Assembly: GCA_963575645.1 (NCBI GenBank)
Contig: OY754466.1
Location: 46,346,001-46,410,000 of the forward strand
Source of the DNA: Xanthostigma xanthostigma
Taxonomy: Eukaryota; Arthropoda; Insecta; Raphidioptera; Raphidiidae
Direction of reading: 5' to 3'
Length of the DNA stretch: 64,000 nt
A program made the translations under genes and the position numbers. Under the pieces are notes generated by a model. It was not told where the DNA came from. It searched no databases and worked only from the letters and a program-made list of their open reading frames with translations. Of the stretch, positions 1 through 64,000 are shown one piece after another; positions within the stretch are counted from its first letter, which is position 1, and every line of letters begins with the position of its first letter.

Positions 1-102
1 GTCTCTGAACTGAACAAAAGTGGTGTTGCTAAACGCTTTGGATTCAGTCCATCTACTGTTCTCCATTTGGAAGAACAAGGAAAACTACCACTTATTCGTT
101 AA
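1..102 (+). pseudogene. Possible helix-turn-helix (CENP-B/Tigger-like) coding fragment
   Basis: An open frame enters from the window edge and stops at a TAA. The peptide contains NKSGVAKRFGFSPSTV, which resembles the recognition-helix region of psq/CENP-B-type DNA-binding domains (K.xVAxxFGxxxSTV) of pogo/Tigger transposases and their domesticated relatives. Only 33 codons are visible and the frame ends soon after the motif, so it may be the end of an exon, a truncated transposase or chance. The downstream bases show no clear splice donor. The family assignment is from motif resemblance only. Confidence 0.3.
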
Positions 103-170
103 ATTATATTGTTTTCTTTTATTCTCCGTTTAACGAAAACTATTACAATAATAATAAGTTCCTATAACTC

Positions 171-915
171 CTAAGTAGAGCATAGGGCCTCTACGAAAAT
201 TTTGAATCTAGTCATATCTTTTGCCATATTTTTGAATTGAAGCCAGGTAGTTCCTTGTTCCATAACTTCTTCTCGAACAGTTCTTCTCCAGGATATTTTT
301 GGCCTTTCTCTTGTCGGTATCCCTGTGGGTTCTAATCCAAGGCTCTCTTCGCTATGTCGTTATCTATCTTTCGTAGCGTGTGTCCTATCCAATTCCATTT
401 CCTACGTTTTATAGTTATACAGATTTGTTCAAGACATGCACGTTTCCAAAGTTCGTTGTTCGAGACGTGTTCGTACCATTTCACTTTGACGATTGCTCTG
501 AGACATTTGTTTATGAAGATTTGCAGCTTAGTTGTTATGGCTTTCGTCACTTTCCAGGTTTCAGATCACTATAGAAGGACCGATTTTACATTTGAGTTAA
601 AAATACGTAATTTCGTTTTTTTTTCAAAATCATGCTTGAATGCCAAATACGATTTAAACTTCCGAACGCTTGGGATGCTTTTTTGATTCTACTGTCTATA
701 TCCATTTCTGCTCCTCCATCATTGCTAATTATACTGCCCAGATAACAAAATTCTTCCACTGCTTTAAAAGGTATATCTTTTATTACCAGCTGTTGTCGAC
801 TCACCTTACCGACTTCCATAGCGACTGTCTTATCTATATTGATAAAAAAGATCTGCGACTTCTGCCTGTTCCACGAGGAGATTTATTTTTGCTTGCATAT
901 CCGCGCTATTATTTG
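171..915 (-). pseudogene. Decayed non-LTR retrotransposon (LINE), C-terminal reverse transcriptase region
   Basis: On the minus strand the translation runs through VEEFCYLGSIISNDGG, then RIKKASQAFGSLNRIW, then RRKWNWIGHTLRK, and ends in FVEALCST and a stop. This order is the usual one for the last part of the RT and the C-terminal tail of insect LINEs of the kind often labelled craniofacial-development-protein-like or RTE-like. It is dead: where the family usually has LLYGSETW, the Tyr-Gly codons read TAG TGA, and a frameshift separates the GHTLRK part from the final WRRTVREEVMEQG part. The 5' part of the element is missing. It is probably an old 5'-truncated insertion. Confidence 0.75.
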
Positions 916-1290
916 CCAAAAGACTCTTTATAACGCAATAAAATATCCGGTTCCTTCAATTTCGCTATATAGAGTTTACACTGTATATTGAAAAAAATGA
1001 ATTACGTCTCGTCTTTTTTTCAGTTATTTTTTGTGTCTAGAAATTGACTGGTTGATTTATATAGTGGCTTTCTGAAACACCTGTATGATATGCTGTTATG
1101 TAAAACGCGTATATGTCACTGTCAGTCAAGCTCGTTCTTGCGCTGTTGCCGTCTTTGTTTAAAATATTTATATTCTATGAATTTTTTATTTTACAATGTT
1201 TTCGGCAGTGTAGTCTAAATTTAACCTCTTCATGTAGTTCTATTACAAAGATCTGAGTGCTCTGTTTATATATGAAATTAAAAGTAAATA
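916..1290. other. AT-rich sequence without recognised features
   Basis: No coding, RNA or terminal-repeat signal seen between the two LINE remnants. Confidence 0.4.
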
Positions 1291-1845
1291 AATAAAACAC
1301 ATCAGACGTATACTTCTATCAGCATGTTAAATACGGAATAATGTTTTGGGGTAGCAGTGCATCCGATCTCCATAGAGTATTTTTAATGCAGAAAAAAGCT
1401 ATAAGAATTGTTTTCAATCTAGGCTTTCGTGACAGTTGGAAAAATTGTTTTAAGGCAAATCAAGTATTAACAGTTCCATCTATTTACATTTATCACTCTC
1501 TATGTCATTTGCAGAAATTTGTTACTAAATATCCAACTAACAGTACAATACATAGCTACCAAACGCGTAATAAGAACTCAATTATTCTTCCGAAACCAAA
1601 TCTTAGTCTTTATACAGCCCCGAATACTCTGCCCTAAATTTCTATAACTGCCTTCCTATAGAACTGAAGAATTTACCTTTTCTTAAATTTAAAAGGGAGC
1701 TTAAATCATTTTTAATTAAAGCTTGTCTATATTCAGTACAAGAATTTTTTTAAATTAATTTTAATTAAGAAATTTGTGACGAACTCCTGCTGTATAGCTA
1801 TTATGGAGAATAAATTTATCTATCTATCTATCTATCTATTTAGAT
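1290..1845 (+). mobile_element. Jockey-like LINE 3' end, frameshifted, with TCTA tail
   Basis: The reading frame gives MFWGSSASDLHRVFLMQKKA, a TVPSIYIYHSL segment, then after a frameshift near 1625 the stretch LPIELKNLPFLKFKREL and a terminal SVQEFF before a stop. This W-G-x-S, LQK.A, VPS.YI and F...L..FL.K order is the C-terminal end of RT proteins in jockey/CR1-like insect LINEs. The 3' UTR is short and ends in AATAAATTTATC followed by a TCTA array, as expected of 3' tails in such elements. It is 5'-truncated and non-functional. Related 3' ends lie at 3.7, 25.5 and 30 kb. Confidence 0.75.
1817..1839. repeat. (TATC)n microsatellite, LINE tail
   Basis: About six TATC units directly follow the 3' UTR of the LINE fragment and form its tail. 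Confidence 0.85.
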
Positions 1846-2329
1846 CTCGCCTTAATTAAATCAAATATTCTTGCACTGCGCGCCATGATTCCCTCGGCTT
1901 CGCCTCTGCAAGGTATCAAACATTCGGCCCACTGTATAGTGTATAATTATACTATTTTCTTCATATCTTGGTTGTAAGTACGCTTATTAAATACATTAAT
2001 TAATAAATTACTTATATTAATTACATAAAAACACATATAAATTCCAAGCAAGCAGCTTTGAGGTTATACGTAAAAACACGAATGACAGCTGTTCACGACT
2101 ATTAGCCAAAATGTCATATGGTTGCTATGGAAACGACATCTAAACAACAGTTGGTAGACTATTTTTTTTTACTGCCGCCCGAACGTACGTACTTCCCGCA
2201 TCAGTGCGTGTAAATCTCACCAATGCGTAAATGTGAGATTTAAAGTATATACTTTCGATCGAGGTAAACTTACTTTGCATTCATTTGCACCCGATCTCTC
2301 AAGTTTGGACTATTAATTAATTATTATAC
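1846..2329. other. AT-rich sequence without recognised features
   Basis: Nothing supported. Short CG-containing words occur near 1885 and 2175 but form no pattern. Confidence 0.4.
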
Positions 2330-2334
2330 GGCCT

Positions 2335-2600
2335 TAATCTATAACATCTGCAGAAGTTGGCAACGCTGCGTCATCGCGCTTGGCTGTCGCAGCAGCATCG
2401 CGATTCCGCTGCCGTTCGGCTTCAAGATAAGCAGAGAGCTTCGCAGACCGCAACGGCAGCGGCGGCGGCGGCTGTACGAAGAATCGCGCTCGGAGCGGTG
2501 TACGTGACAGACGTGTGACGTCATTACGGTTACAGCGTGCTCTCTCCCTATAACTCCTCTTTGCGTAATGTGCTCATTGTTAGCGTACATTATACCATTG
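2335..2600. other. GC-rich segment with a (GGC)n core
   Basis: Composition jumps from roughly one-third GC in the flanks to over half, with many CpGs and a GGCGGCGGCGG run near 2460. Both strands are open for about 80 codons but give low-complexity Arg/Ala-rich peptides with no family resemblance. It could be a promoter or 5' UTR of an unseen transcript, or the inside of an unrecognised transposon. No TATA box, initiator or splice site can be assigned with confidence. Confidence 0.3.
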
Positions 2601-2721
2601 TAAATACAAACATGTTAAGTTGTATACGCGTTCCAAATTTTGACGTGTGTTCAGAGCTGTAACATCTATGATTTCGCGAATAACTGAAATATTTTTTTGA
2701 AATTTTTTCAAGTTATTCCGT

Positions 2722-3634
2722 AATAGGTCATATGCATGAGACTCCAAATTGGTTTAAATTTTTATTTCGAAATATATTAGTTCCTGATCATATCGTAATG
2801 GTTATTTTATTAATCTAATCACTGAAAAAAAATACAAATAATAAAAAAGAAATGCAGATAATACCTAAGGGCTATATTATGTGCTCAGAGGCGGAGTTAC
2901 AAATTTTTCGATGCGAGCGTTTGTGGTGAGCACTAGGAGAAACTTCGAACTCCAATTTTCCGTATGTCAGTGAGCAATGTTTATTAAAAGTGAAACTAGT
3001 TATAATTTTATAAAGTTTTTTAATTACAAAAAAAACATAGGAAAAAAGCGATGCTTGTTGTGTTTCGGGCTGTTGCACTGATGGCGATTTAAGTAAAATA
3101 AAGACCATTGGCGCCCTGATTTGACGTTCCGCTGTCAGTGTAAACAATTTAATATCAGTTTTCCTTATTACATTTTTTTTTTGACACATCATGGCCAACT
3201 AAAGTTTTTGACTTATCACCCTAGAAACATGTCGCGATTTCCATAAAAAGTTAGTTCAATAATTCTCTATTACCCACTAGCGGCGCTAATAGGCTTCGAG
3301 CACACATTTTCAAAACGCAGCGTGACGTCACAGTATATATCAACAACAGTTTCCATGACGACTGTGTCGACTCACAGTAAGATTATGTCAGTATTTAGAG
3401 AAAACAACAAATAAACTTCATTTAGAACATTGACAATTTGACATCAGGTTATATCATGACGTCACATAAGCCCGCCAACATGGTCAATTGTTTAAACTGT
3501 CTATTTTTGAATGTGAAATTTAATATTTTTTTCGTATGATATTACATTTTTAAATGATTATCAATTTTTTTCCGTATTATGATTGACTAAATAATCTATT
3601 AAAAATATAAAAAAATACATGCATATGACCTATT
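2722..3634 (+). mobile_element. TIR DNA transposon (AATAGGTC family), copy 1, with a nested insertion
   Basis: The ends are inverted: AATAGGTCATATGCATG at the left and CATGCATATGACCTATT at the right. A second copy at 57019-57522 matches the outer parts, including the segment around the words GTGACGTCA and TATATCAACAACAG, but lacks about 440 bases present here. That extra block is listed separately. No coding capacity is seen, so this is non-autonomous. The superfamily is not identified. Confidence 0.75.
2869..3306 (-). mobile_element. Nested non-autonomous TIR element inside the AATAGGTC element
   Basis: This block is a reverse-complement relative of 56019-56531: shared words include TTACCCACTAGCGGCGC, TTTGTGGTGAGCACTAG and CATCAGTGCAACAG/CTGTTGCACTGATG. 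It is absent from the related host element at 57019-57522, where the flanks are nearly joined, so it is an insertion. The standalone copy shows imperfect inverted ends (TAGGCTGTGTGCACGAAGCC against TGGGCTATGTGCAAGGAGGC). It has no coding signal. Confidence 0.7.
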
Positions 3635-3654
3635 AGTTAGTAAAGATCTGAAAT

Positions 3655-3812
3655 TATTTAGCAAAAGTCTTAAAGTATTTTTATTCAAAAAATGTTTTTA
3701 TGGCATTAATGAATTTTTTACAAATAATTGACTGATGTTATGTTTTTGACTATTCATATCTGTATATACAACTATATGAATCAATAAATTATTATTATTA
3801 TTATTATTATTA
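3655..3812 (+). mobile_element. Jockey-like LINE 3' end with (ATT)n tail
   Basis: A short frame reads LKYFYSKNVFMALMNFL and stops. It is followed by about 70 bases of UTR and AATAAATTATTATT, a run of about eight ATT units. This layout matches the other LINE 3' ends in the window. It is severely 5'-truncated. Confidence 0.5.
3788..3812. repeat. (ATT)n microsatellite
   Basis: About eight uninterrupted ATT units, probably the LINE tail. Confidence 0.85.
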
Positions 3813-3963
3813 AGTCTGATGTACACACGCCCGGATAAATATTTATGCTACGTCACATCTGTCTCACCAGTACAATTAAGGCGTCGGATTCATGACGTCA
3901 TTAGCACTGGCCAGTATTATATACTGCCATACAGGGTTATATTTCGGGGAACATACCCCATGT
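3813..3963 (+). mobile_element. Half copy of the GGGTATGTTCCG MITE family
   Basis: The segment from AGTCTGATGTACACACGC to ATTTCGGGGAACATACCCC is a close match to the right half of the complete MITE at 16473-16792. Shared words include ATTTATGCTACGT, GTCTCACCAGTACAA and ATGACGTCATTAGC. The left half is absent here. Confidence 0.7.
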
Positions 3964-4056
3964 TTGCAATAAACTGGACGAAACGTCAGTTAGAAATACT
4001 ATTGGACTAAAATCAACAAGGCCGGAAACTTAGAAGATTTAGAAGTACGGCCCTGT
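3964..4056 (+). mobile_element. Penelope-like 3' tail fragment
   Basis: The words GGACGAAACGTCAGTTAGAAA and, further on, GGCCGGAAACTTAGAAGATT match, in the same order, the 3' tail next to the Penelope-like remnant near 36.5 kb and a copy near 6.9 kb. GACGAAACGTCGG-type tails are typical of Penelope-like elements; this part of the assignment is from memory. Confidence 0.45.
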
Positions 4057-4496
4057 TTGTGTTAAAGACAATGTACGTGTAGCGTCATTGTTATTAATTA
4101 TTATTGTTCATTTCAAACATTTGCTTAAATTGTTGGAACATTTAGACGCGACGTCTGAATTCATTTAAGGAAACAGTTGGGGTTCCTCGGCAAAATTGAA
4201 TAATTCAGTTTCACCAACTGGAGCAAAAGAACGCTTGTTGAATATAATATGCGTTTTGTTTACACTGATTACATTTTGTTAATTAGCCTTTTAACTGCCA
4301 GTGTCCTCCAATTAGTGGGTAAAGGATAGTCGTTGTAAGATTTCCTCATGTATAAAAATTGTATAGGTTATACGGCATTGAGAACTATCTAGTGTCGTCA
4401 GGTTCCCAGTAAGCCAAATTTCGGGGCAGAGGATTAAAAATATCGGTATTTCGGTTTTGAAACCAGGCCAACTAAAAAGCAAGGTTTTTATAAATA
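4057..4496. other. Sequence without recognised features
   Basis: No motif recognised. It runs into the minisatellite at its right end. Confidence 0.4.
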
Positions 4497-4852
4497 AAAA
4501 AATTGTCAAAATTTACCAAAAAAATGTCATAATTCAACCAAAAAATTGACAAAAATCACCCTAAAAATTGTCAAAATTGTTCATAAAAAACTCGAAATTT
4601 TCCATAAAAAAACGTCAAATTCATTCAAAAAATATATGAAAATTCACCTAAAAATTGTTAAAATTCACCCAAAAAATTGTTAAAAATCATTAAAAAATTG
4701 TCAAAAATCACCCAAAAATTGTTCATCAAAATAACTGTCAATTTCCTTCAAAAAATGGTAAAAATTCACCTAAAAATTTTTAAAACTCCTCAAAAAAATT
4801 GTTAAAAATCATTAAAAAAAATTGTTAGAATTCAACATAAAAATTGTCAAAA
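4497..4852. repeat. Degenerate A-rich minisatellite
   Basis: About fifteen imperfect tandem units of roughly 20-28 bases, each built on AAAAATTGTCAAAATTCACC, with variable A runs and substitutions. The array is strongly strand-asymmetric in A and has no reading frame of interest. It probably arose by slippage or unequal exchange. Confidence 0.75.
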
Positions 4853-5134
4853 TTAAGTGATGAAAACAATGGTAGGTTATTACTACAATTTAGCAATAGC
4901 TATTTAGGAATTTACTTATACTTTTCTATTAAAAAAACGAGCCAATCTAACATAATAATGTCACAAAACAATGCGCGCTTTTTTTCGAAAATCGGGACAT
5001 TCGGTGACCCGATCAAGGATGAATCAGGGTGTCCACAAACCCATGAAAATCGGGACATCTCATGAAAATCCTGGTAACGCTTGTCACTGCCTTAAATTTT
5101 AGAACTGAACCATATGATAAGTAGGAAATAGAGT

Positions 5135-5401
5135 TGGGGAATAAATAACTTCACAATGAAAAATCACTGTGACCTTACATGATCACTGTGATCTGACAAG
5201 AGGTAACCACGTTCCAGAGTAATGTATGTTGTTCCATGTCTCCGCAATCACGACGCTCGCTCCAACCGAGTAGCCGACGTAACGTACGACCGAGTGCTTG
5301 CTCGGTCGGGATCGACGTGAGAAAGTCACGATGATTTTTCACTGTGATTTTAGAGTAACTGGAATAACAGTCACTGTGATCACATAGTAACGACTTTTCC
5401 C
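5135..5401. mobile_element. Fold-back MITE with repeated TCACTGTGA motif
   Basis: The ends are imperfectly inverted (GGGGAATAAATAACTT against GGGAAAAGTCGTTACT on the other strand). The word TCACTGTGA, which is nearly its own complement, occurs four times, twice in each half. The centre is GC-rich and contains a small hairpin, CGACCGAGTGCTTGCTCGGTCG. This symmetric arrangement suggests a non-autonomous DNA transposon with subterminal binding sites. The superfamily is unknown. Confidence 0.5.
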
Positions 5402-5979
5402 ATGTATTGTACTCTCAGCTGCAAAAGCACACAAAAATGGAATAGAGATTAGTCTTTTATGAGGCGCCTCGGCGCATGGTGCTTTGGGTTAAACGGAGTG
5501 TTAATTGAAACAGAAATTTATATTAAGCATTTTCTTGTTCGTACATTTATTCAAAGCGTGCCGCCTTTGATTAATTGAGTAATCCAAAGTACATTCTACT
5601 CTGCCACCTCCTCGTCACTTCGTTCTCTGTCTGTGGAAATGCGTATTTTGTATATAATTAAATGAATTAACTTGAACAATTCTTAGACGCCTCGAAAAAA
5701 GAAACTATGTCGAAGACGCAAACAAACTTTTTTGAACTACGCCCTATAAAACAGCTGCTTTACAAGCATGTAAAGAGACCTATTATGCATTAGTGCGCTA
5801 GACTAAAATACAAAAGGTCGTGTTATACAAATTCGACGGTAAATCACTATTTGTTTGTCTATTGTTTTTTTTTTATAACCTACTATTAGAAGTGACGTTT
5901 ATTCAAAAGCAAACTGTCAAAAATGTTGAAAATGAAGTAAAAACCAGCATTTTTTTAAGAAATACGTGAAAAAAATATA
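5402..5979. other. Sequence without recognised features
   Basis: No clear coding or repeat structure was seen. A GAGGCGCCTCGGCGC palindromic patch lies near 5461. Confidence 0.4.
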
Positions 5980-6567
5980 CAGTATGTAAACACGTAAGGT
6001 GCAACATAGGGAAATTAACATTTGGAAAAAATCGGAGTGAGCCTTGAAATATTGTTTTTCAATTTGACAGATAATATTCTTTTGCAAAATGAATGTGTAT
6101 ACTACCGAAGAAAATATTCAAATGATTACACCATAATCGGACTTTTTTATTAATGGGACATTAAATTCCCAAAAATACTTAAATATGGTGCGAGATCAAA
6201 TATCTCCGCCTATTCGTGTTGAACCTAAAGACATTGGGTCACTGATTTACCAACGCGCATACAACATACCAGTCAGACAATTTTTGAATGAAATGTTTCC
6301 AAACAGATGGAGTTGTTTTTTTGTTTTATATTATAACGATTTATTATTTATTTTTTGTACAAAAAAAATAAAATAATGATTTATGAGCTTTTTATTATTA
6401 AAAAAGTCAAGTAAAATAAAAATTAATCAAAATAAATTAGAAATCCTCAAGATTACCACGATAATTCAATAGAAATAACAATTAATGCATTCATGGCTAT
6501 AACTCTAATCCAAGTATTTTTTCCCAATGCTAATTTCCCTATGTGCACCTTACGTGTTTACATACTG
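5980..6567 (+). mobile_element. Tc1/mariner-type deletion derivative, copy 1
   Basis: The element is flanked by TA and begins CAGTATGTAAACACGTAAGG, with the reverse complement at its right end. The inverted repeats extend about 45 bases, through CATAGGGAAATTA. The interior encodes transposase remnants (next entry). A second copy, closely alike over its whole length, is at 33218-33793, so both derive from one internally deleted parent that was moved by a transposase supplied elsewhere. Confidence 0.85.
6089..6340 (+). pseudogene. Tc1/mariner-like transposase remnant
   Basis: A start MNVYTTEENIQMI followed by a stop resembles the N-terminus of DUF4817-type mariner transposases. After a frame change the translation reads FFINGTLNSQKYLNMVRDQI and then PVRQFLNEMFPNRW, which belong to the DDE catalytic domain. 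The piece normally between them that carries the second catalytic Asp (family pattern QQDGAPPH) is missing here: LIYQ joins directly to RAYNIPVRQF. The protein therefore cannot be catalytic. Family patterns are from memory. Confidence 0.65.
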
Positions 6568-6721
6568 TATATTTCGTATGCAATGGTTTTATGGCTCGTG
6601 TGACTTAAAATTCACTGGCGCTCGTTTTTAACATAACGTCACATCGTCGAAATATATATATATATATTACGACAATATCCAATTTTAATTACGGAACCAG
6701 AAGGTAATGTCATAATATACA

Positions 6722-6722
6722 A

Positions 6723-6780
<58 letters not shown>
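6722..6780. repeat. (AAT)n microsatellite
   Basis: About twenty uninterrupted AAT units. It directly precedes a Penelope-like tail fragment and may be that element's tail. Confidence 0.9.
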
Positions 6781-6782
<2 letters not shown>

Positions 6783-6935
6783 GTATTTGGCCAGGTAGAG
6801 ATGTGTACGCTTTTCAAATCTTCTCGATTTCTAGGCTTGTAGGCTGTGGTCAATTAGTATTTCTACCTGACGAAGTGGACGACGAATAGACTACGGCCTA
6901 CAAGCTCGGAAACCAAGAAGATTTAATAGCACACA
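6783..6935. mobile_element. Penelope-like 3' tail, head-to-head copies
   Basis: The left half is antisense (AAATCTTCTCGATTTCTAGG, then GCTTGTAGGCTGTGGTC) and the right half sense (GACGACGAATAGACTACGGC, then CTCGGAAACCAAGAAGATT) to the same tail that follows the Penelope-like remnant near 36.5 kb. Together they form an imperfect palindrome. Inverted or partial-tandem copies are a known habit of Penelope-like elements. Confidence 0.5.
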
Positions 6936-7358
6936 GTTTGCTATTGTTGTTATGAAACACATTGTTACAGTTACAAGAAGAAAAAAATATTTATTATAAC
7001 CAGAAACTTCCACTATCGCGGCGATGTGGTTCCCCAACTTTTAACTTTCACGTCAAATATTTCTGAAAACACTCACTTCAGGTTATGCGAGATATGCTTC
7101 GGTAGGGAAAATATTGTAAAATTATGAAAAGTTAATTTTCACCTAAATTGTCCATTTATGGAGTTGGAGCAGTAAAATGAATGAATTAAAATCTTGATTA
7201 TATTGAAACAGTCCTCCATTCATCTTCAGTACGCTTGCTAGATGTAATATAAATTCCCGGAATATTGGACATGTCCGCCCGTTGTCCGCTTATCGTTTTG
7301 TCTCGTTAATTATGTTCCATGGTCAGTGGACACGTTCGAGGAAATTTAATAATATATA
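6936..7358. other. Sequence without recognised features
   Basis: No repeat, coding or RNA signal identified. Confidence 0.4.
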
Positions 7359-7750
7359 TGTTACGGTCTATACCCGAATTCGGTCAATGACCGAAATAAA
7401 TGCGCCAAACTAGTTTTGATCAACGAGTATTGGCCAAACCCGAAATCTTACATTTAAATGGGTATTGAGTGTTATAAAATAAACTAGTTTTGTCCATTTT
7501 TGAACGCATAGTACTAGTTCTGCTTGTTTCATTCAATCAACGTCCGAACCCGAACAAAAGTAGGGTTATGTTCTTGTTTATGTACCTATCTATTGAATTG
7601 TTCTCCTGAATGTTACCTATAATTAATATAATTGTGGGATATTCAGTGTAATAATTAAGTAAAAATGCAAGATGAATTGGAGTCTCAATTAGTTCGCCTA
7701 TTAGTGGCTTCTGAAACATAATTTTATGACGAAACATAATTAATTTTAAC
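7359..7750 (+). mobile_element. TGTTACGGTC long-TIR element, left part only
   Basis: It starts TGTTACGGTCTATACCCG and continues with AAACTAGTTTTGATCAACG and CCGAACCCGAACAAAAGTA, collinear with the left part of the element at 37508-38634. The right end is missing, and the match fades after GACGAAACATAATTA. Confidence 0.75.
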
Positions 7751-8520
7751 ATTTTTCATGCTGTTTGTAATTTTTTTTTTTAATTACAAATAAATTACTT
7801 TTTTATATAACATATAAACAGGTCGTTCTGGAAGCATTGCCCGTCCGGATTTCTGGAGTGTCCGGGTTTGTGAAGAAATTCAGTTCCTTTAAATTTATTT
7901 ATGGCTATTTAATATGTTTAAATTGTTTTTCGTTAAAAAAAATGCAAGCCAAAATTGGCCGACGGAACCATCCCAACTTCAAAAACATTGAAATTTTTTT
8001 CGCTAAGGTCACCTTGCAATTATATCTTTTATCACCCTTTATTTTAACGTTAGGTAGTAAAGTTATAGGCTTAGTATTAATAATTAACCTAGTACCCAGA
8101 ACCACTACAAATATGTGCGTGCGACTTGCGCGGCCAATCAGCTGTCGAATTTTAATCTTGGACAAATAACGCTAGATTTGAAACTGAATATTCGCATTTA
8201 CAACGTCACTAATGTTTTTGTAAATTTTATTTTATGAATTAAACATAACCGCGATTTTACTAAACTTTTTTGCGTTATACTGGACTGTGATCGGGCGGAT
8301 TATTGGCCTGCTAATTCAGTGCTGTGTTACGATAATCCGTTCAGAGAGGACTAACGATCTCGCAGTACTCATTAGTTAAATGGATTAGACAAATTATCTT
8401 TTTTATTTCGCATTTTATTACGCAGAGAAAATTGCTCCAATCGATTTTATTATACGAGCAGACTAAAATTACGTACAAAATTAAACTGCTTAAAAAGCGT
8501 ATTTTATTTTTATAAAAGTA
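7751..8520. other. AT-rich sequence, no firm features
   Basis: The words CCCGTCCGGATTTCTGG and GTGTCCGGGTTTG near 7840 recall hAT-type ends seen elsewhere in the window, but no partner end was found. The rest is unassigned. Confidence 0.35.
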
Positions 8521-8612
8521 CCAGCGGTCACTCCCGGTTTCACCCGGGTGGAAAAGACCGAATGGGGGGAGGGACATGAGTACGCGCGTTCATAAATATA
8601 TACTAGTATAGA
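8521..8612 (-). mobile_element. Minimal Helitron, both ends fused
   Basis: On the minus strand the 3' end has the hairpin CCCGGGTGAAACCGGG followed by a mutated CTGG where other copies have CTAG. The 5' end is A|TCTATACTAGTATATA. Almost the whole interior is gone (92 bases remain). It belongs to the tRNA-bearing Helitron family at 42.5, 48.8 and 50.4 kb, sharing the words CTCATGTCCCTCCC and CCCCCATTCGG. Confidence 0.65.
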
Positions 8613-8869
8613 TACCGTGTCCATCGTGATAATAATAATAAGAAAAATCGCAGAATTGCAGACAAAAATATTAGATTTATTTTGTACAACGTTATAACAA
8701 TCGCACTTTCTGTTTTCAGTGGGTTAAATACATAAAAATTTAGCGTTATAAATTTTCCGTTATATTGCCATCTTGCAACCCTATTGCGCATCTGTGGATG
8801 AAAGTAAAAATACTAATATCGCTATTAAAAAATAGGGGTTGGTGGGTAGAACGGTGAAAATTTAGGGTT

Positions 8870-9101
8870 ACAAGTGTTTTTTAATGGCAAATCATAAAAA
8901 AATTAAAAAAAAATTGTCCAAAAATAAAAAAAAAATCTGGAGAGGGTCACCCTTATCACCTAGGGCTATAAAAAATAGCCTACAACCTATTCTCAGACCT
9001 ACCAAGTATACACAAAACATTTCATAAAAATCGGTCAAGCCGTTTCGGAGGAGTTCGATAACAAACACTGTGACACGAGATTTTTATATATACTATATAG
9101 A
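8870..9101 (-). mobile_element. Helitron 5' region
   Basis: The 5' end on the minus strand is A|TCTATATAGTATATATAA, followed by CTCGTGTCACAGTGTTTG, then GAAACGGCTTGACCGATTTT and TAGGTCTGAGAATAGGTTG. I recall this string as a very common Lepidopteran Helitron-type repeat. The 3' limit is not defined. Confidence 0.5.
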
Positions 9102-9150
9102 TACTATTTTGTATGATTATAATAGCCGGTAGGCCACTGTAAGTTGAGTA

Positions 9151-9205
9151 CTAGCAGCCCGGTCCGGCTTCACCCGGATTTGTAGATATTAAAGATAGAT
9201 ACATA
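9151..9205 (-). mobile_element. Helitron 3' terminus fragment
   Basis: The minus strand reads CCGGGTGAAGCCGGACCGGG and ends in CTAG followed by T. This is the hairpin plus CTAG arrangement of the neighbouring Helitrons. Only the end is recognisable. Confidence 0.45.
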
Positions 9206-9466
9206 ATACGATGTTGCAGTGTTTTTCTTGAATATATCCGTTTATTGCCCACGAATTACTGCTCCTTTTATAATAGCATAATGAGACCATCCCAAATATT
9301 TTGTCTTGGTTTTTGTAAAAGTCAAAGTTTTCGGCTGGGAGTATGTGGAATACATTTGCAAATACGCTTTGTGTGTCATTGTAGATTAACTGATTAAATC
9401 ATCCGCCGCGATAGTGGAAGTTGCGGGTTTAAGTGACATTGTTGGAAAGTACATTTTTCTTATATA

Positions 9467-10261
9467 CAGAATGATTTTTAAGTTGATTCTTCTTTTTTTA
9501 CCAACACGTAGAAATCAAATAGACGAACAAATATTTTAAGTGACTTTTTTATCAAAACTCAAAAATAAGAGAGAAACAGCCGTTCAAAGTTTTTTTAAAT
9601 GTTATTTCATTAACTTAAAAGCCCGGTTTACACACACGCAAAGAAATGATAGCACAAATTGGAAATGTATCCCAAATAATTCGCGGAAGGCCCTTATTGT
9701 TACTACAGAAGCATGGCTACGACGCACGCATCTTTGTGTCCAGCAAAGCGGGGACAAATTCAAACAATTTCTGTGAATACTTGATAATGACGTAACATAT
9801 TTCCATAGTGACATAACATAACGCCAGGACCGACCTTAAAATTTGATAAAAATTAATAAAACTTTGTAAGCCAGTTTCATTTTAGAGTAGTGATTAAAAA
9901 GTTACTTGAAATATTAAATTTTATCAAATTTATGTCGGTCCTGGCGTTATGTTATGTCACTATGGAAATATGTTATGTCATTATCGCTTTGTTGGACACA
10001 AAGATGCGTGCGTCGTAGCCATGCTTCTGTAGTAGCAATAAGGGCCTTCCGCGAATTATTTGGGATGCATTTCCGATTTGTGCTATCATTTCTTCGCGTG
10101 TGTAAACCGAGCTTTTAAGTTAATGAAATAAAAAAAAAACTTTGAACGCCTGTTTTTCTTTTATTTTTGAGTTTTGATTAAAAAGTTACTTGTAATATTT
10201 GTTCGTCTATTTGATTTCTACACGTTGTTCAAAAACAAGAATCAACTTAAAAATTAGCCTG
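9467..10261. mobile_element. 795-bp fold-back element, TA-flanked
   Basis: Two arms of about 365 bases are inverted copies around a spacer near 9840-9890. Matching words include AAGTTGATTCTT, ATGATAGCACAAAT, TTCGCGGAAGGCCCTTATTG, GCATGGCTACGACGCACGCA and CACTATGGAAATATGTTA. The ends are CAGAATGATTTTTAAG and its near complement, each next to TA. TA duplication and CAG ends suggest the Tc1/mariner superfamily. The arms have diverged slightly, with small indels such as poly-T length. No transposase is encoded. Confidence 0.85.
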
Positions 10262-10678
10262 TATAATATTGTTTATAAAATGGCCTATTTTAAAAAAAGA
10301 ATATCAAAATATTTGGCTATTCAATTATCACGCGCTTTTCTATTTCTGTACGCGTTCTTATAAAAATATTGACATTTAATGACATGTAAAAGTTTCTTGG
10401 TGAAAACTATAAAATGTACTTTGAGCAAATCCAAACAAGTGATCGAAAAATACTTGAATGACGTAAATATAAGCAAACAAAATTCTGTAAAAAAATCATT
10501 GTAAATCGTTTTAAAACCGTAGATATGCATCTAGTGCGCAATTAATTATGTTACAACTTACAGGTTGCGACGATGTATGATGTTACCTATGGTAAGACAA
10601 ATATCAGCGAGTTTTAACAGCCGCACAAGTCATAATTACGCACGAGACACTTCAATTTTATTTATATACTAGCGGTTC

Positions 10679-11086
10679 GTCCCGGTTTCACCCGGGTGCT
10701 ATATATATAATTCTGCAAAATGTATTTATTTTGCGACCCGGCGTCTGAACTAATAGCTTTGAACAAATTCTACCAGATTTACTTCTGAACTAATAGCTTT
10801 GAGCGAATTCTAACAGATGTTGCTACTTGGTGCTAAAACAGTAATTTTGGTTTGCTTCTGAAATAATAGGTTTGAGTAAATTCTATCAGATGTCGTTACA
10901 TGTTACTTAAAAAGTTTTTTTGACAAAACATCGTAATTTTGTACAAAATATTTAATAAAAACTATTTTATAGCGTAAGTTGCACCAAACAAGGCACATTT
11001 ACAAAATTTAATTAAAATCGGTTCAGTGGTTTCCAAGATTTCCGAAATTGTGACACGAGAATTTTACATATATATACGAGTATAGA
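10679..11086 (-). mobile_element. Non-autonomous Helitron
   Basis: On the minus strand it runs from A|TCTATACTCGTATATATA through CTCGTGTCACAATTTCGG and CACTGAACCGATTTTAATT to the hairpin CACCCGGGTGAAACCGGG and CTAG|T. Internally there are three imperfect direct repeats around TGAACTAATAGCTTTGA. A relative lies at 41466-41804. Confidence 0.75.
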
Positions 11087-11263
11087 TAGATATACCTAGA
11101 TAAAATAGCTGGTTTACATTTTCTGATAATTATGCTTGGTATTTTATAGGGGAATGTGCCAAAATATGTTTTATATAAATACTTAGTCGATTTGAAATAG
11201 TCAATATTCTTTTATGAAGTTTTTCTTTTTTTATTGTAAAGGATACCTATATCGTCTATTAGG

Positions 11264-11497
11264 GTTTGGCCTAGTTTATATGAGAGGCGTTCAACGCGCG
11301 TTAGCTCAACGCGCGTTTACAATTTCTATACAACTGTATATAACTGTTTACATGATAACGCGCGTTCAACGCGCCACCAACGCGCGTTATCATGTAAACA
11401 GTTATATACAGTTGTATAGAAATTGTAAACGCGCGTTGGGCCAACGCGCGTTGGGCCAACGCGCGTTGAACGCTCTTCATGTGTGCTAGGCCTTATC
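11264..11497. mobile_element. MITE with seven AACGCGCGTT palindromes
   Basis: Outer inverted ends carry GGCCTAG and CTAGGCC. Inside are near-perfect inverted arms (CAATTTCTATACAACTGTAT, then AACTGTTTACATGATAACGC) around a short loop. The 10-bp palindrome AACGCGCGTT occurs seven times, including three in tandem at the right side joined by GGGCC. It is GC-rich only at these words and has no coding signal. The clustered palindromes look like protein-binding sites. Confidence 0.7.
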
Positions 11498-11893
11498 CTC
11501 ATGGTTTCATATTTTTTTGATTTATAAACGGCACTGTTTTAAATTTAGGTTGTTTTTACGATTTTATGTGAATTACAAAAGTGATTTATTACCGCCTGTA
11601 ATATAAGAAATGGAAATAGAACGACTATAGCTACGTAATTACCAATAACGAATGGATATTTTGATCATAAATTTCTTTGGCTGTTTTGTACAATGACTAG
11701 TACAAGCAAGTCACTAATTTATTATCCAGACCCAGTAATAACGTTATTTTCATTGATTTATGAAGTATTTCAAATGCAATTATCGTGTTTTCTTTACAAA
11801 GTTGCTTTATAGTTTTCATTTTTTGTGTATTTTTGTGCGTGTAAATGCAAGAGTCCACTATATGTGTCTATATGGTTTGACGTTATTCGATTA
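11498..11893. other. AT-rich sequence without recognised features
   Basis: Nothing supported. Confidence 0.4.
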
Positions 11894-12117
11894 TTAAGCT
11901 TCGTTCAGATCTACAGACATTGGGCGTGTCAGACACGTGGCGTGGCAAACAAATTAATATTCTTTTATATACTGTGTATAGGTGTATTCACATCTATACG
12001 CGAACGGAGCGTGTCCGCGCAGACACGGCCCGGCGTCGGCCAGCATTCTCCGCAAGAATGTTTTGTCTGTGCCGGCGCGTGTCTGTACGTGCCTGTGGCA
12101 GTCGCGCGGCTAGTATG

Positions 12118-13304
12118 AATGCGATCGCCGACACGGACAGTTTGGTTTGAACTTTGTGTCTAGCTTAGTTATCACTGGTGTAATTCTAGTTGCAATGGTC
12201 TCAAACTCATATTTACTCATCCTAAAATATTTAAAGAATCTGTCCTCATCATTCACAATCTCCTTATACAGGGTGAGTCAGACCACCCGTATCAGTCGTT
12301 TTTTTCGAAAACGGTTAGTCGTAGAGAGTTGTGTCAAAAATCTGTATTATAAAAGCCCTAATGAAGAATCGAATGGTGATATTTTTTCCCCCCGGAAAGG
12401 TCGGCTTCCCTGTTAGTTTGCTCCGAAATGTTCAGAACTCCGGAATGTTAAATAGCACGATAGGTCGAAAGTGGTATTGTTGAAAAGATCTTTAAAAAAT
12501 AAGCAAGTTTTGTAGGACATTTTTTTTTTTTGTTACTGCCACCCCTGTTAAGTAATATTCGTTTGAAATTATTAAATTAACATGTAAGAAAAACAAACTT
12601 AATTTTAAAAATTGGCATTTAAAATCTAGTTACCTAATTAAACAATGTCACAAATGTTCAAACTGTCTTCAATTTACTTCTAAACACTGCGGAGCTCTTC
12701 TAGATATGTTATGAGTACCTGGAAGTATTTTCCGACAAAAAAAAACAATTGTAATTATTGAAAACGTATTGTGACATTGTTTAATTAGGTAACTAGATTT
12801 TAAATGCCGACTTTTTGTTATTCTGATATGTTAATTTCATAATTTCAAACGAATATTACTTAACAGGGGTGGCAGTAACAAAAAAAAAATGTCCTACAAA
12901 ACTTGCTTATTTTTTAAAGATCTTTTCAACAATACCACTTTCGACCTATTAACATTCCGGAGTTCTGAACATTCCGGAGCAAACTAACAGGGAAGCCGAC
13001 CTTTCCGGGGGGGAAAAATATCACCATTCGATTCTTCATTAGGGCTTTTATAATACAGATTTTTGAGACAACTCTCTACGACTAACCGTTTTCGAAAAAA
13101 ACGACTGATACGGGTGGTCTGACTCACCCTGTATAATGTGTAGAATTCTTCTTCTTTTTTTCGTTTTGAGTTCATGGGATGCACTGCAAACCTTCTTTTT
13201 CTTTGTTGCAATTCTACACAACCCGATTCTTCCTGTTCTAGTAAAATTGCCATCAAGGCTAGTTCTTCTATCGAAAAATTGCGGAACATGGTATGCACGG
13301 GCAC
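12118..13304 (-). pseudogene. HARBI1-like transposase N-terminus, split by an insertion
   Basis: The first part (13304 down to 13132) reads FRNFSIEELALMAILLEQEE, then RRFAVHPMNSKRKKEEEFYT, the usual start of insect Harbinger nucleases (family pattern RRFWVHPIN..R...GEF.TL). After the fold-back element the frame resumes at 12268 with KEIVNDEDRFFKYFRMSKYE, again as in the family (YFRMS...F). Soon after ATRITPVITKLD the resemblance ends at an internal deletion. The catalytic DDE domain is absent. Read across the insertion with one TA removed, the two parts join in frame at Leu-Tyr-Lys. Confidence 0.8.
12269..13131. mobile_element. 863-bp fold-back element (CAGGGTGAGTC family), copy 1
   Basis: It is TA-flanked and starts CAGGGTGAGTCAGACCACCC, with the reverse complement at the right end. 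The two halves are inverted copies meeting near 12700; matching words include CCGGAAAGGTCGGCTTCCC and ACCCCTGTTAAGTAATATTC. It sits inside the Harbinger transposase. TA duplication and CAGGGTG-type ends suggest Tc1/mariner-related mobilisation. A second full copy is at 20011-20889. Confidence 0.88.
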
Positions 13305-13454
13305 TTTCTAGTTTGCCGGATGGCGTCTGTTCATGCCGGGTGTGCTGTTGCTGTATAGATGTGAAAACTATTGTCTGTGCCGTGTCTGCCACGTTACGTG
13401 CTGAACACGCTACGTGCTGGTAGATCTGAACGTACCTTTATACGTCGCGTATAA

Positions 13455-13560
13455 AAAATGTTGAGTAAAGAGTGTGACGCTGAAAATAGTAATGGTGCGA
13501 ATGGCGTCTGGTATAATATAAAGTCGAGAAAAGGACGTTAAACGCATCACTATTACTATT
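13455..13560 (+). mobile_element. SINE 3' end fragment
   Basis: It shares GGTGCGAATGGCGTCTG, AAAGTCGAGAAA and GGACGTTAAACGCAT with the complete SINE at 14672-15090 and ends in an (ACT/ATT) tail. The tRNA-like head is missing. Confidence 0.65.
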
Positions 13561-14671
13561 ATTGCGTACTTGTTGGTGTTTTAATTTATATGAAAACGGT
13601 TAAACGCCGAAAATCAGTGCCTGTTGTTTGAAAGCATAAACTGGCAGCTGTATACCTAAAACTCTTTTGAAAATTACATGTACCGAGATATTATTATTCC
13701 AAGCATTTATCTAAATTGAAACAAAAGCGAGCAAGCGAAATTAAATCTGATTCAATTTAAAATTGAATCCGTCGAACATCAAACACGAATTTACAATGTA
13801 ATTTTTTGTACCCTATATTATTCTACGGAACGGTGTTTGAGCGTTGTAATAATGTGATGAAACAATGTATTATGGAAATGACGTGAGTTAACTGTAGTTG
13901 CAATATAATTCTGTCGCTTTATATAGAAGCGCTCTAGTTTTAATGAAAATATCAAACATACATATTTTGTTCCGTTTGACTTTTCATAATATAAATGCCT
14001 TTTGTATGAAAATACAATTTTATTAAAATGTCATCTCACAAAATAACGCATCGCTGCCTTATCTTGTCGTAATTTGATGAAATATTTTCAATTTTCAAAG
14101 ATTATACTGTAACGATTCAAAACTTTTAGATTACATTGTACGTGGTTTAGAGGTAATAATTAGAATTGGGTATTTACTATACTTGTCTATTTGTTTTGTC
14201 ACGGCGCGTGTCAATTTTGGTTTTGGCATGTTGAACGACGCAGTGAAATAAAGAAAAAAATATGTTTTTTGTCTGAAAAACGGCAGTAGGTTTTAAAAGG
14301 TTGAAATAGGATGTATTAAAAATAAGCTGTGAAAAAGTGCTGAAATATTTCTTTTAAATCACATCAGGGAGAATCTGGAGTACTTGGTGATCTACCGATC
14401 CAAATTTCTTTTTGTATGTGTCGTTTAATTGATTATTTTTCACTTTGTCAATTCCAATCACATTAACATATCAGAGATTTTCTGTGTGTACATTCTAAGA
14501 TATCTTGTTAACAACAATTTTATAATAAAACATTCAAAATAAATATTTTAAATTGTTTATTAATTTTATTAAAATTTATTTTAAATTATATTACGAGACG
14601 ATTACGTGAGCTTATCCGAAACAGTCCAAAGCTAATCGTTACAATACCAAAAAAGATATTATTAAAAATTT
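13561..14671. other. AT-rich sequence without recognised features
   Basis: More than 1 kb with no frame, inverted end or repeat I could match elsewhere in the window. Confidence 0.4.
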
Positions 14672-15090
14672 ACCGAGCGGGGTAGCGTAGTGGAGACAGC
14701 GCTAGATTCGCATCCGGGAGGTATCGGGTTCGAATCCCGGCGGGGGCAGATGTGGCTGAGACTTTTTCCTGCTGTCTCTCGCCAAGAAATGGTAATTCCT
14801 GTACCGGTCATCTTGTTGAGGTTTTCAATGGTTTCCCTCAATAATAAGTAACGAGATGGTTCCTTATTCAAGGCCATGGCCGATTACATGTCAAACTAAT
14901 AAGCTCAAAATTTGCTTACCTTATCTTAATGTCTTAAAATTCCATCATTCGCCCATTGCTATTAATTAAGTGGAAGTTTAAATATGTAGAAAATAACGGG
15001 AAGTGTGATAGATGGAAAATAGTAATGGTGCGAATGGCGTCTGTTATGACAAAGTCTAGAAACGGACGTTAAACGCATTATTATTAGTAT
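14672..15090 (+). mobile_element. tRNA-derived SINE, complete
   Basis: The head has a pol III A-box-like TAGCGTAGTGG and a B box GGTTCGAATCC, spaced as in tRNA genes. The body continues with GGTAATTCCTGTACCGGTCA, CGAGATGGTTCCTTATTC and ends GGACGTTAAACGCATTATTA, a short ATT tail. Two partial copies (13455 and 62262) share the body and tail. It would be transcribed by RNA polymerase III and depend on a LINE for mobilisation; the (ATT)n tail matches several LINE tails here. Confidence 0.75.
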
Positions 15091-15829
15091 AAAATTTTCT
15101 ACATTCCTAAATTAGTTGCCCGGTTCCGCCGTTAGTTATTTTCGCTCACTGTTTATTCCTCTTTTGTTGTAGCTTCTCGACACGAAATAGACTTTTAAAC
15201 AGTGGAAGAACTATTCAAAATGGTTCAGTGATTCTTGCAAACAATCAATAACGATTGCTCCTTCAGTGTTTTTAAACTCAAAAAACGAATTTTCAAAATT
15301 TGCAATTCCAAAGAATAAAAAAACGGAATGTAAACTTTTGTAGTAAAGATTAGAAACAGCTTCAACAAAGAGTGCAATATATATCTATAGGGTGGAATGT
15401 AGTTTATTATTAACGAAGTATGAGTTTCGAGGAAACGAGCGCCAGCTAGTTTTAACAGTCGCACTAGGGGGGAGGCCGAATACATTGCTGGGCATAAAAT
15501 CTAAGTGATAAATTAAAATGTTTTACTTTTTGAAATGCATTCGTTTGTGTATAAATATACTTTTTTTTTTGGTCACTAAATCTGGAATTTATTGGCATAG
15601 CGCCAAAGGTCACTTAGCAGAGATTTTTATAATCAAAATAAAAATTTTATTTCTGGTTTTGTGTTTTGTCGATAGTAAAATATTATTCAAGCTGAATGAC
15701 GCGCATGTTAAAAGAACCGTATTAAGGCCCGAAGAAATTTCGCCTTTACCATTCCTAATTCATGTTTTTGTAAGTTGATTGTATATTGGTATAAAATTTT
15801 AGTAATACTTTTTACTTATCACATGAAAG
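15091..15829. other. Sequence without recognised features
   Basis: Nothing firm; AT-rich with short open frames that look random. Confidence 0.4.
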
Positions 15830-15831
15830 TA

Positions 15832-16209
15832 TGGCACGCCGTTTTACTATTTAATAATAAAATATTTTTCCAAAAATTATAAAAATATTTAACAATTTTA
15901 ATTTCAGAAAAAAAAATTTGAGTGAATTTTTTTTTATGTGGTAACATAATAAAAATACAATATTATTTTGTCATGACAATAAAAATACAATATTATTATG
16001 TCATGACATAATTATAATTCGTTGTCTTTCCTATCTCTTCCTATGTATAAGCATTTATTTTTATGTCATGACATAATAATATTGTATTTTTATTATGTCA
16101 CCACATTAAAAAAAAAACACTCAAAATTTTTTTCTGAAATTAAAATTGTTAAATATTTTTATAATTTTTGGAAAAATATTTTACTATTAAATAGTAAAAC
16201 GGCGTGCCA
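15832..16209. mobile_element. 378-bp fold-back MITE, TA-flanked
   Basis: The ends are TGGCACGCCGTTTTACTA and its complement, each next to TA. The arms (about 150 bases) match through TTTTTCCAAAAATTATAAAA and TTAACAATTTTAATTTCAG. The left side also has a direct duplication of ATAAAAATACAATATTATT with GTCATGACA words. Non-coding. Confidence 0.8.
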
Positions 16210-16472
16210 TATAAAAGTATAAGTTTTCAGAGTCTAGAAATTCAGTAATTATATGTACAGTTCAAACCTGCTTAGAAATATAATGTTTGATTATAACTTT
16301 TTGCAACTTTCTGAAGACTTATGAATCCCACTTTGAAAAGAAAAAAAGTTAATGGTTATGTTTTTTGAATACTAACAAGTTCCCAACTTCAGTAATAAAA
16401 TGCAGATCAATACTATTTTTAGTCAGAACTGATCTGTTTTGCATTTGAATTCATTAACAACTATCATACAAC
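16210..16472. other. AT-rich sequence between two MITEs
   Basis: Nothing recognised. Confidence 0.4.
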
Positions 16473-16792
16473 GGGTATGTTCCGAAATATACCCAGTATA
16501 CTTGCTAATGACGTCATGAATCGACGCCATATTGTTGATTCATTCCTAAATATACTGGCCAGCGCGTTGACGTATTATTATTTCTCTCGTCCACCAAAAG
16601 TAATTGTTTGTTGAGAAGACATTATTGTAAATAACAAATAATAAAATAAAAAATACCACAAAGTCTGATGCACACACGCCCGGTTAAATATTTATGCTAC
16701 GTTACACCTGTCTCACCAGTACAAATATGGCGTCGGATTCATGACGTCATTAGCACTGGCCAGTATACTGGGTTATATTTCGGAACAGACCC
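16473..16792. mobile_element. MITE of the GGGTATGTTCCG family, complete
   Basis: The ends are GGGTATGTTCCGAAATATAC and, on the right, the near complement GGTTATATTTCGGAACAGACCC. The inverted arms continue through GCTAATGACGTCATGAATC and the GACGCCATATT region, separated by an AT-rich middle. A half copy is at 3813-3963. GACGTCA (CRE-like) words recur in both arms. Confidence 0.75.
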
Positions 16793-17839
16793 AATATTAT
16801 TAAAAACAATTAGAATTAATTTATTTTATATTTGTTTTTATTTAGTGGCGCTCCTTTAAGTTTGGCCTCACGGGCCTCCAGCACTAGAAGCAATTGTTGG
16901 TTTAGAACTGCAGACATTTCTTTTCTTTGCTTTCGATTTGATGAATATTTAAAGAGATCAAAGACATGTAATTTATTTTGGAAAGATCGATATTCGACGG
17001 TAATGGTGACAAACTGTCATATTTCAGAATCAGATTATTGTATCATAAAATATATTACATAATACATAGTCTGGTGAGAACCTTGCCGAAAAAATGATTG
17101 AATATAAAAAGTTTTGTAATAAAATTATATAAAATGACATTTTTAGTGATATATATTTTGATTGAATGTTCTTTATAAACGTCAAAAAATGAAATGAAAA
17201 CTTTGTCATTTACAAAGTAAAAATTTGTTTTATAAAACTTTTAAATTAAAATATATCAATATCTTAACGATATTTTCAAAGGAAAACTTTCAAAAGTATT
17301 TAGATGTGTGCAGTACTGATATAGGTAATAAAAAACAATTTTCATTCAAGAAACTTCATTTCATTCGATACAGATGATGTAAGATAACCGTATGAAGAAA
17401 CTTAGTAAAAAAAATAAAAGAAAACCTCGACTTCAGTTACATAATATATGTAGATGTCTGTCAAGATACATAGAACGTACGAGAAAAATTTGTAAGCAAA
17501 AGAAAAATCTATAATTTGGCATGTTAAATGTTTAATTTCGAGCAACAGTGTACATAGAAGCGCGCAGCGATTGTCAGCATGTCGACGCGTGCTACGGGAC
17601 TCTGTTCCACACCACCTCAAAGGAGATGTATTTTTTTAACAGGGTTTCCCCGATAAGCCTAAGCCACTGATCGTTCGCAACCACGCGCAATTTGCCCCTT
17701 AATTCTTAGAGCCGGAAGACTACGATTCACCTCGATAAATTCAACAATAAATTGTCTTTCGGCTTTCTTGTCACCCACGATGAGGCGTGTAGTTAAGACG
17801 ACTTGTTGAAACGATCGCTACTTGAGATCAACTGATTGG
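16793..17839. other. Mostly unassigned; mildly GC-rich patch at 17540-17820
   Basis: The patch contains words such as GCGCGCAGCG and GTCGACGCGTGCTACGG but no frame of interest, no inverted ends and no match elsewhere in the window. The rest is AT-rich. Confidence 0.35.
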
Positions 17840-18015
17840 ATATTGCGCAATCTTGACAACAGACGGCACAATATTTCCCCGTTTGTGCAATACATTTTCA
17901 AGATTTTGAAAATCACACAATATATTGCGCAACCGTTCAATTTCGTCTACACACGGTCAATTATATTGCACAAACCCAAATTCTGCGCAATAATATTGAG
18001 CGTCTATGGGCCGCT
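17840..18015. mobile_element. Possible MITE built on TTGCGCAA repeats
   Basis: Variants of the palindrome TTGCGCAA (or TTGTGCAA) occur at least five times in 170 bases on both strands, for example GATATTGCGCAATC, TATATTGCGCAACC, TATATTGCACAAAC and CTGCGCAATA. The arrangement is roughly symmetric. No clean terminal repeat or target duplication was found. Confidence 0.4.
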
Positions 18016-18500
18016 TAATAAACTATTTTAAAGTATTAACTAGTGCAAAATATGTGGGTTAATAGGATTTTTGAATTCCAATCAATCTACGAAAATTAAC
18101 AAATTCCTTTTGACCATTTTATAATTGTAATATTTTATTTGACCTTGTCACAACCTCGCTCTAGAGACACAAACATATTTTTTTTTAGTCAGTCGAGTAG
18201 CAGTTTTAAAAGCTGTCGAAATGATTGTTGAATAATTTTTTGTGACAACTAGTTTTGTGTGTTGCAACAAAATGAGTTAGTTGCTGCCATTTTGCCTCTT
18301 TATAAAAAAAGGTAGGTACCTATTGTTAAAAATTGCATTTTATATTCTTTGTAAAGATAATAATTTTTTTTTAATATTTTGGTATAATACAATGTATGAT
18401 TCAAATGAAACCTAGATTTTTATTTGTTAGTTAGCAATAAGTTCAATAACGTCCCAGTCAAACGTTACATAATTTATGAAAGAAAGTTTCTAAATATATA

Positions 18501-18640
18501 TGTTGCGGTTAATACAAGAAAGTAGTTTATTCGCGAATTAACCGGCTAATACCCGAATTAACCAACGTCAAGGATTGGTTAATTCGGGTAATTAGCCGAT
18601 TAATTTGCTAATTAACTACTTTCTTGTATTAACCGTAACA
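18501..18640. mobile_element. 140-bp fold-back MITE (TGTTRCGG ends)
   Basis: Nearly the whole element is one hairpin: TGTTGCGGTTAATACAAG, AAGTAGTT and CCCGAATTAACCAA on the left each have their complement on the right, with a loop near 18570. The end TGTTACGGT and the word ACCCGAATT also occur at the ends of the much longer element at 37508-38634. Confidence 0.85.
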
Positions 18641-19635
18641 TATAGATATTTAACACTCCTATCGCGTAAACAAACTGTTTTAGTAATATTTAAATGGGCT
18701 CTCTGTAATTAAAAAAATCACAACCACAATTAAAACTATCAGTTGTTAGTTAATAACTATCAGTTAGATTGATTTTAAAAGTGCATAAAGAATGAAGTCT
18801 TCGAAAATAAAACTGCAAAACTCGTTATATTAGATCCTATTCCTATGTTAACAACAATAATTTTTTAGTACCTACCATTTTTACTGATTACCGACTCATT
18901 CCTTTCTATACAATCCGTCATTATTGATTTATACAATTGTTAAAAAGTCATTGTTGCTGACAGAACAGCTTTTTATCAATTGAAAAAATTCGTAATGGGA
19001 TCTCTTCTTATTATAATTCCCCGATTATACCCATTTTAATGATATTGATCGAGACGGGAAAGGCAATCCTCGAATTTTTTTGTATGTGATAATGTGACTG
19101 AATAAAGAATATCCATCAATATCGACAATGTCAGCGAAAAATAAAATTCACGACGCAATATGTCGCAAATTTATAAATAAATAATATATTTACTAATATT
19201 ATACTTACTCTACATTATTTATAATATAGAAACTAAAAAAATGTGCCCCCCATCAAATCGGTAAGACAGAAAATAATATGGTTTATTAAAAATCACTTAC
19301 ATAATATTACAATCGACTCTCCAGCAACAATCCTTGGCATGCCCAATCCTTCATCTACATGACAGTTCACAGGCGTTTATATCCCGAAATTTTTTTGACA
19401 CAAAAAACATATTTTTCGGCAAACACAGAAAAACTTTTATGACACACGTGAAAAATGACTGTTTAAAAACACTTCTCAACAATTACAATTGTTTGAATTA
19501 ACAATTTTTAACATTAAAACAGTAATTATTATCAACAAAACTAAAATTGCAATATTTTATAGTGACAGTTCCGATGCGCAACTTTTTTTTAACTAATCCG
19601 TGGTACCAACGGTCAAAAGACACTCGTTTTAAATT
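18641..19635. other. AT-rich sequence without recognised features
   Basis: Nothing supported in about 1 kb. Confidence 0.4.
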
Positions 19636-22114
19636 AAAGGGTATAGCCGGATAGATATGGCGACTGGCGAGTTGGCCCCCAAATGGCAAGCTATATCGAA
19701 ACTTATGTTTTAATATCTACTTGATGTACAAACTCTTTTTATATATGTGTTACCCCCGCACTCCCCTTTGACCTTGAGATATAGAGCAAAAACCAGCCTA
19801 CCTACGGCTATCGTTCAAAGAGTCATATCTCGAAAACTAATTGAGCTAAAGAGGTAAAACCAACGCGAGCTTTTAGGTAACCTTTAAGAGCACATTTTAT
19901 ATTTTTCTTGGATTTTTGCGAATAATTACACACAATATTAAAACATAAATAAAAATATAATTTTCATTTTTTCAGTGTTCTCTGTGACTTACAATCACTG
20001 AAATAATATACAGGGTGAGTCAGACCACCCGTATCAGTCGTTTTTTTCGAAAACAGTTAGTCGTAGAGAGTTGTGTCAAAAATCTGTATTATAAAAGCCC
20101 TAATGAAGAATCGAATTGTGATATTTTTCCCCCCCGGAAAGGTCGGCTTCCCTGTTAGTTTGCTCCGGAATGTTCAGAACTCCGGAATGTTAAAATTTTT
20201 AAATGACACGATAGGTCGAAAGTGGAATTGTTGAAAAGATCTTTAAAAAATAAGCAAGTTTTGTAGGACATTTTTTTTTGTTACTGCCACCCCTGTTAAG
20301 TAATATTCGTTTGAAATTATTAAATTAACATGTAAGAATAGCAAACTTAATTTTAAAAGTTGGCATTTAAAATCTAGTTACCTAATTAAACAATGTCACA
20401 AATGTTCAAACTATCTTCAATTTACTTCTAAACACTGCAGAGCTCTTCTAGATATGTTATGAGTACCTGGAAGTATTTTCCGACAAAAAAAAACAATTGC
20501 AATTATTGAAAACTTATTGTGACATTGTTTAATTAGGTAACTAGATATTAAATGCCGACTTTTTTGTTATTCTGACATGTTAATTTAATAATTTCAAACG
20601 AATATTACTTAACAGGGGTGGCAGTAACAAAAAAAAATGTCCTACAAAACTTGCTTATTTTTTAAAGATCTTTTCAACAATTCCACTTTCGACCTATCGT
20701 GCCATTTAACATTCCGGAGTTCTGAACATTCCGGAGCAAACTAACAGGGAAGCCGACCTTTCCGGGGGGGGAAAAATATCACCATTCGATTCTTCATTAG
20801 GGCTTTTATAACACAGATTTTTGAGACAACTCTCTACGACTAACCGTTTTCGAAAAAAACGACTGATACGGGTGGTCTGACTCACCCTGTATGTTGTGGC
20901 ACTTGATATGCACTACTACTCATACAAATTGCGTTAGAAAAAAATTGGTGCAACACTTTGAAAAAAAAAAATTTGACGCGCATCACATCATATAAGGATA
21001 CAAACTTGACATAGTACACACATATATAAATATTTTATAAATTAAAATAATTGTTAGAACGAATTGAATGAAAATATAAACAATTGTCAGGAAAATATTG
21101 GTTTCATACGGCGCGGTGCCGGGAATTATACGAGCGACAGCGAGTTCGAACTTAACGTTAAGACTTTATTTATTTACGCCACCATGGCATCATTTTCTGT
21201 CGGAAGTAGCTATTATTTATTATTTGTATAGCTATTATTTATTATTTGTAGCTATTATTTTATTTTGTTATCTATAATAATGTCAGATAATATGTGTAAA
21301 AAAATAAGGTTCTTCGTAAGATTACGGGTTATAAAAAAGTTATCAAAACTGACAAAGACGCTAATTAGTTTAATTAATTTAATGAAATTATGACTTGGTG
21401 ATGTAAACACATAAACAGTCTTAACTCTTAAGCACGTAAAACGCACGAAATAACAAGCAGGGCAATAACAAGTACGAACTCGCTGTCGCTCGTATAATTC
21501 CCGGCACCGCGCCGTATGAAACCAATATTTTCCTGACAATTGTTTATATTTTCATTCAATCCGTTCTAACAATAATTTTAATTTATAAAATATTTATATA
21601 TGTGTGTACTATGTCAAGTTTGTATCCTTATATGATGTGATGCGCGTCAAAAAATTTTTTTTTCAAAGTGTTCAGTGTTGCACCAACTTTCTTCTAACGC
21701 AATTTGTATGAGTAGTAGTGCATATCAAGTGCCACAACATATATTATTTCAGTGATTGTAAGTCACAGAGAACACTGAAAAAATGAAAATTATATTTTTA
21801 TTTATGTTTTAATATTGTGTGTAATTATTCGCAAAAATCCAAGAAAAATATAAAATGTGCTCTTAAAGGTTACCTAAAAGCTCGCGTTGGTTTTACCTCT
21901 TTAGCTCAATTAGTTTTCGAGATATGACTCTTTGAACGATAGCCGTAGGTAGGCTGGTTTTTGCTCTATATCTCAAGGTCAAAGGGGAGTGCGGGGGTAA
22001 CACATATATAAAAAGAGTTTGTACATCAAGTAGATATTAAAACATAAGTTTCGATATAGCTTGCCATTTGGGGGCCAACTCGCCAGTCGCCATATCTATC
22101 CGGCTATACCCTTT
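19636..22114. mobile_element. 2.5-kb palindrome (long-arm fold-back element) with a nested insertion
   Basis: The ends are AAAGGGTATAGCCGGATAG and its exact complement. The left arm runs to about 21140 and the right arm from about 21485. Paired words include GGCGACTGGCGAGTTGGCC, GTTACCCCCGCACTCCCC, AACCAACGCGAGCTTTTAGG and CCGGGAATTATACGAGCG. The unpaired loop is about 345 bases. The left arm carries an extra 879-bp element that the right arm lacks. Arm matching is very high, with small differences such as an extra CAGTGTT in the right arm. No protein is recognised and the target duplication is unclear. Confidence 0.85.
20011..20889. mobile_element. 879-bp fold-back element (CAGGGTGAGTC family), copy 2
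   Basis: It has the same ends and inverted halves as 12269-13131. It lies in the left arm of the large palindrome between TA and TA. The right arm holds the uninterrupted sequence with one TA (complement of AATAATATATGTTGTGG near 21740), so target, duplication and insert limits are read directly. Confidence 0.9.
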
Positions 22115-22646
22115 GGACGTATATAAAATAACTGTCGTAATTGTTTAATTTTTTTATATTTACTAAGAAATACTGTCGAGCTTTACATGGAATTTTGAAA
22201 AACAACTTTTTTATAATATGAACTACACGTTTGATAGCGAACTATAGCAAATATCTTGTGACTGAAGGGTTAAAAATATATATAGATTTTGAATTCTGTA
22301 GCAAGTTCACTATTTTATATAGAAGGTGTTTTTTGTTAACAAAAGTTGTTACGTGTAATTCACATGCCTCTCAGAATGTAGAAAACATGACACGTGCTGT
22401 CATAAAAAGTAAAGCATAGAGTAACAGTGATGTCTAGCTGCTGCTCATGTCTTACTCAAGAAGTTTTACAAAAAAAAAAAAAAAAAACTTCTGTGACTGA
22501 CACAAAAGCTCTTATGCCGCACAAAAGAAAAGCTATTTTATGACCATAAGCTCATTGACGTCAAGTGTCATATTTGAGGTGGTTATTTTCAGAATAGATT
22601 GGAATCTTCACTGGATAGATTCTGGTCGCGGGCCGTATTGAAATGG
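22115..22646. other. Sequence without recognised features; poly-A run
   Basis: An A18-19 run lies near 22470. Nothing else is assigned. Confidence 0.4.
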
Positions 22647-22654
22647 CTTGAGGG

Positions 22655-24201
22655 TAGGGTTGCCATCTGTAAAGTCAATAAACTAGGACAAGAAAATCAA
22701 AAAACCCGGACATAATAATGCTAAAAAAAAATTGGTTGTCTGTAAAGTCGGTTTACGGACGATAGTTTTACGTGATAACGTATTCCGTAATACATAACCT
22801 AAATTTATATAATAATTATAATAATTCGAATCTATGATATTGCATCTTTCGCTTCAAATTTAGGTAAATTTTATTTATTAAATTACTCACCACCTATAAA
22901 AATAATTTTTTTTATTAACTTTGTTTCTTTCGTATTTATTTAAGTCTCAAAGATTAGCTGTCATAATATTTTGAAAACAATTGTTTGACTGTTTATATAA
23001 AATTCCAAAACCTACTTACAATATTTAAGTATTTTCATACGTCAAAAAATTGATTTTTATAATGATAAAATTTGAAAGAAAACGATTTTTTCGAGAGATG
23101 AGACCTAGCTAAAACGATTTTTTGCCTCCCAAAATCCCTTTTCAGTAAATTTCATCCAAATCGTTAGGGCCGTTTTCGAGAAAAGCACGCACAGGGTCAG
23201 GCGGAACGTTACGACCGCTACGACCGTTACGTTAGGAACGTTACACTTTTTCGTGCATGCAGCCGGTGTTTTATCAATTTATAAGATTGGTGATTCATCA
23301 ATTTATAAGACGTTATCACGTCAAAAAAAAAATTTAGTTGCTACATCACAAATTGTACTACAGAATTAGTACTGATGAATTTTTGACAATATTTGGTGCA
23401 ACTTAAGGTATAAACTTCTGTTTCATTATATTTATTTTCTCTTTGGTAATAACATTAAATAACCTGATAAAAATTTAAAAAAACCAAACAATAACTCTAC
23501 TTTCTTTTTTCCAATAAGCAAAAATATTTATTTTCGAATTGAAGAAACTAAATTCTACTATCATCTTTTTATAAAAAACTATTATTAATCTAGTTATTTT
23601 AAAATCCGGACTGTAAACAAAACCCCACTCGGACGCTCCCCAAACGCTCTTAAAAAGAGGACAAATCCGGGGAAATCTGGACTGACGGCAACTAGGGTTT
23701 GCAGTAGCGGTATTGAAATCGAATTTGTATTTCCCGGTACTGAAGGAGATCGAGTACCGAGAAATTCTATACTTTCGGTACTAGAGAAAAAATGTGTTAA
23801 ATGCTCTCTGTACGTGAAATAAAATGTTGGAAATAGTCTTGAAGAAGTTTAATCATAATACAAATCATTGATTAATCTTTGAGAATCAACAAATTAAGTA
23901 TTAAGTACTATCTTAACTTTAATAAAAAATAATCATTCTTGTCATGAAAAAGGAATCTTAAATTCAAATTTAATAAATTGTACCTATTCAGACTGGTTTT
24001 GAAAAATTCACCGGAGACGATTACAGCATTTACAGCTTGAAAAACTAGTTAAAACAAATAAATTAATATATTTTTTTGTAGTACCGGATTTCCCGGGAAA
24101 TGGGTTTCATTTCCCGGTACTGAAGGCGATGAAATTTTCTGGGAATTCCCGGGAAATTTAATACCGGTAATTCCCGGGAGCAGTCCCTTATGGCAACCCT
24201 A
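22655..24201. mobile_element. hAT composite with 8-bp target duplication
   Basis: The left end TAGGGTTGCCATCTG and right end ATGGCAACCCTA are inverted, and both flanks carry CTTGAGGG (22647-22654 and 24202-24209), the 8-bp duplication typical of hAT. An internal junction near 23693 (GACGGCAACTAGGGTTTGC) looks like a second pair of such ends, so two related elements seem to be joined or nested. The right part is rich in TTCCCGG and GGTACTGAAGG words. The left part contains a copy of the CACGCACAGGGTCAGG repeat. No transposase was recognised. Confidence 0.7.
22729..23333 (+). repeat. Dispersed repeat R (GTTTACGGACGATAG), copy 1
   Basis: It starts TTGGTTGTCTGTAAAGTCGG, then TTTACGTGATAACG, and ends with CACGCACAGGGTCAGGCGG, CGTGCATGCAGCCGGTG and GACGTTATCACGTCAA. 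The ACGTGATAACG word near the start is the complement of CGTTATCACGT at the end. Copies at 31621 and 31971 share both ends but differ in the middle. Confidence 0.7.
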
Positions 24202-24540
24202 CTTGAGGGTCTGATGCGGCCGGCGGGCCGTATCTTTGACATCACTGATTTAAAGAAAATATTTTGTCCGGGCTTTGTCCGGCTTTTTAATTAGTCCGGA
24301 TTTTTTACACAGATAGAAAAATAAAAAAAAATATTTTTTCATTTAATTACTTTAAAATAAAATTCACGTATCAAATCAGTCTTCAATCTTTATTTAAATA
24401 TACATTATACATGGAAGTTGATTGTGTGAAGGTCTAATTCGCTTGCTGTAGGTTTATTTAGAAAATAATAACCGTCCCTTTGGAACGACCGAAGCAGACC
24501 AACGGTTCGAACGTCTAAAACCTGCATTATGCGTGGAATT
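24202..24540. other. Decayed hAT-like sequence with TCCGG words
   Basis: The words TTTGTCCGGGCTTTGTCCGG and TTAGTCCGGA near 24260-24300 repeat those of the hAT ends on either side. No intact element can be drawn. Confidence 0.35.
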
Positions 24541-24634
24541 AATTATTTCATTTTGTAACTAAAATATCCGGACTTTTTTTTAAATGTCCGGCTTTTTGTC
24601 GGACATTTAAAATTTTGAGATGGTAACCCTAGTT
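24541..24634 (-). mobile_element. hAT-like terminal fragment
   Basis: The minus strand starts TAGGGTTACCATCTC and continues with AATGTCCGACAAAAAGCCGG. This resembles the TAGGGTTGCCATC end at 22655. No partner end or duplication was found. Confidence 0.4.
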
Positions 24635-25224
24635 GGATTGCAGTTAAAAAACTTTCTAAATGAACGCCGCGTCCCCAAAGGTAGTTGAAGTTGAGTTGAT
24701 GAAAGAAAAAGTAGACTATAAATGCAATATTGCGCTGTCTCAAGATCCGACTGCTGTTTGTAATGTAGGTACCTTTATAGTGGAGCGTAGACTGTAATTA
24801 GCGTATGCCTCCTTCTTCAGACGTCACCTAGACAGACAATAAACAAGTCCACTATTTACACCCAACTATAAATAACAGCGTCGACTCATTTGTGGGAGTG
24901 TACAGGAAAGTGTGTACACGACCGAACACTTCGGCGGTGAACTAATGGAAAGCTCGAGCCTCTTAAATATTATATAGCGTCAGGGTTGCCAACTCCTAAA
25001 AATCTAAAACACAGGCTGAAATAACCCTAAACATCCCCTAAAAAAATAATAGCTTTACTTCGAAATTTTATTATTTACGTGAATTTGACTCTATTCGATA
25101 AATAGAATAACTGTGATCCATTGAAGTTAATGATAGAGTTTTGGAAAGAATTCCGTGGCATAAGGATCGAAAATGAAGCAATACTGAAAATGTGACAGCA
25201 TTTGAAAACTCTGAAGATGATACA
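24635..25224. other. Sequence without recognised features
   Basis: A solitary GGGTTGCCAACTCC word near 24963 recalls hAT ends. Nothing else is assigned. Confidence 0.35.
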
Positions 25225-25850
25225 AAACGTATTGCTAAAAGACTAACAACTAGCATCTTTGTTCTTCGAAATCTCTCAAAAATTGTTTCTCGTGAAGTTC
25301 TAATATTGGTATTTCATGCACTTATCCAATCAGTGATATCATAATATGCTATTTTGATTTGGGGTCATTCACCACATGCAAATAGAGTATTTGGTCTACA
25401 AAGGAAAGCGCTGCGAATAATTAATTCATTACCTTATAGACAGGACTGTAAAGAGTATTATGCAATCTCTAAAATTTTGACAGTGCCGTCCATTTACATC
25501 CTGCACTGCCTTATGTACGTTACACCTAAATGAATTTAATAATAACAGTAATCTGCATTCATATAATACCAGGTCCAATATGGACATCCATATTAATTTT
25601 TATCGTATCAATAAAATAAAAACTGGCAAAAACTATTATGGCCCTAAATTATTTAACTTCCTTCCACAGTCTGTTAGAGATTTGCCGGAACACCAATTCA
25701 AAAAACAAATAAAAACTCTTCTTATTAAGAATAGCTTTTATTCAATTGAAGAGTTTTTTAATATTAAACTTTAAATTTTGTAACTGTACGACTTGTGTAA
25801 ACTTAAGTTTTAACACCAATAAACTATCTTATCTTATCTTATCGAAACGT
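25225..25850 (+). mobile_element. Jockey-like LINE 3' end with (CTTAT)n tail
   Basis: The frame gives RNLSKIVSREVL, then after a stop YAILIWGHSPHANRVFGLQR and TVPSIYILHCLMYV. After a frameshift it gives NFLPQSVRDLPEHQFKKQIK and a terminal FYSIEEFF before the stop. The UTR ends with CCAATAAACTATCTTATCTT, a four-unit tail. It is homologous in layout to the LINE at 1290-1845 but clearly another lineage. 5'-truncated and dead. Confidence 0.78.
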
Positions 25851-25921
25851 TAGTATTAAATGCAAGTTTTATAATAATTTATAATTTTCATAAATTATTA
25901 TACCTATCGTATTACGACAGA

Positions 25922-26112
25922 CCACGCTCGGTCTCCTTATATAGAAGAATAGTGAATACCGTCATCAAAGCGGCAAACTTTGTTGAAGATAAGTTAACAA
26001 TAAAAACGATTGTTCTACAATTTCAATAATCGAAATTCATTGTTAACTCATCTTCAACAAAGTTTGTCGCTTTGACGGCGATATTCTGCTATTGAAGGAG
26101 ACCGAGCGCCAC
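25922..26112. mobile_element. 191-bp fold-back MITE
   Basis: The left arm (CCACGCTCGGTCTCCTT, GCGGCAAACTTTGTTGAAGA, GTTAACAAT) is mirrored by the right arm with a few mismatches. The loop is near 26010. No target duplication was resolved. Confidence 0.75.
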
Positions 26113-26204
26113 ATGTTCTAGAATCTAGGTTATTAGAACTAGTCTACTTAGGTAAACAGATATTTAACAATGAGTCGGTTTTATAATTCATCTAATGTCT
26201 GATA

Positions 26205-27022
26205 TAGACGTGTGTCGATCGATCATTTCTTGCGACCCGGGTCGATCGCGACCCACAGGTTAAGTGATCGTATCACAATGTTTCGATCGTTTGATCGATC
26301 AGCTTGTACCTATTAGACGTGTGTCGATCGAACATTTCCTGCGACCTAGGTCGATCGCAACCTACAGGTTAGGGGATAGTATCACAATGATTCGATCGTT
26401 CGATCGGCTGTCTGAGTACCTATTTCATTTCTATTTCATTACCTATTTCATTTCTATACGAGTTACCATTGACCTGTTGATGTAATTTTCTGCGCTAGCT
26501 TGTTTGTACGAAAGAAAAACTTACCATTGAACAGAACAATGAGGCTTTTATTTAACTCGACTCAAATTACTTATATAAAATAGATAATGAGATACGATAA
26601 ATTAACACCAAGTAGGTATTTTAAGATTAAATTAATGTTTATATCTATTTTATGACACTATAGGTTATGATTAAGAAATAAAACTTGAGAATTTTTTTCG
26701 GGTTTTAAAGAACTTCTTTTTGCACTTATTGTCATTCCAGCTTTGGAAAAAAATCGTTCGCATGGTACAGATGTAGCATTCATTCAAGTGATTGTTGTAT
26801 GTTATTATGACTCACGAGTCACGACTCTACCATAGAAATTCATCATTCAATCACTCGGTCACGCTCTGTCATCTATTCCCTGTGGCTCTTTGGTAGCTAT
26901 TGAGCTGACGATCGACTCGAGACCGAACGATTGGATCTTGTGAGATTCAGTGATTCAATCACTCAGTCACGGGTGGTGATCGAATCAAAACGATTCGATC
27001 AATCGCGATCGACACACGTCTA
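26205..27022 (-). mobile_element. hAT transposon, 818 bp, perfect 8-bp duplication
   Basis: It begins TAGACGTGTGTCGATCG and ends with its complement. Both flanks carry GTCTGATA (26197-26204 and 27023-27030). The left subterminal region contains a direct duplication of about 105 bases (from GACGTGTGTCGATCGATC and again from GACGTGTGTCGATCGAAC) rich in GATCGATC words. A transposase C-terminus is on the minus strand. It is internally deleted, and the perfect duplication suggests a fairly recent insertion. Confidence 0.9.
26658..26790 (-). pseudogene. hAT transposase C-terminal dimerisation (hATC) remnant
   Basis: The minus strand reads NATSVPCERFFSKAG, then TISAKRSSLKPEK and VLFLNHNL before a stop. 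The pattern TSVPCER.FSKAG...S..R..L.P.....L.FL..N is the signature of the hATC domain. A stop codon lies a few codons upstream, so only this tail survives. Confidence 0.85.
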
Positions 27023-27030
27023 GTCTGATA

Positions 27031-27643
27031 TAGGGTAACCAGACGTCCCGGTTTTCCGGGACATGTCCCGTTTTCGCCCTCCTGTCCCGGTGTCCCGGAA
27101 TTTTACAAAATCTATGCAAATGTCCCAGTTTTTAATAAAATCCCAATGGAGCGATGAGCGCAACCGACTCTCAGTCAAAATGATTCGCGACCTTATGATG
27201 ATCACTTTCAATTTCAATGACATGAATTGTAAACAGTTTTACAAATATCTACTCGAGCCTGAACATTCGAAACTATTACAAAAAATCAGTGACTCGAAAA
27301 AATATTGTTAATCGACCCGACTGAAATTTGTGTCTCGAAGTATATTTTACACATGTATATATTCATGATTGATGTGTTATGAACAAAATATAAACATACT
27401 GACCACTATAATTAAGTCTCCTTTTTCACTATATTTCTATCCTCAAATTATTCAAAATCGTGTTCGTCTCATATTAAATTACACGATTTCGATAGATATC
27501 GATTGTGGATTGATACACACAGCACTTTTCAGATGTTTCATCAATTTTTGTCTGAAGAAGGGTTTTTTAAAGTTATTATTAGGGTCGGAGGATTTTTCGT
27601 TCTGACAGTTGCTCGGTACTGAGATAGAAGTTGACAACCCTGT
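27031..27643 (+). mobile_element. Second hAT fragment, directly adjacent
   Basis: It starts TAGGGTAACCAGACGTCCCG at the base after the neighbouring element's target duplication. The sequence CGGGACATGTCCCG follows. A possible complementary end is GTTGACAACCCTGTA near 27640, but the match is weak and no duplication was seen. It contains a transposase C-terminal piece. Confidence 0.5.
27105..27311 (+). pseudogene. hAT/ZBED-like transposase C-terminal remnant
   Basis: The peptide includes QWSDERNRLSVKMIRDLMMI, then FNFNDMNCKQFYKYLLEPE and KLLQKISDSKKY and a stop. WSD.RNRLSV......L...FN..C..FY..LL...LL is how I remember the extreme C-terminus of some BED-type hAT transposases. The upstream part runs into terminal-repeat sequence, so the element is deleted internally. 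Confidence 0.6.
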
Positions 27644-27674
27644 ATATAGCGTGTTTAAGAATTAAGGTCGCTGA

Positions 27675-27992
27675 AAATGGGGCTAGTTTTGCCGCTAGAT
27701 TTGGCTGCTAAGTTTAAAACGCGCTGTGGCGCTAAATTTCGTAATGGCTTCTATGTGTTCGCTTCACACGATGCGTGTTTAGAACATGGGTTTGGTGCAC
27801 GCGCAGTAACAGTTCGAATGTTAACAAAAGTGAACGTTTATTGTTTCTGAACAGAACACACACTACTACGTCATGTTTGTTTGTGGGCGTTTGCACATGT
27901 CGCCCACGTGACAAGGTACTGTTTCCCGATTGGTTCTTGCTCAAAACAAGCAGACAAAGCAGGAAAAATCACTCAGGTTCTAATTTAAAAAA
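27675..27992 (+). repeat. Fragment of the CAGGGCCGGC hAT family
   Basis: It is collinear with 56787-57600: shared words include GCCGCTAGATTT, ATGTGTTCGCTTCACACGAT, GTGAACGTTTATTGT and CTGAACAGAACACACACTA. Here the stretch from CCACGTGACAAGG into TACTGTTTCC is continuous, whereas at 57 kb it is split by a 504-bp element. Confidence 0.7.
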
Positions 27993-28009
27993 ATATTATA
28001 TAAATATAT

Positions 28010-28382
28010 AATTCTAAAAAGACGACTCCTATCGTTATTTTTTTTAATACTATACTATCGTTGAATCTACTTTGACAGATTGTTGCTTTTAAATGTGGTC
28101 GCGTTATTTTTTGTTGACCCTGTATTTTATGTGTTTAAAAAACATTTTTTTTCTGTATGCGGAAGCTTAAAATAAACTAGACATGCATCTATATAAAACT
28201 TCATGACTTCATCAACTACTTTATACAAAGTATGATATATCGTAAAATTATCGGAAGAAGGAAGAATTCAGGAGAGTTTATTTCACACAATTATGTGTTC
28301 AGTAATTAACAAACTTAAGTATATTATTTTTAAACAAGTATCGGTCGACATTGCGGCGTTTTGTAGTTTTTGATAAATTCAA
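28010..28382. other. Sequence without recognised features
   Basis: Nothing supported. Confidence 0.4.
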
Positions 28383-28862
28383 TCATATATATTAATACGC
28401 TAAGGTTAAAGATGTTTGCCTCCCTTTTTAGAAAAAAACCTCACAATTTCTCCACATATCATTTTACAGATAATTGCTTGCTCTACTAACATCGACAACT
28501 AAAAAATTTATTATTGCTTTTGTTTTTGTAAATTAATTTAAATACAGCAACGCTGAACAACGTCTGCCATCTAACGGCTTTAATTTTGAAACAGCGAGCA
28601 ACGCTGAACAACGTCACAGCAATGCTGCATGATGCCATCTGACGGCATAGCTACTTGCGCCTCTATATGACAATTTTAGTAAAATATTTCTTCGATCTCT
28701 CATATGAGCTTTATATTGTAATACAACAAAAAGAAGAACGTTATAAGCAGTGTGCAAAATTAGAAACGAATTGAATACCTGCAATCATATTTAAAAAATA
28801 ATTTTGTAAAGTGATAATTATTATACTTATTTATTGCGAATAGTTCGCACAGGTCACACTAG
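28383..28862 (+). mobile_element. Non-autonomous Helitron, second family, copy 1
   Basis: The 5' end is A|TCATATATATTAATACGC. The 3' end has the hairpin TGCGAATAGTTCGCA, then CAGGTCACACTAG|T. The interior contains repeated CAACGCTGAACAACGTC and GCCATCTGACGGC words. A reverse-strand copy is at 47547-48045. Non-coding. Confidence 0.8.
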
Positions 28863-28924
28863 TATTATAAAATAGTTTTATCTTTCGATTTAATTAACGA
28901 CTTTATTACATACGGGTATAACTC

Positions 28925-28972
28925 GGCGCCTCCTCCAAGCTTCGAGGATTACAGTTTGGAAACCACTGACTT
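28925..28972 (-). mobile_element. Solo hAT-like end
   Basis: The minus strand reads CAGTGGTTTCCAAACTGTAA, a hAT-type terminus as I recall it. No second end was identified. Confidence 0.35.
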
Positions 28973-29780
28973 AAAGGGATTGTCAAATGTCTTGACAAAT
29001 TTTATAGTTAATAGTCGAGAACTTTAATTCACATCGAACACAGATAAAAGACAGTGATTAATATTTAATACATCCCACATGAAGCTCGAAGAATCAAGCT
29101 TTCGGTATGTCTCGTGGGAAATTTTGATAAAAAGGCTGCTGTGCAGCTGGCTTTCTTTTATAACCTTTAACCACAGGCGTGAGTTACATGGCAGGCTATT
29201 TTTTCTGCACTGAAATAGACAGCTCTGAGTCCAAAGGCAGGGGGTGGAGAAACATGGTGATTTTTGCCAGGTCCGAATTTTTCTACTACTCGTTGTTTTC
29301 GCAATTTATTTTCTTTTTTATATTTTTGTACTCGACTGACAAAGTAATAATCCGGATTTTTTTTCCACGGCCTTGGACAAAGCTTTCAATAAAAATTTAG
29401 TCATTTTAGTACATTGTAAGAAATACATATCTTAATTTCATTACTGAAAATAGTCTTTGTTTTCAGTGTCCCCCTAAATTTAAAAAAATGAGCCAAACAC
29501 TGTTTTTTAAAAACTCCAGTCCTGTCTGGTCAGTTTTATTAAAATTTAGGGGTATATTTTAACATTTTTTGCATAGGGTTTACATAATTTGATGCAGGTG
29601 TTGGATTGGTGAAACAATGCAAGAGCTACGACAAGGAAATGAATAAAATTAAAGTTTGACAAAACTCAAAAAAAAAACATTCTTTTTAGTTTACATTGCT
29701 ATAAAATTGTGTTTTTTAAGTGTCTTAAACTCAAATTTTTAATTATACTCCTAACAAGTAGCACACTCAAATGACCATTT
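28973..29780. other. AT-rich sequence without recognised features
   Basis: The words CAGTCCTGTCTGGTCAG and ATTAAAATTTAGG near 29520 weakly resemble CCGGTCCTGTCGGGCCG near 52590. Nothing firm. Confidence 0.35.
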
Positions 29781-29781
29781 T

Positions 29782-29817
<36 letters not shown>

Positions 29818-30247
29818 CCGGCTTTATTTCATAGAGACACATAAAATAATGTGTATGAAACATGTCAAAAATTACAACAGAAATACATTAAGTAGAACAA
29901 TACATTTAAAATCTTTGATTAACGTCGGAATAGAACTCTTCAAATAAATAAATAAATAAATAAATGGTCGACAATTTTATTTATTTGAATACATTTAAAA
30001 TATCTTAAAACATTTAAAAATCTTTAATAAAATCATTCACTCTATACGGAGCCTTGTCAATGAGAACTTTATTAAGTTCTTTTTTAAATTTTGGTGTCGG
30101 TAGTTCTCTTATATTTTTTGGGATATTATTATATATTTTTGTTATCATGCTATATACACTTTTATTTATGAATGTTTTTTTTTTTTTTTGAAAATGGTTG
30201 TTGAGTATGTCGATACTGTCTTGTATTGTAGATGTGCGTATTTTCAA
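29781..30247 (-). mobile_element. Jockey-like LINE 3' end(s) with (ATT)n and (ATTT)n tails
   Basis: The minus-strand frame ends with YNNIPKNIRELPTPKFKKEL, then VNDFIKDF and a stop at 30014, the usual C-terminus of these LINEs. Further downstream on that strand, past an (ATTT)n run at 29941-29963, a second short frame reads YLFEEFYSDVNQRF before a stop, a UTR and an ATT array. The same YLFEEFYSDVNQ end recurs near 62.7 kb. Confidence 0.65.
29782..29816. repeat. (AAT)n microsatellite
   Basis: About eleven units, the tail of the minus-strand LINE. Confidence 0.85.
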
Positions 30248-30835
30248 TAAAAACGAACAATTCCGGATGGGCCTTAACTAGTATATAAATTATTTATAAA
30301 ATATTTGTATAAATTATTGTGTTGTCATGGGTTTTTAATACGTGTGCAAAATTTCAAATTATTCAGATATTTGGAAGTGGGTGAAAATTAATTTGAAAGA
30401 TTTATTTACATACATACATATAGTGAAGTTAACAAAAGAGTATTTAGAATAATTGGAAGACGATACAGAACTAAAAATCACTAAAAATCTACGGCGCACA
30501 CCTAAACTGCGCCTATCATATATTTTTTTTGGGTTGTAAATAGTGACTGACGTTTTGCTTTAATATTAAATTTTTTTCTTACTCTTCTATTATTATCTAT
30601 TTTCTCGGTTCATGCAGTTCTTCTTCATATTCTTTGTGCAATCGGTTTCTCTTAGTTGAATACACTTCTTCTTTTTATCATGATAAATTGACCGTCTGGC
30701 AACGTTTGTCCGTTTGTTATTGAAAAAAATAATGTGTCAGCCGTCGGAAAATATTATAAAGTGAGAAAATATATAATTTATTTATACCACATGTACATTA
30801 AAACCGTACTTCAGGGAGACTGGATTAATAGAAAC
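30248..30835. other. AT-rich sequence without recognised features
   Basis: Nothing supported. Confidence 0.4.
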
Positions 30836-31129
30836 TGAAGGAGATTTATTTGGTTGAGGAACAATAGAAATAAGCTTTACCAAAGTATCGCTTGTGGCCA
30901 ACGTTTCGAAAATTATATTTTATATTAGGTACAGATAAATGCATTACAAATCAAATAAACCAAACATTATAACATACCTCAATGCATTGAAATCTAAATA
31001 ATAATTGAATACTATAGGTACATGTTCATAGGGACTGAGGATGAAAATATAATTTTCGAAACGTTGGCCACAAGCGATACTTTGGTAAAGCTCATTTCTA
31101 TTGTTCCTCAACCAAATAAATCTCCTTCA
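30836..31129. mobile_element. 294-bp fold-back element
   Basis: The left arm has TGAAGGAGATTTATTTGG, TTGAGGAACAATAGAAAT and GTATCGCTTGTGGCCAACG. The right arm is the complement in the same order. Each arm is about 90 bases, separated by about 110 AT-rich bases. The inner arm edge CCAACGTTTCGAAAATTAT recalls Penelope-like tails, so the two arms could also be inverted copies of such a tail. Confidence 0.7.
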
Positions 31130-31276
31130 ATACATATTTTGGAACAAAACTTCTACTAATATTAATAGAAACGTATGTTGATTTGATAGCTGGGCTGCAA
31201 AAAATCTGATTTGAATATGAGCTTAGATTGTATTCATAATGATTATGGATTTTATACATGCAGGAATAGTCTAGTG

Positions 31277-31558
31277 CAGGGGTGGTGAAGTTGGCACGCG
31301 TGCCACAGGTGGTACGCGACAGAGTATTGTTGGCACGGCATTGATTGATGTGTAAAATCCAAATAATTAAAAATATGCTGGATATAAAAAAAATAATAAA
31401 TACCAAAAAGTTCCAAGGCGCTCGCTGTATTATCGAAATTATTCTTTTCATCTATTTGACAGCTAAATTTCTTTGTATACTTGTCGGCACGTCATGACCA
31501 CATTAAACATTTTTGAAAAAAAATCGGCACGTAAATGTAGAAAGGTTCGCCAGCCCTG
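31277..31558. mobile_element. hAT MITE
   Basis: It starts CAGGGGTGGTGAAGTTGGC and ends with CGCCAGCCCTG, the inverted CAGGG ends of hAT. GTCTAGTG precedes it and CTCTAGTG follows two bases after the end, which fits an 8-bp duplication with small changes. GGCACG words recur near both ends. Confidence 0.65.
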
Positions 31559-31620
31559 GACTCTAGTGTCGTGAAAATGACTGTCATGTAGAACATTAGA
31601 TTGTACTCACCCAAAAAAAA

Positions 31621-31856
31621 AAAATTGGTTGTCTGTAAAGTCGGTTTACGGACGATAGTTTTACGTGATAACGTATTCCGCTCGAATATCATATTTAATA
31701 ATACATAACCTAAATTTTAGTAGCTGTCATACTGCGCTCTCGCTTGCACGCACAGGGTCAGGCGGAACGTGACACATTTCGGAACGTGACACTTTTTCGT
31801 GCATGCAGCCGGTGTTTCATCAATTTATAAGACGTTATCACGTCAACAAATTATTG
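31621..31856 (+). repeat. Dispersed repeat R, copy 2 (short form)
   Basis: Same ends as at 22729 (TTGGTTGTCTGTAAAGTCGG and GACGTTATCACGTCAA) but only about 236 bases, with a reduced middle. Confidence 0.75.
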
Positions 31857-31970
31857 ATCTACATAGAAAAATGTCGTATTTCAAGCTAAATTAAAATGCG
31901 TACAAAAATGTTGTTTCGAAATGGAAATTGTTCAAAAAAACTATGTTGAATTAAAATGTTAAGGTAAAAA

Positions 31971-32625
31971 ATTGGTTGTCTGTAAAGTCGGTTTACGGAC
32001 GATAGTTTTACGTGATAACGTATTCCGTAAAACATAACCTAAACCTCCCAAAATTTGGTTTCAATCCGCTTATCCTTGGTGTCGGAATGATAAGAAATGT
32101 CAAAAGTGACGTTTGCAACTTACAAAGTATTATGTTCTAATAATAATTAGTTATTCCAATACTTAACTTAGAAGGCGTTGCATTTCACAATATACTAATG
32201 TCAAAAAATTGAATTAAACATTAGAAATGCAGCCGTTTTCATGTTAAGACAAGACATACGTTTGCTTCTAATTTCCATGTACGGCAAAAAAGACAACCGA
32301 CCGCGTCGCGCCATGCATTAGACAACATTGCATTTATACAGCTATTTTTCTATATAAATTTGTATAAAATATTTTTCTATATAAATTTGTATAAAAAAAC
32401 TGTTTAGGCAAATTCTGTTATACGAAATCTATGTAAAATGTTCTCCTCTTTCGTTTAAGACTGGTTTCAAACCGATCTGATTTAAATTGAGCGAGAAATT
32501 AGCAAAAAGCACGCACAGGGTCAGGCGGAACGTTACGCGTTACACTTTTTCGTACATGCAGCCGGTGTTTTATCAATTTATAATATTGGTGATTCATCAA
32601 TTTAAAAGACGTTATCACGTCAAAA
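31971..32625 (+). repeat. Dispersed repeat R, copy 3
   Basis: Same ends again, about 655 bases, in the same orientation as copy 2 and only about 115 bases away from it. The middle contains a partly duplicated TATTTTTCTATATAAATTTG near 32345-32385. Confidence 0.7.
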
Positions 32626-33217
32626 ACAATAGTTTTAATCGAGCGGGATCGATTTAAAATTCTGTCATGTTTTTCTTATTAGTTAATCAGATTTTCTGAC
32701 AATGTAACCAAAAATATTTTTGATGTATAATCTTCTTTACGATAATAAAAATCTAGTCTCGAATATTTGCACGTCCCTAAAAATTAATTTGATTTTATAA
32801 TGAAACAATTATGTCGTTCTTGAGCAATGAAAATAAATTGAAATGAAATATACAAAATGTACTTTTCAAGTCGATGTAAAGTTTTCTAATATAATTAAAA
32901 TAATTCCTTGGTGGGTCATTGCGCATGTTAATAATGGCATAAATTTAATTTAAGCAATTAGTCACGTGGGACTAATTTAATTAGTCAATGATTTAATTAT
33001 ATTTTAAGTGGATTTTCTCCATTTGTATTATTTTGGAATGAAATGAACGTAAACAAAGATTTATTATGTCAGGACAGTGGTGCACTCATTTAGTTTCTAT
33101 TTTAAAGTTAAATTTCTGTTCGCACGAATTCATGGGGTAAACGTGGGACGAGGGTGCGAGGCAACCGTACTACCTCGCCGCTACTCCAGTTAATGTTTTT
33201 ATAGTATACGCCGTATA
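32626..33217. other. Mostly AT-rich, unassigned
   Basis: A short GC-richer patch near 33130-33185 (GTGGGACGAGGGTGCGAGG) has no recognisable frame. Confidence 0.35.
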
Positions 33218-33793
33218 CAGTATGTAAACACGTAAGGTGCACATAGGGAAATTAACATTGGGAAAAAATGACTGGATCAGAGTGCGCCTTGAAATCCTGT
33301 TTTTCTATTTGACAGTTAATATTCTTTTGCCAAATGAATATGTATACTACCGAAGAAAATATTCAAATGATTACAACATAATCGGACTTTTTTTATTAAT
33401 GGGACATTAAACTCCCAAAAATACTTAAATATGGTGCGAGATCAAATATCTCCGCCTATTCGTGTTGAACCTAAAGACACTGGGTCACTGATCTACCAAC
33501 GCGCGTATGTCATACCAGTCAGACAATTTTTGAATGAAATGTTTCCAAACAGATGGAGTTGTTTTTTGTTTTATTTTTGTACAAAAAAATTATAAAATAA
33601 TGATTTATAAGAGCTTTTTATTATTAAAAAAGTCAAGTAAAATAAAAATAAATCAAAATAAAATAGAAATCCTCAAGATTACCACGATAATTCAATATAG
33701 AAATAACAATTAATGCAGTCATGGCTAACTCTGATCCAAGTATTTTTTCCCAATGCTAATTTCTCTATGTGCACCTTACGTGTTTACATACTG
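33218..33793 (+). mobile_element. Tc1/mariner-type deletion derivative, copy 2
   Basis: It is TA-flanked with the same CAGTATGTAAACACG ends as 5980-6567 and the same interior: MNMYTTEENIQMIT near the start and YLNMVRDQISPPIRVEP later, again without the catalytic Asp segment. The two copies differ by scattered substitutions and small indels. Confidence 0.85.
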
Positions 33794-33830
33794 TATAACG
33801 TTGCGACCATATTATATTATTTAATTACTT

Positions 33831-34140
33831 CTATATTGCTAGTGGGCGTAAGTGGAAGCGTGGCTCATGAAGTGAGACAGCAAATGGCTGTTTTCTTTTT
33901 TTTCTTTATATGACCCGTTGTGCGCAAGAGTCGCGTCTCTAGTGGGAGAATTACTAAGTGGAATAGAGCAAACCACTTCCCTTTCACAGCTTTGTTCCAT
34001 GTGCAAACTGACGCTGCAACTGACGCGCATCCATTCGCGAACATGCGCATGAGACTCAGAGTATAATAAGTGAGATAGACGTATAAATGTCTGCACCGTA
34101 GTGTTTAAGTTTTTCTTTCGATCTTTGCTAACAATATAGA
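33831..34140. mobile_element. MITE with CTATATTGCTAG ends, copy 1
   Basis: The ends are CTATATTGCTAGTGG and GCTAACAATATAG. The interior (GTGAGACAGCAAATGGCTG, TTGTGCGCAAGAGTCGCG, GAATAGAGCAAACCACTT) is collinear in reverse with 40569-40865. Non-coding. Confidence 0.75.
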
Positions 34141-35264
34141 GTGTATTAAAAATAAGGTTGCGTCACGTTCGTTACATTTTGAGTCTCATGAATCAATTTT
34201 AGTGCCAAAAGAAGTTTCATTTAAAAAAATCGAGTGTGCTTTAGACCACACGACTGAAGTAAAATTTCTTCCTGTCATAATTATTTTAAATATATATATT
34301 AAGAATAATGCGTAAATACTTCAAATTTGCTCATGTTAAATTCATAAACGAACAATAATATGCAGTCGGTTCGTCTCAAAGTTTATCGAATACAATATAA
34401 CCTCACTCTGTAGCACATATCTACAAAGACGAAATGTTTAAAATATAATTTTTTATTAATTAATAGGCAAAATATGTATATATATTAATTAGCATAATTT
34501 ATAATACATTTAAAAGGATTTATTAACTAACCTACATTATTTCCCGTTGCAAAATGCAGCAAAATTCGATGAAATGTATTTTTGATACAAAAACAATTGT
34601 TTTAATTTTAAACGTCAAATAGTTGCCAAAAAAAAGAATTTCGATTAATGTTCCGTCTTTGTCGCACTCACTAGCTTATATCTCCCTCTCAACTCCGTTC
34701 GCCTCGAACGATCACGCACCGTCGCGATGATGCACTTCCGTAAACGGTTTCGTCAGGCATTTACCTGCTTTATGCTTACTCCCCAAGTCAAGCGTGCCTA
34801 AAGAAGTTTTACTTAAAAATGTGGAACGTTTTCGTTGCGCTGTGAAATGGCATCGTAAAGAAATAGCAAAATAATTTTTTTCCTGAGAGATTTACGTGTC
34901 CGGAAAAGAGTTAAATAAATGTCTCTTTGAATTTGTTTAAAAGTTTTGTGAATATATTCAAATTAAATTTGTTTGAGTAAATCGATATCGGTTTAAGTTC
35001 GAGACAATGATTATTTCACTCGACTACCCAAGGTGAAATCGTTTTTACTTATTTTGTAACGCACAGGGGATTTTCTATTTACTTTTCAGTCAATCCAACT
35101 TTAAATATTTACAGCTCTGCGGTTTTTCTTTTGTTTCTTGTTTACTTTTTGTTTTCGATATATTTCCCATTCGACGTATTGGCCATGATCCTGCATATTT
35201 TATTTTTAAAGTTCACTACAGTAAAAAACCTAATATATTCTTTTATAAACGCACCAAAGGAAAA
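34141..35264. other. Sequence without recognised features
   Basis: A GC-richer patch near 34690-34800 (CGCCTCGAACGATCACGCACC) was examined on both strands. No convincing coding frame or splice sites. Confidence 0.35.
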
Positions 35265-35425
35265 TATTGGTATAAGGGCTAGCGTGCTGGCCTTTGGATC
35301 AAACTGTCGCGGGTTCGAATTTCTCCTTCGTTATGATTAATTATTATTTGGATGCTTAAAAGTCTAATTACCGTCTAAAATTTTCTGCTTCGATCTTCCC
35401 CAAAAATAATAGGGTTCTTTAGGTT
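35265..35425 (+). mobile_element. tRNA-derived SINE head
   Basis: The segment GGCTAGCGTGCTGGCCTTTG then GCGGGTTCGAATTTC resembles a pol III A box and B box at tRNA spacing. A tRNA cloverleaf is not complete, so this is a SINE head or a tRNA pseudogene. Its body is unlike the SINE at 14.7 kb. Confidence 0.5.
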
Positions 35426-35850
35426 AGAGTATGATAACTCGATGTGCAAAATATCCATTAGAAATACAAAATTATTATTTTAAATAACATATAACAGTCT
35501 TTTTAGCCTTTTTAAGTGCAGAAAATTGATTTTTGAAAATTATTTTTTTACGCAGTGAAACGGAGAAGGCATTAGGGGGGAGTTCTTTAAAAACAATTAC
35601 GGGGTCGTGTCGATGCGATGGCGTTTTTTTAGCGTATAGATACAAAGTGAGATAGTAATACAGTAATTCTGCACTAGTTGTTATGACGTGTATCTGTGAT
35701 TTCTGATTGGTTAGATTCAAAAAATGACTGAAAGACGAAAAGTTTTTATGTATTTTTGAGGAAATTTATGAATAATGCGCAAGGTTTTCCAGCATTTTCT
35801 ATATCTTAAAAAAAAGTCAAAATTTGGGCACATCGAGTTATCGTACTGAC
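35426..35850. mobile_element. TIR element with GATAACTCGATGTGC ends
   Basis: AGTATGATAACTCGATGTGC at the left and GCACATCGAGTTATCGTACT at the right are inverted and about 425 bases apart. The interior has no coding or repeat match. Target duplication is not clear. Confidence 0.6.
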
Positions 35851-36400
35851 CACGGCTTTTTATATTTACATCTCAAAGATCTTACCAAAATTTGATTTCG
35901 ATCCGCTCAGTCGTTTGATCTGTATCGTGCTCACAGACAAACAGACCATTCCGCACATATTATGTTGGAATGATAAATAACCATTTTTTTACAAGCTGTC
36001 GTAATGGCAGCGTTTGTTGTTAGATTAAATTCAATGTGGACACGGATTTAAGAACGTTTAGGAAACATTTGAACTTACATAACAATGTAGTAAACTTTAC
36101 TTTGTCAGTTTACTAGCAAATACTCCTGTTTTTGTTGTAAGCTATAAACATGAAACTTTGAACTAATACAAAATACAAAGTTTAGTTGTAATATTAGTGT
36201 ATAGAATTGGTGCACATATATTAAATTTTATGTCTTGTAGTTGGCTTTTCATTAATTGAGACTTTAAAGCTCGCGATCCACTGTGTGCTGTGTCACTAAA
36301 TCGCATGAACCGACATATTATAGCAATCAATTTGCGTGATCGACATCTAATTGGTCGCTTGAAACTTAATACAGCAGAACATCCAATCAGACACTTTGTG
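35851..36400. other. Unassigned sequence
   Basis: The string GATTTCGATCCGCTCAGTCG near 35894 is of a kind seen in Helitron or LINE tails, but no ends were found. Confidence 0.35.
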
Positions 36401-36459
36401 CATTCACGAAAATCCTACGAAAAACATTGAGGTGCAACCAGAACTTAATCCACTCGATG

Positions 36460-36840
36460 CTCCAAATCTGCTTGGTTTCCGGACTTGTATGCCGTCGTCC
36501 ATTGGTATTTCTACCCGACGTTTCGTCTACAATTGCGGTAGACATTAGCAAAGGCGATGTGGTAGCGGGCGAAGTGTCCTTCTAGGCTGCTCACAGATAA
36601 GTGTGTCGACAAGTGTGGTACTTCCGTCTTTTACGGTCAGCGTGCTCGTGTTCTCTACTCGGTCGTAGTATGCTCTTCTGTGATTGGTTGTTCCATTCAG
36701 TGGGTTGGTATTGCACAGTGCTGGTGTCCAGGTTTTACTTAGATTCAAATATTCATCATTGCGGTTGAAATTATTTGTGTGTTTGTGTATTTCTATGGCC
36801 TCTCTGTATATGCTGTTTTATTTTTTTGAAGACAGTTCAA
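36460..36840 (-). pseudogene. Penelope-like element C-terminal (GIY-YIG region) remnant and 3' tail
   Basis: The minus strand reads SIYREAIEIHKHTNNFNRND, then LNLSKTWTPAL. REA.EI.KH..NFNR......LS..W.P.L is the end of the endonuclease region of Penelope-like retroelements as I remember it. Downstream on that strand come GACGAAACGTCGGGTAGAAA and CAAGTCCGGAAACCAAGCAG, the tail also found at 3964 and 6783. The RT core is missing and the frame decays through stops. Confidence 0.6.
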
Positions 36841-36952
36841 TAAGAAAATCTTGTTTTTTAAGGTTTTTGTATTTTATTTTAATTTACTGACACAATAAAT
36901 TCAAAACATACGGATTGGGCCATACTTCACAATGGAATATATAAAGTTTGTC

Positions 36953-37081
36953 TAAGCAGCCAACGAAACCGTCACACGCATGCGCAGTAGCGAAAACGAA
37001 GCTGTTTGTTGCGATTTTGGAACACGTTTAGCTACTGCGCACGCGGGTGACGGTTTCGTTACCGTTTGCTGGCTGCTTGGA
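36953..37081. mobile_element. Fold-back MITE, GCGCAGTAGC family
   Basis: The left arm (AAGCAGCCAACGAAACCGTC, ATGCGCAGTAGCG) and right arm (TAGCTACTGCGCACGCGGG, GACGGTTTCGTTACCG, GGCTGCTT) are inverted. The same arm words flank the MITE at 40569-40865. Confidence 0.7.
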
Positions 37082-37507
37082 ACATATCTATAAACGCCAT
37101 AGTTTTTATAAATTGGGCGGGTATGCTTTACATTCTATCACTGTTTTACCGCTCCATTAAGCAAACGGCATTATAATGACGATTCTTTCCTACTTTTTTG
37201 GTACCTTACTAATATACTATAGGTACTACCTGTCTACAATCTTTTTTCAGTAGGACAGTAGGTGAATAAAATTTTCGCCAGTGAATTAAAATTATACTTT
37301 TTTTTATATTCATTAAGAACGTAAAAAGTGAGCACAGCTTTAAAAATATAATATTCGTAAAAACTTTATCAAAGATAAGCGACGCAGTAAAAGAGAAAAA
37401 AGAAGTGGAATCAGCGTAAAACTTTTCATATCAGCTGTCGACAGTAATTTGCTCATTTCTAGTTGAATGCGCGCGCACCAAATGCGGCATCGAACTGGCT
37501 GTATACA
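37082..37507. other. Sequence without recognised features
   Basis: Nothing supported. Confidence 0.4.
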
Positions 37508-38634
37508 TGTTACGGTCTATACCCGAACTCGGTCAATGACCATAATAAACGCGCAAAACTAGTTTTGATCAACGAATATTGCCCAAACCCGAAATCTTAC
37601 ATTTAAACGGGTATAAAATGCTATAAAATGAGCAAAACTAGTTTTGCGCATTTTCAATTGGTCAAAACTAGTTCTGTCCATTTTTGAACGGACAGTGCTA
37701 GTTCTGCTTGTCTCATTGAATCAACGTCCGAACCCGAACAAAAGTAGGGTTATGTTCTCGGCTATGTACCTATCTATTCCTCCTGAATGTTATAATTAAT
37801 ATAATTGTGGGATATTCAGTGTAGTAATTAATGTTATTTGACTGCCATGTGTGGATGGTCGTATTTGCCTCTATTTGCATGTTTGTCTTGAACGTCATAT
37901 ATTTTGCCAAATACAACAAACACCCAATAGCGAACACAAATAGCCATGTGAAGTGCCACCTTTACATTTAAACGGGTATTGAGTGTTATAAAATGAGCAA
38001 AACTAGTTTTGCGCATTTTCAATTGGTCAAAACTAGTTCTGTCCGTTTTTGAACGGACAGTACTAGTTCTGCTTATTTCATTCAATCATCGTTCGAACCC
38101 GAGCAAAAGTAGGGTTATGTTCTTGACTATGTACCTATCTATTGAATTGTTCTCCTGAAAGTTATAATTAATATAATTGTGGGATATTCAGTGTAGTAAT
38201 TAAGTAAAAGTTCAAGATGAATTCGAGTCTCAAATAGTTCGGCTATTGGAGGCTTCTGAAACATAATTTAATGACGAAACATAATTACCTTACTACACTA
38301 AGTGATGTTAAGAAAGCAAAATTGAAAGCTGAATTAAAACCTCTGTCTGCTAACAATACAGGAGAATAAATCGCATTGATATAAGTGTCATTGATGTTGA
38401 AAAGTTAATTAAAAAACGCAAAGAAGATTCCGATGCCATACTAGTACTGTCCGTTCAAAAATGGACAGAACTAGTTTTGTCCAAATTAAAATGCGCAAAA
38501 CTAGTTTTGTTCATTTTATAACACTCAATACCCGTTTAAATGTAAGATTTCGGGCTTGGGAAATATTCGTTGGTCAAAGCTAGTTTTGCGCATTTATATC
38601 GGTCATCGACCGAATTCGGGTATAGATCGTAACA
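37508..38634. mobile_element. TGTTACGGTC long-TIR element, complete
   Basis: The left end TGTTACGGTCTATACCCGAA and right end TTCGGGTATAGATCGTAACA are inverted, and the TIR extends about 200 bases through several CAAAACTAGTTTTG words and TTTGAACGGACAG. The left arm is followed by a partial direct repeat: the part from ACATTTAAACGGGTAT to GGATATTCAGTGTAGTAATT appears twice. Near 38300 a short frame reads LSDVKKAKLKAELKPLSANN, resembling a SAP-like helix (KV..LK.EL), then stops. A truncated copy is at 7359. Confidence 0.8.
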
Positions 38635-39228
38635 TATAAATATAGATATAAATATTTACGTACGGTATTTTATAAAATTGGTAGCAGTTTGCCGCATGCG
38701 GTACAAACCGCAATATTGTACTCTTTCAACTATTTATATTTCTCGATCTGTGCAAAATACTATTTACGATGATATTTGCTAGTGTTGAAACATTGAATTA
38801 CAGTAAAACCCCGCTAAACATTAGTCCATATCCGCTTTCTCCATTAATGGAGATCTGTGTCCCAACCAAGTTCGTAGAGACAGGTGTACTTACTGTAAAA
38901 TGGTTGAAAGTAGGTCGCATATTGAAGTCAAAATTTTAGCTCATGATAGTGGTACTAAAAACAGATAAGCAAAGTAAAACCAAGAAATCATTTGATTGAA
39001 AAGAGATAAAAGATCAAACAAAAGACGTAAACCAACTAAAGTAGACAGATTGAAAATTTGTTCATTTCTTTTTATTTTTTATTTGTCTTCATTTGCCTTT
39101 CTGCTTTCAGCGCCGCTATCGTGAACTAAAATTTTGTCTTCAAAAAGAATTATCCCCACTCTTCCGCATTGTCTAAACCTGTCTATATGACCGTGGTCTA
39201 TCACTCGAGCAACTCTAATAAAAATAGG
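38635..39228. other. Unassigned, with a Tigger-like end near 38802
   Basis: TACAGTAAAACCCCGCTAA at 38802 resembles the start of Tigger/pogo terminal repeats. No partner end was found. Confidence 0.35.
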
Positions 39229-39230
39229 TA

Positions 39231-40403
39231 GGGGAGACCGGGTACAAAAGTAACAGCGGGTCGAAAGTAACAAATGTTCTGTAGGTTTATCCAATAGTCA
39301 AAAAACCACTTCGCTGCCCTCAGGCGATAGTTGGTGGATCCCCCCTCACTTGTATTCAATAATCGCGCATGCCGCGCGCTGTTAAGTTGTGTGAGAAGAC
39401 AATACGTGATTTCACACATCAAAAGTAAGTTTTTTGACGTTTATTTATTTAGTGTTTACTTAGTATTAAAAGGATTATTAATCTGTATATTTGCATAGTA
39501 ATACTTGATTAGATTGATTACACAGTGTTTTAATTCGTTTTTGTCTAGCACGTTCCGTTTCAAAGTTATCTTTCATATTTTAACAAAAATGTGGTGGGGT
39601 ACAAAAGTAACATAGCCCTATGGGTACACAAGTAACACGTTACTTTTGTCCCCGCATTGATTTACTTACCTAATCTTTTTATGTTGATATTCACGAAAGG
39701 AAAGAGAAAAGGAATAAAGTCAAAGAAGGCAGCCAAAAACAAAGAAAATAAATCTGACAAAGATAGTTTGTCTCATTTGCTTAGAAACTTTTAGCGATAG
39801 TCGACCAAATGAGCAATGGATACAATGTATCGAATGTAAAATGTGGGCACATTCTGAATGCATCATTGATGATGCAAATTATGTGTGCCATAATTGCGAG
39901 TCTGAATAGAAGACAGATACTGAATAGTTTGATTATAAAAAAATGATTATCATATAATAATTGATCTCATTATACATACATACTTAAACTAAGAATAATT
40001 TCTAACGAGGAGTTAATAATATTGATTTGTTTTCATAAAATATATAATTTTTGAGTATTTAAAATGCAAATGTTTATTTGTGTTATTAATACTAAGTTTT
40101 CTAATAAATAATTTGTTGATTTAACATGTCATATCACATTCATTACAAACCCCTTTGCTCTGTTACTTTCGACCCACAACGTGTTACTTTCGACCTGCTG
40201 GCGTGGTCGAAAGTAACAACTGACGATTTTTTTTAAGTCTCTGTAATTCATACAAAATACACAATAATAAGGTAAATCAAGATACTAATGTAAATAACAT
40301 GAACGGAATTTATATATGACTATATTAATTTCATTAAAATAATAACACCTAACCAGAAACTAAGGTAAATATACAAAATGTTACTTTTGTACCCGGTCTT
40401 CCC
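39231..40403 (+). mobile_element. Pogo-like deletion derivative with PHD-finger remnant
   Basis: It is flanked by TA on both sides and starts GGGGAGACCGGGTACAAAAG, with near complement CTTTTGTACCCGGTCTTCCC at the right. Subterminal copies of AAGTAAC and GTTACTTT recur on both sides, for example CGAAAGTAACAA, TACACAAGTAACACG and GTTACTTTCGACC. It contains the C-terminal part of a transposase (next entry). TA duplication and that protein suggest the pogo/Tigger group. 1.17 kb, non-autonomous. Confidence 0.75.
39681..39909 (+). pseudogene. Pogo-like transposase C-terminus with PHD finger
   Basis: A lysine-rich stretch (KGKRKGIKSKKAAKNKENKS) is followed, after a 1-base frame change near 39768, by CLICLETFSDSRPNEQWIQC, then CKMWAHSECI and VCHNCESE and a stop. 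The Cys4-His-Cys3 spacing (C..C, C..C, H..C, C..C) is that of a PHD-type zinc finger. Several arthropod pogo/Tigger transposases end in such a finger, which supports the transposon assignment over a host chromatin gene. The DDE domain is missing. Confidence 0.7.
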
Positions 40404-40413
40404 TATTTTATTA

Positions 40414-40938
40414 TTCCAACCCTTCTGTGAACGGTAATAATCATGCGCAATAGCTAAAACAAAACTGTTTTGTATCAATTTTGTGCGCATGTGTCGACTT
40501 TGCACTGTTTTGTGGCTTAAAGGACTGTTCCAGGACCGTTCTACTCTCGGTTGGAATCATTTAATACCCTCTATATTGCTAGCAAAGATCGGTAAGGACA
40601 TATATATACGTCTATCTTACTTTTTATACTCTGAATCTCATGCGCATGTCCGTGAATAGATGCGCGTCAGTTGTAGCGTCAATTTGCACATGGAACTAAG
40701 CTGTGAAAGTGAGGTGGCTTGCTCTATTCCACTTACTAATTGTCCCACTACAGACGCGACAGTTGCGCACAACGGGTCAAGTAAAAAGAAAGAGATATAA
40801 AAACAGTCATTTGCTGTCTCACTTCTTGGGCCACGCTTCCACTTAAGGACACTAGCAATATAGAGATTATTAAATATATGGTTTTAGCTACTGCGCAAGA
40901 CGGTGACGATAATATTACCGTTCGTAGAGCGGTTGGAA
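40414..40938. mobile_element. TIR element (TTCCAACC ends) hosting a nested MITE
   Basis: The left end TTCCAACCCTTCTGTGAACG and right end CGTTCGTAGAGCGGTTGGAA are inverted, and the arms continue through GCGCAATAGCTAAAAC and GTTTTAGCTACTGCGCAAG. The middle is occupied by the CTATATTGCTAG MITE. The arms are related to the fold-back element at 36953. Confidence 0.65.
40569..40865. mobile_element. MITE with CTATATTGCTAG ends, copy 2 (nested)
   Basis: The ends CTCTATATTGCTAG and CTAGCAATATAGAG are perfectly inverted. Collinear in reverse orientation with 33831-34140, including CATGCGCATGTCCGTGAAT and CCACGCTTCCACTTA. Confidence 0.75.
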
Positions 40939-41465
40939 CAGAGCTATTATTTGCGATGTGCACAAAACAATGAGCTGTAGATATTATGGAGTGCAAGTCT
41001 GGACTGCGTGAGCAATATGACAGAAAGACATAGCGATCATTACGTCTTTGTTCAACAACATGCAACAATACGGGCGAGAAAGACACATGAATATACCGTG
41101 TTTATAGCCTTCTCTTTCCTAGCGGTTTGTATGCGCAGTAGTATATCAGCACTCCATATCTACAACTCAATGGTACAAATAATGTCAGTTATTCCTGAAC
41201 ACCAACACGGTGCATTAGCAATTGTTAATTTAAAGAAGCATTATCTGATAACAGTTTTGTGTTGAAAATAAAAATTTTATCTCCACACGTAAATCAGGTA
41301 GTAAAAGGCATAAACTCTGACGACAATATATTTTTATCGCCTTTTTAGTCGATTGGGAAGTTCGACCATGTCCTTACTCAACTATTTTCATTTTGTGAAC
41401 GAAACAAAGTTTTAAATATTTTTTGGTATTACACTGAGCTTGTATTTCTGTATAGTTTTATGGGA
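40939..41465. other. Sequence without recognised features
   Basis: Nothing supported. Confidence 0.4.
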
Positions 41466-41804
41466 ATATCTTTATACACGATGTTCGTCCACGCTAATCT
41501 CCGAAACCACTGAACCGATTTTAATTAAATGTTGTAAATGTGTCTTGCTTGGTCCAACTTACGCTATACGATAGTTTTTATTAAAAATTTTGTAAAAAAT
41601 TACGGTGTTTTCTCAAAAAAAAAAAATGTTTTAGTAACACGTAAGGACATCTGATATAGAATTTACTCAAAGCTATATTAGTTCAGAAGCAAATCTGGTA
41701 GAATTTGCTCAAAGCTATTAGTTCAGACGTCGGACCGCAAACGGAGTACATTTTGCAGAATTATATCTATAATCGCACCCGGATGAACCGGAACGGGTCG
41801 CTAG
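41466..41804 (+). mobile_element. Non-autonomous Helitron, sense copy
   Basis: It contains CCACTGAACCGATTTTAATT, CTTGGTCCAACTTACGCTAT and AAAGCTATTAGTTCAGACG in the order of the minus-strand copy at 10679. The 3' end is the hairpin CACCCGGATGAACCGGAACGGG region then CTAG|T. The 5' boundary is uncertain. Confidence 0.7.
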
Positions 41805-41810
41805 TATAGT

Positions 41811-42120
41811 ACGCGCCACGAATCTAAAAGGCTCGGAAGTTAGATGCGAATGCAGGCTTGCGCTTGTACAGTCTGTTGAAAAACTACAAACTCGAAACTC
41901 AACAAAACTAACATAGCAATAACAACAATTGACAATAGCGTACTCGACTGTACTTTAAAACAGGAAAGTGACAAAGGCAACGAGCGATCACGGCCAATCA
42001 CCGACGAGCGCACGTTCCGTGATGGTAGCTGGAAGGTGGTGGGAGTATCAACGGGTCTAAAATGTGCCTTTGCGACGCTGTTTGTGACTAGCTTCTGAAC
42101 CTTTTAGATCCGTGGCGCGT
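41811..42120. mobile_element. MITE with ACGCGCCACGAATCTAAAAG ends, copy 1
   Basis: The left ACGCGCCACGAATCTAAAAG and right CTTTTAGATCCGTGGCGCGT are inverted. The interior has GCGTACTCGACTGTACTTTA, CGATCACGGCCAATCACCG and GTGCCTTTGCGACGCTG. It abuts the Helitron end. A second copy lies at 46169. Confidence 0.82.
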
Positions 42121-42503
42121 TCATCACAATAAAACTGACAAAAGGATTTTTAATACCGTGACATTATTGTGATTTATATATTTTGTGTTTGATAATGGTA
42201 AGTTGTTAAGTATTTATTGTATTTTAATATCCGCTTTAGTGTAAATAGATATTTATGCGAGATCAGCGCAACAAGTGCTCTAAAATGTAACCTACTTGAA
42301 AGAAACGGCACTTCGGCGTGAAATATTTAGTTATATACACGTTGAAACATTTGACATGGGTCTTCAGTAGAATATTAATGTCTTGAAACGTTGTTCTCAG
42401 ATTTGTGTAAGGAGTAAGAAAAATGTTTGAAGTTGGCAATATTGATTTTATTGTGCATTTTTTCTTTTAGCTTGTAATATGTCTTGAAATGATTTAATAA
42501 GAT
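42121..42503. other. Sequence without recognised features
   Basis: Nothing supported. Confidence 0.4.
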
Positions 42504-43074
42504 TATTATTAACGAATGGGGAAGGGAGGAACATGAGTACACACATTCATCTTAGTTTACCGAGATGAACGTTGTGTCCAAATTTCATGATGATCGGAGT
42601 TACCGTTCAAAATTTTTTGTCGATAAAAAGCAGTATTTATACTTTTTTTAACTAATATTTTTTTTTAATTAATTAAATAAAATTAAAATAAATTTAAATG
42701 TAAGCCTTAGAAGAAAGCAATGTAGAAAAAAAAATAAAAATATATTCGCCCAACGTAGGACTCGAACACACGACCCTGGTATTGACAGTCGTATGCTCTA
42801 CCGATTGAGCTAGCCGGCGGTGTATTTTGAACAACTCTAATATGAGTATATTTAGTTAGTGCATTTCACCTGAATAGAAGCTTATTTTTGAGATACATTT
42901 TGCAACATTTTTCATTAATGCTCCGCTCCTAATAGCCGTAGCCTGATTTTATATAGCCTATAGTCTTCCTCGATAAATGGACTATCCAACAAATTTTTTT
43001 TATCAATTTGAACCAGTAGTTCCTGAGATTAGTGCGTTCAAACAAACAAACAAACTCTTCAGCTTTATATATTA
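42504..43074 (-). mobile_element. Helitron with tRNA-Lys-like module, both ends eroded
   Basis: Collinear with 48758-49362 on the opposite strand (CTGAAGAGTTTGTTTGTTTG at the 5' side, GAACGGTAACTCCGATCATC at the 3' side), but the terminal hairpin and CTAG are missing. It contains the tRNA-like segment listed next. Confidence 0.75.
42746..42820 (-). repeat. tRNA-Lys-like module in Helitron
   Basis: The minus strand reads GCCGGCTAGCTCAATCGGTA, then TTCGAGTCCTACGTTGGGCG. This follows tRNA-Lys closely in the acceptor, D and T arms, but the anticodon arm does not pair and the anticodon is not CTT or TTT. It is not a functional tRNA. Confidence 0.7.
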
Positions 43075-44340
43075 ATAATTAATTAATTCACTTAGTTACG
43101 GGCTCTCGATCTGTTATTCTGATTGGCCGTTAATTTTTATGATTCCGTTTAATTTATGTACCTAGAACGTAAATGCAGTTTTTGTGTACGACATTGCGCC
43201 AAAACGAGCGACCAGCGAATTTTACCAGTTATACGAGTCATAAACGTATGTCCGAGATACATACTATATTTCTTGCACGTATATTTTATAAAATAGCTGA
43301 TTTTCACTTCATAATAAGTATGGAGACTTCGGCTATATTGGAATCTATTTGAACTGTTTACGAAATTTACGCCTACTTTGCTGTCTAAATCCCATGACTT
43401 TTATTTTACTTTGAGCACTAGTGCGAAATGGTTCATTTTACTACCGCTTTACAGACATAAAGAGCGGTCGTTTTATGGGGAGATCGTGCAAAAATAATAA
43501 TTTTTTGACAGATTATTTGTTTTTTAACCGAAAGGTGAATTTTTCAGTGTCACCCGATTTGCGTTGATATCCAAAACTTGCTCGGTAATATTGTTGAACA
43601 CATATAATTGTGCATCCCTGTTAAAAGATGCGTTTTCAGTGAAAACTTATCTGCTCATCGAATTTGCTGTTTTATTATCGTAATAAAATATTTTACAATC
43701 GACATTAAAATTGTCCTTTTTATAACGAAATAAAAATGGCATCGAATAAATTTATCATTATAAAATACATTAACCAGATATTTTTTTATGTACAGTACAC
43801 TTTCGTTAAGTCAGCGCCTAGCGAGGCTGTTGAGAAGGAAAATGCTGATTTAACGGGATTTCATTTTCTTTCTTCTTAGTCCAAACCAAACGCAAGGGCG
43901 TAGATATTTTCGAAGTGAAAACTTCTTTAGCGGCGTTGTACACTTTTTTTGTAATGGGTTAAAAAATGTTAAACTCGCGTCAGGAGACGTGACCTGATCG
44001 AAAATTCGTAAGACGTTAATATTCAAGTTTTCACTTCTGCCGGCACTCCCGGAGTGCAATTTTTTTTTCCTGGGGGGGGGGGGGGTTAAAGCAAAAAAAG
44101 TCAATATTTTTTAGTTTTATTAATATCACACAAGAATACTCACGAAGGAAGGTGTCAAGCAAAATATTAATTCCCAAACCAATATTACAATTTTTTTCAA
44201 GAAGTATTTCTAAATTTTATTTTTTAGCCAGGTATTCGTATCATTTTCAGTTTTATTTTTGTATGATTATGATACTGCGGGGGGGGGGAATTACGCCCTT
44301 TACCCCCCCCTCCTTACCCACGCCCTTGACCAAACGTACT
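43075..44340. other. Unassigned; Tigger-like end and poly-G tracts
   Basis: ACAGTACACTTTCGTTAAG at about 43793 resembles a Tigger-type terminus. A G14 run lies at 44072-44085 and a G10 run at 44279-44288, the latter followed by C-rich sequence near 44302. No coding signal. Confidence 0.35.
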
Positions 44341-45356
44341 CACGGCATTTATTGAGTATTGAAATTTTGCAAATAGGATTGATTTTAAGTTTGTTTGAAA
44401 TCAGACAGATGTCAAAATCAATATAACATTATATCGTCAATAACAAAACGAAGTCGGGAACAATTAAACAAGCGAAGCGAGGGGGTAACCTATAAATTAA
44501 TTATAAATTCGAGCGAATGAGCGAAGTCGGACCGGGCATTTGCCATTTAGTTTTAATTATTAATTGAAAGTTTAATTAATACAGTTGTATATTTACTTGT
44601 AAGTTAATATAGTAAATATTATATTTAGTTAAGTTGCGTATCCATTTACAATGTAGTTAAATTGTATTTTATTTCATCTATTTGATCATGAAATAACTAT
44701 CCGTCTAGCTGTGAACATTAAAATTATTTCAATAGACATAATTCTTATAGTAGAGAAGCCATAGAAATAGCATAAGATCGCCATCGCTATACCCTTAGCT
44801 ATTCTTAAGCCTTGATTGAATAATAATAAAATAGGTAAAAAAGCTAAAAATAAAATAAAATTGTGAGGCGCATTTATTAGATTCAACTTTCATTTGTTTG
44901 AGATTGGAAAAAAATATTTAGCTTTCGACTGTCTTCTTCGATAAATGCGCCCCATGATTTTATTTTCGTTTAATCAAAGCCCCCATATGGTAACTCATAA
45001 ATATTTTCTAGTTGTTAGTACATTATCGATTGTACAATAAAACCGTTTAACTTAAAAAAGCTTTTTTACCTATTTTATTTTTAAGTTTTTAGTGCGCTTT
45101 ATTAAAAGTGTGATTTGTATCAGGGCGGTCAGTTAGTTGTATTCTCATCGGAACTACATACGTATCCAAAATTTCAACTCAATCGGATAACGGGAAGTAG
45201 TTGAAAAAAGCTGTTGCAAGATTAAACAAATAAAGTCAAGCTAAATAAAACCGTTTAAAAATGCATTTACCTAATTTTTTTAAATATAGATACGTCAAAA
45301 CAAGGCCATATTTAATTTGTAGTTTAAAAATGGCTGACATGAAGGCTATATAGACG
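44341..45356. other. AT-rich sequence without firm features
   Basis: One minus-strand frame (44686-44886) gives a hydrophobic peptide; it is discussed under rejected observations. Confidence 0.35.
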
Positions 45357-45358
45357 TA

Positions 45359-45836
45359 GAGCTGGCTACGGAGAAAATGAGTGACTCGGTGCAGAGCTGA
45401 AAATTTGCAGAATAATAGGAGATAGTACAAGTAAGTAGGGAAAAATTGCCAGAAGGCTAGGCGGAAGATAAAGAGTCGTCAGAAGGCGCTAATGTTGCGA
45501 AAAATCAGTGCACTTCTGGCAATTTCTATCAAAATGACATTAATAGATTTGAATATTTGTCGAATGTAATTATTATATCATGTTTGAATTTTCAGTATGC
45601 CCTTATAACTATATAATGTATAATATATATAATATATAATCTAGTTTTAAATTACAGAATAAGTATAGAAATTGCCAGAAGTGCACTGATTTTTCGCAAC
45701 ATTAGCGCCTTCTGGCGGCTCTTTATCTTCCGCCTAGCCTTCTGGCAATTTTTTCCCTACTTACTTGTACTATCTCCTATTATTCTGCAAATTTTCAGCT
45801 CTGCACCGAGTCAGCCATTTTCTCCGTAGCCAGCTC
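45359..45836. mobile_element. 478-bp fold-back MITE, TA-flanked
   Basis: The ends GAGCTGGCTACGGAGAAAAT and its complement lie next to TA on both sides. The arms of about 170 bases match through GGAGATAGTACAAGTAAGTA, AATTGCCAGAAGGCTAGGCG and GCGCTAATGTTGCGAAAAAT. The loop is about 140 AT-rich bases. Differences between the arms are few. Confidence 0.88.
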
Positions 45837-46168
45837 TAAGCCCAATAGGACGTTGGTATATTAGACAGAAACAGTGCGACATCTGGCAGTCTGTAACAAT
45901 ACACACAGATCCGTTAAACAGTGCCCTAGGTGATTGATTGCAGTGCCAGTGGAATGTCATTAGGTGACGCCGACCGACCTACTACACCTTTTCGAAACAC
46001 ACTTCTAGGACCCGTGGGGGTTCCGAACGGACGTGGCTGAACGACATATATATACCGCACACCGTAATCTCTAAGCCGCGTTTCATAATAACTTTTGCGC
46101 GTATGTCACATTCACAATGACGTTATGTTAAGTCCGCCGTTCATAATCCAACACCGCTGCAGTATAAT
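45837..46168. other. Moderately GC-rich, unassigned
   Basis: Read in all frames without finding a recognisable peptide. No inverted ends. Confidence 0.35.
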
Positions 46169-46438
46169 ACGCGCCGCGAATCTAAAAGGCTCGGAAGTTA
46201 GATACGAATGCGGGCTTGCAAAAAAAACTAACATAGCAATAACAATTTGACAATAGCGTACTCGACTGTACTTTAAAGCAGAAAAGTGACAAAAGCAACG
46301 AGCGATCACGGCCAATCACCGACGAGCGCACGTTCCGTGCAGGTAGCTGGGAGGTGGTGGGAGTCTTAACGGCTCTAAAATGTGCCTTTGCGACGCTGTT
46401 TGTGACTAACTTTCGAACCTTTTAGATCCGTGGCGCGT
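46169..46438. mobile_element. MITE with ACGCGCCGCG ends, copy 2
   Basis: Same ends and interior as 41811-42120, minus about 40 bases near the left end. It is flanked by TAAT on the left and ATTA on the right. Confidence 0.82.
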
Positions 46439-46690
46439 ATTAAACCTACGACAAAAAAATCGAAATCGAACTACCAAGTCGATAGCATTTGGCCACAGAT
46501 AAACGTCAGTCAGCAGCAATACACAACATTGTGGTGTTGGTTGGATCGTTTATTTGATCGTATATTGTGATTTTCGAATGGATCGTGTGATTTTGGTATC
46601 TTTTTAACGTAAGAGTCGCTAAAAGATCGCGTATATTTGTCAAGCACGACTTGTTTATCGTCCTTATATTTTTTTCTGTTTTTTTTTCAG

Positions 46691-46746
46691 GAAGCGGAAA
46701 ACACTGCAAGAACCAAACGTCAAAATCATATTCTCATTATCAAAGA
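46691..46746 (+). other. Candidate short internal exon
   Basis: A strong polypyrimidine tract ending TTTTTTTTCAG precedes 46691, and AAAGA|GTAAGTG gives a good donor at 46747. The 56 bases between are open in the frame EAENTARTKRQNHILIIK. This is the best-looking acceptor/donor pair I noticed. No family is recognised and no neighbouring exon was found, so it may be chance. Confidence 0.25.
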
Positions 46747-46785
46747 GTAAGTGACTAAAATTCTATATTCATTTGCTTTTATTTA

Positions 46786-46945
46786 TCTAAATATATAAAA
46801 GGAAATCGTGACTGACTGACTGACTGATCAATCAACGCACAGCTCAAATCGCTGGACGGATTGGGCTGAAATTTTGCACACAGATAGTTATTATGACGTA
46901 GGCATCCGCCAAGAACGGAAAGGGTGTAACGGACGTTCAAAATTT
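46786..46945 (+). mobile_element. Helitron 5' region
   Basis: It starts A|TCTAAATATATAAAAGGAA, followed by GTGACTGACTGACTGACTGA and GGGCTGAAATTTTGCACACA. I recall this as the 5' end of a common Lepidopteran Helitron. A 3' terminus was not found. Confidence 0.55.
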
Positions 46946-47546
46946 GCGTGAATAAATCTCATATAAGATAGATGTATCAATTCGAAAATGCGGAGGATTA
47001 CCCCTGTCAACAAATAAATAAATACGTGTTTCGTGCTTTTTCAAAAACAACCCCTTCAGAGGGTGAAAAGAGGTAAATAGTCTAAAAATCAACATGGGTG
47101 TCATTTTCAACGTTTCTCGGGACGTTGATCACGCGAATGTCTTTAATTTTGAAATATTTATAAGGAGGGTCTATTGAGACTTAAGGCCGTTTTGTGCGTC
47201 GTCCGATTAATACTACGTGATATCGGTGATCCCTTGACAGACGCTCTATCCGGATTTTACTAAATCCGAGTAAGCGCTTAGTGAATAATAACATTTTGGA
47301 ATCTTTGTGGTACTTTACACCACATAGCAGTTAGATTGTGAACGTTGTGATAAATGTAGCCTCTGCCGGGTCAACTTATCCCCACGTGTTCCGCTATAGC
47401 GCGTATCTGAATTAATGTTTCGCCACCGGAATATTGAACGGTGTTCTTTCATCTCGCAGTCTTGTTCGAATGGCATTTTACAACTGGTCAACTGTAATAA
47501 TAATACTGTTTTCTTCCCTGTATGAAGTTACATTTATAATATAATA
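46946..47546. other. Unassigned, possibly Helitron interior
   Basis: It contains AACCCCTTCAGAGGGTGAAA near 47050 and GGTCAACTTATCCCCACGTG near 47368. No ends or frames identified. Confidence 0.35.
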
Positions 47547-48045
47547 CTAGAGTGACCTGTGCGAATTATTCGCACTAAATAAGTAAAATAATTATCACTT
47601 TACAAAATTATTTTTATATATGATTGCAGGTATTCAATTCGTTTCTAATTTTGCACACTCTTTATAAAGTTCTTCTTTTTGTTGTATTACAATATGAAGC
47701 TCAGATGACAGATCGATGAAATATTTTACTAAAATTGTCATATAGAGGCGCAAGTAGCAAAAGCGTTGAGCTAAGCCGTCAGATGGCATCGTGCAGCATT
47801 GCTGTGACGTTGTTCAGCGTTGCTCGCAGTTTCAAAATTAAAGCCGTCAGATGGCAGACGTTGTTCAGCGTTGCTGTATTTTAATTAATTTACAAAAACA
47901 AAAGCAATAATAAATTTTTTAGTTGTCGATGTCAGTAGAGCAAGCAATTATCCGTAAAATGATATATAATTTTAAGGAGAAATTGTGAGGTTTTTTCTAA
48001 AAAGGGAGGCAAACATCTTTAACCTTAGCGTATTAATATATATGA
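47547..48045 (-). mobile_element. Non-autonomous Helitron, second family, copy 2
   Basis: On the minus strand: A|TCATATATATTAATACGC to the hairpin TGCGAATAATTCGCA and GGTCACTCTAG|T. It is collinear with 28383-28862, including the two CAACGCTGAACAACGTC words. Both copies keep both ends. Confidence 0.85.
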
Positions 48046-48757
48046 TGTTATATTGGTTTTGAATTCTATACTCTTCAGTTTAAATCGATTGAACCGCTTT
48101 TCGATATAATTGGCAATATTTGAGTGCACACACAAACAAACAAACGCACAAACAAACACACAAACAAACAATATCTCACCCTAAATGCATATATGCTTTC
48201 TCCGTTCCGTCGTGGGTAAAAAAGATTTTTGAAATGGTATTTTGATTGTAAGTTTATTTTTGGATTTTCAAATTTTCATAATCTAAATTGGAATATAATA
48301 TTGCGTTTCAGAAGCCTGTAATTTGAAATTCATTTGAAGATGAAAAAAGAAAGTATAGATGGATTTATCTTCTCTCACTATTTTCTTGTGATAATGTTTA
48401 AATAATGATGCTTTTCAGCCATGTAAATCTCCACAGGGTAAATAAATCTCAGAAGTTCACATAGGCATTCTGTAAGCATAATACACATTGTATACCGTAT
48501 GTCCTCGCATCTGGCGCACACCTGACTCAACAGTCATTGGAAAATATTTCCAATGTTTATCTCTCCATGGTAATTTGGCTGCTACAGATTGACCAATCGC
48601 ATCGTTATCAAATGACGGCTTAAAAGAAAAAGGAAAGTAATAAAGTGTTTTCCTCATTGCAAATTTTATTTCATTAATCTACATCATTGCTAACATCTTG
48701 AACGAGTCATTTCTATTAATCTATGCTTTATCAATTACATAATTCAATGCATTTTAA
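48046..48757. other. Unassigned, with a CAAACAAA-rich patch
   Basis: A (CAAA)n-like stretch lies at 48132-48172. The rest is featureless. Confidence 0.4.
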
Positions 48758-49362
48758 TCTATACTAATATATAAAGCTGAAGAGTTTGTTTGTTTGTTTG
48801 AATGCGCTAATCTCAGGAACTACTGGTTCAAATTGAAAATTTTTGTTTTTGTTGGATAGCCCATTTATCGAGGAAGGCTATAGGCTATATAAAATGAGGC
48901 TACGACCATTAGGAGCGGAGCATTAATGAAAAGTGTTGCAAAATGTATCTCAAAAATAAGCTTCTATTCAGGTGAAATGCACTAACTAAATATACTCATA
49001 TAAGCGTTGCCAGAATACAACGCCGGCTAGCTCAATCGGTAGAGCACACGATATTATCAATATCAAGGTCGTGGGTTCGAGCCCTACGTTGGGCGAATAT
49101 ATTTTTATTTTTTTTTTTATTTTCTACACTGCTTTCTTCTTAATTTATTTTAATTTTATTTAATTAATTAAAAAAAGATTATTAGTTAAAAAAAGTATAA
49201 ATACTGCTTTTTATCGACAGAAACTTTTGAACGGTAACTCCGATCATCATGAAATTTGGACACAACATTCATCTCGGTAAACTAATATGAATGTGTGTAC
49301 TCATGTTCCTCCCTTCCCCATTCGTTCTTTTACACCCGGGTGAAACCGGGCGGGACCGCTAG
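48758..49362 (+). mobile_element. Helitron with tRNA-Lys-like module, complete
   Basis: The 5' end is A|TCTATACTAATATATAAAG. The 3' end is the hairpin CCCGGGTGAAACCGGG, then CGGGACCGCTAG|T. No transposase is encoded. Internal words include GAACTACTGGTTCAAATTG and AGCCCATTTATCGAGGAAGG. Related copies lie at 8521, 42504 and 50414. The intact ends make this the reference copy in the window. Confidence 0.85.
49022..49095 (+). repeat. tRNA-Lys-like module in Helitron
   Basis: GCCGGCTAGCTCAATCGGTAG, then GGTCGTGGGTTCGAGCCCTA and CGTTGGGCG follow tRNA-Lys with one acceptor base missing. A and B boxes are intact, but the anticodon stem is disrupted. It is in the same position and orientation relative to the Helitron as the other two copies. 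Confidence 0.7.
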
Positions 49363-49895
49363 TACCTTTATAAGTTCTAAGATAAAACAGTACTGTCAGC
49401 TCATCAGGATTTCACTTTAATATATAGCTAAAAACTTTTTTGCTATATATGTATAAACAACTGTAGGTATTATTATACTGTAAGAAATCTTAACAAATAC
49501 TAAGAATACAAAAATATACAACATAACCACACTTTATATATATTTTTTTTAAAGATACAACTTAAGTTTCATGCACACCTGGTATATTTGCGACTCTTCC
49601 ATTTTATAGTACATAAAACTCACTGGATTCATTGATCGATGTTTTTTTTACCTACAAGAGATATTTTTTTGTTCCAGAATGTTCTTGATTTATTTATTTT
49701 TTCCTAAAATATTACCAGTCTTTAAACCAAAACAGAATATTTATAGTTACGCGGGAAAATTTAAAAACAGAAAAAATCAAGCTGCTATTTACGTTTATAA
49801 TACAATATTGTTTCTTATAGATGTGTCAAAATATTTTAACATCCTAAGCCGTGCGCGGCTTTAGTGTCGTTTAATATGTAAATCAGAGTTTCACA
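49363..49895. other. AT-rich sequence without recognised features
   Basis: Nothing supported. Confidence 0.4.
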
Positions 49896-49897
49896 TA

Positions 49898-50032
49898 CAG
49901 ATTGTCCAAAAAGTCTTGAAACGGTCGAAAATCTTGCAAAAAAAAAATGAAAAAACACGTATTATTTATTTTTTTCATTCGATGCGTAGTTTGCGAGATT
50001 TTATATCGTTTCCGGACTTTTTGGACATTCTG
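49898..50032. mobile_element. 135-bp Tc1/mariner-type MITE
   Basis: It is TA-flanked. The ends CAGATTGTCCAAAAAGTC and GACTTTTTGGACATTCTG are inverted, a common mariner-type end (cagggTGTCCAAAAAGT). The arms continue GAAACG / CGTTTC around an AT-rich middle. Confidence 0.82.
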
Positions 50033-50230
50033 TATATAAAATTTTGTGGCAGTAGATTTAGATATCACGTGTGAGAGAGAGAGATTCCCGACAGACAAGG
50101 ATTTTTATTCGTTATCAATTACTGTATTAGCCCGAATATAACGCGATATTTTCGACCATTTATTTTTCGTTAAAAAATCAACTCGCGCTAAATTCGGAGT
50201 TTAAATAATGAAAAGTAATATAAACAAGGA

Positions 50231-50323
50231 CATTCTCCTACAGAGGTTGAGACTGAAAGCGTGAATGAAAATACTGACTATACTGAAGTATCTCATTCTG
50301 AAAATAGTTCAGATTCTGAATAA
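50231..50323 (+). pseudogene. Acidic C-terminal tail of a transposase-like protein
   Basis: The frame reads HSPTEVETESVNENTDYTEV and ends SENSSDSE before a TAA. Acidic tails like this close many pogo/Tigger transposases. There is no catalytic domain. Weak on its own; it gains support from the surrounding inverted ends. Confidence 0.35.
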
Positions 50324-50413
50324 ACATTTCCGTGTTTTGTTACTTACGTAATATTAATTTTGTTTTACATTACTTAATTATATTGACATGAATGTAACCT
50401 GCGTTATTATTTA

Positions 50414-51026
50414 CTAGCGGTCCCGCCCGGTTTCACCCGGGTGCAAAAGAACGAATGGGGAAGGAAGGGACATGAGTACGCGCATTCGTCTTAGTTTACC
50501 GAGATGAATGTTGTGTCCAAACTTCATAATGATCGGCGTTACCGTTCAAAAGTTTTTGTCGATAAAAAGCAGTATTTATACTTTTTTTAACTAATAATTT
50601 TGTTTTTTAATTAATTAAATAAAATTAAAATAAATTTAAATGTAAGCCTTAGAAGAAAGCAATGTAGAAAATAAAAAAATTAAAATATATTCACCCAACA
50701 TAGGGCTCGAACCCACGACCCTGATATTGACAGTCGCATGCTCTACCGATTAAGCCACCTGGAGTTGCGTACTCAGAACGCTAATATGAGTATATCTAGT
50801 TAGTGCATTTCACATGAATAGAAGCTTATTTTTGAGATACATTTTGCAACATTTTTCATTAATGCTCCGCTCCTAATGGTCGTAGCGTAATATTATATAG
50901 CCTATAGCCTTTCTCAATAAATGGGCTATCCAACAAAAAAAATTCTTTCAATTTGAACCAGTAGTTCCTGAGACTAGCGCGTTCAAACAAACAAACAAAC
51001 TCTTCAGCTTTATATAATAGTATAGA
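50414..51026 (-). mobile_element. Helitron with tRNA-Lys-like module, nested copy
   Basis: Minus strand: A|TCTATACTATTATATAAAG to CACCCGGGTGAAACCGGG and CGGGACCGCTAG|T. It is complete and collinear with 48758-49362. The tRNA-like module is at about 50694-50768, with more changes (CACCTGGAGTTG at its acceptor side). Confidence 0.85.
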
Positions 51027-51160
51027 TAACTACCTAAATAATTTAAATAAATGTTTATCTGATTGAATTTTACTTTCTTTGAATTCTTTTATGAGTATTA
51101 TTTTTTTTCTAAATATCTTTATGAAAATTTCGGAGTCGCGTTAAATTCGGGGTCAGCGTA

Positions 51161-53966
<2,806 letters not shown>

Positions 53967-53968
53967 TA

Positions 53969-54320
53969 CAGTAGAACCTCGATTATCCGAGCTCTGGATT
54001 AACCGAGCCAATAATGCAGGTACGCGCGTCTATGATCCGGATTAATCGAGCCACTAAAGACCCAATTATCCGTATTAACCGAGCTTCTAAAATATAGTAT
54101 GTAATGTACATAATATTTCCATTTAAAATCGTCGGGGCGATAAAATAATTTATTAATAAAAATATTTACATGGTAAAAACGTTTATAAACCGTTTAAAGT
54201 ACATTTGTGTTTATTTTTTAAATGAATAAAAAATAAGTCCGGATTATCCGAGTTTTCAGTTGTCCGAGTAGGGTCAGTAGGGTGTTTCCCATGTTACCTC
54301 GGATAATCGGGATTCTACTG
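53969..54320. mobile_element. Tigger/pogo-type MITE, TA-flanked
   Basis: The ends CAGTAGAACCTCGATTATCC and GGATAATCGGGATTCTACTG are inverted and each is next to TA. Subterminal ATTATCCG, GGATTAACCGAG and GGATTATCCGAG words repeat. This is the classical Tigger/pogo end type. 352 bases, non-coding. Confidence 0.88.
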
Positions 54321-55037
54321 TAGTTATGTTCGGTGAATATGGCCGTAAGAGGAACAGAGATAACACAATAAGCGTAGTTTTCGTAAAAATCTCGACTAGA
54401 CGATATTTCTGCAGTTTGGACTGGTTTCACTGTATCTTACTTTTAAATTTTGTCGACATATTAAACAATTGACAGTTCACAAATACAGAAAAAATGCACT
54501 GACGATGCTTTATTGTAAAACTTTTAGAACACGCTGACAAATTGAAATAAATGATCGAATTGTAGCTAAAAATAAAAGAAAATCCCATCTGGATTATGAT
54601 AACGGGTTACGACCGTTGCAATAGGCAAGGAGTATAGAACCAGGATAACCAAGGAGTCGTAAAACAAGGAAGGGACGCAATTTAAAACAGATGCGACTCC
54701 AAGTTGATGGCGGTTGGTTCAATACGCTGCTCCAAAGAATGATGTATTATATATTTTGTCTGTCTAATGTACAGAATGTTTTTTTAAAAATGTTCAATCA
54801 TAAAGAAGAAGATTTAGAGTAGTAATCGTTTAGTGTCTAAAAAAGTTGCAGATTTGCAAAACGCATGAAACATGAAGAGATTTACAATATTTAGAAAAAT
54901 ATGTAAATTTCTCCGATGCTTAATATTATGTCATATATCTCGATTAGTTTAGACGCTATGACAGTTTTAAATGTATAAATATTTAAACAGAGTATAAAAA
55001 GAGTATATGAACGTCATAAATATAGGTATAATAAAAT
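54321..55037. other. AT-rich sequence without recognised features
   Basis: Nothing supported. Confidence 0.4.
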
Positions 55038-55530
55038 TAAAATAAAATATTTTTAACAAAAAAATAGAACCGACTTCACACTAAAAAGTAAAAAATAATT
55101 GCGTATTGAAATGTTTTGGAGTCGGTGTCAGCCAAAATGAAATCTATTCCGAGAACTACACCGACTCCAAAACATTTCAATACGCAATTATTTTTTACTT
55201 TTTAGTGTGAAGTCGGTTCTATTTTTTTGTTAAAAATATTTTATTTTTCTCTTTTTAGTGTTAATCTAACACTAAAAATCGGTGAACATACATAAAAAAC
55301 ATTATGCGTGCCTTTGAAATTTGAGAGTTTCCCTCGATTTCTCCGGATTCCACCATCATATTCTGACTTGATTCCGATGGGACCACCTCTGAGGTGCACT
55401 CTTTCAAATAAAAAAAAAATTTGAAAATCGGTCCATAATTGACGGAAAAATCGGTGAACGTACATAAAAAAAAAAAAATATATACAGACGAACATAGAAC
55501 CTCCTCCTTTTTGTTGAAGTCGGTTAAAAA
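55038..55530 (-). mobile_element. Lepidoptera-type AACCGACTTC repeat with a fold-back end
   Basis: On the minus strand it reads AACCGACTTCAACAAAAAGG, GGAGGAGGTTCTATGTTCG, GTGCACCTCAGAGGTGGTCC and so on to AATAGAACCGACTTCACAC. The last 208 bases (55038-55245) form a hairpin with arms of about 80 bases around AATGAAATCTATTCCG. I recall this repeat as widespread in moths and butterflies. Target duplication and superfamily are not determined. Confidence 0.65.
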
Positions 55531-55943
55531 ATAAATAAGAATTACAATAAAAACATTTTTTGACTAAATAGTTCATTAAGTGTTCCTTAAATTTTGTTAG
55601 AACTCTCCACATTTTTTATTTACTATTTTTGTGAATGATTGGTTAAAAAACTCTGAGCACGAGATAAAGTTTATGTCATATGAGAAAAACATGCACAGCT
55701 GTATAGTGTTTTATTATCATTTTCTGCATTTATAAATCTTTGAAGCACCCCCAATGGTCACAACCTAAGGTTATCAACTGTTCTGTTGGAAAATACAGTG
55801 ACACTTGAGTGCAGAATTTCAAAAGAATTGTTACAAAATTATTGTGCCTTAAGGCGTATTTTATTATAATATATTAAGCTCTCAGCACCGTGTGCTGTTT
55901 ACATACACCTTAAAATTGTACATTTGTGTTTCATGACTCCTAA
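55531..55943. other. Sequence without recognised features
   Basis: Nothing supported. Confidence 0.4.
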
Positions 55944-56018
55944 CAGGGCCGGCTCTTTAGTCACCCCTAGCAACCTGGAACCGACCTAAAATATAATTAA
56001 TTATTGCACTACCCCCTA

Positions 56019-56531
56019 TAGGCTGTGTGCACGAAGCCTACTAGCGCCGCTAGTGGGTAATAGAGAACTATTGAACTCACTTTTTATGGAAATCTCGACA
56101 TGCTTGTATGTGTAAAAAAATGTAATAATAAAAACTTATATACCATAAAATTCAGATTGTAAACCATTATATAAATAGCATAACATAAAAGGTACGTGAG
56201 CATTAATTATTTATCAATTATGACGTACAATATATAAATAGTTAATTTGTTTACACTGACAGCGGAACGTCAAATTATGGCGCCAATGGTCTTTATTTTA
56301 CTTAAATCGCCATCAGTGCAACAGCCCGGAGCACAACAAGCATTTCCAGATCGCTTAGTTTTGTCCATGTTTTCTTTGTAATTAAAAAACTTCATAAAAT
56401 TAAAATATTTTCACTTTTAATAAACATTGCTCACTGAAATACGAAAAATTGATCTTGAAGTTTTCCCTAGTGCTCACCACAAACGCTTACTTCGAAAAAA
56501 TTTCTAACTCTGCCTCCTTGCACATAGCCCA
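56019..56531. mobile_element. Non-autonomous TIR element, standalone copy
   Basis: The ends TAGGCTGTGTGCACGAAGCC and GCCTCCTTGCACATAGCCCA are imperfectly inverted (about 15 of 20). It is the reverse-oriented relative of 2869-3306. Shared words include GACAGCGGAACGTCAAAT and TGGTCTTTATTTTACTTAA. Confidence 0.65.
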
Positions 56532-57018
56532 TAACAGCGGCTTTAAATTAATTTTGTCTATTATTATTAACTTTAATTTTTCAGGGTCTAGTTCACATTT
56601 GTTATTTGATCGTTCTAGAAAAGATTACTATTTAGTACCGTTCGTTTTGAAATTTATTTTAACTTACTTAAATTGTTTCAATATATTTTTGTTTCTACTG
56701 ATGACAGGTGCCTCGAAAATGTATATCCCAAAATTAAATTATTGTCGTTTAGAAGTGGCAAAAATATTTTTTTTAAAGTTTTAGCCCACGAGGCTAGTTT
56801 AGCCGCTAGATTTAACTGCTAGTTTACAAGCGTTAATTTTTGCGATGACTTTTATGTGTTCGCTTCACACGATGCACGTACTGCTTTGTAAATGGGTTTG
56901 GTGCGTGCGCAGTGACAGTTTGAATGTTTACAAAAGTGAACGTTTATTGTCTCTGAACAGAACACACACTATGACGCAGTGTTTGTTTGCAAACGTTTGT
57001 CCATGTCGTCCACGTGAC

Positions 57019-57522
57019 AATAGGTCATATGCATAAAACTCCAAATTGGTTAAAATTTTTATTTCGAAATATATTTTAGTTCTTGATCATAACGTAATGG
57101 TTATTTTAGTAATCTAATCACTGAAAAAAATACAAATAATAAAAAAGAAATGTAGAAAATAAGCGCTATTTTCGAATTTTCAAAACGCATCGTGACGTCA
57201 GAGTATATATCAACAACAGTTTTCATGACGACTGTGTCGTCTCACAGTAAGATTATGTCAGTATTTAGAGAAAACAACAAATAAACTTCATTTAGAACAT
57301 TGATAATTTGACATCAAGGTTGGCATGCATCGTATATCATGACGTCACATAAGCCCGCGAACATGGCCGATTGTTTAAACTGTCTATTTTTGAATGTGAA
57401 ATTTAATATTTTTTTTCTTATGATAATATTACATTTTTAAATGATTATCAATTTTTTTCCGTATTATGGTTGACTAAATAATCTATTAAAAATATAAAAA
57501 AAAATCATGCATATGCCCTATT
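57019..57522 (+). mobile_element. TIR DNA transposon (AATAGGTC family), copy 2, uninterrupted
   Basis: The ends AATAGGTCATATGCAT and ATGCATATGCCCTATT are inverted. It lies within the hAT sequence exactly where 27915-27925 is continuous (GTGACAA, then GGTACTGTTTCC). It lacks the block nested in copy 1. Confidence 0.78.
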
Positions 57523-57744
57523 GATACTGTTTCCTGATTGGCTCAAAACAAACAAACAAGCAAGAAACATAGCCCCGGTACTAATTTTGAAGTCCATCTT
57601 GTCACCTCGCACGGAAACAAGCCCAGCAGTGTTTTCAGCCTCGTGTGCAGCGGCCTTTACTGATAAAAATTCGGGCACCCATAAATAAATTGTTTTAAAC
57701 ACTCTACTCTTTCGTTGTTGTTTGAAGCCGGCCCTGACTCTCTA

Positions 57745-58005
57745 AGTTGAGTCCGTATTTAAATTTTAATCAGCAAAACTGTACAGTTTTCCCTTCCTGT
57801 TTCTCAATTTTCAGTGTTTCCGTTTTCCTAACTTCTCATTTACACGCGACTTTTATTATAGTTCTACTATGTTATACACAAGTGTAGGTACCGTATAGTT
57901 GATATGTATGACAGACCTCATGTAGAATCAGACCATATATAAACAGTCTAGGTCGTATGTATACGGCCTATATTAAGCAGACTGTATGTTCTTGGACAAA
58001 ATTTC
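57745..58005. other. Unassigned, grading into the minisatellite
   Basis: GTCGTATGTATACGGCC words from 57950 look like diverged satellite units. Confidence 0.4.
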
Positions 58006-58668
58006 ATATACGGACTAGACCGTATACATAGGAACTAGATCGTATACATAGGGGCTAAACCGTATACATATAGGGACTAGACCGTATACATAGGGACTAG
58101 ACCGTATACATAGGGACTAGACCGTATACATATAGGGACTAGACCGTATAGATAGGGAATAGACCGTATGCAAACGGATTAGACCGTATACATAGGGACT
58201 AGACCAGGGGTGCCCAACCAGTCGATCGCGGCGTAATTTTAAGTAGATCTTTATACTTTATCTATTCTAACATCCAAAAATTCAATTTTCAAACTAAATC
58301 GATTAGCTTTTTCATCATATACTCCCGCCTTTGAAAATATTGCCAAATCTGGACAGTGTCAGCGATCTCAAAATACTTCACCATATTCCTAATTTTGTTT
58401 CTTTATTTTTTTATATGACTATACTCGATACTGTATAATTTTTGTTCCCACTTAAATGTTTAATAAACTTTCTATATTTGCAACGTTATAAAAACGATTT
58501 TTATTTTTTCCCGCATATTGGTAGATTGCGATGACACTATTTAAAAAAAAGTAGATCGCACCTGGTAATAGGTTGGGCAGCCCTGGACTAGACCGTATAC
58601 AAACGGACTAGACCGTATACATAGGGACTAGACCGTATACATACGGACTAGACCGGACTAGACGGCTT
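58006..58668. repeat. 20-bp minisatellite split by a hAT element
   Basis: The unit GGACTAGACCGTATACATAG is repeated about nine or ten times before 58204 and about four times after 58586, with unit-length variants (ATATAG, CAAACG). The two parts were one array before the insertion. Confidence 0.9.
58205..58585. mobile_element. hAT MITE inserted in the minisatellite, 8-bp duplication
   Basis: It starts CAGGGGTGCCCAACC and ends GGTTGGGCAGCCCTG. GACTAGAC stands on both sides (58197-58204 and 58586-58593). Subterminal GTCGATCGCGGCG on the left and AGTAGATCGCACC on the right are partly inverted. 381 bases, non-coding. Confidence 0.88.
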
Positions 58669-59532
58669 GTCTGGCTGATTTTATTAAAAAAGTAGTTTGA
58701 AAAGTTAGGTGATAATAAATTCATGCTAGTCATGAATTTTTATCACTCCCCTAAGTGTACATATTTATCTGTTTTTGTAACATATTTGTTGAAAACAACG
58801 AAAAAGCATTATGCAAATTAGGTATCTAATTAAAAAATAATATTCATTGAATTGTTGTGTTAGCACAAATATTGATTAGCTTATCTCTTAATTATCAGTG
58901 TTATGTACAGGCTATTGATTTTTCATTAAAAAGTTGACAGTGTGGAAAAATTGACTGGTTTAGCTTGTTAAAACAACCCCATATATTTTGTGATAAAAAA
59001 GTACCTACATTAAAATAAAAATCGAAATGAACATTGCTGTAGGTTCTTATTGATTATTAATGATAAGTTTGTTGTCCAAAAAATAAGAACTTAAAGGTAG
59101 ACACGTTTTTATTAGCTTCATCTGTATGTTTGTATCTATGTGACGAAATCTTTAAGGAGGTTGATCCGTTACAGTCCCAATAAAAAGTAAGACGAATTCT
59201 AAATGGGAACTTTTATAGTCTATAAGACGATGATACCAATAAATTATTGTCATAAAGGCATAAATAATTATTTTTTTAATATTAATTAATTATTTCAGTA
59301 CTTTATACTTAATGGACTAACTTTTGAATTTTTTGTACAAAGTTAGGTTAAAAAAAATAAATTTATGTAAATATCTGTATTTTACATATTTTTTGCAGTA
59401 AATAATTAAAAAAAGAAATTAGAAGTAATAAAAATTTAAAAAATCATTAAAAAGTTGAAAATTCAGTTAAAATTGTTAAATCTGTCAAGAATAAAAGTCC
59501 ATAATCGAAAATTGCCAAGGTTTAATAATTTT
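58669..59532. other. AT-rich sequence without recognised features
   Basis: Nothing supported. Confidence 0.4.
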
Positions 59533-59922
59533 TATTCAACACGCGTGAGTAATATGTAATTTCGGGGCCCTGCTAAACGTGGGAGAAATAATATATTACT
59601 TCACTATAGTGTAATAATGAATTTTCTGGCGTGGGAGAAATAATGTATTACTTCACTAGTGTAATAATGAATTTTCTGGACCAATAGAAACTCAGTAGCA
59701 AGCCCAAGCGCTAAATAATGAAAAAAACTGCAAGTAGCTTCTGGACCAATAGGAACGTGGTAGGCGGTATTGTATACTTATATGAAAACAGCATCGCAAT
59801 TCAGCGAAATCATGGCAATCTTGTGTATACACTGACGGTGGTACGTCAATCAATGAAGTGATTTATTATTTTTCCCTCTTTTATCAGGGCCCCGATTACA
59901 TATTACTCCTGCTAGTTGAATA
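59533..59922. mobile_element. TIR element with TATTCAAC ends
   Basis: TATTCAACACGCGTGAGTAA and, at the right, TTACTCCTGCTAGTTGAATA are inverted. The arms continue ATATGTAATTTCGGGGCCCTG / CAGGGCCCCGATTACATAT. Inside, about 50 bases around GTGGGAGAAATAAT and TGTAATAATGAATTTTCTGG are duplicated in tandem. Confidence 0.72.
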
Positions 59923-59924
59923 AA

Positions 59925-60060
59925 GTATTATGTGCGACTATTGATCGAAGGAGAATATTCCACTCGCGTGTGTTTTACCGCACTCGCTGCGCTCGTGCGG
60001 CAAATTTCACGCTCATGGAATCTTCTCCTTCTCTCACTAGTCGCACAATATACTATTTTT
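59925..60060. mobile_element. Fold-back element adjacent to the TATTCAAC element
   Basis: TATTATGTGCGACTA, GAAGGAGAATATTCCA and ACCGCAC on the left pair with GTGCGG, TGGAATCTTCTCCTTC and TAGTCGCACAATATA on the right around a GC-rich centre. Confidence 0.65.
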
Positions 60061-60596
60061 ATTGATTAAAAGTCTCCTAATTAAATTGGAAAAAATATTA
60101 AAATATGCGTAAGACATCGATGATTTACATAGATAATTTTCGGAACTGCTGACATTATTTGCTTATTTGCAAAAAATTAAAATGAACAGTTTGCATGCTA
60201 GCTTGACATATTTTCCATAAGACTAGGTACGTGAAAAGTTTTTTTTTAATTTTTAACTTTATAAATCTCCTAATGATTTTGGATTTTTTACAGAAAATTT
60301 TGTCATAAAAAAATCTTTTAAAAAAACTTTATTTCAGATTTTTTTCATTATCTTCGTAAAACGGCTCAACCTCCTTAAAATTAAATTTTATCCACTTTCA
60401 GACATCTGAATAATTTGAAATTTTTCACACGTGTTAAGAACCCATGACAGTACAATATTTATAAATAACTGAAATTTTCATATAAATTAATTAACTTGAA
60501 AAATTACTATAAGCAGGCTAACGAGCCGTATAGCGATGTGCGTAGCGTTGCCTATTCTGTAGGCGTGGTTTTTAGCGAGATAATTAAAATTATGGT
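60061..60596. other. AT-rich sequence without recognised features
   Basis: Nothing supported. Confidence 0.4.
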
Positions 60597-60803
60597 TGAA
60601 AAAAAAAACTACAAAAAACACGCTTTTATACGAATGTGCATTAAAAAGAAAAAAATAATTTTTAAATATGTAGGTATAAAGATTTTGTCGTTCCTATCGC
60701 TGTTGAACAAAATCTTTATATTTAAAAATTATTTTTTATTTTTTAGTGCTCATAGCTATAAAAGTCTGTTAGTTGTTTTTATAAACTATTTTTTTTTTGT
60801 TTT
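60597..60803. repeat. AT-rich inverted repeat
   Basis: AAAAAATAATTTTTAAATAT and AAAGATTTTGTCG on the left pair with the right side around TATCGCTG. The outer parts (ACACGCTTTTATACGAATG) pair less well. The long open frame across it looks like a by-product. Confidence 0.55.
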
Positions 60804-62019
60804 GCAGCCTGATTTCGCCCGGGTAGACCTTAATTTGACAACCTATTACCTATGATTCGTACTACTTACGGGTATAATTAAATCACATCTGTATCAGAAT
60901 TTCAAATTAAAAAAAAATCTTTCAGACGTGTTTCAAGTATTTCAGATCGTTTGTTATGGTATGAAAGATCGTGTGCCGTTAATAATATAAAAGGCCTTTG
61001 TTTACGTCAGACTGTTGCGTGATTCAGTCAGTTTAGCCGTTTTAATTTTTTAAAAAGCATGTTCTTTTTTCTGACTGTTTGTCACTCAACAAAATGAAAT
61101 TATTTCGCAAGAAAAAGACACATTTTTGTTTTTATTTTTTTTTTGTATATCTGAAATTGAACTTCTTTACGCACGGTAGAGTGACTTGGATTCATCTGAC
61201 GGAAATCAAATCAAGTTCCGTTGTTAAGTATATATAACTTGATTATCACATTTCACAGAATAATTATAATTTCAACCAAAAAAATTTATGAAATTTTACA
61301 TATTAATAAAAAAAGTGGATTTCTCAATTAATTGGAAATTTTTGAAATCATCAAACATTTTTCAAATAATATCATAGATAAAAATTAAATAAGATTGTCG
61401 GTAATACAGAACACAACAAATTTTTCGCGGATATCATCCAACATCACAACCTTTGAATTAGTTATCAATAAGATTAACAGAATTGTGTATATAAATGATA
61501 AATAATTCATGTTTTATGTCTCAATTTATTTTACAAAATTGTTTTAAAAATTTTCTTTTGCACATTGACATGGCATTAATATTCATAAAAAAAATTTATA
61601 TAAGGACAATTTCTTTGAAAAATTATTGATGACTAATTATTCACTTATATTTTATAATGGAAGTTACGGAAACTTGAGTTTTTAAAAAATGAGAATTGTC
61701 AGTTTTTTTAAAAAACGATAAGAAGTTCTCAAATTTTGATGTAAGTAGTATAATAATTGTACATTTTGGTTAGAATTCATAAATTTTATATTTTCGTTAA
61801 TAGATAGATATCTATATTATGTGAATAGCAGTAAGATTTTTTATTGCTTAATTTTTAAATAATCTTAAAAAAATCTTTTCAAAAGCTTAAAAGTTTTTCC
61901 TGAATAGATTAATTGAATCATTTTTTAAGGAAACATTTTGTATCAATACCCGTACTCCCACCATATTTGACCGTTCTTCCACCATGTGCGGCAGTACTTT
62001 CATCATCCCTTATTAAATA
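60804..62019. other. AT-rich, mostly unassigned
   Basis: A CTGATTTCGCCCGGG word near 60812 recalls Helitron ends. GGTGG..ACGG motifs on the minus strand near 61965-61990 match a pair near 52.1 kb. No genes seen. Confidence 0.35.
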
Positions 62020-62212
62020 CTAGCGGCCCGGTCTGTCCTTGCCCGAATTTTTAGGCGACTTACGTTGCAAAATTGGTCTCCACGAAAGGTGTTTTTATTT
62101 TAGCGTGATTCTAAATATTGATGAAAAAAATTTAAACTCGGAAAAGTAGTTTTAGAGATTACCTCCTACATCCAAACTTACAAACTTTACCTCTTTATAA
62201 TATTAGTATAGA
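62020..62212 (-). mobile_element. Short complete Helitron
   Basis: Minus strand: A|TCTATACTAATATTATAAA, then GAGGTAAAGTTTGTAAGTTT, ending GACCGGGCCGCTAG|T. Only 193 bases. The TACTAATATTATAAAGAGG start is one I recall from many Lepidopteran Helitrons. Confidence 0.75.
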
Positions 62213-62261
62213 TATTCGATATCGTGTCCATCGTGATAATAATGTTAAGAAAATCGCCGAG
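62213..62261. repeat. Flank shared with the Helitron at 8521
   Basis: CGTGTCCATCGTGATAATAA and AAGAAAATCGC directly beyond the Helitron 5' end also occur beyond the 5' end of the Helitron at 8521-8612 (from 8617). Confidence 0.55.
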
Positions 62262-62580
62262 AAACGGTAATTCCCGTACCGGCCACCTTGTTGAGGTTTT
62301 TCATGGTTTCCCACAATAATTCCAGATAAAAGATATCGAGATGGTTCCTTATTCAAGGCCATGGCGGATTACCTGTCAAATTCCTATGCTCAATACTTGC
62401 CTACCTTATCCTAATTTCCCAAAAAAAAAATCCTTCATTCACCCATTGCTATTGCAAGTTGAAGTGCAGTAGAATATAACGGGAAGTTTGATAGATGGAA
62501 AATAATAACGGTGCGAATGGCGTATGTTATGACACAAAGTCGAAAAACGGACGTTAAACGCATTATTATTATTATTATTA
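62262..62580 (+). mobile_element. SINE, head missing
   Basis: Collinear with 14672-15090 from GAAACGGTAATTCCCGTACC to GGACGTTAAACGCATTATTA, followed by an (ATT)n tail and an inverted (AAT)n run to about 62620. Confidence 0.75.
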
Positions 62581-62689
62581 TTAATAATAATAAATTATTA
62601 ATAATAATAATAATAATAATGTTTAGAAAAAATCGTAGGTATTTGTTAATACTCTTTACACGAAACATCGTACAATAAATAAATATAAT

Positions 62690-62830
62690 GTATTTTTCAA
62701 GTCTTAATTGATTAACGTCTGAATAGAACTCTTCAAATAAATAAAATTTTTTTTAGACAATATACTGACAAAAATTTTGTCAATATATTGTCTGAAAAAA
62801 ACTGGTCAATTTTATTTATTTGAATAATAT
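62690..62830 (-). mobile_element. LINE 3' end with a small hairpin insertion
   Basis: The minus-strand frame YLFEEFYSDVNQ matches the one near 29.9 kb. In front of it lies an inverted repeat, CAGACAATATATTGACAAAA and its complement, bounded by TTATTTATTTGAA / TTCAAATAAATAA. At 29.9 kb the same bounding words enclose only an (AAAT)n run. Confidence 0.5.
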
Positions 62831-63373
62831 ATTTTTGTCCACATACCTGCAATTTTTTCTTTAGTAAACATTTTTTTATATCATATAGGTATATGTGCAA
62901 ATTTTATGTATGTAAGTTTCACTTCTGTAGTTACGACTGATAATCCGACAGTACTTCGGAACGGAAGACGCCGAACTGATGAGATTCTGCTGTAATGCAT
63001 ACTTTATTATCCGGTAAAGTATTGAGTATTAGATGAAAACGGACTCGAATAAAAATTTCGTGGCATACGTTCATTTTCGATCGTTTCCAGTCTCGTATAT
63101 TCTGCTGAATTCGCTGAAATATAAACATTATGTAAACTGAACAATTCAACAAAGCTCTGTTGTTTTATCACGCTTGATATCAGCTTTGTGAAATCGTTTA
63201 CATTTTGTTTGTGCCAATCTTTTTCATGTGAGTTCGAACTGTGTATTACACATTTAACAGTATTTCAAAAATAGCTGATACAAAATGATTTTGTGCGAAT
63301 TAAAGAAATTCATAAAGAATCGTTTATAAAATATAAATATACCTAATGCTTATTTAAACAATGATTTACAAAT
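62831..63373. other. Sequence without recognised features
   Basis: Nothing supported. Confidence 0.4.
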
Positions 63374-63978
63374 AAAAAAAAATATTTACCGTTCACTTTT
63401 TACGGGTTATTAACTACTGGCCAAAGAGCCCGTCGGCAAAAATTTTACTGATACATACTCTCTCCAAACTTTGTATATGGTTTCATTAGGCCTAGTCTGA
63501 CATTTATTTCCTCTATGACTTTTCTTAATTTTGGGGCGTTTTCCCTCTAAATTTTCCGAAAGATGTCGTTTTGACAACATGTAAAAAATGTATAGATACT
63601 ATTTGTTTTTTAATTGGATAGCTTAAAAACTTCAACCAAAACGCTAAAATAATGTTCTGTGACAAATAACATGAACCATTTAAAATGTCTGACACCTCGA
63701 ATATGTTCGACATATTCGAGGTGTCAGACATTTGAAATTAAAAAACAAACAGTATCTATAAATTTTTTACATGTCGTCATAACGAAATCTTTCGGAAAAT
63801 TTAGAGGGAAAACGTCCCAAAATCAAAAAAAGTCATGGAGGAAATAGGTGTCAGACTAGGCCTAATGAAGCCATATACAAAGTTTGGAGAGAGTATGTAT
63901 CAGTAAAATTTTTGCCGACGGGCACTCTGACTATACATGTTTAGAACCCGTGAAAAGTGAACGGTAAATATTTTTTTT
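63374..63978. mobile_element. 605-bp fold-back element with an inner perfect hairpin
   Basis: The arms (about 245 bases) pair through TATTTACCGTTCAC, CCGTCGGCAAAAATTTTACT, CTCTCTCCAAACTTTGTATA and TTAGGCCTAGTCTGACA. In the loop, 63683-63733 is itself a perfect 23-bp-stem hairpin (ATGTCTGACACCTCGAATAT and complement) with loop TTCGA. The rest of the loop, 63618-63682, is unpaired. Target duplication is not resolved. Confidence 0.85.
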
Positions 63979-64000
63979 AACATTTTTAACATACTTAATG

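Follow-up and report, generated by a model that had tools for sequence, protein, structure and literature searches.

The inverted repeat at positions 19636-22114 of the window (the whole 64,000-nucleotide stretch of Xanthostigma xanthostigma DNA analysed here) is very probably the product of a nested insertion, in which a fold-back element with near-identical arms, here termed FB-A, was placed in a Spy-like manner and a second fold-back element, FB-B, then entered its left arm. Nesting here is of an ordinary kind. FB-A would be a non-autonomous fold-back DNA transposon of ~1.6 kb with terminal inverted repeats of ~640 bp, set between AAA and TTT, its arms near-identical, by a Spy-like transposase (PHIS superfamily) acting in trans. 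FB-B, also a putatively non-autonomous fold-back, subsequently entered an ATAT target in the left arm of FB-A and duplicated TA. Sequence comparison shows the ends, target types, copy families, empty sites, and order, the identity of both transposases being inferred. Prior to the second insertion, the arms would have been made alike by copying from one to the other in the mobile lineage, whether by template switching inside the fold-back or by gap repair. As a dated record on a small scale, the locus preserves both an order of events and a clock that is independent of the arms.

The inverted repeat consists of arms of ~640 bp and a loop of 316 nt (21154-21469, forward strand). The portion of the left arm outside the insertion (19636-20010, forward strand) has 375 nt and is 100% complementary to the outer part of the right arm (21740-22114), and the portion inside the insertion (20890-21153, forward strand) has 94.5% identity, gaps present, to 21470-21741; the right arm as a whole (21470-22114, reverse strand, 645 nt) is uninterrupted. 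This alignment agrees with the first-pass annotation, which had described the arms as almost identical apart from the insert. Across 617 aligned columns, the arms differ at 417, 421, 527, and 540 and in a run at 446-449, all inward of the FB-B insertion (the outer 416 columns show no difference), and the right arm carries an extra 7-bp tandem duplication relative to the left. Arm identity across hundreds of bases exceeds chance. Under a Spy reading, the target bases are AAA at 19636-19638 and TTT at 22112-22114, and the element proper would extend from 19639 to 22111. Three other readings of the palindrome were dropped: a structured loop, as the fold is unremarkable (z -1.5; 6 of 100 shuffles fold equally well); a hairpin-RNA gene, as the scored arm matches represent further copies of this one dispersed element; and coding capacity, as the sole stop-to-stop frame of at least 130 codons in the window is located elsewhere and has no Pfam match. 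A search of the window against Rfam returned a single weak tRNA match, away from the palindrome. The window contains other inverted-repeat pairs with arms that are 89-96% complementary (63422-63929, 9494-10235, and 55029-55257).

Judged by sequence, the palindrome belongs to a fold-back transposon family, FB-A, whose copies are dispersed through the genome. The best 40 of 229 candidates in a genome search with the right arm gave 43 rows, corresponding to 38 distinct elements including the window copy; the other elements among these candidates have ~94-95% identity, nearly all to the same outer base. A search with the whole stretch returned matches mostly to the FB-B insert rather than to FB-A. 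From 40 loci with arm matches, 36 complete copies were obtained, mostly of ~1555 bp (L009 and L019 were excluded as duplicates; L016 and L017, truncated in this set, are represented later by L082 and L083). All 36 start with AAAGGGTATAGCC (one with TAAGGG) and end with CCCTTT, the end sequence of the family being GGGTATAGCC. A 25-bp end motif occurs in the 623-Mb genome 90 times in forward and 95 times in reverse orientation (backward control, 0), and these 185 exact motifs indicate roughly 90 FB-A copies. Ten single-ended places were additionally sampled for older copies, of which only L110, L111, and L114 were complete within the stretch examined. Arms, loop, and ends are common to copies genome-wide and the flanks are different; the loop of the window copy and its edges are 86-90% identical to those of other copies. 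Long inverted arms make up most of the element and the middle is non-coding, as in foldback-like elements.

The inserted element, FB-B, occupies 20011-20889 (forward strand; 879 bp), has the ends CAGGGTGAGTCAGACC...GGTCTGACTCACCCTG, and contains no open frame of 130 codons. Copies of TA lie at 20009-20010 and 20890-20891 (forward strand), and the right arm has a single TA at 21740-21741 (reverse strand); the left arm therefore reads AATAATA-TA-(879 bp)-TA-TGTTGTGG and the right arm AATAATA-TA-TGTTGTGG. The exact ends and the TA duplication proposed from the sequence in the first-pass annotation thus hold to the base, and the right arm bears a clean single TA without a footprint rather than a deletion scar. 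A 27-bp end motif of FB-B (TA included) has 509 + 547 = 1,056 exact occurrences in the genome (backward control, 0), and among 41 aligned copies TA is found at the 5' side in 41 and at the 3' side in 39. One further copy, separate from the palindrome, 95% identical and TA-flanked, lies within the window at 12269-13131 (forward strand). FB-B, too, has long inverted arms that make up most of the element and a non-coding middle, and by sequence it is a second fold-back family, unrelated to FB-A.

Tc1/mariner-type DNA transposons use a TA target. FB-B, at most a candidate member of this group, resembles these elements in its duplicated TA and ATAT core (seen in the filled and empty arms; 39 of 41 copies are TA-flanked at both ends) and differs in being a non-coding fold-back of ~869 bp with no transposase linked to it. 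Four FB-B end pairs with wide spacing (L088-L091) yielded no autonomous partner. In one of these, L088 (G000:C1:115944-122507), the middle of the FB-B copy contains a long insert, and we take the two large open frames of this insert to resemble non-LTR retrotransposon proteins.

The order of events is established through the other FB-A copies. In the 44 other copies aligned, every one of the 88 arms is uninterrupted at the FB-B site (87 with one sequence and 1 with a variant; uncut arms checked), a count that leaves out three copies with deletions (L048, L045, and L103) and in which broken-arm copies may be under-represented because copies were gathered by arm similarity. The possibility that FB-B was inserted before the palindrome formed is rejected on the same count. 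The first-pass annotation held that comparison of the two arms in the window 'proves' palindrome first and insertion second. The events and their order stand, and the order no longer depends on the window palindrome alone; the verb was somewhat strong, since a precise loss of FB-B from the right arm would look identical, and the 88 empty arms supply the support that two arms by themselves did not quite give. A search for further copies, which the annotation had proposed, yielded the palindrome family, and none of the 44 other aligned copies has the insert at this site.

Such a loss defines one of the alternatives considered, namely that both arms formerly carried FB-B (through copying from one to the other or from an earlier stage) and that the right one then lost it precisely. 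A loss that is exact to the two TAs could in principle happen, and the position of one FB-A copy (L046) at mirrored sites of another fold-back element suggests that two-armed states may occur, but the 88 empty arms and the missing footprint render this highly improbable. The inverted orientation and near-identity of the arms would also be expected if local DNA had been duplicated once in inverted form to make the palindrome and a mobile element had then hit one arm; this is refuted by dispersed complete copies with the same arms, loop, and ends in different flanks, and we give it almost no credence. It is just as improbable that the palindrome is an assembly artefact, in which two haplotypes, with and without FB-B, were falsely joined as a fold-back: 36 complete copies, whether in the window or elsewhere, share the same two arms, the palindrome stops at the family ends on both sides, and other copies have a matching loop. 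Given a dispersed family, neither local duplication nor false join is required, and it is this dispersed status that the first-pass annotation, correct about the inverted repeat, missed in picturing a lone palindrome.

FB-A arms exchange sequence. Among 35 copies, 33 private substitutions are mirrored (present in both arms, in 12 copies) vs 60 that are found in one arm, and only ~0.16 mirrored substitutions are expected by chance under independent mutation. Divergence between an arm and its own partner averages 0.0056, as opposed to 0.0135 when partners are re-dealt (0 of 10,000 re-dealings as low). FB-B served as a control within the same genome: its 41 copies show 6 mirrored (in 3 copies) vs 127 unmirrored changes and no excess similarity of partner arms, and hence the two families differ sharply in arm homogenisation. 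With eleven copies added and L045 removed, 45 FB-A copies give 27 mirrored changes in 17 copies and 122 unmirrored ones. These counts omit L048, and the 45-copy set also omits L103 and L045 (deletions that misalign); for nine later copies, left and right arm labels were taken only from the loop-oriented reading. As relatives were added, mirrored private changes of the window copy fell from 11 to 5. Some of its changes also occur in L098, an older copy, either in both L098 arms (at 181, 397, 436, and 564) or in one (at 229, 302, and 538). For two of the one-armed sites, 229 and 302, the base of the family is found in the other arm of L098, so that arm copying took place in one of the two lineages (window or L098), these sites being compatible with either direction. 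In copy L058 (G000:C8:9862305-9864605), the variants at columns 137, 269, and 446 are those of one subfamily in one arm and of another subfamily in the other, a pattern expected of an ectopic-recombination chimera, which makes this copy a candidate rearrangement breakpoint.

As to the timing of exchange, the old copies (L098, L100, L110, and L101, i.e. the four with the most private unmirrored changes besides the window copy, under a cut-off chosen after viewing the data) have 4 mirrored and 55 unmirrored changes vs 18 and 61 in 40 others (Fisher p 0.017, or p 0.14 with the window copy, L001, counted among the old). Mirrored and unmirrored counts show no correlation over the 45 copies. Because the arms of old copies have mostly diverged, exchange probably occurs in the mobile lineage or at transposition, and the data are suggestive of independent decay thereafter. 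The window FB-B provides a separate estimate, with 4 strictly private substitutions, or 6 including changes shared with one other copy, in ~869 bases; this age predicts 5.7-8.5 arm differences since insertion, and ~5-6 events are seen. The total arm divergence of the window copy accordingly fits the age of FB-B, but its clustering is not predicted by plain clock-like divergence: the five substitution events are confined to 201 inner columns out of 617 (chance 0.004, for a statistic framed after viewing the data), and the outer 416 columns have 0 differences vs 3.8-5.7 expected since FB-B (P 0.022 to 0.003, with a post hoc boundary).

This undiverged outer segment and the many mirrored private changes are what would be expected if gene conversion continued after settlement and kept the arms alike, and we leave room for later conversion of the outer arm segment of the window copy. 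As a general account, continuing conversion is nevertheless unlikely, as it sits poorly with the agreement between total arm differences and FB-B age, with the mostly unmirrored changes of old copies (subject to the dependence on L001 noted above), and with the uncorrelated counts. The first-pass annotation had considered the palindrome either young or kept similar by exchange; both appear to apply, at different times, with arm copying in the lineage followed by divergence that matches the age of FB-B in total and departs from it in clustering. Within our preferred reading, in which copying preceded FB-B, homogenisation of the arms of fold-back transposons may be coupled to transposition itself, a possibility that we advance tentatively: during restoration of an excised copy by gap repair, the new strand would snap back and copy its own arm, and copies would be born with identical arms that then diverge. 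If so, nested inserts like FB-B would be clocks that date the last homogenisation. With ~90 copies, FB-A offers material for testing at what stage exchange between inverted arms takes place.

The target of FB-A is seen in ten of the 36 copies (L012, L013, L015, L041, L051, L056, L057, L063, L064, and L066), whose joined flanks, among the sequences compared, match clean AAATTT paralogous empty sites. The occupied sites read AAA(GGG...CCC)TTT, and a target duplication is absent. The matches are related repeats, some within the window itself, and the ten copies represent ~8 distinct targets, as the sites of L041/L064 and of L013/L066 coincide within one repeat. The exception is L042, with paralogous sites that lack ~4 bp rather than clean AAATTT; L046 has a match on one side only, and the remaining 24 copies have no junction-spanning match among the sequences compared, which likewise contain no empty site for the window copy. 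Spy transposons (PHIS superfamily) are described in excerpts of two sources as inserting within AAATTT without target duplication (PMC4482050, PMC11304231), and cgSpy is given terminal repeats of 467 bp in the latter excerpt (PMC11304231). To the extent of these accounts, FB-A is like Spy in its AAATTT target and lack of target duplication, long terminal repeats being found in Spy as well; it is unlike Spy in that it has no coding capacity seen, is mostly inverted repeat, and has no Spy transposase linked to it. For the Pfam domain DDE_Tnp_4, which we take to represent PIF/Harbinger-like transposases, at least 151 matches (best 150 of 264 candidates) were recorded genome-wide. None was seen beside an FB-A end among the first 100 of the 185 ends, and with no such match tied to FB-A it is target choice that points to Spy membership. 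For neither FB-A nor FB-B did a partial search reveal a relative that carries a transposase. By an eye count, ~90 of ~150 listed DDE_Tnp_4 matches are on one contig (G000:C10), nearly all in one stretch at ~8.6-16.4 Mb, and many of the frames are stop-free.

The locus L046 (also L080 and L081; G000:C6:48612361-48614576) involves a third family of fold-back elements, FB-C, of which L092 contains a full copy at about 201-1954. At this locus, an FB-A copy takes the place of the ~850 bp that separate a mirrored pair of AAATTT sites in FB-C, its ends abutting these sites exactly, so that FB-C flanks it for ~452 bp in either direction (99.3%) as the outer part of a larger palindrome centred on FB-A. 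This arrangement would be compatible with recombination after two insertions and also with insertion into an extruded stem. FB-C copies also include nearly loopless palindromes of many arm lengths in which the outer end is kept (e.g. G000:C3:25989323-25989826 and C7:45791228-45791929), as if repeatedly deleted at the centre.

Comparable fold-back elements are known from Drosophila. Tetris, a foldback element of Drosophila virilis, is characterised in an excerpted account as apparently non-autonomous with long TIRs, the internal repeats of which are suggested to be homogenised (PMC4079207). As far as that account goes, FB-A is like Tetris in the first two respects; the internal repeats of Tetris TIRs are tandem, and none were seen in FB-A. 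Galileo of Drosophila buzzatii (P superfamily, Foldback-like) has, in its GalileoN form, TIRs of ~575 bp and a middle of ~350 bp according to a source that also reports 7-bp target duplications for Galileo, two GalileoN copies that are chimeric through ectopic recombination, and two others with TIRs that are >99% identical within a copy and ~7% divergent between copies (PMC2775673). The same source implicates long inverted repeats of such type in chromosomal inversions (Galileo; PMC2775673). FB-A is unlike Galileo, as far as the latter is described there, in having no target duplication, its ten empty sites leaving no room for 7 bp. It is like GalileoN in architecture and in having arms that are alike within a copy and divergent between copies, and the within-copy arm identity of FB-A is thus an already known phenomenon.
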